39,799 nucleotides of DNA, taken from positions 1 to 39,799 of IMG/VR virus record IMGVR_UViG_3300036818_000103. One strand, given 5' to 3'. Positions 1-39,799 of the stretch are shown here, one piece after another. Within the stretch, counting starts at the first letter, position 1. Every line of letters starts with the position of its first letter. Position numbers and translations under genes: made by a program. This stretch comes from a virus. The notes beneath the pieces are model-generated. The model had not been told where the DNA came from and did no database searches. It saw only the letters and a program-made list of their open reading frames with translations.

Positions 1-1467
1 CGCACGATCGACCTCGACGGTTAATGTGCCAGCCGATCCAGTCCCTGCTACTCCATTGATTGAAGCGGAGTCATCGACCTCGACGGTTAATGTGCCAGCC
101 GATCCAGTCCCTGCTACTCCATTGATTGAGGCGGAGTCATTGCGGACAACGGTAGAGTTGACAAGCGTGCCACCGCTGGCACCAATCGTAGCGTCACTAG
201 CGTGCAGCGTCCAACTGATGCGTATCTGGGAACGGCCACCGGCGCCGCCAGTGTTAGTCCCACTTGTGGCCGTCTCTCCGCCACCACCGCCAGCCGGCGC
301 GCCGCCAGCCTCACCCGTGCCACCGGTCGCAGAAGAACCAGAGCCTCCTCCGCCGCCTTCTACGTTTGCTGTACCGTGCGCGCCCCCGATCGAAGCACCA
401 TCACCGTGACCACCAGTTGCTGATGTGGTCGAGACACCGGCTGCATCTTTTCCAGCACCGCCGCCGCCACCACCGCCCTGTGTCCGTGTCGCTCCGTTAC
501 CGCCTTTGAACGAATTCAGACCAAAAGAGTTAGAAGAATGTGGGCTGACGCCACCTGTTGTGCCACTCGTCGCACCGCCGCCTTTGGCGAGCACATACGA
601 GGTTGGGGTCGATTGGAATGCGCTAACAGATGCAGCTTGTTCTAGCTGGATACCGGCAATTCGCAACGTAAATGAGATCGCAACCGCACCGCCCACGGTA
701 AACAGCAGGTATGGCTGGCACTGTGCGGTTGATGCTAGTGATGTGGCAGTGCCGCTGTAACGGGTTAATGATCCGGTGGCGATAACTGGCGGCGAGCCAG
801 AGATCGAAAGGGGATTGAATCCACCCAATCCAGCGTTTGTTACTGAGTTACAACCAACCTGAAAAACAAATCCAGTCGTATTATTCAGGTTGCCAGCAAC
901 AACCTGCATATAAATGCTAGCGGTATATGACTGTGATGCAGTTAACGGGAAACACGTGCCGGCATTGACCGCAGCCCAAATCAAGCCAAACGAGCCTGAG
1001 CCAGATGTCGTGCCAGTGAATGACACGTCGATGTAATTTAATCCGGTACCGGCATCGGTACCGACCGCAGCAACAGCGACGGTTAATCCTTTGAGGTTTG
1101 CGCTTGTGCCAACCGGAAACGTGCCAACGGCAGCACCATACATACTGCTATTGGGGATTTTGTTTTTCGGGGCTGTTCCGAATACAGCATCAGGACCAAC
1201 AGTCGAATTCGCTGCAACGGTGCCAGCAGTACCATTCTGTATTGTATAGGTAATGCCGCTAGCAATGTCAGCCGCTGAAACCGTGTAATAAGTATCGGCC
1301 CAGCATCCTCCGGCTCCGCCAGCGCCTTGGCTGCCTGTTCCGCCTGCGGCGCCTGATCCTGCTCCCCACGCCTCGATGTGTAGTGTGGCGCCGGCCGGAA
1401 TCTCTGGATCAACTGTCCAGGTTTGTGGTGAGCCACTGGTTGCTGTGAGGACGACGCTGTTGGTCAT
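1..1467 (-). CDS. Gly-rich tail fibre protein, C-terminus cut by window edge
   Basis: The frame is open for 489 codons from the ATG at 1467 to base 1, with no stop, so the gene continues outside the window. The N-terminal third (MTNSVVLTATSGSPQTWTVD) is a beta-rich segment. The middle is a Gly/Ala/Ser-rich stretch with many GGGG and GGAG runs, typical of the Gly-rich domains at the tips of phage fibres. The visible C-terminal part carries a 22-residue unit repeated twice in tandem. I infer a tail fibre or adhesin-type structural protein from composition and from its place next to other fibre genes; no catalytic motif is visible. The start codon lies just after AATATAA, with no clear Shine-Dalgarno. 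Confidence 0.7.
   Translation of the reverse strand, partial: MTNSVVLTATSGSPQTWTVDPEIPAGATLHIEAWGAGSGAAGGTGSQGAGGAGGCWADTYYTVSAADIASGITYTIQNGTAGTVAANSTVGPDAVFGTAPKNKIPNSSMYGAAVGTFPVGTSANLKGLTVAVAAVGTDAGTGLNYIDVSFTGTTSGSGSFGLIWAAVNAGTCFPLTASQSYTASIYMQVVAGNLNNTTGFVFQVGCNSVTNAGLGGFNPLSISGSPPVIATGSLTRYSGTATSLASTAQCQPYLLFTVGGAVAISFTLRIAGIQLEQAASVSAFQSTPTSYVLAKGGGATSGTTGGVSPHSSNSFGLNSFKGGNGATRTQGGGGGGGAGKDAAGVSTTSATGGHGDGASIGGAHGTANVEGGGGGSGSSATGGTGEAGGAPAGGGGGETATSGTNTGGAGGRSQIRISWTLHASDATIGASGGTLVNSTVVRNDSASINGVAGTGSAGTLTVEVDDSASINGVAGTGSAGTLTVEVDRA
7..138 (-). repeat. 66-bp tandem direct repeat (22 aa) inside the fibre gene
   Basis: Bases 7-72 and 73-138 are two copies of one 66-bp unit with a single mismatch (position 64 versus 130). 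The unit is a multiple of three and encodes a 22-residue element containing SINGVAGTGSAGTLTVEVD. More copies may lie beyond the window edge. Such units usually expand and contract by recombination and change fibre length. Confidence 0.85.
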
Positions 1468-1530
1468 TTATATTACGTAGCTGGAATTAAATAGTATAGT
1501 TCTCTCTCGCTCAAACACATGCTCTTGCCG

Positions 1531-1568
1531 TAATTAGATTCATGGTTTAAACACCATGAATCTGATTA
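1531..1568. terminator. Strong 16-bp inverted repeat between two tail genes
   Basis: The arms 1531-1546 and 1553-1568 pair over 16 bp with one G-T pair and a 6-nt loop. The hairpin lies between the stop of the gene ending at 1581 and the start at 1467, both on the minus strand. No T-tract follows on either strand, so it may be a weak or bidirectional terminator or an mRNA-processing or stability hairpin. Confidence 0.5.
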
Positions 1569-1580
1569 ACTACGTTGCAG

Positions 1581-1976
1581 CTACCTCAATGTGATAGTAA
1601 GTTCACCTGCTGCTATGACCAATGAATCGCCCACGCCGAGGGTGCGCACGGTCGAAAGCAACCCGTACCACAGATAGTTTCCGTTGGTCGGCGACGCGGT
1701 GTCCCAGATGCTAATGCCCGATACGGAACAAGCACCAGAGACAGGACCGAACGTCATCGGCACGGTATTCGACCCGGAACCCGCTGGCGAATCCGCAGGG
1801 GCGAAGCTGACGGCTTGTCGCGTGATACCAGACCCGAGCGCGACCTCAGATGCGCTGACGGAACTGGGCGAACCCAAGCTGATGTTGACACCGAGTGCGG
1901 TCGGACGCGTCGGGGTTGCGCCCAACAAAACCCAATCGAGCATAGCTTTCTCGGCGTAGACCGCGATACCTGCCAT
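1581..1976 (-). CDS. Small tail structural protein
   Basis: 131 residues. The pattern (short N-terminal helix with MLDWVLLGATPTRPTALGV, a TRQAVSFAPA segment, a central SGISIWDTASPTNGNYLWYG segment and an ending GDSLVIAAGELTITL) matches the layout of a common family of small phage tail or decoration proteins, in which a 'sG..R..v.F..a' strand is followed by 'fgi.d...gg..l..g.l' and a final 'i.aG.l.i.l' strand. The ATG has an AAAGG Shine-Dalgarno overlapping the end of the upstream glycosyltransferase gene, so the two are probably co-translated. The family assignment is from memory and the exact virion position is unknown. Confidence 0.6.
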   Translation of the reverse strand: MAGIAVYAEKAMLDWVLLGATPTRPTALGVNISLGSPSSVSASEVALGSGITRQAVSFAPADSPAGSGSNTVPMTFGPVSGACSVSGISIWDTASPTNGNYLWYGLLSTVRTLGVGDSLVIAAGELTITLR

Positions 1977-1980
1977 AGGA

Positions 1981-3057
1981 TTAACCTTTACTCTCTAGTT
2001 GTTGTAACACTTCTACGTCGAAGTCTTTTGCAGTCTGGATAATCGTCTCGACGCTAATGTCGGTCATGCATGCGGATGCATTACCATCTTTGTTAGGCGT
2101 GCATGTATCAATTACATCGTGCAATCTGTGACAAGGAGAACACGGAACTCTTTCACGATCAGCGTGCAATGAAATTGTTTGGTTCCAATATTTGGTAATG
2201 TTTTCAGGCGAAGCATGGCTGAGCAGCACGATTTTGGGCATATCTTCCATAGCCACCGCCCACATTGGGCCTGTGTCCGGTCCAATCATCAAATCGCACG
2301 CCTGTGCTTGGGTTAATGAGCGACGGATGGCCCAACTCGGCTTGTCCGGTTCCGGTGAGAGCGCCAGATGCAAACCATCATCCGTTCCGTTCTGTCGTTG
2401 CACATGTTCCTGGATAGATTTGGCGATTTCGTAGTCTTTTCCAGGTGCTCCGAACATGATAACCGGCGTATTTAACTCTTTGATCAACCGTGCAATAGCC
2501 ATCGCTGAATACGGATAGAGTTTATCAAAACGTGAGCCGGCGATACACCACCCAATGACCCGATTACCCACTTTGGTTTTGGTCTCTATCGCTTTCTGAC
2601 GTTCTTCGTCTGTGGGATAAAACCGTGGGCCTATGGTGAAATCATAAGGTACTTCGCAAACGTCGTGCACCATCTCTAGATAGCTTTTGCCGCACAGTTT
2701 GCGACGCACGGAAGCTGGCCAATAAAACTGAGTCTGCGCCGGAATCAGCGCGAGTGTCGATTCGCACGTATGCGACAGATTGACGAATTTTTCAAATTCA
2801 CCGGAACGGCCCACAAACCATTGTTGCCAGGATAACAGATCGCCGGAAGTACCGCGGGCGATGTCGCCGTCTTTCTTGACAGACAGTTTGTCTACATAAG
2901 GGTTATTTTCGAATATGACGTGATGAGGTTCTTGCGCAATCACCTCGACATTGTATTTTTGGGCGATCAATGGTAAGGCTGAGGTGACCATCAAATTGTC
3001 ACCGATGCTACCCAACCGTACAACACCGAACCAACCACGTTTCTGCAAAATAGCCAC
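1981..3057 (-). CDS. Glycosyltransferase family 9 (heptosyltransferase-like)
   Basis: 358 residues. The N-terminus carries the GT9 signature RLGSIGDNLMVTSALP (about residues 14-29). The C-terminal half has the second Rossmann domain with IGWCIAGSRFDKLYP and the GPDTGPMWAVAMEDMPKIVL segment that binds the nucleotide-sugar in ADP-heptose:LPS heptosyltransferases. The family transfers heptose or related sugars to lipopolysaccharide core. In a phage tail operon the target could be a fibre protein or the host surface; that is inference. It starts with GTG (3057) after GCTGAGG. The downstream small tail gene follows within 5 nt. A transferase in the middle of a fibre-gene run is unusual. Confidence 0.85.
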   Translation of the reverse strand: MAILQKRGWFGVVRLGSIGDNLMVTSALPLIAQKYNVEVIAQEPHHVIFENNPYVDKLSVKKDGDIARGTSGDLLSWQQWFVGRSGEFEKFVNLSHTCESTLALIPAQTQFYWPASVRRKLCGKSYLEMVHDVCEVPYDFTIGPRFYPTDEERQKAIETKTKVGNRVIGWCIAGSRFDKLYPYSAMAIARLIKELNTPVIMFGAPGKDYEIAKSIQEHVQRQNGTDDGLHLALSPEPDKPSWAIRRSLTQAQACDLMIGPDTGPMWAVAMEDMPKIVLLSHASPENITKYWNQTISLHADRERVPCSPCHRLHDVIDTCTPNKDGNASACMTDISVETIIQTAKDFDVEVLQQLESKG

Positions 3058-3137
3058 CTCAGCTAAACAGTGTGACGGAACCCTGTAGCCCGAGTTGGTC
3101 CCTGTCTATATATCTCTTAAGCCGTCTAGGACCGGTG

Positions 3138-4076
3138 CTAGGCTACAGCCCAACAAGACTTCCACGCCGCAGCGATTGAAGAATTAGCAGTCCAATCCCA
3201 TTCGGACCCGCTCCATACATATATTCCAAGCTGATTTATGTGTATGTTATTGGCAGTTATGGTATTAGTTAAATTAGTCGGAAACGTTGTATTTGTTGAG
3301 CTAGTCTCTCCGAGACCAAAGCCGTTTCCGCCGGACTGCGCCATATTATACATATCAATGAAAGCCACATCCGTTGATCCGCCGGAACGGTGCGAGGCAA
3401 TTGTATCGGCGTTATAAGGTGATCCGTACATATCAATCCATATTTGATCACAGTGCGACGCACCGGGGAAAAAGTTCATGTACGGCACGCCGACACCTGT
3501 TCCGACATTCGGATTCCAAGCGACGATTATTGAAACACCATTGGATGTCGCCCAGGTTTTGCTCAGTGTATAGATGTGCTGGAAAGCACTGACAAAAGCA
3601 GCAGGAGCACCGGACGTCGTCATGATCTGCCAAGCATATTGACCAGACAGGTTCATCTCCCAGCCTGGGCGAACGAACACTTTAGTGAAACCGTTGCTCT
3701 TACATGCGGCATAGAACGCTTGAATAGCACTATCCCACCCGCCGCTGCTGATGCTGGCAAAATCGCTCATGGCGCTCGATGTCGTCACGGCCATTGGTAA
3801 GCCGTAGCTGATCGTTTTAACACCAAATCCAGCAATTGTTGGAAGACGAGAGTTATAGGCTCCCGGCCAACTGCTGGTTGAATTACCACTTGAATTAGGC
3901 AAATAATCCATCCAACAAGTATTGGCAGAAGTGACATTCATCTTAGATAAAAAATTATTCCATGTAGTAGTAGTGCTGGCATAACCTGGACCAGCCGTGA
4001 GAATGGCTTGGGACGAGGAACTCGTTAGCGTAACCGACAATGGACTTGTAGTTGTATGGCCGATAGGCGTTGCCAT
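3138..4076 (-). CDS. GH26-like glycoside hydrolase tail protein (depolymerase)
   Basis: 312 residues from the ATG at 4076, which has TTGGAA upstream; a GTG at 4106 would add 10 residues but has no ribosome site. The fold signals are those of clan GH-A family 26 (beta-mannanase type): VFVRPGWEMN with the general acid/base Glu at about residue 140, VAWNPN, DQIWIDMYG, and GLGETSS with the nucleophile Glu at about 257. I infer an endo-acting hydrolase that cuts a host exopolysaccharide during adsorption. It has no signal peptide, as expected for a virion protein. An 8-bp inverted repeat (3083-3090 with 3141-3148) brackets its end. Confidence 0.7.
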   Translation of the reverse strand: MATPIGHTTTSPLSVTLTSSSSQAILTAGPGYASTTTTWNNFLSKMNVTSANTCWMDYLPNSSGNSTSSWPGAYNSRLPTIAGFGVKTISYGLPMAVTTSSAMSDFASISSGGWDSAIQAFYAACKSNGFTKVFVRPGWEMNLSGQYAWQIMTTSGAPAAFVSAFQHIYTLSKTWATSNGVSIIVAWNPNVGTGVGVPYMNFFPGASHCDQIWIDMYGSPYNADTIASHRSGGSTDVAFIDMYNMAQSGGNGFGLGETSSTNTTFPTNLTNTITANNIHINQLGIYVWSGSEWDWTANSSIAAAWKSCWAVA

Positions 4077-4120
4077 GTTATTTCCAATTAAAAGGTCTGA
4101 TGTCACAAAACATGCTGATG

Positions 4121-5128
4121 CTATCCTACCAAGATCGAGGCGGTGATTGTAATGTTATACGATCCCGCCCCCAATGTATTGCCAGATGCAACGACGAGGT
4201 TATAGGGAGAAGCGCTACCAGTGATCGTAAAGCTCGACGCATTTGTGCCGCTCAATGAAAGAGCGCCGCCCCAACTTGCGAAACTGCTGGCGTCCGACAT
4301 AGTAACTGTGATTTGGCCAACGACTGTTCCTCCGGTCGCGCCTTGCGTGTAAGTAGTCGTGCTCAGCGCCACAGTATAACCAAACTCTACATATTGAGAT
4401 GCTGCTGGACTCCAATACCACCAATCATCAAATGATCCAGACACGGCGTGCTGGAAGATCGTGTTGTCATGGTAGAACAATGCGACGACGTTTCCGGTAT
4501 TGCTTTGGACAACGCCATTCAGACTGATCTGACTACCGGATGTGAGAGCAAATACGTTGTAAGGCCCGCTGGGTTGCGCAGTCTTCAAGGTTGTAGACGC
4601 ATTGATCGTTGGACCGGCCGTCGTTACGGTTGTAGCTTCCGCCGACTCGCCACTCACGCCACTAATTGAGAAGGCTTGGGTGAATGGTGAGTCGCTTGCG
4701 GAACTCTGTGTGGCAACGATGTTGATGTTATAGCTTCTGACAGAAGTGCTGGCAGAGGCCAACTGAAGTTGATTGCCAACGATCTGAAAGAATGCTGCAT
4801 CAGTGCCGGTCACAGTCAACATCCCGATGAAGCTCCCACCGGTTGTCGTTACTGTGACATTGCCGACCAGAGTCCCGATCGGTGATCCGGTATTGAATGA
4901 TGTATCGCTTAGCGCGATGCTGTTAATAGTCAAACTCGACAACGTAGCTACTGAAACCGTGGACGATGCGGTTTGACCGAATGAATTGTTCGCTACAACA
5001 TCAAAATCATACGCCGTGCTAGACTGGAGGCCGGTGATCGTCACCGGTGGAGAAGCAACCGGTGATCCCCAATTGATCCACGTCGGTGATCCGGTTACTC
5101 GATATCTCGGTTGATACGTCAAACTCAT
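4121..5128 (-). CDS. Tail fibre accessory protein with partial FnIII and cadherin/Ig-like domains
   Basis: 335 residues. It opens directly at the third strand of a fibronectin type III fold (YQPRYRVTGSPTWINWG ... YDFDVVANNSFGQ), so the first two FnIII strands are missing from this frame. They appear to be in the 26-residue frame just upstream, with an ATGA overlap. Two cadherin/Ig-like beta domains follow (about 65-150 and 235-335), separated by a segment with FDDWWYWSPAASQYVEF. Such domains are spacers and sugar-binding elements in fibres. No enzyme motif is visible. The next gene downstream is the GH26-like hydrolase, which may be its enzymatic partner. Confidence 0.65.
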   Translation of the reverse strand: MSLTYQPRYRVTGSPTWINWGSPVASPPVTITGLQSSTAYDFDVVANNSFGQTASSTVSVATLSSLTINSIALSDTSFNTGSPIGTLVGNVTVTTTGGSFIGMLTVTGTDAAFFQIVGNQLQLASASTSVRSYNINIVATQSSASDSPFTQAFSISGVSGESAEATTVTTAGPTINASTTLKTAQPSGPYNVFALTSGSQISLNGVVQSNTGNVVALFYHDNTIFQHAVSGSFDDWWYWSPAASQYVEFGYTVALSTTTYTQGATGGTVVGQITVTMSDASSFASWGGALSLSGTNASSFTITGSASPYNLVVASGNTLGAGSYNITITASILVG

Positions 5129-5205
5129 GTTAAGGCCACGGTCGTCGTTATTTCACTGACAACTGTAACTACTGGCGGCGTAGGCTTGCGCTTTGTTTTG
5201 GCCAT
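5125..5205 (-). CDS. 26-residue frame holding the missing start of the FnIII domain
   Basis: The frame begins with an ATG that overlaps the stop of the spike gene (TAATG) and ends in a TGA that overlaps the next ATG (ATGA), so it tiles the gap exactly. Its sequence, AKTKRKPTPPVVTVVSEITT followed by TVALT, looks like the Pro-rich linker plus strands A and B of the FnIII domain whose remaining strands open the next gene. It is either a coupled micro-gene or the 5' end of one gene now broken by a frameshift. Confidence 0.45.
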   Translation of the reverse strand: MAKTKRKPTPPVVTVVSEITTTVALT

Positions 5206-6296
5206 TAGGTGAGGTTGCCGGTCGTGGTCAATCCAGTGACGCTAGCATTGATGGCCGTCGATCCACTGTGGCCACGCCATGAGTTGCCAATCATGATGAT
5301 CGATGTATTGGCGCCGCCACCCACGGCATTCACCGGGGTCGTGCCAGTGGTCGCGTCGAACTTGGTACTGTTGCCACTCACGGCAGTCTCGGTATTACCG
5401 GAAAGATACAGATGGTTGCCACTCATCGTCACCTGATCAGCAAAGTTCCGCATAATATTGCCATTGATCACACCATTACGATTGTTGGTCCAGCGGATGT
5501 TGGATGCACCATTCGAATCGACGATATTCGCACTGATGACGTTATCCTCGGTTGTGTCAACCTGGATACCGTTGCCTGAGTTGAACTCGATCTTGCAGTG
5601 CGAGATGATATTGTCGTTGGCACCGCTATCTAGCTGAATCCCGTTCGTATTGCCGTTGAAACCGCTATGCGTGATGCGAGAATCCGTTACATTCCAAATA
5701 CCCAAGGAGTTATACGAGAATGTGCAATTGGCGACGAAGATGGTTGCATACTGACCATTGATCGCACTATTGCACGACGTGAATATGCATCGATCGAAAA
5801 TGAATGGAATGGCTGCCGCACAGAGCACGCCGTCATGAGTGCCGTCACCGATCAACGCGATATTGGCTAAACCACCTCCGCGATTATCGCTTGCGACGGA
5901 CGTCGCTGACATCGTGATTGCGGCGCTGGTACCCGATGTCTTCTTCAAGACACTGCCAAGTAGGGTCGTGACGGTCCCGCCGAGATAAGAGTTTGTTGGT
6001 GCTGCCCCTACAAGAGTGACACCGGTAGGGATCGTGATTGAAGAGATGATGCTGACGCCGGCAGGCGCCATGACAATATACTTGCCGGAACCAGTTGCGG
6101 CGGTAAAGGCGTTACCCCAGGCGGTTGTATCATTCGTTGAGCCGTTTGCAGTGACGCCGAAATCAGCCGCCCAGATCACATCGCCGAAGCGAGCACGCAT
6201 GGTCCGCGCAGTAGCGCCGGTACCAGTTGGAACCTGTGTTGCAAGCGATGCATCACCGCTCAATGGAAGAGAGGGGATATTGTATAGGTATGACAT
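5205..6296 (-). CDS. Right-handed beta-helix tail spike (pectate-lyase-3-like)
   Basis: 363 residues from the ATG at 6296, which overlaps the upstream stop (TGATG). After a short N-terminal segment comes ARFGDVIWAADFGVTANGST and NDTTAW, the classic start of phage spike beta-helices of the pectate lyase 3 superfamily, then many short repeats rich in N, G, I and V (NDNIISHCKIEFNSGNGIQV type coils) up to about residue 330. Such spikes bind and often cut capsular or O-antigen polysaccharide; an active site cannot be assigned by eye. It is coupled upstream to another fibre protein and downstream to the 26-residue frame. Confidence 0.75.
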   Translation of the reverse strand: MSYLYNIPSLPLSGDASLATQVPTGTGATARTMRARFGDVIWAADFGVTANGSTNDTTAWGNAFTAATGSGKYIVMAPAGVSIISSITIPTGVTLVGAAPTNSYLGGTVTTLLGSVLKKTSGTSAAITMSATSVASDNRGGGLANIALIGDGTHDGVLCAAAIPFIFDRCIFTSCNSAINGQYATIFVANCTFSYNSLGIWNVTDSRITHSGFNGNTNGIQLDSGANDNIISHCKIEFNSGNGIQVDTTEDNVISANIVDSNGASNIRWTNNRNGVINGNIMRNFADQVTMSGNHLYLSGNTETAVSGNSTKFDATTGTTPVNAVGGGANTSIIMIGNSWRGHSGSTAINASVTGLTTTGNLT

Positions 6297-6808
6297 CAGA
6301 CGACACCCCAAATTGTGCCCGTAAACACTAGATCGATCGAAGCGTACGCGATGTTGATGACAACACCTGTGCCGCCGGATACCCCGTCGATGTTCTGGCT
6401 TGCTGTGATAGTAATGTTGTTTGTAGCGGCATCGCCCTTGCCATCCTTAATCGTAATGATACGTCCAGTGGCGGGCGAGGCAGGTAGAACGACGCTGGTG
6501 GCTGCTCCGCTAGCCTTGTTGATGATCACGTAACGATCTGTAGTGACGACTGAATAGCTGCCGGTGCCTGTGAAGACACTTACTTTCTTCACTTCAGCGG
6601 CGGCGCTGGTGGTCGTGCCATTGAAGGTTGCTCCGCCGCTCAGGACGAGGGGGCCAGCGATGGTCTGTGATGTGGGCTGGCTGAGACTGAGCGCATCCGA
6701 AAATGCGTTGTTGATCCCAAGCGGAATTGACCCTCCGGTGTTCGCTCCGAACTCGGTGCCGTCTACAAAGACGATCCCAACTCCATATTGATTTGATGCA
6801 ACGCTAAT
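6296..6808 (-). CDS. Tail fibre segment protein with a non-standard start codon
   Basis: The frame is open from a TAG at 6824-6826 to the stop at 6296. It reads SVASNQYGVGIVFVDGTEFG, then INNAFSDALSLSQPTS, then DRYVIINKASGAATSVVLP and ATGRIITIKDGKGD. The second half matches the protein ending at 20092 (DRYV...LPSGPATGRIICIKDSGG) and the first half matches the N-termini of other fibres here, so the coding region clearly extends upstream of the first in-frame GTG (6592). No ATG, GTG or TTG lies before that GTG. Candidates are an ATT at 6808 with GGAG nine bases ahead, or a CTG at 6823. I use 6808 (170 residues); the start is uncertain. Confidence 0.65.
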   Translation of the reverse strand: MSVASNQYGVGIVFVDGTEFGANTGGSIPLGINNAFSDALSLSQPTSQTIAGPLVLSGGATFNGTTTSAAAEVKKVSVFTGTGSYSVVTTDRYVIINKASGAATSVVLPASPATGRIITIKDGKGDAATNNITITASQNIDGVSGGTGVVINIAYASIDLVFTGTIWGVV

Positions 6809-6832
6809 GGTACGATACTCCAGCTAGATGTC

Positions 6833-6838
6833 TATTTA
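6833..6838 (-). promoter_or_regulatory. TAAATA element (late-promoter-like)
   Basis: CTAAATAG lies in the 20-nt gap behind the 1400-residue fibre gene, upstream of the fibre gene that lacks a standard start. It is one of a set of TAAATA elements at gene starts in this window. Confidence 0.4.
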
Positions 6839-6844
6839 GAGCTA

Positions 6845-9800
6845 CTATGAAGTAGCGGTGAGGACGACAATCGACATCGCCGGGATGGTGATCCCCGTAA
6901 GCAACGCCGATGTTGAGATCGTGGTGGTGTATCCAGACGGATGGGCCGCGCTGAGTTCCCAATAGGTCCACGCCGTTGCCGTCGATCCGTTCATGACGAC
7001 CGAAACAGGATAATTCGTGCTTACATTATAGTTGATGATTTGGCAGCAGAAGTTGCTGGTTCTCGATGACGACGCCACGGTGCCGATCGTTACCAAGTTC
7101 ATCGAGCCACCGGTCACCGCACTGCTCACGACATTGCCCGGTGCGATCGATGCAAGTTTCGAATAGACATACGCTGGCGGGGTGAGGAAGTACGGACCTT
7201 GTCCCCAAGTGTTGCTCTCTATCAATCCATAGAATTGATCAAAGGCGATATCCCACCGCATTAGGCTCCATGCTGTGCCAACCTTTCCGACCGTAGCATA
7301 TCGAAACGCCGCGTAGACCGCACCAGTGACGTCTTGCTGATAGCTTGAGAAACCCGGCGTTCCATCCATGTTGAACTCGGTCAACATGAGAGGAGCGTGC
7401 GATGACAATCCGGCGGCTGTTGTATAGGACCGGATATCGTTAAACGTATCTGTCAATTCATTTGCGAAGATTTGCGAGACCGACATCGATCCCTGTTCTT
7501 CCGGATAGCCATGCCAGGAGATAAAGTCTGGCGCAGACTGCTGAATGAGCGCGGTGATGCGAGACTGATTGGCGTACGAATCATCCAGGCCACCGGCCTG
7601 ATAGTCGCTATTGACCGCCTTGACACCGGCTTTCATCGCATTGAACATGCCGATACAACTATTGATATCGAGATCATCGTTCTCGTTCTTCAATGTCCAA
7701 TAGAAGCAAGGCAAGCCGCCATTCAGGAAGTGCTGGGCAATCTGCTGGCATATGTTCTGATACACTGCCCAATCTGAGGACGATGTAATATCGATCCACG
7801 GTGGCCAGCCAAGCGTGATGACCAGATTAGCCGTCGCCAGAGTCGTGCCAACCGTGAAGCACTTCTGCGCATTGTTGATGAAGTTGTCGATATACTGCCA
7901 TTGCGGACTAGAACCACGGCTCGGATAGAGAAAGTCCATCTGACTATTCGTGTTCAGACCCCAGTTGAGTCGCAGCGCACCGAACGGCAGTGACTTGCAG
8001 ATCGTCTGAAACGCCGGGTCGGTCATTAGGCCATAGTCAGAGACGCCGCTGTTCGGCATCGTGCTGCACGCGACTCCATAGAAGGATGGCGGCATAACCA
8101 CACCGGTCGGTGACGCCAGATTGAAGGTCACGGCAGGGCCGCTCGGCGGCGGTGATGGCGGCGGCGTCAAAACACCAAGCGGGTTGATCGTCGTGCCGCT
8201 CGCCGGTGACCATGCATCAGTCGGGACGGTTTTGCTATACCAGAGCACGCCTTGCGGCAGATTAGCCGGTGCAGTCAATGGCCCGACGAAAGTCGATCCA
8301 TCCCATATGAACCAATTGATCGTCGTCGCATCCGCGCCGTATATGTTGTTGTTGTACAGGTCAATCTGACCGGTATGGTCACCGCCGGGCAGCGGTATGC
8401 CATCCTGTAATATGTTCAACGAGGTATCGATTGAGTACGTATGACCGTTGAAACTGATCGATCCCACCCCTGTGGTTGCATAGGTCGCCGTGCTGAGGAT
8501 CGTCGCCGACGATTCACGCCATACCGCACCATTCACGTACGCCAATTCGAGCACGTTGTTTGTGGTCAAATCCACGACACCATTGACCGCGACTTGCTGT
8601 CCGACAATCGTCCATATGCTTCCGTCAATGCCAATGATCTGCGATGCACTGGGCACCGTTGTGCCGTTGGGAGAAGGCGTCGGCGCAGGCGGAGGTGCCG
8701 GTGGAGGTGGAGTGGGTGTTGGAGACGGTGTGCTAATCCAGCCAACCGTATCCATCCCCGACAGACTCTGGTTCGCAGCAGCGATGTAATAACCATAGCC
8801 ATGCGCGGCGGCCCATGTTTTGACGTCAGAGACCTCAGTCGTCGTGGTCGCATTCGTACCTCCGTCCACGTACTCGACCAAGATGACCGGCTTGCCAGCC
8901 GCCGTGCAATTGGCCAGCATCGCATCCTCGAAGTTACGTTGGGTCGTCGAAGCCGGGTTGCCGTAAGAATTATATACGACCTTTTCTTTGAACATGCCAT
9001 CGATGACAGAAGTATAGGGGATGATTGGCGTGAAGCTATAGCCGAGTCCCGCGAGACTTGGATTGAAAAGTTCTTCGCCGCCATTAGTCCAGATCAGAAA
9101 GTCTACTTTGATGCCGTGGGCATATGTTCGCAGATTGCTGATCAACTGGGTCATGAAGTTGGCCGAATTGACGACACCACTTGCAAACTCGACAGCGGGG
9201 TCGGTTGCCGACTTGGTGTAGTTCCATCCCTCGATACCATCCATAAAGACACCATCAAACCCGGCGGTGATCAGATTGCTGATCCAATCCTGACAAATCT
9301 GCAACCACGTCGGCGTCCAGAATTCGACGTTATATGTCGCTGTCGCACCTGAGCCAATTACCGGTGTGGTTGGATTGATGACGATCTGGGCGTTCACTGC
9401 CGTCTGGTAGTACGGACGGAACGACTGGGCGAAGCCAATGTTGAGATATCCGAGCACGATACCGCTGCCCTTCATGCCGGCAACGGTCGCAGAAGGCCAA
9501 AACGTTCCGATCCCATCGGACGTTGCCTCGATAGCCTTTATGGCGACCGGTGAAGTGGCGATCTGTGTGGCGACGATGCCACTCATCACGTAGATACCAT
9601 TCTCGACCGGCGCAGGGGGAGGTGCCGGTGGAGGCGGCGTGGGCGAAGGCGGCGGTGACGGAGGTGGTGTCGGTGCCGGAGGCGGAGGAGCCGGAATCGG
9701 TGGCACAGGGATAGGCGCGGGCACGCTGCCTGATGCGCTGATACCAGTCGTCGTGATCCAGATTTTACGTCCAGTGGACGACCAATCATTATAGAGTTTG

Positions 9801-11047
9801 CGTATCCAGCCTGATGGACCGAACAATGGAAGATTGTATGGTGCTTCAGTATCAGCAGCCGTTTGCCAGTAACTCTGGATCGAACTCGCATCGGTACCGG
9901 TGAATGGCGCACTGATTTCAACACCGATTGCATCCCAGATTTGTGTCGAGCCGCTTCCCCAGTTCATCGCATAGGATGATCCGACCGGGCCGACTGTCTG
10001 CGGTGTCGCTTGGTATAGAATGGCGCCAGAGAACACGGCCTTGCATGTGTGATAGAGTTGCAACCATTGCGGCATATACTCGGTCGGCGTATCACCGTTC
10101 CGCGCATATGGAAACACGCCCGGTGCGATGGAGATCGCGGCGCAGCCCAATCTATTCGCTGCTATCGCAAGCTGAACAGCCACGTTTTGTAGATTGACCA
10201 GGAACGCCGCTGGATCGGTCGGGAAGAAGTTGTAGGTCGGCGTCCCATCAGCACATTGCAGGACCAATGCAAGAATGACCGACAATCCATTCGCGCGATA
10301 ACTCTGCACAACGAGATCGATCGTACCGCCAACGATGACTGGATCGTTATTTGCATCGAGGAACGATACATCGGTTGATGTGGCAGATGTTGTGAAGCAT
10401 AGCACGGGCACGTACACCGAATTTACACCAAGTGTCGTCTTCACGCTCATACCACTCGCGGGTTCCCCGCTTCCCGGATAAAGGTCCTGTTGTGCGGCGA
10501 CGAATTGGACGGCCGATGTGGGCGACGGCGTTGGTGTTGGCGACGGCGTTGGTGTTGGTGTTGGTGTCGGTGTTGGCGACGGCGTTGGCGACGGCGTTGG
10601 CGATGGCGTAGGTGGAGGCGATGGCGTAGGCGTCGGAGCCGGCGGACTGAAGGGCAACGGCGTGAGACGCGGATTGACATGCTGTTCGAACGCAAGATAC
10701 TTCTGAGCAGGGGCCGGGAAGCCAATTGCATTACTGATGCGCAGCAGGTATTGCTCGATCTGATATGACGCCCATGCATCATGCAATGGTGTCGCGAGAT
10801 CGACAACCTGTTGAGGCGAAACGAATTGTGTCTCGTTGATCACCTTCGTCTGATAGAAGATTGAGGCGTTCGCCGTGGCAAACACCTGTTCCAGCCCAGG
10901 ATTGTTCGTATCGGCATTGGATTCGATGACGTTAAGTACCTGCTGTAGCGCAGCAGCCGAGACCGGATTGGTGGCCACGTCGGTTGGAATCTTAATCTGA
11001 CTGACGAGAGCAATTAGTCTTGCAAGTTGCGGGCTGGTATCGCTCAC
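6845..11047 (-). CDS. Giant multi-enzyme tail fibre (TIM barrel, GH114-like, GH39-like)
   Basis: 1400 residues. Order: structural N-terminus (1-133); Pro/Thr/Ser linker (134-178); TIM-barrel hydrolase-like domain of unassigned family (180-440); Pro linker (441-480); GH114-like domain (482-772, alpha-1,4-polygalactosaminidase type) with GYLNIGFAQ and GVFMDGIEGW; Pro linker; a small beta domain (800-935) shared with the next fibre gene; GH39-like clan GH-A domain (970-1310) with acid/base Glu1122 (LKNENDD) and nucleophile Glu1224 (LTEFNMD); C-terminal beta-sandwich. It starts with GTG at 11047, overlapping the upstream stop. I infer a virion-borne fibre that attacks several linkages of a host exopolysaccharide. 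The domain calls are by motif, and substrates are unknown. Confidence 0.75.
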   Translation of the reverse strand: MSDTSPQLARLIALVSQIKIPTDVATNPVSAAALQQVLNVIESNADTNNPGLEQVFATANASIFYQTKVINETQFVSPQQVVDLATPLHDAWASYQIEQYLLRISNAIGFPAPAQKYLAFEQHVNPRLTPLPFSPPAPTPTPSPPPTPSPTPSPTPSPTPTPTPTPTPSPTPTPSPTSAVQFVAAQQDLYPGSGEPASGMSVKTTLGVNSVYVPVLCFTTSATSTDVSFLDANNDPVIVGGTIDLVVQSYRANGLSVILALVLQCADGTPTYNFFPTDPAAFLVNLQNVAVQLAIAANRLGCAAISIAPGVFPYARNGDTPTEYMPQWLQLYHTCKAVFSGAILYQATPQTVGPVGSSYAMNWGSGSTQIWDAIGVEISAPFTGTDASSIQSYWQTAADTEAPYNLPLFGPSGWIRKLYNDWSSTGRKIWITTTGISASGSVPAPIPVPPIPAPPPPAPTPPPSPPPSPTPPPPAPPPAPVENGIYVMSGIVATQIATSPVAIKAIEATSDGIGTFWPSATVAGMKGSGIVLGYLNIGFAQSFRPYYQTAVNAQIVINPTTPVIGSGATATYNVEFWTPTWLQICQDWISNLITAGFDGVFMDGIEGWNYTKSATDPAVEFASGVVNSANFMTQLISNLRTYAHGIKVDFLIWTNGGEELFNPSLAGLGYSFTPIIPYTSVIDGMFKEKVVYNSYGNPASTTQRNFEDAMLANCTAAGKPVILVEYVDGGTNATTTTEVSDVKTWAAAHGYGYYIAAANQSLSGMDTVGWISTPSPTPTPPPPAPPPAPTPSPNGTTVPSASQIIGIDGSIWTIVGQQVAVNGVVDLTTNNVLELAYVNGAVWRESSATILSTATYATTGVGSISFNGHTYSIDTSLNILQDGIPLPGGDHTGQIDLYNNNIYGADATTINWFIWDGSTFVGPLTAPANLPQGVLWYSKTVPTDAWSPASGTTINPLGVLTPPPSPPPSGPAVTFNLASPTGVVMPPSFYGVACSTMPNSGVSDYGLMTDPAFQTICKSLPFGALRLNWGLNTNSQMDFLYPSRGSSPQWQYIDNFINNAQKCFTVGTTLATANLVITLGWPPWIDITSSSDWAVYQNICQQIAQHFLNGGLPCFYWTLKNENDDLDINSCIGMFNAMKAGVKAVNSDYQAGGLDDSYANQSRITALIQQSAPDFISWHGYPEEQGSMSVSQIFANELTDTFNDIRSYTTAAGLSSHAPLMLTEFNMDGTPGFSSYQQDVTGAVYAAFRYATVGKVGTAWSLMRWDIAFDQFYGLIESNTWGQGPYFLTPPAYVYSKLASIAPGNVVSSAVTGGSMNLVTIGTVASSSRTSNFCCQIINYNVSTNYPVSVVMNGSTATAWTYWELSAAHPSGYTTTISTSALLTGITIPAMSIVVLTATS

Positions 11048-11583
11048 GGCGTACCCCTGCTGTTAGATGTGGTGGGGATAACGATCTCAATCGGGTTGCC
11101 GATCGCAAACGTCACTGTGCTCCCAGCCGCCATGAGATTATCGAGACCCGGTGTGATGGTCACGTTGGTACTCACGGGCTGGCCGAGACCCGGCATGATC
11201 CTGATCGGACGTCCACTTGGCGGCAGTGATTCAGCGATTGCGACGTCTGATTGATAGAGTGCCGCGATATCAGCGTAACCTTGCGCAAAAGGGATGCCAG
11301 CCGGTATCTGCGAAACAGTCTCGACCAGCGTGACCAGACCGTAGGTACCGTAACCATCACAATAGACAAGCATGCCGGTCTCGACGCCATCGAGTGGCGG
11401 CAAGATCAGCACAGTATCGCCAGTGAGGTTTGGCATCACAGTCTCCGTGATGATCGGCGCACCGATCGCCCAATCGGTCAGATCGTTCGCTTCAATAATC
11501 TGGACGAATCCAGTCGCATCGCCGAAGTATTTGAGTGCCAGTTTGATCGCATTGGCGTTCAGGACATTTATAGTTTGCGCCAT
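11044..11583 (-). CDS. Baseplate/tail hub-associated protein, LysM-like N-terminus
   Basis: 179 residues. The N-terminus (NANAIKLALKYFGDATGFVQ followed by IIEANDLTDW) matches the pattern 'lyriA..ylGdat.w..Ia..Ngl.DP' seen in LysM-like phage baseplate and tail proteins; an ILPPLDG segment follows. The rest is beta-rich and ends in a Pro/Val-rich tail. The ATG has AAAAAGGG at a good distance and the end overlaps the start of the giant fibre gene (GTGA), so the two are translationally coupled and the proteins probably contact each other. Confidence 0.55.
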   Translation of the reverse strand: MAQTINVLNANAIKLALKYFGDATGFVQIIEANDLTDWAIGAPIITETVMPNLTGDTVLILPPLDGVETGMLVYCDGYGTYGLVTLVETVSQIPAGIPFAQGYADIAALYQSDVAIAESLPPSGRPIRIMPGLGQPVSTNVTITPGLDNLMAAGSTVTFAIGNPIEIVIPTTSNSRGTP

Positions 11584-11587
11584 AAGC

Positions 11588-14455
11588 TTAGCCCTTTTTC
11601 AACGGCCCGAACGTGTTACCAATGATCGTCGCCGCTGGTGTGTTTATGACGCCATCGTCCGGTGTTCCACTCGACCCCTGCGGATCACCGGTATGAACTA
11701 CGAAACCGTAAAGGATGTCAGTGTTGGCAGCTATTTCAGCGCTCAGTGCCTGCCAATAGCTCGTGAAGGTTTGTGACACCTGTCCGATCGTAATCGTGAC
11801 CGGCGATGGCGCTGGACCCGCTGGCGGTGACGAGGCGAGCGGCGGAGTACCGATTCCCACACGAGGTCCAGGACCATTCTTGGGAGACGTCGCAAACGAC
11901 TGGCCACCAACATGCTGGTTCCGCAATGGACATAGATACTGCACGATCTTCGGCAAATCAGTGTTGAGATGAGCGATGACCGTCGGGGATACATCCTGCG
12001 AGCAACTCAAATGAAAGCCGCCAGGGATCGATCCGCGCCACAGTGCCCCATACGTCTGTAGACACTTGAAGACCACTTGCCCCTCAGCCGTCAAACCACT
12101 TGGCATCGTGGTCGATTGTGGGATGAACACTGTCGTACCAGCAACCAATTGACCCGTATAGGGGACGGCGCTTTGTGAATCTTGCTTCTTCTGTGGCCAC
12201 GAATTGGGTCCCAGATTATCGGTGCCATCCGATGATCCGCTCTTGAGGAACTTGGGATCATGTAGATATCGCAGCATATGCTGGATGTTCGGATAATTCG
12301 GATTCTGCGTAGAATCAAAATCATACGCAGTCAACATGCCAGGGATACCATCGTATCCGTAGTTGCCTGTTTCCTGATCTTCACCGAAGTGATCGGACGT
12401 CGGATCATCAGTTTCACCAAACTCAGCCGCGACAACCTGACCGCCGGTGATTGGCGATGTATTGAGATCGACGAATGACCATGCCGTTTTTTGGTTACCG
12501 CTTATGTCCCAAATATTGAAGATGTTGCGTCCAAGGCTGTTGCCAAACGTGGGACCGGGCTGATAGGCGCCGAGTGGAACGTGCAGATTGGCAGATAGCG
12601 CACTATCCCGTTGATATGCATCAGGCGACGTCGTGAACGTGGTCAGAGGATCGGTTGCTTTGCCATTCCAGATGACATCCCCCATCGAGAGACTGGGGTT
12701 GATCGCGCCGCCATGTCTCAATGCAATCGTGTCAGGGTCTGTTGCCAATCCAGCCACGGCTCCTGAACCAAGCTGTGTGACCCACACGCTCGCCCCACCA
12801 AGCGTGCCTGACGATCCGTCGCCACCTGGGTTCTGCCAATAGTTTCTCGTGGCAGGAGCCGGTGTCGGCGGTGGTGCCGGTGGCGGAGAAGGAGGAGGAG
12901 GTGCCGGTGGCGGAGAAGGAGGTGCCGGTGGAATCACCGCGAGATTGCCGGTCAACGTCACGAGTGATCGTGACGGCAAGCTCAACGACATACTATTGGT
13001 GATCGTCAGCGATTGTTGAATCGGCGGCGAGGAATGAGTGGGCGATAGTTCCCAGTACGTCCCTGTTTGCGCTGGCAAGCCTTGCAGATTGATCGTCTGC
13101 GCTGTGGAGCTATAGTTGATAAACGCGATACTGAACGTCGAGGTCTGGACACTCGCGAGACATACGACATTGGTCAGGCCAGAGCCAATGCTAGCAGATA
13201 CCTGATTGCCGCCCATGATCCGACCAAGTTGGCCAAGCATATAGCCCATTGGACGCACATTGCTGCCATCGTCATTGACAATGGTGAAGTTAGAGTTCTC
13301 ACCAATCGTCCAAATGGCGCCCATCGTGATGTTCGAATCTATAGTTGCACGAGCACCAAGCGTATACAAAGCACCAAAGATCGCACCGTCGATCGTCTGC
13401 ATCATCGGTTCGGTGCCATTGTAGTCGATATTCCATTCACCAAGGAAGATCGGCACGGATGTCTTGGATCGAATGGTGGCAATATCGCTTTGTTGACGGT
13501 TTACGATGGTGTTGAATAATGAAAAGTTGTTACTGTACCCACCCGTTACATAGGTGTGATAAGAGACGAAGTCGTAGGTCAAACCTTGCGAAAGGAAGTC
13601 CGATCGCGCGAACGATGTGGTCGGGCCACCAACCTTATAGTTGGCATCAACCGACTTGATCGCGTTTCTGAACGCGTTGTAGTTTGCTACGTAGTCAGTC
13701 AGATCGGAATCAGGTTCATTCCAGTACTCCCAATAATAGATCGGGAAACCATTGCTCTTGAACCAATTGGCGAGTGTGACAGCTTGTGCAGTCGATCCTG
13801 GTTGATTACCACCCGAGTTCGGGGCGCTACCGAAGGTGAAGACTTGCTGATAACGGCTGGTATCTTCCGGTCCAGATGCTTGTTGCCAAATCGCCTTAAG
13901 GCCATTGATCCAGTTGTTCTGCATCGTGGTGTTTTGATTATTACCACCCGGCCAACGAAACAATGATCCCTGTGTATTGTGACGGAACAGCCGCCATTGC
14001 TGTTGCCGATAGGTCGTTTGCCAACCAGAATTGATTGCTGCGCCATAATCATTCACAGCGGGCGAGTTCAAGCCCTCGGTGCCGACACCCCAAATGTATG
14101 GACTGACGACGCCAACGGTCTTGGTAAGATCGATGACGATCTGCGTACCAGCGGCCGGTCCAGGTGACGGCGATGGTGTTGGAGTCGGTGACGGCGGCGG
14201 TGCCGGTGGTGAACCAGGAAGATTGGGAGGCGCGCTGGCAAGGGTGAATATTGCTACCCCATCGAAGGCGTACCAATTGCCTGTGGTCGCATCGGCGGCA
14301 TAGATGGTGCCGTTGTAGAGGTCGATCTGACCCGTGTCCGACCCGCCGGGGACTGCTACCCCGTTTTGGAGAAAATCGAGCGACAGGTTGATCGTGTAAG
14401 TATTGCCGTTCAGTAAGATCGAGCCATTGCCCGGAGTAGCGTATGTTGTTACCAT
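11588..14455 (-). CDS. GH39-like tail fibre hydrolase with a large unassigned C-terminal domain
   Basis: 955 residues from the ATG at 14455; an in-frame ATG at 14473 would add six. It opens in the middle of the small beta domain found at 848-935 of the 1400-residue fibre (DTGQIDLYNGTIYAADATT versus HTGQIDLYNNNIYGADATT), then a Pro linker, a GH39-like catalytic domain with acid/base Glu247 (YWNEPD) and nucleophile Glu340 (FLGEWNID), a beta-sandwich ending near 505, a second Pro-rich linker (about 508-535) and a C-terminal domain of about 415 residues that I do not recognise. TAAATA sits 5 nt before the ATG with no Shine-Dalgarno. I infer an exopolysaccharide-degrading fibre. Confidence 0.75.
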   Translation of the reverse strand: MVTTYATPGNGSILLNGNTYTINLSLDFLQNGVAVPGGSDTGQIDLYNGTIYAADATTGNWYAFDGVAIFTLASAPPNLPGSPPAPPPSPTPTPSPSPGPAAGTQIVIDLTKTVGVVSPYIWGVGTEGLNSPAVNDYGAAINSGWQTTYRQQQWRLFRHNTQGSLFRWPGGNNQNTTMQNNWINGLKAIWQQASGPEDTSRYQQVFTFGSAPNSGGNQPGSTAQAVTLANWFKSNGFPIYYWEYWNEPDSDLTDYVANYNAFRNAIKSVDANYKVGGPTTSFARSDFLSQGLTYDFVSYHTYVTGGYSNNFSLFNTIVNRQQSDIATIRSKTSVPIFLGEWNIDYNGTEPMMQTIDGAIFGALYTLGARATIDSNITMGAIWTIGENSNFTIVNDDGSNVRPMGYMLGQLGRIMGGNQVSASIGSGLTNVVCLASVQTSTFSIAFINYSSTAQTINLQGLPAQTGTYWELSPTHSSPPIQQSLTITNSMSLSLPSRSLVTLTGNLAVIPPAPPSPPPAPPPPSPPPAPPPTPAPATRNYWQNPGGDGSSGTLGGASVWVTQLGSGAVAGLATDPDTIALRHGGAINPSLSMGDVIWNGKATDPLTTFTTSPDAYQRDSALSANLHVPLGAYQPGPTFGNSLGRNIFNIWDISGNQKTAWSFVDLNTSPITGGQVVAAEFGETDDPTSDHFGEDQETGNYGYDGIPGMLTAYDFDSTQNPNYPNIQHMLRYLHDPKFLKSGSSDGTDNLGPNSWPQKKQDSQSAVPYTGQLVAGTTVFIPQSTTMPSGLTAEGQVVFKCLQTYGALWRGSIPGGFHLSCSQDVSPTVIAHLNTDLPKIVQYLCPLRNQHVGGQSFATSPKNGPGPRVGIGTPPLASSPPAGPAPSPVTITIGQVSQTFTSYWQALSAEIAANTDILYGFVVHTGDPQGSSGTPDDGVINTPAATIIGNTFGPLKKG

Positions 14456-14460
14456 GTAGC

Positions 14461-14466
14461 TATTTA
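14461..14466 (-). promoter_or_regulatory. TAAATA element 5 nt before ATG 14455
   Basis: GTAAATA-GCTAC-ATG on the minus strand. Together with the plus-strand CTAAATA at 14486 it forms a divergent pair around a C5/G5 inverted repeat (14467-14485). Confidence 0.5.
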
Positions 14467-14485
14467 CCCCCATGAGCCTGGGGGC

Positions 14486-14491
14486 TAAATA
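14486..14491 (+). promoter_or_regulatory. TAAATA element upstream of the plus-strand structural operon
   Basis: CTAAATAT ends 18 nt before the ATG at 14510; GGGAAGGAG, a normal ribosome site, lies between. This is the only visible signal that could start the 14510-16779 operon. Confidence 0.45.
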
Positions 14492-14509
14492 TCTGGGAAG
14501 GAGTCACAA

Positions 14510-14728
14510 ATGGATATCGAAAGCAAACCTGTTGCAGAGGATGTCGCTGTTGTAGTCGAGAAGACGCCGCGATTGCCGAAGAAGATTCGGTTGACGCGCA
14601 TATGGGGATTCATCGGCAATGACGGCGTCGATCGTTTGTGGCAACCCGGCCAGACTGTCGATGATCCAAGCGAGATCAAGATGATCGTCCACGACTGCAA
14701 GTTTGAACATTATGAAGTAGTAAAGTAA
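14510..14728 (+). CDS. Small phage structural-module protein
   Basis: 72 residues with a strong GGAAGGAG site. The core (IRLTRIWGFIGNDGVDRLWQ followed by PGQTVDDPSEIKMIV) follows the pattern 'v.l...ygFid.dG..r.W.pGqvv.dp.eI..li.rga.y', which I recall in small accessory proteins of phage head and tail modules. Its stop overlaps the next start (TAATG). First gene of a plus-strand operon running against the fibre genes. Confidence 0.55.
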   Translation: MDIESKPVAEDVAVVVEKTPRLPKKIRLTRIWGFIGNDGVDRLWQPGQTVDDPSEIKMIVHDCKFEHYEVVK

Positions 14729-15132
14729 TGGCTCTGAGTTTCACTAACCAGGACTTTGTCGATATCCGTCGGCATATGGGCTATGGCGCCTTGGGCGACA
14801 CCGCCGAGGGCGGCAGTAGCCTGATGTTCTACCGGTTTTACCCGGAGTATAAGACGCTGGAATGGCGTATGTCGCACCTGACAGACGAAGAGGTCGCGCT
14901 CGTGCAAGGCCAATATCTGCCAAACCTCAACGCATTAGAGCAGGACATCTATGGGGTACGCAATACACTGACGGCATCACAGGCAGCGGTTTATACCCAT
15001 AATGATCATGAGATGTCGGATCGCGTGGAACTCTTCACCTACTTTCGAAAGCAACTCTGCGCATTCTTCCAACTGCCCTCTGGCCCATTCATGGTTTATA
15101 CCGGCGCAAGCGGCATGAGGTTTGTCCACTAG
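14728..15132 (+). CDS. Phage structural-module protein of unknown role
   Basis: 134 residues, mixed alpha/beta, with LMFYRFYPEYKTLEWRMSHL and a C-terminal FFQLPSGPFMVYTGASGM segment. Start and stop overlap or abut the neighbours (TAATG upstream), so it is translated as part of the 14510-16779 operon. I do not recognise the family. A neck, head-tail joining or tail-completion role would fit the context, but nothing in the sequence proves it. Confidence 0.55.
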   Translation: MALSFTNQDFVDIRRHMGYGALGDTAEGGSSLMFYRFYPEYKTLEWRMSHLTDEEVALVQGQYLPNLNALEQDIYGVRNTLTASQAAVYTHNDHEMSDRVELFTYFRKQLCAFFQLPSGPFMVYTGASGMRFVH

Positions 15133-15133
15133 A

Positions 15134-15781
15134 ATGGCGACATTCGGCGAGTCTCAAATCCAAGCCCTTATCAACCTCGGCTATCGCATAGCCGGAGGCA
15201 TTCTTGGCACGACCTTCGTCCTGTATCGTCCACAGAACACTGGACCAGTGATCACCAACAACAACATCGTCCAAGAGCTAAGTTTGGCCTTCGATCAAGA
15301 TTATAAGTTCTCATTGCGCAAGCCCCAGGACTATAACAATTCACGCTATTACGCGCTGATGGATTTGACCTATGTCTCGGTCGGCGACTACCTATACGAC
15401 TGGAACAATACAACGTTCTTCGTCGCCTGGATCGAACCATTGAAGCCGGCTGAATTGATCCTGTGCAATCGCACCATCAATCTGTATCGGCCATCAGGAT
15501 CGATCGACAATGGCTATGGTGGCGATACCGATCCTATACCTATTCTGATCGACTGGCCAGTCTCGCTGCTTCCTGGCCAAAAGGGAGAAACCAATGAAGC
15601 AAAGACACCTGGATCGGTGCGCGCTCCGTGGGGCGTCTGCTATCTGCCGTTGCTGCCCGACAATGTGACCGTGGATGAGTATGATCTTCTGATCGATGAT
15701 CGCGGCTTCCGCTTCATCGTCTCCACCTCATCGCTTGGGAAAGAGGGTTTCTACCTAACGATCGACACCGAATTGAGCTAG
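15134..15781 (+). CDS. Phage structural-module protein of unknown role
   Basis: 215 residues from the ATG at 15134; a TTG at 15122 overlapping the upstream stop is possible. Beta-rich, with a Tyr/Asp-rich region (SRYYALMDLTYVSVGDYLYD) and a C-terminal LIDDRGFRFIVSTSSLGKEG segment. GAGG in the upstream coding end can serve as ribosome site. No family recognised; the order and size are consistent with head-tail joining or tail-terminator components. Confidence 0.55.
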   Translation: MATFGESQIQALINLGYRIAGGILGTTFVLYRPQNTGPVITNNNIVQELSLAFDQDYKFSLRKPQDYNNSRYYALMDLTYVSVGDYLYDWNNTTFFVAWIEPLKPAELILCNRTINLYRPSGSIDNGYGGDTDPIPILIDWPVSLLPGQKGETNEAKTPGSVRAPWGVCYLPLLPDNVTVDEYDLLIDDRGFRFIVSTSSLGKEGFYLTIDTELS

Positions 15782-15785
15782 AGCA

Positions 15786-15893
15786 ATGAAGGAAATCGGT
15801 AAGACGACAGACATCGATTGCCTGTTTGAACTCTTGCAACAAGCCAATGGTCTTGCTGCTCGTATCACCTATGCGGAGAAGAGCGTTGCCTGA
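15786..15893 (+). CDS. Possible 35-residue protein in the structural operon
   Basis: A short frame (MKEIGKTTDIDCLFELLQQA and onward) starts 4 nt after the previous stop and its end overlaps the likely start of the next gene by 8 nt. It is helical, with Leu/Ala repeats. Support is position and tight tiling only. Confidence 0.4.
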   Translation: MKEIGKTTDIDCLFELLQQANGLAARITYAEKSVA

Positions 15894-16779
15894 TAGCTCA
15901 GTCGTCGAAAAACAATTCGTCATCGAGATCGCCAAGATACTGACCACTGAGGCGTATCAGCCATACGCAGTCGGTTACTCCGATATCCTCGGCCTCAGCT
16001 TTCGCCTGACGCGTGGCTGGCCGGTTGATAACCAATTGGTCGCCGATCTCAATGCGAACCCTTCGGTCACCAATATCACGGTGTTCTCCCAGCCAGGACA
16101 GCGCAACACGACAAGGTTCCTACGCCAGACGATGAATCAGGTGACGCAGGTTCCAGAACCGACGCTGATCCCGGATGTGGTCGGCAATACAGTTGTCTTT
16201 AGCGGAACGGGATCAGCATCTGAGATCATCTCGGTAACCTATGGCAATGTGGCGGGCGCATCCATCCGATTGACCAATTCTGATACCCCCGTCACGGTGG
16301 CCCAGAAGTTTGCCACGGCGCTATCCAATACGAGTGCATTAAACGGCGTCCTGACTCTCCCATCGCCCCCAGGCGTGGCTGTAGGCATGGACGTGACGAT
16401 GCTGCGCGAGGTGCACCGGCAATGCGCGATCTGGCGCGTGACGATCTGGGCATCGAAGCCAGAATACCGGGATGAGTTTGCCAGCCTGATCGATCCGAAC
16501 CTTCAAGGTCTCGACCGATTCTTCTTCGCCGACGGCTCATGCTCCGGCCCGATCGTCAATGCCGGAACCTATGTCGATGACGTGGTTGAAAAGCAGAAGT
16601 TGTGGAAACGTGATCTGCTCTACGAAGTTGAGTATCCGACCGATACCGTGAGCATCGTCCCGGTAATGACACTTGGCGATCTTAACGTCAATGATATCAC
16701 CTTGCTGACCAATACAACCGTCAATCCCGATTGGATCGCCATCCATGGCGGGTCCAGCACGAGCAGTGTCGGTCTTTAG
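15886..16779 (+). CDS. Phage structural-module protein of unknown role
   Basis: About 297 residues from a TTG at 15886, which has GGAGAAG eight bases ahead; an ATG at 15871 would add five residues (MRRRA). The N-terminal region has FVIEIAKILTTEAYQPYAVG, then an inserted beta domain (about 100-170) containing SVTYGNVAGASIRLTNSDTP, then TMLREVHRQCAIWRVTIWAS and GLDRFFFADGSCSG. This split arrangement (alpha/beta core interrupted by a sticky beta domain) is common in tail proteins. Last gene of the plus-strand operon, converging on the terminase gene. Confidence 0.6.
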   Translation: MPDSSVVEKQFVIEIAKILTTEAYQPYAVGYSDILGLSFRLTRGWPVDNQLVADLNANPSVTNITVFSQPGQRNTTRFLRQTMNQVTQVPEPTLIPDVVGNTVVFSGTGSASEIISVTYGNVAGASIRLTNSDTPVTVAQKFATALSNTSALNGVLTLPSPPGVAVGMDVTMLREVHRQCAIWRVTIWASKPEYRDEFASLIDPNLQGLDRFFFADGSCSGPIVNAGTYVDDVVEKQKLWKRDLLYEVEYPTDTVSIVPVMTLGDLNVNDITLLTNTTVNPDWIAIHGGSSTSSVGL

Positions 16780-16796
16780 CGAAGACGGCCAGAAAC

Positions 16797-16819
16797 CCGC
16801 GACCCTGAAGAGGTCGCGG
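16797..16819. terminator. Hairpin between convergent structural operon and terminase genes
   Basis: CCGCGACC pairs with GGTCGCGG over 8 bp around a 7-nt loop, in the 52-nt gap between the two convergent stops. There is no clear U-tract on either side. Likely a bidirectional terminator. Confidence 0.5.
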
Positions 16820-16831
16820 TATTCACTCGCG

Positions 16832-18094
16832 TCAACGGCGACGAAGCGAGAACCGCTTGATAGCTGGTGCGTGCACCACCTGGGTGATCCACGTCAGTCC
16901 ATAACGTAGACTGTCTGCCGCATGACTTTCCTTCGAGTGGAGCGGCCCGACCGGATGGCCATCTTTGCTGAGGCGTGAACGATACCCCTTCAACATCTCG
17001 ACTCCATCATAGCAGCGCGTCAAATCAAATCGGCACCTCGGCAATGCCTCACGCACCATTTCGATGCCATCAGCAACTCCTTGATCCGGGCACACAACGA
17101 ATGGCAAGCCATAGCGAGCACCGCTCTCTAGTCTTGATACACCTGTTCCGAGTTCACGATTGCGAATGTCGAAGGGAGCGACGAAGTCTCCATACCGATA
17201 TCCGCGTTCCTTGGCTTTCATTTCGATCAATGTGCCCCATTCCTCAAAGCCCATGCTGCCGTGCTCTTCGTAATCTACGAAATGAATTTGATCGCCTACT
17301 AGCTGATAGAACCACACTGCCGTGTGGTCCCTGACTCCAAGGTCCCACGCCGTATGGACTAGGAGGTCTTCGCGATAGAGCGGCGGATCATAGTATGCGA
17401 TGCGCCCGTTCTCGCGCAGTTCCTCGGTCGCCCGACCGTAGTATGCGCCGACCAATGCCGCCTCGAAACTGACTTCGAGTTCTTGTGCAAACATCTCAGG
17501 CGACATCTCCCTTTTGAGATTGTCGATCTCGTCGAGCACACCGGTCTTGAACCACGGCAATAGGATGCCATACCAATCGTCATTGGCAGGGTCTTGCGAT
17601 ATCATGTACCGTTTGTAGAGTTCCCCGTGACCTTTTGGCGTCCCAATCCAGACACAGAATCCGCGATGAATCTGCAACGTCGGTCGCACAATGTCCCAGA
17701 TTTGGTCGCTCATATCGTCTACTTCGTCGAGGACGATGCCGTGCACGTGGAGACCACGGATGCTGTCGGGGTCATCTTGTCCCAAGAGCAGAAGCTTGGA
17801 GCCGTTCGGAAACGTGGTCGTCATCGTGCTGATGGCGGTGTTTGATCCTGGGATCGGGCGAACGAATCGCTGCACGTGATCGAATACCGATCTACGCGCC
17901 TGATTGGCCTTCGGCATGATGTATAGGTAAACCGCATTATCAGGGCCGGTGCATGCCGCCCGGATGAGTTCATTAACTGCCCAGTGAGTTTTGCCGCATC
18001 CTCGGTGGGCGACGATGACACGGAAGCGGTTGCTATTGCAATGAAGTTCCAGACCCCACGGGCGAGGAGTATATGGGATGCGCACGTCTGTCAT
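16832..18094 (-). CDS. terL: Terminase large subunit
   Basis: 420 residues. ATPase domain: Walker A-type AHRGCGKT (29-36), Walker B GIVLDEVDD (119-127) with catalytic Glu124, and the coupling motif IGTPKGHGELY (150-160). Nuclease domain: AWDLGVRDHTAVW (Asp251), PFDIRNRE (Asp309) and ESHAADSLRYG (Asp394), the three acidic residues of the RNase H-type headful nuclease. It packages DNA into preformed heads with the portal and a small subunit. It starts with ATG after GTAAATA-TCTGC and no Shine-Dalgarno. The gene lies between tail genes on the minus strand, away from any visible capsid gene; no convincing small subunit is adjacent. Confidence 0.95.
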   Translation of the reverse strand: MTDVRIPYTPRPWGLELHCNSNRFRVIVAHRGCGKTHWAVNELIRAACTGPDNAVYLYIMPKANQARRSVFDHVQRFVRPIPGSNTAISTMTTTFPNGSKLLLLGQDDPDSIRGLHVHGIVLDEVDDMSDQIWDIVRPTLQIHRGFCVWIGTPKGHGELYKRYMISQDPANDDWYGILLPWFKTGVLDEIDNLKREMSPEMFAQELEVSFEAALVGAYYGRATEELRENGRIAYYDPPLYREDLLVHTAWDLGVRDHTAVWFYQLVGDQIHFVDYEEHGSMGFEEWGTLIEMKAKERGYRYGDFVAPFDIRNRELGTGVSRLESGARYGLPFVVCPDQGVADGIEMVREALPRCRFDLTRCYDGVEMLKGYRSRLSKDGHPVGPLHSKESHAADSLRYGLTWITQVVHAPAIKRFSLRRR

Positions 18095-18099
18095 GCAGA

Positions 18100-18105
18100 T
18101 ATTTA
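18100..18105 (-). promoter_or_regulatory. TAAATA element 5 nt before the terL ATG
   Basis: GTAAATA-TCTGC-ATG on the minus strand, with no GGAG-like site within 20 nt. It lies in the 42-nt gap behind the preceding small gene. Confidence 0.5.
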
Positions 18106-18136
18106 CGCAGTCCCGGCGGCGAGGCGCCTTTCTTGG

Positions 18137-18307
18137 TCATGCTGCGTCCTGCTCGGGACCACACCGGTTCAACCGCGCGAACAAGGCGTTCAGGGTGATT
18201 GTATGATCGCGAATTTGCCGGATCGTCGCGGCATGGCCCATCTCTTCGGCCACGTCGAGAATCGCGTTGATGAGCGCGTTACGCGTCATCCACACCGTCG
18301 TCCGCAT
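18137..18307 (-). CDS. 56-residue protein upstream of terL
   Basis: The frame starts with ATG 18307 (MRTTVWMTRNALINAILDVA) behind TGGAAG and is mostly helical, ending GPEQDAA. It lies immediately upstream of the terminase on the same strand, where a small terminase subunit would be expected, but it is much shorter than that family and has no visible DNA-binding motif. Function unknown. Confidence 0.5.
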   Translation of the reverse strand: MRTTVWMTRNALINAILDVAEEMGHAATIRQIRDHTITLNALFARLNRCGPEQDAA

Positions 18308-18332
18308 CGTCTTCCAGATCGTCGCGCAACGA

Positions 18333-19007
18333 CTAACTGAGACGTAATATTGCGGAACTGGAATTATTTGCGGGCAGAATGACTGTTAACGTACCGGAAC
18401 TAACCGACTGAACGCCACCGAAGTCATGAACGCTAACGGCGCGGCCAGTTACTCCGGCGTTTCTTTTCGATGCTGAATAGATGATGCAACCGGCGGTGGA
18501 GAATGTTGCGCTAGACCAGCTAGGATTGGCGCCAAACGTCGTCCACGCGATGGATGCACCGTCGTTTGTCGGTGTGCTATTTGTTAGAGCCACGCCGCCG
18601 GTTGTATATCCGCCACCACTTGCGACTTCGTCCGAGTTACCGGTTACGGTTGAGTAGTTACTTGTGGTCGCATTATAGGTACCGGCCATTCCACTCTTGA
18701 TCAGCGCCATCATGAATGTGTCACCTGATAGGGTAAGCGTGACGCCACTGTTCGATGCGGTTGCATTGGCTGACAGAGTCAATGAAGACGTGGTTGGGAT
18801 TGCGACCACAGTCGTATTCGCTGGGATACCGGTGCCGGTGATTCCCTGGCCAACGCTAATGCCGCTGGCGGATGATAGCGTCGTGACGGATGCCGATCCA
18901 GAGGCGAGTGTGCCGGTGGGCGGCGTTCCTGGCGAAGCATTGAAGCAATGACTTGCCTGTAGCAATTCTTGCTTGAAGCTAACCGCCATAGAGGTTGAGA
19001 TGGCCAT
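18333..19007 (-). CDS. Phage tail structural protein with Ig-like insertion
   Basis: 224 residues. MAVSFKQELLQASHCF at the start, DTFMMALIKSGMAG, NSDEVASGGGYTTGGVALT and the final SGTLTVILP form the pattern of a widespread small phage tail-protein family ('sFk.ell.g.h.f....d.fk.aLy......ts.Y..tnEv.g.GYt.gG..l'). Residues about 28-92 are an inserted Thr/Ser-rich beta segment (ASGISVGQGITGTGIPANTT) that the basic family lacks. GGAG lies 10 nt before the ATG. Probably displayed on the virion surface; exact position unknown. Confidence 0.65.
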   Translation of the reverse strand: MAISTSMAVSFKQELLQASHCFNASPGTPPTGTLASGSASVTTLSSASGISVGQGITGTGIPANTTVVAIPTTSSLTLSANATASNSGVTLTLSGDTFMMALIKSGMAGTYNATTSNYSTVTGNSDEVASGGGYTTGGVALTNSTPTNDGASIAWTTFGANPSWSSATFSTAGCIIYSASKRNAGVTGRAVSVHDFGGVQSVSSGTLTVILPANNSSSAILRLS

Positions 19008-19009
19008 CG

Positions 19010-19480
19010 TTATTTCACTCCATGATGTGCGGCCTTGTATGCGGCAGCATGTTTGCAGTCAGGGTTACGATCCGCATGCGTCAGTCGATCGACATGCATC
19101 GAGCTATGAAACAGCATCTTCAATTCGGTCATCACCGCGTGCTGCACCTCGGGAAGCTGATAATGGCCCTCCCATGAAGTGCCATTGGCGGCTTCCTCTA
19201 GCTCTTTGGCGATTTCGTCGAGATCGACCGCACGATGTTCATGGATCGGCGTGTTCACATGCGCAGGATCGTTCGCCAACTTGGCGTTTTCCTGCGCGCT
19301 TGAATGTTCAAAATGCCGTTGCAAGACCTCGGCAAACTTGAGATGCAGCCGCTGGGCTTCCAATACCTTCGGACCAGTGAGGCCGGCGACATCAGCCACC
19401 ATTTCAGCCGCAGTCATCGCCCATACGTCGGCAGGATGGTTGCGATCAGTGTTGTTAGTGATAAGAAACTTATGTACCAT
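19010..19480 (-). CDS. Hypothetical protein in the tail module
   Basis: 156 residues from ATG 19480 (GAGG upstream); a longer TTG start at 19588 would overlap the upstream gene and is unlikely. Strongly helical and charged, with AAEMVADVAGLTGPKVLEAQ and a His-rich C-terminus (LFHSSMHVDRLTHADRNPD). Unlike its Thr/Ser/Gly-rich neighbours it looks like a soluble helical protein, so it could be an assembly factor or chaperone for a fibre. No family recognised. Confidence 0.6.
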   Translation of the reverse strand: MVHKFLITNNTDRNHPADVWAMTAAEMVADVAGLTGPKVLEAQRLHLKFAEVLQRHFEHSSAQENAKLANDPAHVNTPIHEHRAVDLDEIAKELEEAANGTSWEGHYQLPEVQHAVMTELKMLFHSSMHVDRLTHADRNPDCKHAAAYKAAHHGVK

Positions 19481-19487
19481 GTAAACC

Positions 19488-20063
19488 TCAGTTGACCGGG
19501 ATTTGAAAAGAAAGCGCAGTAATCGTCGCAGTGACACCGGTTTGTATCGCCGTGGACGCCATGATGATATCAGTGCCACTGATGCCAACCGTCATTTGAC
19601 AGACGGTCGTACCAGCGGTTGTTGGACCGATATAATCCCACGCAGTTGTCCCGTCTAGTATACCAAGAGTGGTGCCAGTTGGTCCAGTTGACGCCGATGT
19701 GCCGGAGACAACGCACCGGTAATAGTTGGATGAATGGCTGACGACCGCGCCACGAACATACACCGTGGTCGCCGCCCATGCCGACGGCACAACGTCCACG
19801 CGGCCAAAGGTCGCGGTTCCCGTGTTGCCCGGTGAAACAGCAGACGAAACAAACGATGCGGTCTGACCGTCAAAGCCAGAAGCGGTGCTGACCGTGCCAA
19901 ATGCGGTCGGCGAGAATGTGTACTGTACCAACAACGTGTTGCCGGATAGGCTTGATTCGGCCGTGCCAGGAGGCGTGCCGCTATAGATACTGAGCGTCGC
20001 GTTGTTGAACATCGACGTGAAACTGTTGAGCGCGATAGCGCCATATGCACTTGCTAGAAACAT
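19488..20063 (-). CDS. Tail structural protein
   Basis: 191 residues, Ser/Thr/Ala-rich and beta-predicted: LNSFTSMFNNATLSIYSGTP, then a central segment WAATTVYVRGAVVSHSSNYY resembling carbohydrate-binding beta modules of the 'W..g..Y..G..V...g..Y.c' type (about residues 98-125). The ATG is preceded by ACGAGG and, 13 nt further, TAAATA. Another fibre-associated or decoration protein. Confidence 0.55.
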   Translation of the reverse strand: MFLASAYGAIALNSFTSMFNNATLSIYSGTPPGTAESSLSGNTLLVQYTFSPTAFGTVSTASGFDGQTASFVSSAVSPGNTGTATFGRVDVVPSAWAATTVYVRGAVVSHSSNYYRCVVSGTSASTGPTGTTLGILDGTTAWDYIGPTTAGTTVCQMTVGISGTDIIMASTAIQTGVTATITALSFQIPVN

Positions 20064-20076
20064 TCAAACCTCGTGA

Positions 20077-20082
20077 TATTTA
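20077..20082 (-). promoter_or_regulatory. TAAATA element upstream of gene 19488-20063
   Basis: CTAAATAT ends 13 nt before the ATG at 20063, in the 28-nt spacer between two tail genes; here a Shine-Dalgarno (ACGAGG) follows. Confidence 0.4.
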
Positions 20083-20091
20083 GGCTACGCA

Positions 20092-20562
20092 CTAGACAAC
20101 AGAGACCCACTTCGTGCCGCTATATATCAACTGAACGGTGCCGTAGTTATTACTAATCACGTAGTTGCTCTGTCCGTCAATCAAACCGGCAGCCGGCTGA
20201 ATCGTTATCAATCCGCTAGAGGCAGTGCCACCACTGTCTTTGATGCAGATGATCCGACCGGTGGCGGGACCGCTCGGCAGCCCAATAGCAAGGGCACCAC
20301 TAGTCTGGCATAGCACATATCGATCAGTCGGCAACACTGCGTATGACACGCCGCTGTTGATGATCTTGACGCTATCGACCGTCGCCCCGGCCAATATCAG
20401 TTGGCCATTCGCCGTTACGGTTGTCGTTGTGATCGCTGGGAACGTGCATGTCGCTTTGATAATTTGCGGCGTCGTCGTGTTGATGTCCAAGCTCGTTGCA
20501 TTATCGGCGTTGAGTTGCGAAGCGAAGATAATTGTACCGTCAGAGTAACTTGTGAATGGCAT
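20092..20562 (-). CDS. Tail fibre segment protein
   Basis: 156 residues. N-terminus MPFTSYSDGTIIFASQLNAD, then a beta-rich half with DRYVLCQTSGALAIGLPSGP and ATGRIICIKDSGG. It is a clear paralogue of the protein at 6296-6808 (same DRYV, LPxxPATGRII, IKD order). The start overlaps the stop of the 989-residue fibre (TAATG), so the two are coupled. Probably a trimeric fibre-tip or connector unit. Confidence 0.6.
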   Translation of the reverse strand: MPFTSYSDGTIIFASQLNADNATSLDINTTTPQIIKATCTFPAITTTTVTANGQLILAGATVDSVKIINSGVSYAVLPTDRYVLCQTSGALAIGLPSGPATGRIICIKDSGGTASSGLITIQPAAGLIDGQSNYVISNNYGTVQLIYSGTKWVSVV

Positions 20563-23531
20563 TAGAAGGTCACCTGCACGAATATCGGATAAGCCGACAA
20601 TGGGATCGTCATCGTCGAAACGTTGGTGCTATGCGCGACCATGGCCGATAGAATCGGATCGTAGACCGCCACTTGCGACTTTGCTGTCTCAGCGAACGAA
20701 AGCGTCACGTTGACTGGGGGCACTGAGATCGGTGTATTATTGCCGCCCAATGTGTTCAATAGCTGTTCGTTCCACATCACGATGATATACGTGCCGTTAC
20801 TAGCCTGCAACAGCACATCCTGATAGCCAGTGTTGATGTAGCCGCCATATGCTCCTGGCTTGTTGGTAACCGTGTAGTTCAACTTGCCGGGCGAGAACGT
20901 GGTGCTGGTGGCAAACTGATCGGCAAAGGTCCCGGTCGTGTTGCGGAACGCCACCGCCGACTTCTTCTGCACCCCAGAAACGTTGAACAAACCATAGGTC
21001 TGTCCGACGGCTTCTTGTGACACACCAATCGGCACATCGAGCAACTCGCGAACAATATAGGATTGAACACCTTGTTTATAGGCAGAGAACAACGTGATGA
21101 GCATATAGCTCGCCTGGGTCGTCTCGTTGACCCATCCCAGACCATTGTTGGTTGTACCATCCGGAAAGGAGTTCCAACCAAAGTTGGAGATGACGACCGG
21201 CAGACCTCCTGGCGTCGTTGTCTTCGCAGACGCAATCGCATCGGCTAGATAGCCATTGGTGTCGGTCGTGAAGAAGGGGGCGCCTGTGCCGTTGGGACTG
21301 AACGGCGGATACATGCTGGTGTTCGCGACGTCAGCCGGCGGAGTTCCAAATGCTTGGTTGTTACTCGGAGAAATCGGTGCCATCTGCCAGGACAGCAGAC
21401 CAAGTGAATGCGCATCGCCGTAAAGCTGGGCTTGAAACTGTGCCGCATCGGCGAGATCGTTGATGGAACCTAGTTGTGTCTCGATCTGATCGGCCGCGAA
21501 CGGGCCTTCAAATGCACCTGTATAGACACCAAACGCATTGTTGAACTGCTCCATAAGACCGTCAACAACCGCATAGTTTGCCGGAAACGTATACTGGCCT
21601 GGATAGAGAATGTACCGCGCGTTTCTACAGTTGGCGGCGATCTGTGCCATCCAACTCGGGTTCATGTTCAGATTACACTCCTCGCGCAACAGCAGTGTCG
21701 TGCCATTGCTGAGATAGTTGATCATGTTCTCGATCGTGGCCGCGCGAGAGATCGTATAGTTGCCGTTATAACCAGGGTCTTCCAATCTGACATTGATGCC
21801 CAAACCGTCCGCGAAACTCCTGTTCCGAGCCGCTTGGACACCATTGACGTCAGTCGGTTGACCCGTGCTGGTGATGTTTTGTGGCGTGCCACCGCCAGGA
21901 GGCGGATCGGGAATGGCGCCACCGATCGTGGCGCTCGATATCGTCACTGGGATAGCAAGCGACGATTGTCTGACCAATTGATCCGTGACCGTGAGTGCGA
22001 TGTTATCCGATCCAGTTGCATGTGCCGTGTAGACCAGGGATGCCAACGCGGTTTGCACCGCTGAATATGTCGAGGCGTAGTTGATCGTCGCCGTTCCACT
22101 GCCGGCGATCTGATTGCCGTTCACGTCCGTCATCGTCACCGTGCCGCTGGTGCACGAGACAACAACAGCAACCGTCCCGGATGAATAGATCGCCGCAGGA
22201 TCGTCCACGGTCACCCCGCTGATCGCCAATGCACTGCCACTGGTCACGGTCGCAACCGAGGGCGCATCGATGATCGGAAACGCTGGCCCCGAGGTCAACG
22301 ATCCGCCAACAGTGCCAATGCTGGCCAATCCAGGCAGCGTCGTCACAGATAGGGGTGCGCTTTGACTTGTGCCGGCCGAGTTGATCGCGATGACTCGGAC
22401 GTTATAGCCTGATCCGGAGTTGAGATTCGTCAAGGTGACACTCGTCTGCGTTGTCGTCGGACCATAGTTTGAGAAAGCACTTGTGCCGACCAATTCGTAT
22501 TGCACCTGATAAGCCAATGGCTGCGTGCCCGCAGTCGGTGGCTGCCAGGAAATCGTGAACCCGCCTGGGGTGATCCCGGTCGCTTGAAGATTGCCAGTCG
22601 CATTAGGCGCAACCGTGGCCGCAATTGTCGTCGCGCCTTGCGCGACCAACGATTCGAGAGACGATCCTATGGTCTTGGCAACGACGTGGAAGTTGTAGGT
22701 CGTATTAGAAATCAAACCACTGACTGTTGTTGAGGTAGTGCTGATCGGACCATCAAAATCGGTCCAGAGATTCGCCCCCTGTGCGGCGTATTGCACTTGA
22801 TAGGCGGCACCGGTGACCGGCAGCCATGTTACGGCGATTGTGGTGGACGTCGGCTGAGAGGCGACGACATTAGCTGGGCCACCTGCTAAAAAACCGATCG
22901 TGTTCGTCGCGACGATGGGCGATGTGGCTGTGCCAGCGGCATTGATCGCCGTCACTTGGAACTCGTAACGCGCCGCATTAAGCAGGCCGGATACTGTCGT
23001 ATTAATCGTGGTAAGTTGTTGTGCCCAAACGATCCATGTGGAGGTTCCGGCCAGCCGATACTGCACTTCATAGCTGAATGGTCCTGTTCCACCCTGTGGG
23101 ACCACCCAACCGAGCGGAATCGCAGACGAGGTCGGCTGGCCGAAGCTGGGCGCCACCATACTGACCGGCGGCGTACTAGGCGTGGTTACGGCATCGGTTG
23201 TGAGCAGGTTTGCCCATTTGCCGCTTTGAAGAAGTACTTCGATCAAGCCGCTGTCGCGATTGCCTCTTAACATGCCAAACACTGGTACGTTCGGACGTTC
23301 CGAGGTTGTGCCAACCGGCATACTGATTGCTGATCCAGAGGTGCAGACGAGATCACCCGTAACGATCATCTGCTCCGTTTGCGCCGAGATCGTCGCGATT
23401 AGCTTGGGAATATTCAGCGTGGACGCCAGATTTTGCGTGCCGATCGCGGACAGAGAGACCGCATCGGCGAATGCCTCATTCAGCGCATCGCTTGTGAGGA
23501 ACTCGCCGACGAAGAAAGAAGTTGTTACCAT
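20562..23531 (-). CDS. Long tail fibre: three FnIII domains plus GH-A-type TIM barrel
   Basis: 989 residues. N-terminal virion-binding part (1-115) with SDALNEAFADAVSLS; three FnIII domains (about 125-212, 217-303, 310-400), each with the YEVQY/YQVQY strand and a final 'T.IG/TTIA/TTLP' strand; an Ig/cadherin-like domain (about 412-533); a Pro/Gly linker; a TIM-barrel hydrolase-like domain (about 555-870); a C-terminal beta domain. The candidate acid/base is Glu675 (AFEGPFA). The nucleophile position in PVVISNFGWNS is Asn783, where relatives have Glu, so the domain may bind rather than cut. ATG follows GTAAATA-CCATC. Confidence 0.7.
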   Translation of the reverse strand: MVTTSFFVGEFLTSDALNEAFADAVSLSAIGTQNLASTLNIPKLIATISAQTEQMIVTGDLVCTSGSAISMPVGTTSERPNVPVFGMLRGNRDSGLIEVLLQSGKWANLLTTDAVTTPSTPPVSMVAPSFGQPTSSAIPLGWVVPQGGTGPFSYEVQYRLAGTSTWIVWAQQLTTINTTVSGLLNAARYEFQVTAINAAGTATSPIVATNTIGFLAGGPANVVASQPTSTTIAVTWLPVTGAAYQVQYAAQGANLWTDFDGPISTTSTTVSGLISNTTYNFHVVAKTIGSSLESLVAQGATTIAATVAPNATGNLQATGITPGGFTISWQPPTAGTQPLAYQVQYELVGTSAFSNYGPTTTQTSVTLTNLNSGSGYNVRVIAINSAGTSQSAPLSVTTLPGLASIGTVGGSLTSGPAFPIIDAPSVATVTSGSALAISGVTVDDPAAIYSSGTVAVVVSCTSGTVTMTDVNGNQIAGSGTATINYASTYSAVQTALASLVYTAHATGSDNIALTVTDQLVRQSSLAIPVTISSATIGGAIPDPPPGGGTPQNITSTGQPTDVNGVQAARNRSFADGLGINVRLEDPGYNGNYTISRAATIENMINYLSNGTTLLLREECNLNMNPSWMAQIAANCRNARYILYPGQYTFPANYAVVDGLMEQFNNAFGVYTGAFEGPFAADQIETQLGSINDLADAAQFQAQLYGDAHSLGLLSWQMAPISPSNNQAFGTPPADVANTSMYPPFSPNGTGAPFFTTDTNGYLADAIASAKTTTPGGLPVVISNFGWNSFPDGTTNNGLGWVNETTQASYMLITLFSAYKQGVQSYIVRELLDVPIGVSQEAVGQTYGLFNVSGVQKKSAVAFRNTTGTFADQFATSTTFSPGKLNYTVTNKPGAYGGYINTGYQDVLLQASNGTYIIVMWNEQLLNTLGGNNTPISVPPVNVTLSFAETAKSQVAVYDPILSAMVAHSTNVSTMTIPLSAYPIFVQVTF

Positions 23532-23536
23532 GATGG

Positions 23537-23542
23537 TATTTA
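23537..23542 (-). promoter_or_regulatory. TAAATA element 5 nt before ATG 23531
   Basis: GTAAATA-CCATC-ATG on the minus strand, in the 15-nt gap between the baseplate I-like gene and the FnIII fibre gene. Confidence 0.5.
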
Positions 23543-23546
23543 CCGC

Positions 23547-25802
23547 TCACCAAATTCCGAAGCCGCTCGGTGGCGTGTAAACCCACGATGCGGTTGCGAA
23601 GTTTGCTGTCGCCGAATCACCCGATGTATCCAATGTCACACCCGGCGCAAGGGCTGACGCGAGCACGCTGCTTGAAATGGCGAGACCATTCGTGCCGGCC
23701 GATGGATCGGCGCCTGCCGATCCACCGAACCACGAGCCGCCATTCACTCGACCCCAGAGTAGGCCGTTCGTTGCATCGAGCGCGAACGAAACCGTGGTTA
23801 CATCCTGCGCGGCGTTCCATGTGTAGGTAAGCGATCCGGACGTCAATCCTGTGTTGCTGACGCCAGTCGGGGCTGTTGGATTCGCGGTCGAGGTCCACGG
23901 CGCCCAGGTGGTGATCGTTGCTCCGTTGACTTTGATCGTCCCATCTGCCGCATCCCATCCCAACGAATTGAGTGATGAACCAACATAGGCGCCCGCCGTA
24001 CTCGCGGCCGATAGGTTGCCAATGCCAGCAAAGATCGTCGCCGCACTCGCGTAAGTGGTCGTGATCTCCCAGTAGAACTTTCCACTGGTCGCGGTATTCA
24101 CGCCATACACAGCATCATCGCTACTATTCGCGGTCTGTGTCGCAGTCAGGTTACCATTCGACAGAGTGATCGTGCTGGTCTTCCTTGTTCCAGAAAACGC
24201 CTGGATCGTATGCGAAGATGTGACAGACAACGGTGCTGCGGCGAGCGACGAATTGACCCCCAGAACATGTAGCGGGAATTGGATGTAACCCGCTATGCCA
24301 TTTGTGGTAACACCGCTGACACCAAAGATCGCACTGGCTCCGGTGCCTGTTGTGCTACCCAGAATGAAGGGTAGATTTGTTGGCAGAGTGAGTTGACCCT
24401 GTGATCCCAAATGGCCAGCGATACAAGCCGACGATACTGCGGGCAGTGGATTGCTGATCGACAGATTGACACCGCCGACAAATAGCGAACCAGCAGCCGC
24501 GCCGGATACAACGGATGTGAGTTGAGGCGGAATCGAGACAGCCAACGATCCGATCTGACAGACGGAACTGGCCTGCGTGATCGCCACACCACCGATTTCG
24601 CCGGGGGCATTTTGACCGAGTATAAAACTGACACCGATCAACGGCTGTGCGTTCGGGATCGTCCCCAGGATGAATGGCAGGCCGGCAGGCAGACGCGGCT
24701 GAACCGCCGTCGTGTAGATGATCACCGGCGGCATGGTGACAGAGAGTGTGATCTTGCTCGGCAAGCCAGTCATCGCACCCATTACGGCGATCGATGGCAG
24801 CATCCACTGACCATTGATATCGAGCGGCGGCGCTTCCGTAATCAGGGCATTGGCAATCCGGAAAGACGGCAGCTTGGCGAAGCCGAGCAATGTGGCTTGT
24901 TCTTGGATATGACCACTGGCAAAAATGATGATCCGACCGGCGCCAAGCGCTGCAACAGCCGGAGGTGTCGTGGCGGCTAAAACCGACATATCAAGGAAGA
25001 AGTTCGTGTCCAACATCGCGCCACCTCCGGTCGGGGGTTGCTCTTGGAACTCGGTCGCGATAGCGGTCCAGGCCGTCGTTCCAGCCGGCATCGTCCGGCT
25101 CACGACATCGTAGATATCTTGATCGGTGACTTGCCCGATGATGTCAGTCAATTCGACATATTCGCCGGTGCCATAGGTATTAACCGGCGGACGATTGGCG
25201 CCGACATAGCCAAATGGTTTCGGGTAAGTGGCATAGCCCCACCCAGGCATGCTATAGCCGCCAATTAGCGGGATGCCTTCGCCACGTGGTCTCGTCACAT
25301 TGATCAACAACTGGAACGGCATCAAGAACGTGCCGTATGCGCCCATCTGATTATAAACCGCACCACCCCATGTCGGATTCGCTGCCGAGGTGTAAGACCC
25401 ACAGTCGCCGGGGTTTCTTAGCTCGATGATCTTCGGCTCAAAACCGGTTAAGTTGGCGACATTGGCTTGCAAGGCCGGTCGAGTTCCACGCGGCGCCAAT
25501 AGATTGATGATGATCCGGCGACGGAAACTGGCATCCGATTCGTCGGTGTGACGCTGCATCATCGAGCCAAAGTAATCGGCGGCGGCGAGGTCCAGCCAAA
25601 AGTCGGTCGCCGTGAAGATGCGACTCTGCTCCCGCACGTACTGGATGAATTGATACAAACCACGCTCGTCATACGAATACGCAGCAGCGAGCATCGCCAA
25701 CACGCCGTTCAGATTCGGCGCATCAACAAGGTCGGGAAACCATCCCCTCGGCAACAGAGAGTATAGCCGTTCAATGGTATCCGTCTGATCGAGGAATGCC
25801 AT
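23547..25802 (-). CDS. Baseplate protein I-like fused to a SPRY-type C-terminus
   Basis: 751 residues. Residues 1-130 (ERLYSLLPRGWFPDLVDAPN ... DASFRRRIIINLLAPRGTRP) match the tail protein I/YmfQ family of P2- and Mu-like baseplates, which link wedges to fibres. A Gly/Pro/Ile-rich beta region with LPFILG repeats follows (about 270-530). The last 200 residues look like a SPRY/B30.2 lectin-like module: GKFYWEITTTYASAATIFAG, GWDAADGTIKVNG, VSFALDATNGLLWGRVNGG. The fusion makes it much longer than ordinary protein I (about 200 residues). It starts 2 nt after the stop of gene J, consistent with the usual J-I order. Confidence 0.75.
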   Translation of the reverse strand: MAFLDQTDTIERLYSLLPRGWFPDLVDAPNLNGVLAMLAAAYSYDERGLYQFIQYVREQSRIFTATDFWLDLAAADYFGSMMQRHTDESDASFRRRIIINLLAPRGTRPALQANVANLTGFEPKIIELRNPGDCGSYTSAANPTWGGAVYNQMGAYGTFLMPFQLLINVTRPRGEGIPLIGGYSMPGWGYATYPKPFGYVGANRPPVNTYGTGEYVELTDIIGQVTDQDIYDVVSRTMPAGTTAWTAIATEFQEQPPTGGGAMLDTNFFLDMSVLAATTPPAVAALGAGRIIIFASGHIQEQATLLGFAKLPSFRIANALITEAPPLDINGQWMLPSIAVMGAMTGLPSKITLSVTMPPVIIYTTAVQPRLPAGLPFILGTIPNAQPLIGVSFILGQNAPGEIGGVAITQASSVCQIGSLAVSIPPQLTSVVSGAAAGSLFVGGVNLSISNPLPAVSSACIAGHLGSQGQLTLPTNLPFILGSTTGTGASAIFGVSGVTTNGIAGYIQFPLHVLGVNSSLAAAPLSVTSSHTIQAFSGTRKTSTITLSNGNLTATQTANSSDDAVYGVNTATSGKFYWEITTTYASAATIFAGIGNLSAASTAGAYVGSSLNSLGWDAADGTIKVNGATITTWAPWTSTANPTAPTGVSNTGLTSGSLTYTWNAAQDVTTVSFALDATNGLLWGRVNGGSWFGGSAGADPSAGTNGLAISSSVLASALAPGVTLDTSGDSATANFATASWVYTPPSGFGIW

Positions 25803-25804
25803 GC

Positions 25805-26992
25805 TCAGTCGATCGTCATCTCAGAGACCGGCAATGACGATCCGGCAGGGATCGCAGCAATGAACCGAACCACACCGTTGATCGGCACGATCAGATCAGC
25901 GGCTTCGCCATTGACCAGGAGATCGTAGACATCTTTTAACGCACCCGGTACAGAATCGTAGACGACTTGATACAGCCGCGTCAGATACAGGTTCTGCCCA
26001 ACCGGGATCAAGTTGATGTAGTTGATCACCGCCGTCGAGATCGCACCGACATAGTTGTTACGGTTGTAGCCAGAGTTCCACGTCGTGCTCATCTCGATGG
26101 AGACACTGATCGGATTGGCCGGTTCCACAGTGAAGGAAATCGCTGCCGGACGTACATTCTCGATGTTGCCCCACAGGCCGGGCGTCGCCAAGGTGCCGGT
26201 GAACAGTATCTGCGGCGGAAAACCGGTGCCATCGTCAACGAAAATCGCAACATTGCCCGGCAACGGCGTTGACTTGCCAGTGCTATCAATCGTAACGTTC
26301 TCGTTGATCGTGTAGGTGACGATCGGGTCGGTACTGATGATCGCATTCTCAATTGCCAGCCGCGTCGAGGCGCTTCGGGTGTTGATGTAAAGCTGGAAAC
26401 GATTCTTGTAGGCCGCATCCGATTCCTGATCGACGCCGTTCAAGAATGGTGCCGGATTGCTGACCGCACCAATCGCTAGCGACGACGCACACTTCGTGAT
26501 AGTCAGCGCCTCGACATTGCCGATCGATCCAGGCGTCACCGCCTGCACCAGAACGCTGCACGTCATCACCCCAGGGTTCATGACATAGCCTTGCAGCCCG
26601 GCATCGTAGGCCGCGTTGAACTGGTCCGCGATCACCGTGAAAGACACCACGTTGTCGATCGTCCTGACAACCGTACCCAGCGGAATCAACAATTGGTTCG
26701 GCGCCGTGAACCTTTGAAACACAACTTGACCCGTGGAACTCACGGCCGGATAGCGGGCAAACAAAAAGTCCGCGCCAAATGAATCGCAATCAGCGCCTTC
26801 ACAACTGGCCAGCCGTGTCGATTCAAGCACCTTATAGGTCAAGTATTGGAAGAACAAACCGAGACCGGCATTGGCCTCGGACAATGCTTGCACGACACTG
26901 CCAGGACTGAACGTAAACAACGGTTGCGCTACTTGCAAAGACGCTTGCTGATCGGAAACAAACTGATCGAAAGTGCGGGTGGGAAGCGGCAT
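25805..26992 (-). CDS. Baseplate J-like protein (wedge)
   Basis: 395 residues, the usual size. Signals: FTFSPGSVVQALSEANAGLG near the N-terminus, ALTITKCASSLAIGAVSNPA, GVDQESDAAYKNRFQLYI and STRLAIENAI in the middle, and the ferredoxin-like C-terminal half (NPISVSIEMSTTWN). This is the P2 J / Mu gp47 / T4 gp6-related wedge protein that forms the baseplate ring of contractile tails. Its ATG overlaps the stop of the W-like gene (TAATG). Confidence 0.85.
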   Translation of the reverse strand: MPLPTRTFDQFVSDQQASLQVAQPLFTFSPGSVVQALSEANAGLGLFFQYLTYKVLESTRLASCEGADCDSFGADFLFARYPAVSSTGQVVFQRFTAPNQLLIPLGTVVRTIDNVVSFTVIADQFNAAYDAGLQGYVMNPGVMTCSVLVQAVTPGSIGNVEALTITKCASSLAIGAVSNPAPFLNGVDQESDAAYKNRFQLYINTRSASTRLAIENAIISTDPIVTYTINENVTIDSTGKSTPLPGNVAIFVDDGTGFPPQILFTGTLATPGLWGNIENVRPAAISFTVEPANPISVSIEMSTTWNSGYNRNNYVGAISTAVINYINLIPVGQNLYLTRLYQVVYDSVPGALKDVYDLLVNGEAADLIVPINGVVRFIAAIPAGSSLPVSEMTID

Positions 26993-27387
26993 TATTGGTC
27001 TCCGGCGATGATCTGCGTGATCGGTATCGACAACACGCTCGTCAATTGTGAAGCGGCATCGATATACTGGATACTCGCTAGAGTGGTGCCCGCCTTGTCC
27101 GAGTTCACAGAAACCGTCGGCGGCGGCGATTGCACGACGACCTGTTCGAGACGCATCTGCTTCCGGATCACGCCATTGATCTGTCCAGAAACGATCGGTT
27201 TGCCAATATATGCGGCCAAACCAGCGCCGTAGGCAGGCTGCCAGACGTAGTCACCAGGGTTGGTCAACAACCGACGTAACACCCGCTCTTGCCCCTCGAC
27301 CGGATCGATGGCCGTATCGACGTCAGCAGTACCAGCGGTAGACGAGGTGAGCGCAAAGTCGGCGCCGATGATGTGATTGATGTCCAA
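26992..27387 (-). CDS. Baseplate W / gp25-like wedge protein
   Basis: 131 residues from a TTG at 27387 (GGGACGAG upstream). It contains DVDTAIDPVEGQERVLRRLL followed by TNPGDYVWQPAYGAG, the hallmark of the gp25/GpW lysozyme-like wedge family. The codon just before the TTG is ATT (27390), which would add one residue; no ATG is present upstream in frame before the promoter-like TAAATA at 27414. It is the first gene of the minus-strand baseplate run W-J-I. Confidence 0.8.
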   Translation of the reverse strand: MDINHIIGADFALTSSTAGTADVDTAIDPVEGQERVLRRLLTNPGDYVWQPAYGAGLAAYIGKPIVSGQINGVIRKQMRLEQVVVQSPPPTVSVNSDKAGTTLASIQYIDAASQLTSVLSIPITQIIAGDQ

Positions 27388-27413
27388 AATGGCTCGTCCC
27401 GGTAAGATCGAGC

Positions 27414-27419
27414 TATTTA
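27414..27419 (-). promoter_or_regulatory. TAAATA element upstream of the baseplate operon
   Basis: GTAAATAGC lies 26 nt before the TTG start of the W-like gene and just downstream of a terminator-like hairpin (27441-27470), a good place for the promoter of the W-J-I run. Confidence 0.5.
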
Positions 27420-27440
27420 CCGCATCTTGGACAAGAAGAA

Positions 27441-27470
27441 GCCCGTCAGCGGACGGAGACGCTGACGGGC
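27441..27470 (-). terminator. Perfect 11-bp hairpin upstream of the baseplate operon
   Basis: GCCCGTCAGCG pairs perfectly with CGCTGACGGGC around an 8-nt loop. On the minus strand it is followed by TTCTTCTTG, fitting an intrinsic terminator that stops transcription arriving from the right before the TAAATA element restarts it. Confidence 0.65.
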
Positions 27471-27479
27471 CAGTTGGGC

Positions 27480-27772
27480 GACCCCGTTTTATTATGATGT
27501 CAACGTCCTCAGTATAGTGAACTACTTACGCAAAGGCAAGATCATCCTCTGGTTGACTTGTCCAAATGTAGATTCCAGTAGGTTTTTATCGTTGGCGGAT
27601 CGGTTCTATAAATCGTCTGGCATCAAAAATCGAGAAGATGTATAAATAACGGTGCAAGAGTAGCTCTCTTGTAGCATCCTATATGTGGTCGCAAATGAAA
27701 CCCCCAGGGATTGATCCCCCTGGGGTCATTCAGACCGGAGGATGCGACGATACTACATTATAGGGGCACACA
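27480..27772. other. Non-coding spacer with a second hairpin and a TATAAATA element
   Basis: No credible gene. It holds TATAAATA (27641-27648, plus strand) with no frame behind it, and a hairpin at about 27704-27727 (CCCCAGGG with CCCTGGGG). The spacer separates the virion-gene half of the window from the accessory half. Confidence 0.5.
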
Positions 27773-27973
27773 TTGAATCCATCGTATTATGCCGGTTCCG
27801 GCAAGACCCACAGCGCCATGCAATTTGCGCTGGCCAATCCCCGCACCAACTCCCGTCGCGCCAACTCATCGATGAGAAGATGCGCGCGATACGCGATCTC
27901 TGCGGCGCTCGACAGCACACGATCAAGACAGCAGGCACTCACATGGCAGTTGCATATCGCGTTCACGCTGTGA
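27773..27973 (+). pseudogene. Remnant of a P-loop ATPase/helicase-like gene
   Basis: A frame starting at TTG 27773 (AGGGG six bases ahead) reads MNPSYYAGSGKTHSAMQFAL, a textbook Walker A (AGSGKT) with the helix that follows it. After about residue 25 the frame turns into low-quality sequence, while the frame one base over continues with PSRQLIDEKMRAIRDLCG, which resembles the 'QPS..LI.e' segment that follows Walker A in phage helicase-like ATPases. I infer a gene broken by frameshift and deletion; nothing resembling motif II or later motifs is left. Confidence 0.45.
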
Positions 27974-27988
27974 GAGTGTCAAAGGTAA

Positions 27989-28018
27989 CGCCTCGCACAA
28001 ATGGCACTGTGCGAGGCG
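27989..28018 (+). terminator. Perfect 11-bp hairpin upstream of the coiled-coil gene
   Basis: CGCCTCGCACA pairs with TGTGCGAGGCG around an 8-nt loop. No U-tract follows on the plus strand. It directly precedes a second, longer hairpin, and both lie in the leader of the gene starting at 28098. Confidence 0.5.
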
Positions 28019-28019
28019 C

Positions 28020-28070
28020 GGTAGGAACCAAACTGCTGAGAATGAAGCTTCAGTTTAGCAGGTTCCTACC
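28020..28070 (+). promoter_or_regulatory. Long two-step hairpin in the leader of gene 28098-28832
   Basis: Outer arms GGTAGGAACC (28020-28029) and GGTTCCTACC (28061-28070) pair perfectly over 10 bp; inner arms AAACTG and CAGTTT add 6 bp with a 4-nt bulge. Stacked beside the hairpin at 27989-28018, it could act as attenuator, protein-binding site or mRNA stabiliser. Confidence 0.4.
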
Positions 28071-28097
28071 GGTATTTTCAAGTGCCGAGAGGAACAC

Positions 28098-28832
28098 ATG
28101 ACCATTACCGAAAGAGACATACTGGATATGTTCACCACGATGGCTGATCGCTTCGCGGATTTTTCCCTGGCGCAAGACGCGATCCTCGCGCATCAAGACA
28201 CCCTGTTCAAAACAACCGCATTCTACAAGGAACGCATCGCGCAGATGGATAGCCAACTGGCTGCCTGTCAACAAGAGATCGCGCACCTCAAAGCAGAGGT
28301 GAGTCTCGACGATTGCCTCCAACGCGGACTGCTGCCTGAAAATTTTGCCGGCGTCAGCCTATTGGAGATACAAATTTTCCACACGCCGGTACTGACCAAG
28401 GCACAACGCCAAGGACGCCATACCGAATGGAGCCTGAAGCTCGAAGTGCATGGCACGAACGGCAGGCGGCGGAAGCAGGACATAGACGTCAGCCTCTACA
28501 CAGGACGCCAGTTCGCCAATCAAGTGTTTGACGCGCCCACCGATGCCGTGATCCCGCAGCAGATCGCCAACCTCGCGGAACACCTTCGCGACGACGATAG
28601 CGGCAATGAACTGTTCGGGATGCTCGCGGAGAAAACCAATCGCCAAGGCACGCCCCGCAACCGCCAACAGTTCTGCGTGCTCACGGGCCACCTCATCGAC
28701 AAGCCGCATGTCTACCTACGCTCTCACGATACCTGCATCGGAATCGGGCAATGGCGTCGCGCGGGTGGCACTAAGCAGGGCCATGCCCTTTGGTATCAGA
28801 GCGCCAAGCCGACGACGGACTCAATAGAATAG
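28098..28832 (+). CDS. Coiled-coil protein of unknown function
   Basis: 244 residues, ATG behind GAGAGGA. The N-terminal 85 residues are helical with heptad character (IAQMDSQLAACQQEIAHLKA). The middle part is beta-rich (TEWSLKLEVHG, RKQDIDVSLYTG) and the C-terminus mixed. No family recognised. It is preceded by a structured leader and followed by a strong terminator, so it is probably a single-gene transcription unit, which often marks cargo genes in phages. Confidence 0.6.
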   Translation: MTITERDILDMFTTMADRFADFSLAQDAILAHQDTLFKTTAFYKERIAQMDSQLAACQQEIAHLKAEVSLDDCLQRGLLPENFAGVSLLEIQIFHTPVLTKAQRQGRHTEWSLKLEVHGTNGRRRKQDIDVSLYTGRQFANQVFDAPTDAVIPQQIANLAEHLRDDDSGNELFGMLAEKTNRQGTPRNRQQFCVLTGHLIDKPHVYLRSHDTCIGIGQWRRAGGTKQGHALWYQSAKPTTDSIE

Positions 28833-28869
28833 ATGCATAGAGTCCAGCGCATCCCAACTCTATGCATCT
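28831..28869 (+). terminator. Intrinsic terminator after the coiled-coil gene
   Basis: AGATGCATAGAGT and ACTCTATGCATCT pair perfectly over 13 bp with a 13-nt loop, followed by T-rich GTATCTTTCTTCTTTATG. The left arm occurs once more at 28902-28914 just before the GC-rich duplication. Confidence 0.7.
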
Positions 28870-28934
28870 GATGTATCTTTCTTCTTTATGTAAGCGAAGC
28901 GATAGATGCATAGAGTTCCCCTGGCCGGAATCCA

Positions 28935-29332
28935 GGCGGAGAGGCAGGCACCGGGCTGGCGCCCGGCACCCGCCTCAGGCAATCCCTCGCGCCGGACGGG
29001 CCGCTCGCTGCCGCTCGCCGGGGCTGGCGCCCCGCCGTCCTTCACTCGGGATTGCATTTTTCACCCAGATGGGGCGGCGACAAGGCAGGGTGCGCCCTGG
29101 TCGATGCCCCGACTTGCCCATGGTCGGTACTTGATCGGCGGAGAGGCAGGCACCGGGCTGGCGCCCGGCACCCGCCTCAGGCAATCCCTCGCGCCGGACG
29201 GGCCGCTCGCTACCGCTCGCCGGGGCTGGCGCCCCGCCGTCCTTCACTCGGGATTACATTTTTCACCCAGAGGGGCGGCGACAAGGCAGGGGTGGCGCCC
29301 TGGTCGATGCCCCACTTGCCCATGGTCGATAC
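28935..29332. repeat. Tandem duplication of a 196-bp GC-rich palindrome-rich element
   Basis: Copies 28935-29130 and 29137-29332 lie 202 bp apart and differ by few substitutions and 1-2 nt indels. Each holds nested inverted repeats (CCGGGCTGGCGCCCGG, GGGGCTGGCGCCCC) and is far richer in G+C than the flanks. The indels differ between copies and no frame has ribosome sites or codon pattern, so I treat it as non-coding: a dispersed-repeat-like, MITE-like or structured-RNA element. The 300-odd bases around it hold no gene. Confidence 0.75.
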
Positions 29333-29524
29333 CCCTGACGAAAGCGGACCCGTCTCTGGTCGCCCGTCCCGACAGGTATAATGGCGCGTCTCATTTCTTG
29401 GACGGACGACGACCACCACGGTATCACGGCGCCCAGGGCAACGCAGACAGCGGCATCAGTTTATCGCCAATGATTTGACGAGCCGCCTGGGTCTACTCGA
29501 AGATCAATGTGAACCACGGTTCGA

Positions 29525-29716
29525 TCAGGCATCGCGGGACTTCTTACGAAACGGACGATTACGCGAATCGAATTCCGGCACGACGAACAGGTCTCCGTGG
29601 CGCCCCGGTGCGTGTTGGATGATGTAACGCTCTGCCTCACGTGCGCTGGCAAAGTCGTTGCCGTCTTGCCGTTTGCCGTCCTTGTCCACGATGATCCACC
29701 GCATTATGTCGCTCAT
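29525..29716 (-). CDS. Small hypothetical protein
   Basis: 63 residues, ATG 29716 with GAGAGGA seven bases ahead. Sequence MSDIMRWIIVDKDGKRQDGN then DFASAREAERYIIQHAPGRH. The order beta-strand, then 'F.s..EA.rYi', then beta-strand resembles the repeat in the 102-residue protein at 31572-31880 (FATIAEAVSY), so it may be a distant member of the same small-protein group. Confidence 0.6.
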   Translation of the reverse strand: MSDIMRWIIVDKDGKRQDGNDFASAREAERYIIQHAPGRHGDLFVVPEFDSRNRPFRKKSRDA

Positions 29717-29887
29717 GGCTGTCCTCTCAAGGCGTCAGACGAACGGCGTCGTGGCCCGGCATCCGCTCAGACGCCGCTCAGACGCCCCCACACGCTCATG
29801 ACACGCTCGACCTGCCGTTGAGCGCCGTCTGGTAGATGGCGCCCTGTACGGGCTTCTAGCGGCTGTCTACGGGGGTGTTCTCTGCGA
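29717..29887. other. Non-coding stretch with short repeats
   Basis: No supported gene. Two adjacent GCTCAGACGCC copies lie near 29766-29788 and a TGTTCTCTGCGAACA near-palindrome just before 29888. It forms the left edge of the repeat region that follows. Confidence 0.4.
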
Positions 29888-29930
29888 ACATTTGGGGTGA
29901 AGGCCGCTGCATGGCCTTCACCCCAAATGT
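29888..29930. other. Perfect 18-bp inverted repeat, 7-nt loop
   Basis: Arms 29888-29905 and 29913-29930 (ACATTTGGGGTGAAGGCC and its complement) pair without mismatch. No T-tract follows on either strand. Very strong hairpin immediately in front of the first GTCGAAGCC repeat array; it could be a terminator or a binding site. Confidence 0.7.
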
Positions 29931-29931
29931 C

Positions 29932-30099
29932 GTCGAAGCCTTGTAGCCTTGTAGTGGCTCAGGATTGTACGCACATTTGTCGAAGCCGTAGCTTTGTCGA
30001 AGCCTTGTTGGCTGATGCGGCGGCATCCACAACCCAATGATGGGCTTGTCGAAGCCTCGTAGCTGGCTATATGTTATCGAAGTCTAGTGGATTGTCAAC
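29932..30099. repeat. GTCGAAGCC repeat array, left block
   Basis: Four exact GTCGAAGCC copies (29932, 29979, 29996, 30048) and a degenerate one at 30076, interspersed with TTGTAG and TTGGCTG elements, ending in GATTGTCAACCCCC. No gene lies here. The same elements recur at 31464-32130. Spacing is irregular, so it is not a CRISPR array. Confidence 0.65.
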
Positions 30100-30179
30100 C
30101 CCCCTCTTACTCCCATGAGACGGCTTGACCTTCACGCCACGGCGGAGCAAGTTCCGCCGCTTCAACGCAGGAGACGACT

Positions 30180-30347
30180 ATGCAAGAAAGCTATTACGTG
30201 GATGTCCTGCATGCGCAGAAGAAGCCTCTCTCCATGGCCGGGTTACGTTTTGTCTGGACCACCCGGCATTGTCTACATGCGTTTATGCATGGCTGCTATG
30301 CATATTTGGACTGTAGACGACGATTGGCGAATTGGCTACAAGCGTGA
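30180..30347 (+). CDS. Small YYVD-type protein
   Basis: 55 residues, ATG 30180 with GCAGGAG at ideal distance. It begins MQESYYVDVLHAQKK. The leader (AACGCAGGAGACGACT) and the first dozen codons match those of the protein at 31880 on the other strand (MHQYYVDIVHLARK), which shows that this frame, not the two overlapping longer ones, is real. The remainder is basic and aromatic-rich (HCLHAFMHGCYAYLDCRRRL) and does not align, so it may be a truncated or frameshifted relative. Confidence 0.5.
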   Translation: MQESYYVDVLHAQKKPLSMAGLRFVWTTRHCLHAFMHGCYAYLDCRRRLANWLQA

Positions 30348-30349
30348 CC

Positions 30350-30619
30350 ATGCTCAGGAAGAGAAAACGAACGCAGCCACCATCGGTGCTGGTCCACGCG
30401 CGGGTCAATCCCGCGGTGTTTGAGGCTCTCCAACAGATGTCGATAGCGGAACGAAGATCGTTCGCCAACATGCTCGCGATTATTCTGGAAGACGGTTGTC
30501 GTGACTGGAGGCGGGCAGATGGCAGGCCGGTGGCAAGCGTCACAGACAATCCGACGCAATCGAGCGGAAAATCCAGCGCAGCAGATAGCGGTGCTGACGA
30601 ACCAGCGGGCCGAGTATGA
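30350..30619 (+). CDS. Ribbon-helix-helix DNA-binding protein
   Basis: 89 residues from the ATG at 30350, 2 nt after the previous stop. The core SVLVHARVNPAVFEALQQMS followed by IAERRSFANMLAIILEDG has the Arc/MetJ layout: a short basic beta strand (VHARV), a first helix and a second helix with the hydrophobic 'SFANMLAIILE' pattern. The C-terminus is a disordered Ser/Asp/Gln tail. Probably a transcriptional regulator acting on the nearby promoters. Confidence 0.65.
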   Translation: MLRKRKRTQPPSVLVHARVNPAVFEALQQMSIAERRSFANMLAIILEDGCRDWRRADGRPVASVTDNPTQSSGKSSAADSGADEPAGRV

Positions 30620-30637
30620 TAAGGAGGATTGAGCGCC

Positions 30638-31032
30638 GTGACCGACATCGCAGCGGCCGTGGAACAGCCAGCTTACGCGGCTGTGCAATTGACCATCGGC
30701 GAGTCAGTTCGAACTTGGCGGAATCGACAAGGGTGGACACTGACAGACGCTGCGGATCAATGGGGGATCAGCCGCGGGGGGGTTACGAGTTCGATCGGGT
30801 CGAGGCGCCCGACTGGTTACAACGGAAAGTAGCGAATCTGAAGCCCACAGCCCCTGAACTTTTGCGGCTGCTGCGGCGGAGATCGGGGTACGGTTTGCAT
30901 GAGCTTGCCAGAAAATACGGCGTGAGTCACGTCAGCCTTTTGCGCCGCGAGCGGCTGGGCGACAAAGATTTGCTGCGCTTCTATGGGATTGGATCGATAA
31001 CAGCGCTACTCACGAACGCAGAGAAAGGGTGA
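30638..31032 (+). CDS. Double helix-turn-helix regulator, split by a frameshift at a G7 run
   Basis: GTG 30638 lies 10 nt after a perfect AAGGAGG. The first frame reads up to WGISRGG, a clear XRE-type helix-turn-helix (WTLTDAADQWGISRG), and stops at 30832. The frame shifted by one base carries on with YEFDRVEAPDWLQRKVANLK and a second helix-turn-helix (LHELARKYGVSHVSLLRRER) to 31032. A -1 shift, or one extra G, in GCGGGGGGG near 30775-30782 joins them into one 131-residue protein. This can be a sequencing error, a phase-variable switch or programmed slippage. Probably a phage repressor/activator-type regulator. Confidence 0.6.
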
Positions 31033-31037
31033 ACGAA

Positions 31038-31250
31038 ATGTACAAACTCACTGAGACTGAGGCGGACGAGATCGTCATCAATCAGGCTGCTTACGAGATT
31101 CAGCGTGCGATGCAGCAGTTTGAAACTGACCCAGGCCCAGGGGTAGTAGTCCGCCTGTCCGGGTTTATTGCAGAGTGGTTGGCAGAACGGCGGTTCATAC
31201 GCAGCAGCGCAGAAATCAATGAGGCGGAGCGGCGTGCTAATGAGGGCTGA
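31038..31250 (+). CDS. Small helical protein
   Basis: 70 residues from ATG 31038 with GAAAGGG eight bases ahead. Sequence YKLTETEADEIVINQAAYEI, then a Gly/Pro turn, then FIAEWLAERRFIRSSAEINE: two amphipathic helices, no known motif. It follows the double-HTH gene by 5 nt and is probably in its operon. Confidence 0.55.
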   Translation: MYKLTETEADEIVINQAAYEIQRAMQQFETDPGPGVVVRLSGFIAEWLAERRFIRSSAEINEAERRANEG

Positions 31251-31571
31251 GCGCCGTCACTCCATCGATCGCTGTCAACCAGTACACAGGGGCAGCTAGA
31301 CCGCGAGGCTTCATATTCTGTTATCTCCGGGTTCACGAATGCGATCCCATGCCCATCCCGGAGGTAGCGGGCAGACGCGCGACCAGCATACGATCATCTT
31401 GCCCGAACTTTTTAATAGACCAAGGTTGGCCAAAATCAGTTACGGCGGGGACGGATTAAACCTCTCGAAGCCTTGTATCGTTGGCTGTGGCCGGATGGAT
31501 CATGCGGTCTTGTTCTTTTGTCGAAGCCTTTATTGTCGTTGGCTGTTCGCGCGTGGGGGATTATAACAAGC
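31251..31571. repeat. Gene-free stretch with GTCGAAGCC-type repeats
   Basis: No supported gene. It holds a CTCGAAGCC copy (31464) and an exact copy (31520), each followed within 7-9 nt by GTTGGCTG, and a weaker GTCGAAACG at 31578. It is the first part of the right-hand repeat block. Confidence 0.55.
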
Positions 31572-31880
31572 TCAAGTGTCGAAACGGTTATTAGACCAGC
31601 CAACGAGACGGACTACGTCAAGCATCCCATTGCCATTGTTGTTAAAATACTCGTAGATGTAAACTTCCACCAGATCAGCTTGCTGCTGGCGAGCATAGGA
31701 GACGGCTTCTGCTACGGTCTCGAACCGAGCGCTCTCGCGTTTTAGCTGGCGAGAGTAGGAGACGGCTTCTGCTATGGTGGCGAACCGCGGGGGATCGCGT
31801 ATTGGCAGGCCAGAGACTGGCTCAATGCAGCGATCCTCCTTGCGAGCGAGATGGACGATATCCACGTAATATTGATGCAT
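31572..31880 (-). CDS. YYVD-type protein with a 20-residue internal duplication
   Basis: 102 residues, ATG 31880 behind GCAGGAGACGACTA, the same leader as the gene at 30180. N-terminus MHQYYVDIVHLARKED; then two tandem copies of 'RFxTxAEAVSYxRQ' (FATIAEAVSYSRQ, FETVAEAVSYARQ) and a final strand LVEVYIYEYFNNNG. The duplication is visible in DNA as an exact 60-bp period (31686 and 31746). A small beta-alpha-beta type protein of unknown function. Confidence 0.65.
   Translation of the reverse strand: MHQYYVDIVHLARKEDRCIEPVSGLPIRDPPRFATIAEAVSYSRQLKRESARFETVAEAVSYARQQQADLVEVYIYEYFNNNGNGMLDVVRLVGWSNNRFDT
31686..31788 (-). repeat. 60-bp tandem duplication inside a gene
   Basis: CTGGCGAG...GGAGACGGCTTCTGCTA recurs exactly 60 bp apart (31686 and 31746), adding 20 residues in frame. 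The copies differ at several positions, so the event is not very recent. Confidence 0.7.
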
Positions 31881-31904
31881 TAGTCGTCTCCTGCGTTGTG
31901 GTTA

Positions 31905-32130
31905 GCCGTAGCGTAGCCTTGTAGCTGGCTGAGGATTGCACACTTCTGCATGATGATGCGGACTTGTCGAAGCCTGTATTGTCGTTGGCTGCTTCGACAA
32001 AAATTGATCGATGGCATTTCCTATCCATTGTCGAAGCCTTATGGCTTGGCCGAAATATGCTTGAGCTTGTTGTCGAAGCCATGTCGTTGGCTGCTGGGGA
32101 CTATAGCACCGCTAAGCGGATTGTCAACGG
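31905..32130. repeat. GTCGAAGCC repeat array, right block
   Basis: Exact copies at 31966, 32030 and 32072, each near GTTGGCTG or TTGGC, and an inverted copy GCTTCGACAA at 31991 that makes a 10-bp stem with the copy at 31966. A GTAGCCTTGTAG-TGGCTGAGGATTG stretch (from 31910) matches 29943 onward in the left block. It ends in GGATTGTCAACGGGGG, as the left block does. Confidence 0.65.
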
Positions 32131-32378
32131 GGGTTGCTCATTTCGCCGTTGATAAAACTCGCGCAGACGTTGATAAAACTCGCGCAGACAGTGTGCGCGC
32201 GCCTTCGCGTCTCAGGATCATCCGCGACTGCGATAAGATCGAGCGTCGATTCTAGCAGTCCGAGTAACTTCGCATGATCTATCGCGCCGGTCGCGGTCGG
32301 TTCACCGGACAAGGCAACAATAGCTCCTGCGACCGCCTGACGCGTTACAACTGTTGCGAACTTATACCTGTACGCCAT
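32124..32378 (-). CDS. Small helical protein with a duplicated C-terminus
   Basis: 84 residues from ATG 32378 with CAGGAGACG upstream; a TTG at 32396 would add six. Sequence YKFATVVTRQAVAGAIVALS and KLLGLLESTLDLIAVADDPE, helical, then a 7-residue repeat VCASFIN twice from a 21-bp DNA duplication. The end lies within the repeat block's GATTGTCAAC motif. Unknown function. Confidence 0.55.
   Translation of the reverse strand: MAYRYKFATVVTRQAVAGAIVALSGEPTATGAIDHAKLLGLLESTLDLIAVADDPETRRRAHTVCASFINVCASFINGEMSNPR
32148..32189 (-). repeat. Perfect 21-bp tandem repeat
   Basis: GTTGATAAAACTCGCGCAGAC occurs twice back to back with no mismatch, giving VCASFIN twice at the end of the gene. It looks like a recent slippage event. 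Confidence 0.85.
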
Positions 32379-32415
32379 TTTCGTCTCCTGTGGCAAGTCG
32401 CCACCGTAGCATTAC

Positions 32416-33054
32416 CTAGGCTTTCCGCCGCTTCGCCTCGATAGTGTCCTGCCGTTCGGCATTCTGCAAACATTTGTTCAGCGCAGCAATAAACCGCCGC
32501 AAGGTCACTGTCGCCATCCGATCGGCGATCAGTTGGGCAAAATCATCCGCCGACATCCCCGGCGGCATCACACCAGAAGTCTTCAGCTTGCGTGCCGCAT
32601 CCAATTCCTCGGTCAACCTGACGATCTGATCTTGGAGCTTGATCCGCGTCGTCGGTTCCTGATCCTTCTCGTCCTTGTGTGGGGACTCATAGCGACGCCG
32701 CACGGCACGCGGATGATTAAGCTCCAACCGCACATTAACCGCCAATGTGTCCAGCCATCGCTTCACATCGTCCCAATTATTGGCCATCCACAGCGCATGG
32801 GATCGATTGGTCTTGTCCATGTCGGCGAGATGCGGCGTATGGCGCGACAATGCCTCCCAACAGGCGCGATAGGCCGGACCCACCGGCTCTTTCGTCTGCG
32901 CATACTCCATTGCCAGACGCTGAAGTTCACGCACTGCCAAGCCAACATTCAGCCATCGCTCGATGGTCTCACCGCGCTTCAACACGCGCATCGACTCGTT
33001 GCCAAGCTCCAGACAACCGCGCTGCTCCTCGGTCAGTTGGCTCCAGTAATCCAT
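32416..33054 (-). CDS. Hypothetical protein with C-terminal coiled coil
   Basis: 212 residues, ATG 33054 behind AAGGAGCACG. Helical throughout: RGETIERWLNVGLAVRELQR, then ALWMANNWDDVKRWLDTLAV and LNHPRAVRRRYES in the middle, then RIKLQDQIVRLTEELDAARK as a coiled coil and a basic C-terminal tail. No family recognised. The 'HPRAVRRRYE' turn and basic tail would fit a nucleic-acid-associated role in replication or plasmid-like maintenance; that is inference. The parS-like spacer lies immediately upstream. Confidence 0.6.
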   Translation of the reverse strand: MDYWSQLTEEQRGCLELGNESMRVLKRGETIERWLNVGLAVRELQRLAMEYAQTKEPVGPAYRACWEALSRHTPHLADMDKTNRSHALWMANNWDDVKRWLDTLAVNVRLELNHPRAVRRRYESPHKDEKDQEPTTRIKLQDQIVRLTEELDAARKLKTSGVMPPGMSADDFAQLIADRMATVTLRRFIAALNKCLQNAERQDTIEAKRRKA

Positions 33055-33407
33055 AATCGTGCTCCTTGCTGATGCTCAGAGTTACTCCGGATCGGGCTTG
33101 ATGTCTACCTATCCCAGGTTGGACAGTCCAACCTAGGAGGCAACTCTCAGTTGTCTGATTGCCGCATAAGGGGTACAGTCAGATCGTTCCGCTTTAACTT
33201 CATTACCGCGTCATGATGTTCCACGTGGAATGATCATTGATAACATTGCGATCAAACATGATGACATAATGTTTGATATTGTATACGAACGCACATCATG
33301 TTGCCAACATGAAGTCGCGCCAGATCAGGCAGCAACCGCGAGTTCATTCGCTCGGCATGGCGTTGGATGATATCAAAGCGTGGCTGCACTAACAGGAGGG
33401 CCGCATA
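33055..33407. promoter_or_regulatory. AT-rich dyad-rich spacer, likely control or origin-type region
   Basis: No gene in 350 bp. It contains several dyads: AGGTTGGA-CAG-TCCAACCT (33116-33134), the parS-like palindrome (33217-33232), ATCAAACAT / ATGTTTGAT with a 9-nt gap (33251-33277), and CATGTTG / CAACATG (33297-33311). It separates divergent genes (32416-33054 minus, 33408 onward plus). Several binding sites so close together suggest a promoter/operator, partition or replication region. Confidence 0.5.
33217..33232. promoter_or_regulatory. parS-like ParB-binding site
   Basis: TGTTCCACGTGGAATG matches the Pseudomonas-type parS TGTTCCACGTGGAACA at 14 of 16 positions, including the whole TTCCACGTGGAA palindrome. 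No ParB or ParA gene is visible in the window, so it could recruit the host protein. Confidence 0.55.
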
Positions 33408-33491
33408 ATGATCAACATCCTCATGCTAATGATCGTGATCGCCGTTTTCGCCCTCATCCTCAAGCAATTCCTCAGACCAAAAGGTAAATAG
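33408..33491 (+). CDS. 27-residue single-span membrane protein
   Basis: ATG 33408 with a perfect AGGAGG seven bases ahead. After Met-Ile-Asn comes one hydrophobic helix (LMLMIVIAVFALIL) and a basic tail (KQFLRPKGK): a small inner-membrane protein with the basic end probably in the cytoplasm. Its stop codon lies inside the TAAATAG element that precedes the next gene. Confidence 0.6.
   Translation: MINILMLMIVIAVFALILKQFLRPKGK
33485..33490 (+). promoter_or_regulatory. TAAATA element 5 nt before ATG 33496
   Basis: GTAAATA-GACAC-ATG on the plus strand, overlapping the stop codon of the 27-residue membrane protein gene. Confidence 0.5.
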
Positions 33492-33495
33492 ACAC

Positions 33496-33819
33496 ATGAT
33501 TAACGATACAACATACACCCTGATTAAAGCCATGACCGATGGCTGCGTCGAACAGCATCACCTCGAAACCGCATTCGGCAACTATCTGCATGCCGCAAGC
33601 GAAGACGATCGCGCCGAGGTCGCTTACCTGATCCATGACCTGCTCAATCGGCATCCCGACACCACAAGAAGCATCCCGTTGTACCGCGTCGAGCAATACA
33701 TCGCCCAACGCCTCAAGATCGCAAATTGGCACGTGAAGAAACAGCACCTCGATGATGAACTCGCCGAAATATGCGAAGACCTGGAAAACGAGATGGGACT
33801 GTTCGATGACTCCCTCTGA
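33496..33819 (+). CDS. Acidic helical hypothetical protein
   Basis: 107 residues. YTLIKAMTDGCVEQHHLETA, then VAYLIHDLLNRHPDTTRSIP and a C-terminal acidic helix (HLDDELAEICEDLENEMG). No known motif. No Shine-Dalgarno is needed if transcription starts at the TAAATA element; otherwise it is coupled to the membrane-protein gene 4 nt upstream. Confidence 0.6.
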   Translation: MINDTTYTLIKAMTDGCVEQHHLETAFGNYLHAASEDDRAEVAYLIHDLLNRHPDTTRSIPLYRVEQYIAQRLKIANWHVKKQHLDDELAEICEDLENEMGLFDDSL

Positions 33820-34030
33820 GATCGACAATACCGCTTTCATCAGCAATCTCACATCCAGCCTGAATGGTGTGCCACTCGGTCACGCAATCAGCGGCTTGAT
33901 TTCCGCCATGCTCATGCTGATCGTCGCGACCAAGTTGTCCACCGAGGATCAAGATGCGATACTCGACAAGATCAACGTCACCATGAAGAACAAGATCAAA
34001 GAAGCCCGGTCACTCCAAGACACCAACTAG
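33806..34030 (+). CDS. Small protein with a hydrophobic segment
   Basis: 74 residues from ATG 33806, overlapping the end of the upstream gene by 14 nt. Middle part GHAISGLISAMLMLIVATKL is a possible membrane or hydrophobic helix; the C-terminus (DAILDKINVTMKNKIKEARS) is a charged helix. Unknown function; last gene of the 33408-34030 unit, followed by a terminator. Confidence 0.55.
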   Translation: MTPSEIDNTAFISNLTSSLNGVPLGHAISGLISAMLMLIVATKLSTEDQDAILDKINVTMKNKIKEARSLQDTN

Positions 34031-34069
34031 TCATCGATCTCGTTCGGCGACGCGGCGCGGTTGAAAACG

Positions 34070-34099
34070 AAGAGCCAGGAATCATATCCTGGCTCTTTT
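34070..34099 (+). terminator. Intrinsic terminator
   Basis: AAGAGCCAGGA and TCCTGGCTCTT pair over 11 bp around ATCATA and run into TTTT. On the minus strand the hairpin ends the converging gene at 34104 and is followed by TCGTTTTC, so it can act both ways. Confidence 0.8.
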
Positions 34100-34103
34100 G
34101 CCA

Positions 34104-34520
34104 TCATCGCCAATCCGCCGGTCGCCAACCCGTTTTACGATGTCCACAAGCATTCACCCGATCAGCCAATCGATCGATCTCAGACACAAATGGTGGAAAC
34201 TTCTCGCGTAGCCACACCAGCATCCGAACCGCTCGCTCTCGCTCCGGCGCAGTCGGATAGCGCAGGTCTGGATACACTCCAAGCCTCGCTCGCGTCACAC
34301 ATTCTAAATGATTCGGACACACGCACATCGCCGTCCCGCAAATCGTCCGCACCACGTACGGCGATGACAATTCACCCCGATGAATCGTCCATGACGCCCG
34401 ACGACACGACATCGAACACCCCTTCCGCAAACAAAACATAGGGCTGATGTCCGATCGCCATACCCAACATTCCCCTTCAACTCGATACTTGCTGGCAAAA
34501 CGCTCCGCTATCGTCCTCAT
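34104..34520 (-). CDS. Diverged HNH endonuclease-like protein
   Basis: 138 residues, ATG 34520 behind TTTTAAGG. The pattern CWVWRSD ... RRASWTIHRGEL ... VVRTICGTAMCVCPNHLECV matches zinc-containing HNH proteins of phages ('W.w......R..w.l..G......v.H.C....Cv.P.HL'). The first catalytic His of the HNH triad is replaced by Arg (VVRTIC), and the N and second H remain (PNHLEC), so activity is doubtful. Divergent from the second HNH-like gene, with paired CTAAATA elements between them. Confidence 0.5.
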   Translation of the reverse strand: MRTIAERFASKYRVEGECWVWRSDISPMFCLRKGCSMSCRRASWTIHRGELSSPYVVRTICGTAMCVCPNHLECVTRARLGVYPDLRYPTAPERERAVRMLVWLREKFPPFVSEIDRLADRVNACGHRKTGWRPADWR

Positions 34521-34547
34521 CCTTAAAATCTTTCGTTTTTAATACGC

Positions 34548-34553
34548 TATTTA
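34548..34553 (-). promoter_or_regulatory. TAAATA element, minus strand, upstream of gene 34104-34520
   Basis: CTAAATAG lies 27 nt before ATG 34520 and 21 bp from its divergent partner at 34575. Confidence 0.45.
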
Positions 34554-34574
34554 GTCAATATACATGCATTTAAC

Positions 34575-34580
34575 TAAATA
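34575..34580 (+). promoter_or_regulatory. TAAATA element, plus strand, upstream of gene 34608-35057
   Basis: CTAAATAC lies 27 nt before ATG 34608. The pair at 34548 and 34575 is a back-to-back arrangement like the one at 14461/14486. Confidence 0.45.
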
Positions 34581-34607
34581 CCGATAAGCAAATCACCCCG
34601 GTTTGCG

Positions 34608-35057
34608 ATGGAAATAACAACAATGTCAATACTAGGACGTCCCCGCACACAACCAAACACAACGCAACGCAATGAAATCCGTACAAGAGACCTGGAACGG
34701 TATTACAGTGAAGAGGCCATGCTGGGTTGGGCTACGTCAGCCTATAGAAACGCCAAGCAGCGCGCCTCCCGCAAGAATATCCCATTCTCGATCACGATTG
34801 AAGATGTACTAAGAGTCGCCCGTCATGCGACGCATTGTCCGATCAGCGGCACACCGCTATACTATGGCCGAGGTCACGGGAAAGTCCTCCCAAACTCCGC
34901 CTCAATCGATCGCATCAACAACAACGATCCAGACGGCTATTCACCCGATAGCATCTGCGTCATCTCAAACCGCTGCAATACAATCAAAAATAATGCTACA
35001 ATAGACGAACTGATCATGCTCGGTGAATACGCTAAGCTCTGCCAGAAAGCGACCTGA
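34608..35057 (+). CDS. HNH/endonuclease-VII-type phage protein
   Basis: 149 residues (ATG 34608; ATG 34623 also possible). The C-terminal part THCPISGTPLYYGRGHGKVL, then SASIDRINNNDPDGYSPDSI, CVISNRCNTIKNNATIDEL follows a phage nuclease family with 'CP..g..l.y......sa.lDRid...GY.p.Nv.viS.r.N.iKndat.eel'. One Cys of the usual zinc pair is visible, with CN and CQ later. Such proteins are often free-standing homing or junction-cutting nucleases. Its AT-richer sequence and own promoter-like element suggest an acquired cargo gene. Confidence 0.6.
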   Translation: MEITTMSILGRPRTQPNTTQRNEIRTRDLERYYSEEAMLGWATSAYRNAKQRASRKNIPFSITIEDVLRVARHATHCPISGTPLYYGRGHGKVLPNSASIDRINNNDPDGYSPDSICVISNRCNTIKNNATIDELIMLGEYAKLCQKAT

Positions 35058-35138
35058 CGCATCGTTCATTCATGGATGGGAGCGGGAAGTCGTCCCCGCT
35101 TCCGTTCAGATGCCATCGAGCGCAGGCTACTCAGATTT

Positions 35139-35798
35139 TTATGAACGAGCCAATAATCCCTTGACCGACTGCGGCGAATACGCCCGTGGCAAACCACCTC
35201 GATTCGCCCGCGACCGATAGCCAGCGTCAAAAAGGCGATCTGCAATCCCTCGCAAAGACAATCCCTCATCGCGCAGCCGTCCCGCCATAATCACAGCCTC
35301 TGGCGGCCCACAAGGAATGCCACCACAGCGCCCATCACGCCGTCGCTTCGCTTCGCGCCCAGACCTCAGCTTCGCTACCAAGTTCGTCTTTTCAAATTGA
35401 GACACCGCACCTAACAACTGCCGGATCATCACACCCGTCGCCGAGGTCTCAGAAAACGCGTCAGGATCGTCCACCGGAACCAACTGAACGTCCAGCCGGC
35501 GTAATAACGCATGGCCAAGCTCTTGTACAAGCAAGTCACGGGCAAACCGCGACGCATTCTCAACCAAGATCATGCGTACACCATTAGAGGCGATGTGCCG
35601 AAGCATCGCGGAGAATCCCGGCCGGCCGTCGATCGGATCAGTGCCCGTCACCCCAGGATCACGATACTCTGCCACGATCCGTATGCCATTACGCTCAGCA
35701 TAGCGCGCAATCGCCGCTCGTTGCCGATCCTCCGAATCATGTTCGTCACCGATGTTCGCCAGCGATGACGTGCGCAGATATGATAGAGCCTCAACCAT
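35139..35798 (-). CDS. Serine recombinase (resolvase/invertase family)
   Basis: 219 residues from ATG 35798 (AGGAAG six bases ahead). The catalytic domain has SYLRTSS (active Ser11), DGRPGFSAMLRHI, MILVENASRFARDLLVQELG and the VPVDDPDAFSETSATGVMIR segment, then the long E-helix (AVSQFEKTNLVAKLRSGREA). The C-terminus has a short helix-turn-helix (LSLRGIADRLFDAGYRSRAN). The size is that of resolvases/invertases, not of large serine integrases. It could resolve multimers, invert a segment or mediate integration with the excisionase-like gene 30 nt upstream on the same strand. Confidence 0.85.
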   Translation of the reverse strand: MVEALSYLRTSSLANIGDEHDSEDRQRAAIARYAERNGIRIVAEYRDPGVTGTDPIDGRPGFSAMLRHIASNGVRMILVENASRFARDLLVQELGHALLRRLDVQLVPVDDPDAFSETSATGVMIRQLLGAVSQFEKTNLVAKLRSGREAKRRRDGRCGGIPCGPPEAVIMAGRLRDEGLSLRGIADRLFDAGYRSRANRGGLPRAYSPQSVKGLLARS

Positions 35799-35828
35799 CA
35801 CCACTTCCTGTTGCTGTTTTGTCCAGCA

Positions 35829-36077
35829 TCACTCCCCGCCAGCACGGCACGCCGCGTCGATATCTCGCCGCCATCTTGCCAACAAATCAGGGCGATAGCG
35901 TCCGAGGAACTCAATCAAGTCATCCTCTTCGACGTGCACAACCAGCCCCAACCCCTTCCGCTCTTGATACGTCCGCAGAGGCGTGCGATTCGATGATCCA
36001 CGTCGCCAACCATAAAACGTATCATACGCGATACCAAGCCGGTGGACGATCTCCTTGATGGTCAGGCGTTGGGCCAT
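35829..36077 (-). CDS. Excisionase-like/MerR-type HTH protein
   Basis: 82 residues from ATG 36077 with GGGAGGG five bases ahead. It starts AQRLTIKEIVHRLGIAYDTF then YGWRRGSSNRTPLRTYQERK, the pattern of winged-helix excisionase and DNA-binding adaptor proteins ('lt..ela..lgis..tvy.W...g..P'), followed by VHVEEDDLIEFLGRYRP. It precedes the serine recombinase on the same strand, as a recombination directionality factor or regulator would. Tandem operator-like repeats lie 24-71 nt upstream of the ATG. Confidence 0.6.
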   Translation of the reverse strand: MAQRLTIKEIVHRLGIAYDTFYGWRRGSSNRTPLRTYQERKGLGLVVHVEEDDLIEFLGRYRPDLLARWRRDIDAACRAGGE

Positions 36078-36100
36078 GGGTCCCTCCCTGATCGCACATA

Positions 36101-36148
36101 CAGGATATGCGCATCCATTACAATCAGGATATGCGCATACATTACAAT
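36101..36148 (-). promoter_or_regulatory. Tandem 24-bp operator-like repeats
   Basis: CAGGATATGCGCATCCATTA-CAAT and CAGGATATGCGCATACATTA-CAAT are adjacent (36101-36124, 36125-36148) with one mismatch, each centred on the dyad ATATGCGCAT. Two helical turns apart and directly upstream of the excisionase-like gene, they suit cooperative binding by that protein or the recombinase. Confidence 0.6.
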
Positions 36149-36247
36149 ATCTCTCCACGAACTTCTTAGTCACGTCCTCCCAAGCTTGTGATTGACATGC
36201 CGTAGACGACGCCGTATACGGCCAGCGTCAGCAGAGGACATAAACCG

Positions 36248-36928
36248 ATGCAGCGATTGCTAAGTTTGTTCGATCAATTGATCGATCAGGAAAGCGACGT
36301 ACCTATTTTGTTACAAACAATCCGCCAGACCCTCGCCGAGCAATTCGACGGCCGTCGGCCCAGTCAATTGTTTCAGTGCGCAGAACGCGAATGCCTCAAT
36401 GGCTATGCCACGTTCGATCACTTCCTGTCCCGCATCTCTCGATGCCGCGGTGCGCTCTGGGGCTATCAAACATCTTACGTAACAGCATCCGCCAACACTT
36501 CCAATCCAGTCACCAACGAGATGATCGAATTGTGGCGCATGTCGAATCAAGTGCCAATTGCCTACGTCAATCAGATCGACGCAATGATCTTCCCGTCGCG
36601 TTCTCGATCGCGCGGCCAGAATTGGACCGGCATAGAGATCGATTTCCTGGTGGAGTTTCACCAGGAGGAAGCGACGCTCACAAACAAGGACCTCGCGAAC
36701 CGATGCAGCGAACATTTTCATCGCGAGATCACAGAAGCCGCAATTAAAGGCCAACTCGATCGCCTCCGCAAAGTAGGCCGCGTCGCCCGCTATCGCCCCC
36801 ACAGTATCAGATGGCATCAACGCATCGATGATGCGCCACTCGGCACGGAAACCCACAGAACAGTCCTTGAACCGCAGGTCAACAGTCGCGGCCATGATCC
36901 TGGAGAGTTCCATCGGGGCGCTGCCTAG
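36248..36928 (+). CDS. Myb/SANT-like DNA-binding candidate
   Basis: 226 residues, ATG 36248 behind AGAGGACATAAACCG. The N-terminal part is helical (LLSLFDQLIDQESDVPILLQ). Residues about 125-178 (WTGIEIDFLVEFHQEEATLT, then NKDLANRCSEHFHREITEAA, IKGQLDRLRK) look like a trihelical Myb/SANT-type DNA-binding domain: initial Trp, acidic start, 'R' before the third helix and 'QL.RLRK' as recognition helix. The tail is polar. It reads against the methyltransferase gene. A long frame on the opposite strand is a shadow. Confidence 0.5.
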   Translation: MQRLLSLFDQLIDQESDVPILLQTIRQTLAEQFDGRRPSQLFQCAERECLNGYATFDHFLSRISRCRGALWGYQTSYVTASANTSNPVTNEMIELWRMSNQVPIAYVNQIDAMIFPSRSRSRGQNWTGIEIDFLVEFHQEEATLTNKDLANRCSEHFHREITEAAIKGQLDRLRKVGRVARYRPHSIRWHQRIDDAPLGTETHRTVLEPQVNSRGHDPGEFHRGAA

Positions 36929-36943
36929 AGAGTTTGAGCGATC

Positions 36944-37594
36944 CTAACCGAAGAGGTCCGGCTGATCGCTCATCGCCACGTCCCAACCATGGCGCCGGGT
37001 GCGGGCGAAAAGTTCCAAATACGGTCCGGCGACAAGGCGCGGGATATGCGTCTCGTAGATGACATCTGGCTTGCGGCTATGTTCGCGCACAGGTGCCATG
37101 ACGACGCGGCGCACATCTCGTGCCAATCGCTTCGGCTTCCCGCGAGTCGAGAGAATGCACAACTCCGATCCTCCGCGGGTCCACCAGCCACACGAAAGTA
37201 CCAGCTTTCCTGTGCTGGTCTGCTTAACCCAGTTAAATGCAATCGTCTTGAAGGCGAACCCCCACGCCGCGACAACTTCGAGTGCTTGCGGCAGATGCGT
37301 GTCGGTGGTCCACAGGAACAGCGCGCAATCTCTTGCCGCATAGTCCGCCACGGGTAACGCTTTGATCTCGGCCAGCGGCATCGTCTGGTAATGATTGAGG
37401 ATCGAGCGTTTCGAGGCGGGGATGTCGCTCCAGGTTTTGAAGGTCCACGGAGGATCGGCGACAATAGCGCCGTAGGCCAGACGGTCATCGAATGCAGCAA
37501 GCACGTCTGTGCCAACGGATTTCGAGTCCGCATCTAGTTCAGCGTCCAACGCAGCCGTCTTGCTGCACAGGGTCACATCATTGGAGATGAGCAT
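36944..37594 (-). CDS. MT-A70 family N6-adenine DNA methyltransferase
   Basis: 216 residues. The catalytic DPPW lies at 47-50 (YGAIVADPPWTFKTW), followed by RDCALFLWTTDTHLPQALEV, AFNWVKQTSTGKL, GWWTRGGSELCILSTRGKPK and REHSRKPDVIYETHIPRLVA then YLELFARTRRHGW, the order of phage Dam-like MT-A70 enzymes. It probably protects phage DNA from host restriction or marks it for regulation. ATG follows TAAATA-TCGG with no Shine-Dalgarno. The size is usual for the family. Confidence 0.85.
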   Translation of the reverse strand: MLISNDVTLCSKTAALDAELDADSKSVGTDVLAAFDDRLAYGAIVADPPWTFKTWSDIPASKRSILNHYQTMPLAEIKALPVADYAARDCALFLWTTDTHLPQALEVVAAWGFAFKTIAFNWVKQTSTGKLVLSCGWWTRGGSELCILSTRGKPKRLARDVRRVVMAPVREHSRKPDVIYETHIPRLVAGPYLELFARTRRHGWDVAMSDQPDLFG

Positions 37595-37598
37595 CCGA

Positions 37599-37604
37599 TA
37601 TTTA
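37599..37604 (-). promoter_or_regulatory. TAAATA element 4 nt before the methyltransferase ATG
   Basis: GATAAATA-TCGG-ATG on the minus strand; no GGAG-like site between it and the gene. Confidence 0.5.
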
Positions 37605-37669
37605 TCGACACTCGGAACTAGCTGCGTGTAATGATCACCGTTAGTTTTTCAGCAGCGGCAGCGGGTGCG

Positions 37670-37686
37670 GCACCCGTGTCGGGTGC
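37670..37686. terminator. Short GC hairpin downstream of gene 37702-37974
   Basis: GCACCCG pairs with CGGGTGC around TGT. No T-tract follows. Possible weak terminator for the minus-strand gene ending at 37702, before the methyltransferase promoter element. Confidence 0.35.
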
Positions 37687-37701
37687 GGATGCTATGCCTC
37701 G

Positions 37702-37974
37702 TTAGGATTTAGGCCGTCGCTTATAGGGTCGCCTTGGCTCCGGCGGCGGACGCTCGGACCCGCGAACATTGATCGTCCTCGTAGCTTGCGTGTCGATCCC
37801 ATCAGCGACAATCGTCTGCAACTGACGGGCCAGACGATCCAGCCGTCTCGCTTGATCGTGTGATCCGGCAAGACGATGTTGCTCAGACAGTTCCCGCCAT
37901 GTCGCGATCAGCGCTGTTAAGATTTCGATACGAGAGAATTCCAACCGTCTGTCCTTTCGCCCGGCGCCCGTCAT
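37702..37974 (-). CDS. Small helical protein with a basic Pro-rich tail
   Basis: About 90 residues from ATG 37974; an ATG at 37992 would add six. Helical core LEFSRIEILTALIATWRELS and LAGSHDQARRLDRLARQLQT, then a tail rich in Pro/Arg/Lys (ERPPPEPRRPYKRRPKS). The basic tail suggests nucleic-acid binding; no family recognised. Confidence 0.5.
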   Translation of the reverse strand: MTGAGRKDRRLEFSRIEILTALIATWRELSEQHRLAGSHDQARRLDRLARQLQTIVADGIDTQATRTINVRGSERPPPEPRRPYKRRPKS

Positions 37975-38022
37975 GCACGAGTTCGGCAGCATCGATGATC
38001 TGAATGATGGGTGTTATGGCAA

Positions 38023-38028
38023 CAAATA
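38023..38028 (+). promoter_or_regulatory. CAAATA element (one mismatch) 4 nt before ATG 38033
   Basis: CAAATA-TAGC-ATG on the plus strand, the same spacing as the TAAATA elements before 37594 and 38217. Confidence 0.35.
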
Positions 38029-38032
38029 TAGC

Positions 38033-38209
38033 ATGGATGCACAACGGGTTTCGACCCGTTTCGCATTCGTCGAGGCGTCCAGCCGCGATCAACTCAACTC
38101 TGAGTGTGAACCGAGCGCAACACGCGTCCACTGTGGTGCGCTCTCCATCGAGGACGAACATTACAACGTGGAAATCGAATTGAAGCGTCTGCGGATCGCA
38201 GGCCAATAA
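38033..38209 (+). CDS. 58-residue hypothetical protein
   Basis: ATG 38033 placed by the CAAATA-N4 spacing; an ATG at 37973 would extend it but overlaps the divergent gene. Sequence STRFAFVEASSRDQLNSECE ... DEHYNVEIELKRLRIAGQ, mixed beta/alpha. Its TAA stop is part of the TAAATA element before the next gene. Unknown function. Confidence 0.45.
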   Translation: MDAQRVSTRFAFVEASSRDQLNSECEPSATRVHCGALSIEDEHYNVEIELKRLRIAGQ

Positions 38210-38212
38210 ATA
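38207..38212 (+). promoter_or_regulatory. TAAATA element 4 nt before ATG 38217
   Basis: AATAAATA-TGGG-ATG on the plus strand. The TAA is also the stop codon of the upstream gene, so promoter-like and coding signals overlap. Confidence 0.45.
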
Positions 38213-38216
38213 TGGG

Positions 38217-38393
38217 ATGACCCGCGAACACATCGAGACGATGGCGGCCGATTGGCTCAAGCTGATTTCACTGCACAAGGAAGCCGCCAGACACGCCAGG
38301 GACGTCGCCGAGCAGAAGTCGCATCTACGCGTGGCCCTGAGGCTCGCACGCCTTGTACGTCAAGCTGAGGCGATTGCCGAGACCACCTCATGA
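38217..38393 (+). CDS. 58-residue Ala/Arg-rich helical protein
   Basis: MTREHIETMAADWLKLISLH then KEAARHARDVAEQKSHLRVA: a single long amphipathic helical hairpin with evenly spaced Ala, Leu and Arg. The stop overlaps the next start (ATGA), so it is coupled to the 133-residue gene. Unknown function. Confidence 0.55.
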   Translation: MTREHIETMAADWLKLISLHKEAARHARDVAEQKSHLRVALRLARLVRQAEAIAETTS

Positions 38394-38791
38394 AAGACCG
38401 ATATACAGACTGGTGGCCTGACGCCGATAGTCGGCCCTGGCGCCCCGCGCATCCCGATTACGCGGCATATTTTCTGCGCTATGATCCTGAAAACGCCACC
38501 GAATCCGCGGGCGCAGTATTCGGCGCATGGCGTCGGATCGAATTCAAAGATGTGCGCAAATACGACATTCTGAAAGCGTTCGCTCCTTATGGGACTCAAA
38601 TCGGACAGGACGGCGAGCCGTGTGCAAGCACCGAAGTACTGATCGCGGTTGCCGATGCCGAGAAAGATTACGAAGATGGTGTTGGGTACCATGTCACGGC
38701 GTGCCAGTTTTTCGGTGACACCGTCGAGCCACTGACTGACGACGATCGTGCGATAATCGATGCCGTGGTCACCGATGATGGTGACGCTTGA
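38390..38791 (+). CDS. Acidic hypothetical protein
   Basis: 133 residues, coupled to the previous gene by an ATGA overlap. Trp/Tyr/Pro-rich N-terminus (RYTDWWPDADSRPWRPAHPD) and acidic C-terminus (PLTDDDRAIIDAVVTDDGDA). No motif recognised. Strong negative charge and small size would suit a DNA-mimic or host-takeover protein, but this is only a possibility. Confidence 0.55.
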   Translation: MKDRYTDWWPDADSRPWRPAHPDYAAYFLRYDPENATESAGAVFGAWRRIEFKDVRKYDILKAFAPYGTQIGQDGEPCASTEVLIAVADAEKDYEDGVGYHVTACQFFGDTVEPLTDDDRAIIDAVVTDDGDA

Positions 38792-38834
38792 TCAGAAGGT
38801 CGCCGCTGCAACATGTAGCAGGCTCCTAGGCGGC

Positions 38835-38840
38835 TAAATA
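38835..38840 (+). promoter_or_regulatory. TAAATA element 5 nt before ATG 38846
   Basis: CTAAATA-GCGGC-ATG on the plus strand, in the 54-nt gap after the acidic protein gene. Confidence 0.5.
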
Positions 38841-38845
38841 GCGGC

Positions 38846-38959
38846 ATGATGAATGCTATCCTGATGCCCCCATCCGAAGTCCGCCAGTACGATCGCGCCG
38901 TCCTCGTAGAACGGTTGATCGATCTGATGACAGACAGGCTGGACGAGAATGATCGATGA
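38846..38959 (+). CDS. 37-residue hypothetical protein
   Basis: MMNAILMPPSEVRQYDRAVL then a charged helix ending DRLDENDR. It starts exactly 5 nt after a TAAATA element and has no Shine-Dalgarno, which is the main support for it being real. Unknown function. Confidence 0.5.
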   Translation: MMNAILMPPSEVRQYDRAVLVERLIDLMTDRLDENDR

Positions 38960-38991
38960 ACAGGACGCGACAGCGATGGTAGGGGATCGGC

Positions 38992-39309
38992 ATGACTGAG
39001 CGGGCGAAATCGCCTACCCTGGCCGAAGGGAGTGACAATAGGTCGATGTTTACCGGTGAGCCAGTTGAGGACATGGAGATCGCGAAGCGCCTGATCGGCC
39101 AGTACCCTCATGTCGATTTCGCCTCGCTGATGGCGATTGCGTCTGACCGGACACAACCACTATCGGCGCGCATCGCGGCGATCTATACGCTTGGGTTTAC
39201 GGACGAACGGCGCCAGTCGCAAGTCATTTTAGGCCGGATCAGCGGCAATCCAAGTGAGCCGGCAGTTGTGCGGGATTACGCTGCTGAAGCACTAGAGTCG
39301 CTGGCATAG
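38992..39309 (+). CDS. HEAT-repeat-like protein
   Basis: 105 residues, ATG 38992 behind TAGGGGATC. The second half (LMAIASDRTQPLSARIAAIY then TLGFTDERRQSQVILGRIS and EPAVVRDYAAEALESLA) has the two-helix spacing of HEAT/PBS-lyase repeats, with Ala-Arg-x-x-Ala-x-x-x-Leu signatures. Likely a protein-binding adaptor; partner unknown. Confidence 0.55.
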   Translation: MTERAKSPTLAEGSDNRSMFTGEPVEDMEIAKRLIGQYPHVDFASLMAIASDRTQPLSARIAAIYTLGFTDERRQSQVILGRISGNPSEPAVVRDYAAEALESLA

Positions 39310-39405
39310 GGCCATCGGCGACCAACCGATTGCCGTCTTTCCAACGACGTGCCTGCGCCTCTGTGGAGACGGCGCTACGCGGAGTGTGTAGATGTAGGTT
39401 CGCGC

Positions 39406-39648
39406 ATGATCGACCCAAACAAGATTTTGAGTGTAAGGATCGACTGGTCCGGCTGTGCGGCGGCGCAACGGCGGCCTGGAGTTATGTCCGGCGCCTGGAT
39501 TGTGCGCGGAACGCGCATCCCCATCGAGGGCGTGATCCAGAATTACAATGCCGGATACAGTCCAGAGGACTTGGCCACGCGAATCTATCGCGGATTGCCG
39601 GTGATACTGGCCCGCGAGATCATCGAGTATGCCGCCAAAAGGAGCTAG
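39406..39648 (+). CDS. DUF433 antitoxin-like protein
   Basis: 80 residues from ATG 39406. Core IVRGTRIPIEGVIQNYNAGY then SPEDLATRIYRGLPVILARE: the DUF433 signature 'v.rGTRIpv..v......G.s.e.la..y..l....v..al.ya'. Family members are antitoxins or DNA-binding partners of PIN-like DUF5615 toxins. The expected toxin start overlaps its end, but the toxin frame is short and abnormal. Confidence 0.75.
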   Translation: MIDPNKILSVRIDWSGCAAAQRRPGVMSGAWIVRGTRIPIEGVIQNYNAGYSPEDLATRIYRGLPVILAREIIEYAAKRS

Positions 39649-39769
39649 GATACTCGTTGATAATTGCGTGAGACGCGACCGAGTAGTCCTGCAAACTCAA
39701 TATCACCGTGAGCGCGGATGTGAGATGAATAAAGCTTCCTGTGTCTTGTGGGATGAGAGTGCGTATTGA
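39629..39769 (+). pseudogene. Truncated PIN-like (DUF5615-type) toxin remnant
   Basis: The frame from ATG 39629 overlaps the antitoxin stop, as is usual for these pairs, and begins MPPKGARILVDNCVRRD, close to the DUF5615 start ('m.iLvD.cvp..l'). After that the sequence no longer resembles the family and stops after 46 residues, less than half the usual length of about 110. Confidence 0.35.
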
Positions 39770-39799
39770 AAATCAGACCAATACAAATCGCAGCGCCGT

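Follow-up and report, generated by a model that had tools for sequence, protein, structure and literature searches.

Genes and repeat blocks of the locus

The locus belongs to a 39,799-bp virus record without an attached host genome, the whole of which was analysed and is called the window here. It contains a bipartite repeat unit, made up of box A (TTGTCGAAGCC), a spacer of 4-15 nt and box B ((T)TGGCTG), which is arranged in blocks around a group of small genes. From left to right the features are:

29525..29716 (-), 63-aa ORF, the next minus-strand gene candidate leftward of block 1
29888..29930, perfect inverted repeat bordering block 1 on its outer side, with 18-bp arms and a 7-nt loop
29930..30069 (-), block 1, with units at 29930, 29977, 29994 and 30046 (plus-strand box A coordinates) and a degenerate box A at 30074
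30071..30098 (-), predicted leftward promoter P1, TTGACA-16-TAACAT, 10/12 consensus matches
30180..30347 (+), YYVD1, 55 aa, with ribosome-site region and first residues as in YYVD2 and divergent afterwards
30350..30619 (+), RHH-like protein, 89 aa (RHH_5, E 0.022, under the Pfam cut-off)
30638..31032 (+), double-HTH regulator, frame broken at the G7 run 30776-30782
31029..31250 (+), 73-aa protein without family match
31463..31545 (-), block 3, with units at 31463 (degenerate) and 31518
31560..31568 (-), extended -10-like TGTTATAAT preceding block 3, with no good -35 seen
31572..31880 (-), YYVD2, 102 aa, weak DUF2188 similarity (E 0.011, under the cut-off)
31908..32093 (-), block 2, with units at 31908 (degenerate), 31964, 32028 and 32070
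32100..32127 (-), predicted leftward promoter P2, TTGACA-16-TATAGT with TG before the -10, 11/12 matches

The YYVD1, RHH and HTH genes lie between block 1 and block 3. A preliminary description of this DNA had placed RHH, double-HTH and YYVD genes together between two blocks; the genes are present, but YYVD2 is separate, lying between blocks 3 and 2 in inverse orientation to its paralogue YYVD1. Nor does the 'double-HTH' gene form one open frame: its first HTH half precedes the G7 run and the second follows it in another frame. Joining the frames across the run gives two HTH_31 stretches (E 2.9e-7), and the break may reflect sequence decay, an error in sequencing, programmed slippage or phase variation. 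A single-sequence model of the RHH-like protein contained two confident helices. The equivalent fold of the double-HTH was uninformative (pLDDT 40.6); its input, 30640-31029, followed the reading frame of the second HTH, and the first half of the modelled sequence is therefore not real protein.

Several other sequence features were recorded in and around these genes. YYVD2 has an internal 60-nt tandem duplication (31685-31804, 80% identical), and a 21-nt exact tandem duplication (32147-32188) lies near the end of the minus-strand ORF 32124-32396. A GC-rich segment (about 72%) at 28930-29330 is a tandem duplicate with a step of about 200 bp. Two near-perfect palindromes with 13-nt arms and a 1-nt centre (33112-33138 and 33251-33277) occupy an AT-richer intergenic stretch that also holds a predicted leftward promoter at 33307; this stretch is possibly a main regulatory switch. 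A parS-like site at 33217-33232, TGTTCCACGTGGAATG, has two mismatches from the searched pattern and is not significant because 0.7 such matches are expected by chance.

The repeat family is genuine and one-stranded; its copy number, single strand, intergenic sites, bipartite form and recurrence in two other virus types were observed directly. Eight exact copies of GTCGAAGCC are found in 2.2 kb, all intergenic and on one strand, at exactly the coordinates given for them previously, and their number is far above chance: the window has nine copies against 0.47 expected from shuffling, and none of 100 shuffles had at least nine. The ninth, at 8946, is within the long ORF 6845-11047 (-). This ORF and 11588-14473 encode large minus-strand proteins that are related to each other, match glycoside hydrolase families (GH114, GH39) and are perhaps tail-associated. 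GTTGGCTG occurs eight times in the window (0.98 expected), and its reported position 2-9 nt after several GTCGAAGCC copies was borne out, with gaps of 2, 9, 9 and 5 nt to GTTGGCTG at 30007, 31538, 31984 and 32086. When 20 units from three viruses were aligned, AGCC was invariant and TGGC almost invariant. A two-mismatch scan added the degenerate copies at 30074, 31463 and 31908, which fall within the same intergenic blocks, while the remaining weak matches in the rest of the window make no array of the bipartite unit. There are thus three blocks (about 29930-30100, 31463-31545 and 31908-32133) and not the two originally claimed. Inside them the distance from one box A start to the next varies irregularly from 17 to 64 nt, and the earlier exclusion of CRISPR was correct. 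Integron attC sites carry RYYYAAC and GTTRRRY core sites; GTTGGCT is unlike GTTRRRY and no matching partner core lies inside the unit. Tn7- or Mu-type transposon ends need inverted sites at two ends, and all of the units point one way.

Both blocks originally described were said to end with GATTGTCAAC plus a C or G run. These ends are real (30090-30105 and 32119-32133), but block 3 starts behind TGTTATAAT instead, and on the opposite strand GATTGTCAAC is GTTGACAATC, which forms the -35 elements of P1 and P2 (predicted to be sigma-70-like and leftward). P2 had the top score among 190 promoter-like sites in the whole window. Read leftward, TGTTATAAT and a C run stand ahead of block 3 as TATAGT does ahead of block 2, and TATARTCCCC before the first unit is common to the two blocks. 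From the positions of P1, P2 and TGTTATAAT, each block has its first unit at, or shortly after, a consensus-based predicted +1, and the blocks are thus predicted to be promoter-associated in this phage. If P2 is used, block 2 would be the leader of the YYVD2 gene. The promoters are consensus matches and their starts predictions. No T run follows the inverted repeat at 29888-29930.

Repeat units in other viruses

Pattern and pair-pattern scans of a virus contig collection found multicopy, one-stranded units in the near-relatives G007 and G008 (IMGVR 3300046718_000886 and 3300046836_000624), which represent a DNA-polymerase/integrase phage, and in G001 (3300046836_000854), a jumbo-phage-like fragment. 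The G007 DNA polymerase is 23-27% identical to phage polymerases and an integrase is also present, while a G001 protein is 47-50% identical to neck or adaptor proteins from phages of 285-469 kb. The window shares with G007 one small protein and a terminase of 25% identity, and protein comparison with G001 gave nothing convincing in common; the two virus types carrying the unit are unrelated. The other contigs matched by the pair patterns had no arrays of the bipartite unit, several of them containing regular tandem repeats unlike it, or another sequence, GAGCTTGTCGAAG. Phages phiKX1 and Phosso, the nearest relatives of single proteins, contain zero units. Close DNA relatives of the window were found neither in phages nor in plasmids, and no relatives of it came up when viral contigs were scanned twice at the protein level.

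In G007/G008 and G001 the units are again mostly between genes, one G001 unit overlapping the final codons of a 103-aa predicted ORF, and unit direction is that of the structural genes found in the window, G007 and G001. In G007/G008 and in G001, one lead unit each has a TTGACA 12-41 nt in front of it; no good -10 follows this TTGACA in G007 or G001, so it may not be a promoter there. The G001 arrays, located between convergent genes or at their ends, bracket a carbamoyltransferase gene and a ribosomal protein L7/L12 gene (5547-7286 and 7445-7825, the latter with both L7/L12 domains), with repeat pairs as flanks. Those of G007 bracket a 156-aa gene without Pfam match. G007 and G008 share 99% identity over 4.6 kb at one contig end, in a stretch that starts at G007 position 28921 and extends rightward across the arrays, against mostly 75-92% elsewhere, and their gene content differs just left of this edge.

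Interpretation of the repeat blocks

We tentatively propose, at slightly less than an even chance, that the blocks are a phage-borne cis-regulatory repeat, either operator- or stoperator-like or a transcribed leader element. That they might be binding sites had been suggested previously, and in its general form this reading fits best because the blocks coincide with predicted promoter starts; there is no support for the RHH or HTH proteins specifically as the binders, because the units occur in virus types in which relatives of these proteins were not detected (G007 and G001 by protein comparison; G008 was compared as DNA only). In the mechanism we infer, a phage or host protein would bind the units, either as DNA, acting as an operator or a stoperator-like elongation roadblock, or within the leader RNA as it emerges, and would thereby control transcription that runs leftward into small accessory genes, the direction of the effect being part of what we infer. 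Support for cis-regulation comes from the number and single strand of the copies, the leftward TTGACA boxes at both GATTGTCAAC ends, the TGTTATAAT ahead of block 3, the multicopy recurrence in G007/G008 and G001 with a TTGACA before one lead unit in each, and the agreement in direction with the structural genes. Several points argue against cis-regulation. The promoters are consensus matches only, the freely varying spacer is unusual for a single DNA-binding dimer, the TTGACA of G007 and G001 is without a good -10, the G001 arrays are near convergent genes, and sequence comparison found no candidate binding protein common to the three virus types.

One alternative, raised earlier as cassette boundaries, is that the units are exchange junctions, that is, short same-direction repeats around accessory ('moron') genes at which homologous or site-specific recombination would add or remove cassettes. 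Units bracket accessory genes in all three virus types (RHH/HTH/YYVD in the window, carbamoyltransferase and L7/L12 in G001, the 156-aa gene in G007), recombination between such repeats has precedent in cluster O mycobacteriophages (PMC4351075), and the G007/G008 identity edge, with different genes just left of it, keeps this explanation alive. However, the edge is about 290 bp off the nearest unit and outside it, no empty site was seen and the promoter association is left unexplained, so we regard exchange junctions as unlikely. The unit might also be a miniature repeat, REP-like or derived from the host, that has moved into phages with a common host, and to this we attach a similarly low probability. 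Such an origin would account for the presence of the unit in viruses with no other relationship, of which metagenome 3300046836 supplied two, and is in keeping with the short inverted AGCC/GGCT arms. Against it, a scan of an 84,980-species collection with the probe pattern gave 42 stretches with one match each and no genome with two, and whole-genome searches of those 42 genomes and of 385 Alphaproteobacteria gave low unit counts at chance level. Scatter throughout the host genome, named at the outset as the finding that would count against a link to this cassette, was therefore seen in no genome searched, although the true host may be absent from these genomes. Matches to alphaproteobacterial phages hint at an alphaproteobacterial host. 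As a further host clue, a GC-rich element of the window was looked for in 292 genomes from the phylum of a Chloroflexaceae MAG, and this gave two short weak matches only.

Another possibility is that the units form RNA hairpins in transcripts, for processing, antitermination or as a sponge. The AGCC/GGCT arms with free loop length would allow this, array transcripts would begin at the first unit, and folding z-scores of the leftward strand are -0.7 to -2.5. These z-scores are modest and the opposite strand folds about equally, while the arms are invariant without compensatory change across the aligned units, so that covariation does not support a hairpin. In addition, 10 of the 11 window units have T-T as the next inner pair, most G001 and G007 units have A-T, and the blocks have no Rfam match; a tRNA search also found nothing there. 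Recognition as sequence fits better than RNA structure, and we consider hairpins distinctly improbable. Iterons, which had been among the options raised initially, or a centromere-like site for the RHH protein would be consistent with direct repeats clustered close to an RHH-like gene. This explanation is poorly supported and can be given very little credence, as the spacing is irregular, the repeats are divided over three distinct intergenic gaps and are associated with predicted promoters, no initiator or partition gene match was recognised among the ORFs scanned, and G007 and G001 have no detected RHH relative.

Returning to cis-regulation, it is conceivable, though rather improbable, that the unit is an undescribed bipartite, free-spacer regulatory or recombination element that unrelated tailed phages have in common and that delimits their accessory-gene slots. 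If this were true, newly acquired genes would come under one common control signal. The motif provides a search key for further phages in the form of paired TCGAAGCC-N(2-12)-TGGCTG.

Comparison with known repeat systems

The stoperators of cluster A mycobacteriophages are short asymmetric sites, mostly in one orientation with respect to transcription, and are bound by a repressor both at promoters and downstream of them (PMC6550527, PMC9283540). The present units resemble them in keeping to one strand within each of the window, G007/G008 and G001; with regard to the stoperator feature of a site that overlaps a promoter, the first units are at the P1 and P2 starts as predicted from consensus. 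Stoperators, however, are 13-bp sites spread over the genome of one phage and have a known repressor, whereas the units described here are bipartite with a variable spacer, are confined to a few gaps and occur in unrelated phages, among which sequence comparison found no common binder. The SAS/ESAS of cluster K phages are likewise phage repeats in direct orientation, and the ESAS, inverted repeats whose spacer varies from 4 to 13 bp (PMC3203893), provide a precedent for an inverted repeat of this form; SAS adjoin start codons, whereas the present units are at predicted promoter starts and between genes.

Cluster O mycobacteriophages have 17-bp repeats with dyad symmetry, many of them intergenic, and recombination between copies has been linked to gene gain and loss (PMC4351075). 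These share with the present units their multiple copies, dyad symmetry and frequent intergenic position, but have a fixed 3-bp centre, occur in both orientations and number more than 30 sites genome-wide, partly in genes. Outside phages, the TAACTGA repeats of Beggiatoaceae and others are intergenic direct repeats in distant lineages with a suspected regulatory role (PMC4679880). The resemblance lies in intergenic, direct repeats across distant lineages, although TAACTGA repeats are direct heptamers mostly just upstream of the start codons of cellular genes. Each of the phage repeat control sites compared here belongs to one phage cluster, whereas the present unit appears to span unrelated phages; a unit common to such phages would mean either that a shared host factor reads it or that it is a portable signal for control or exchange of accessory genes.
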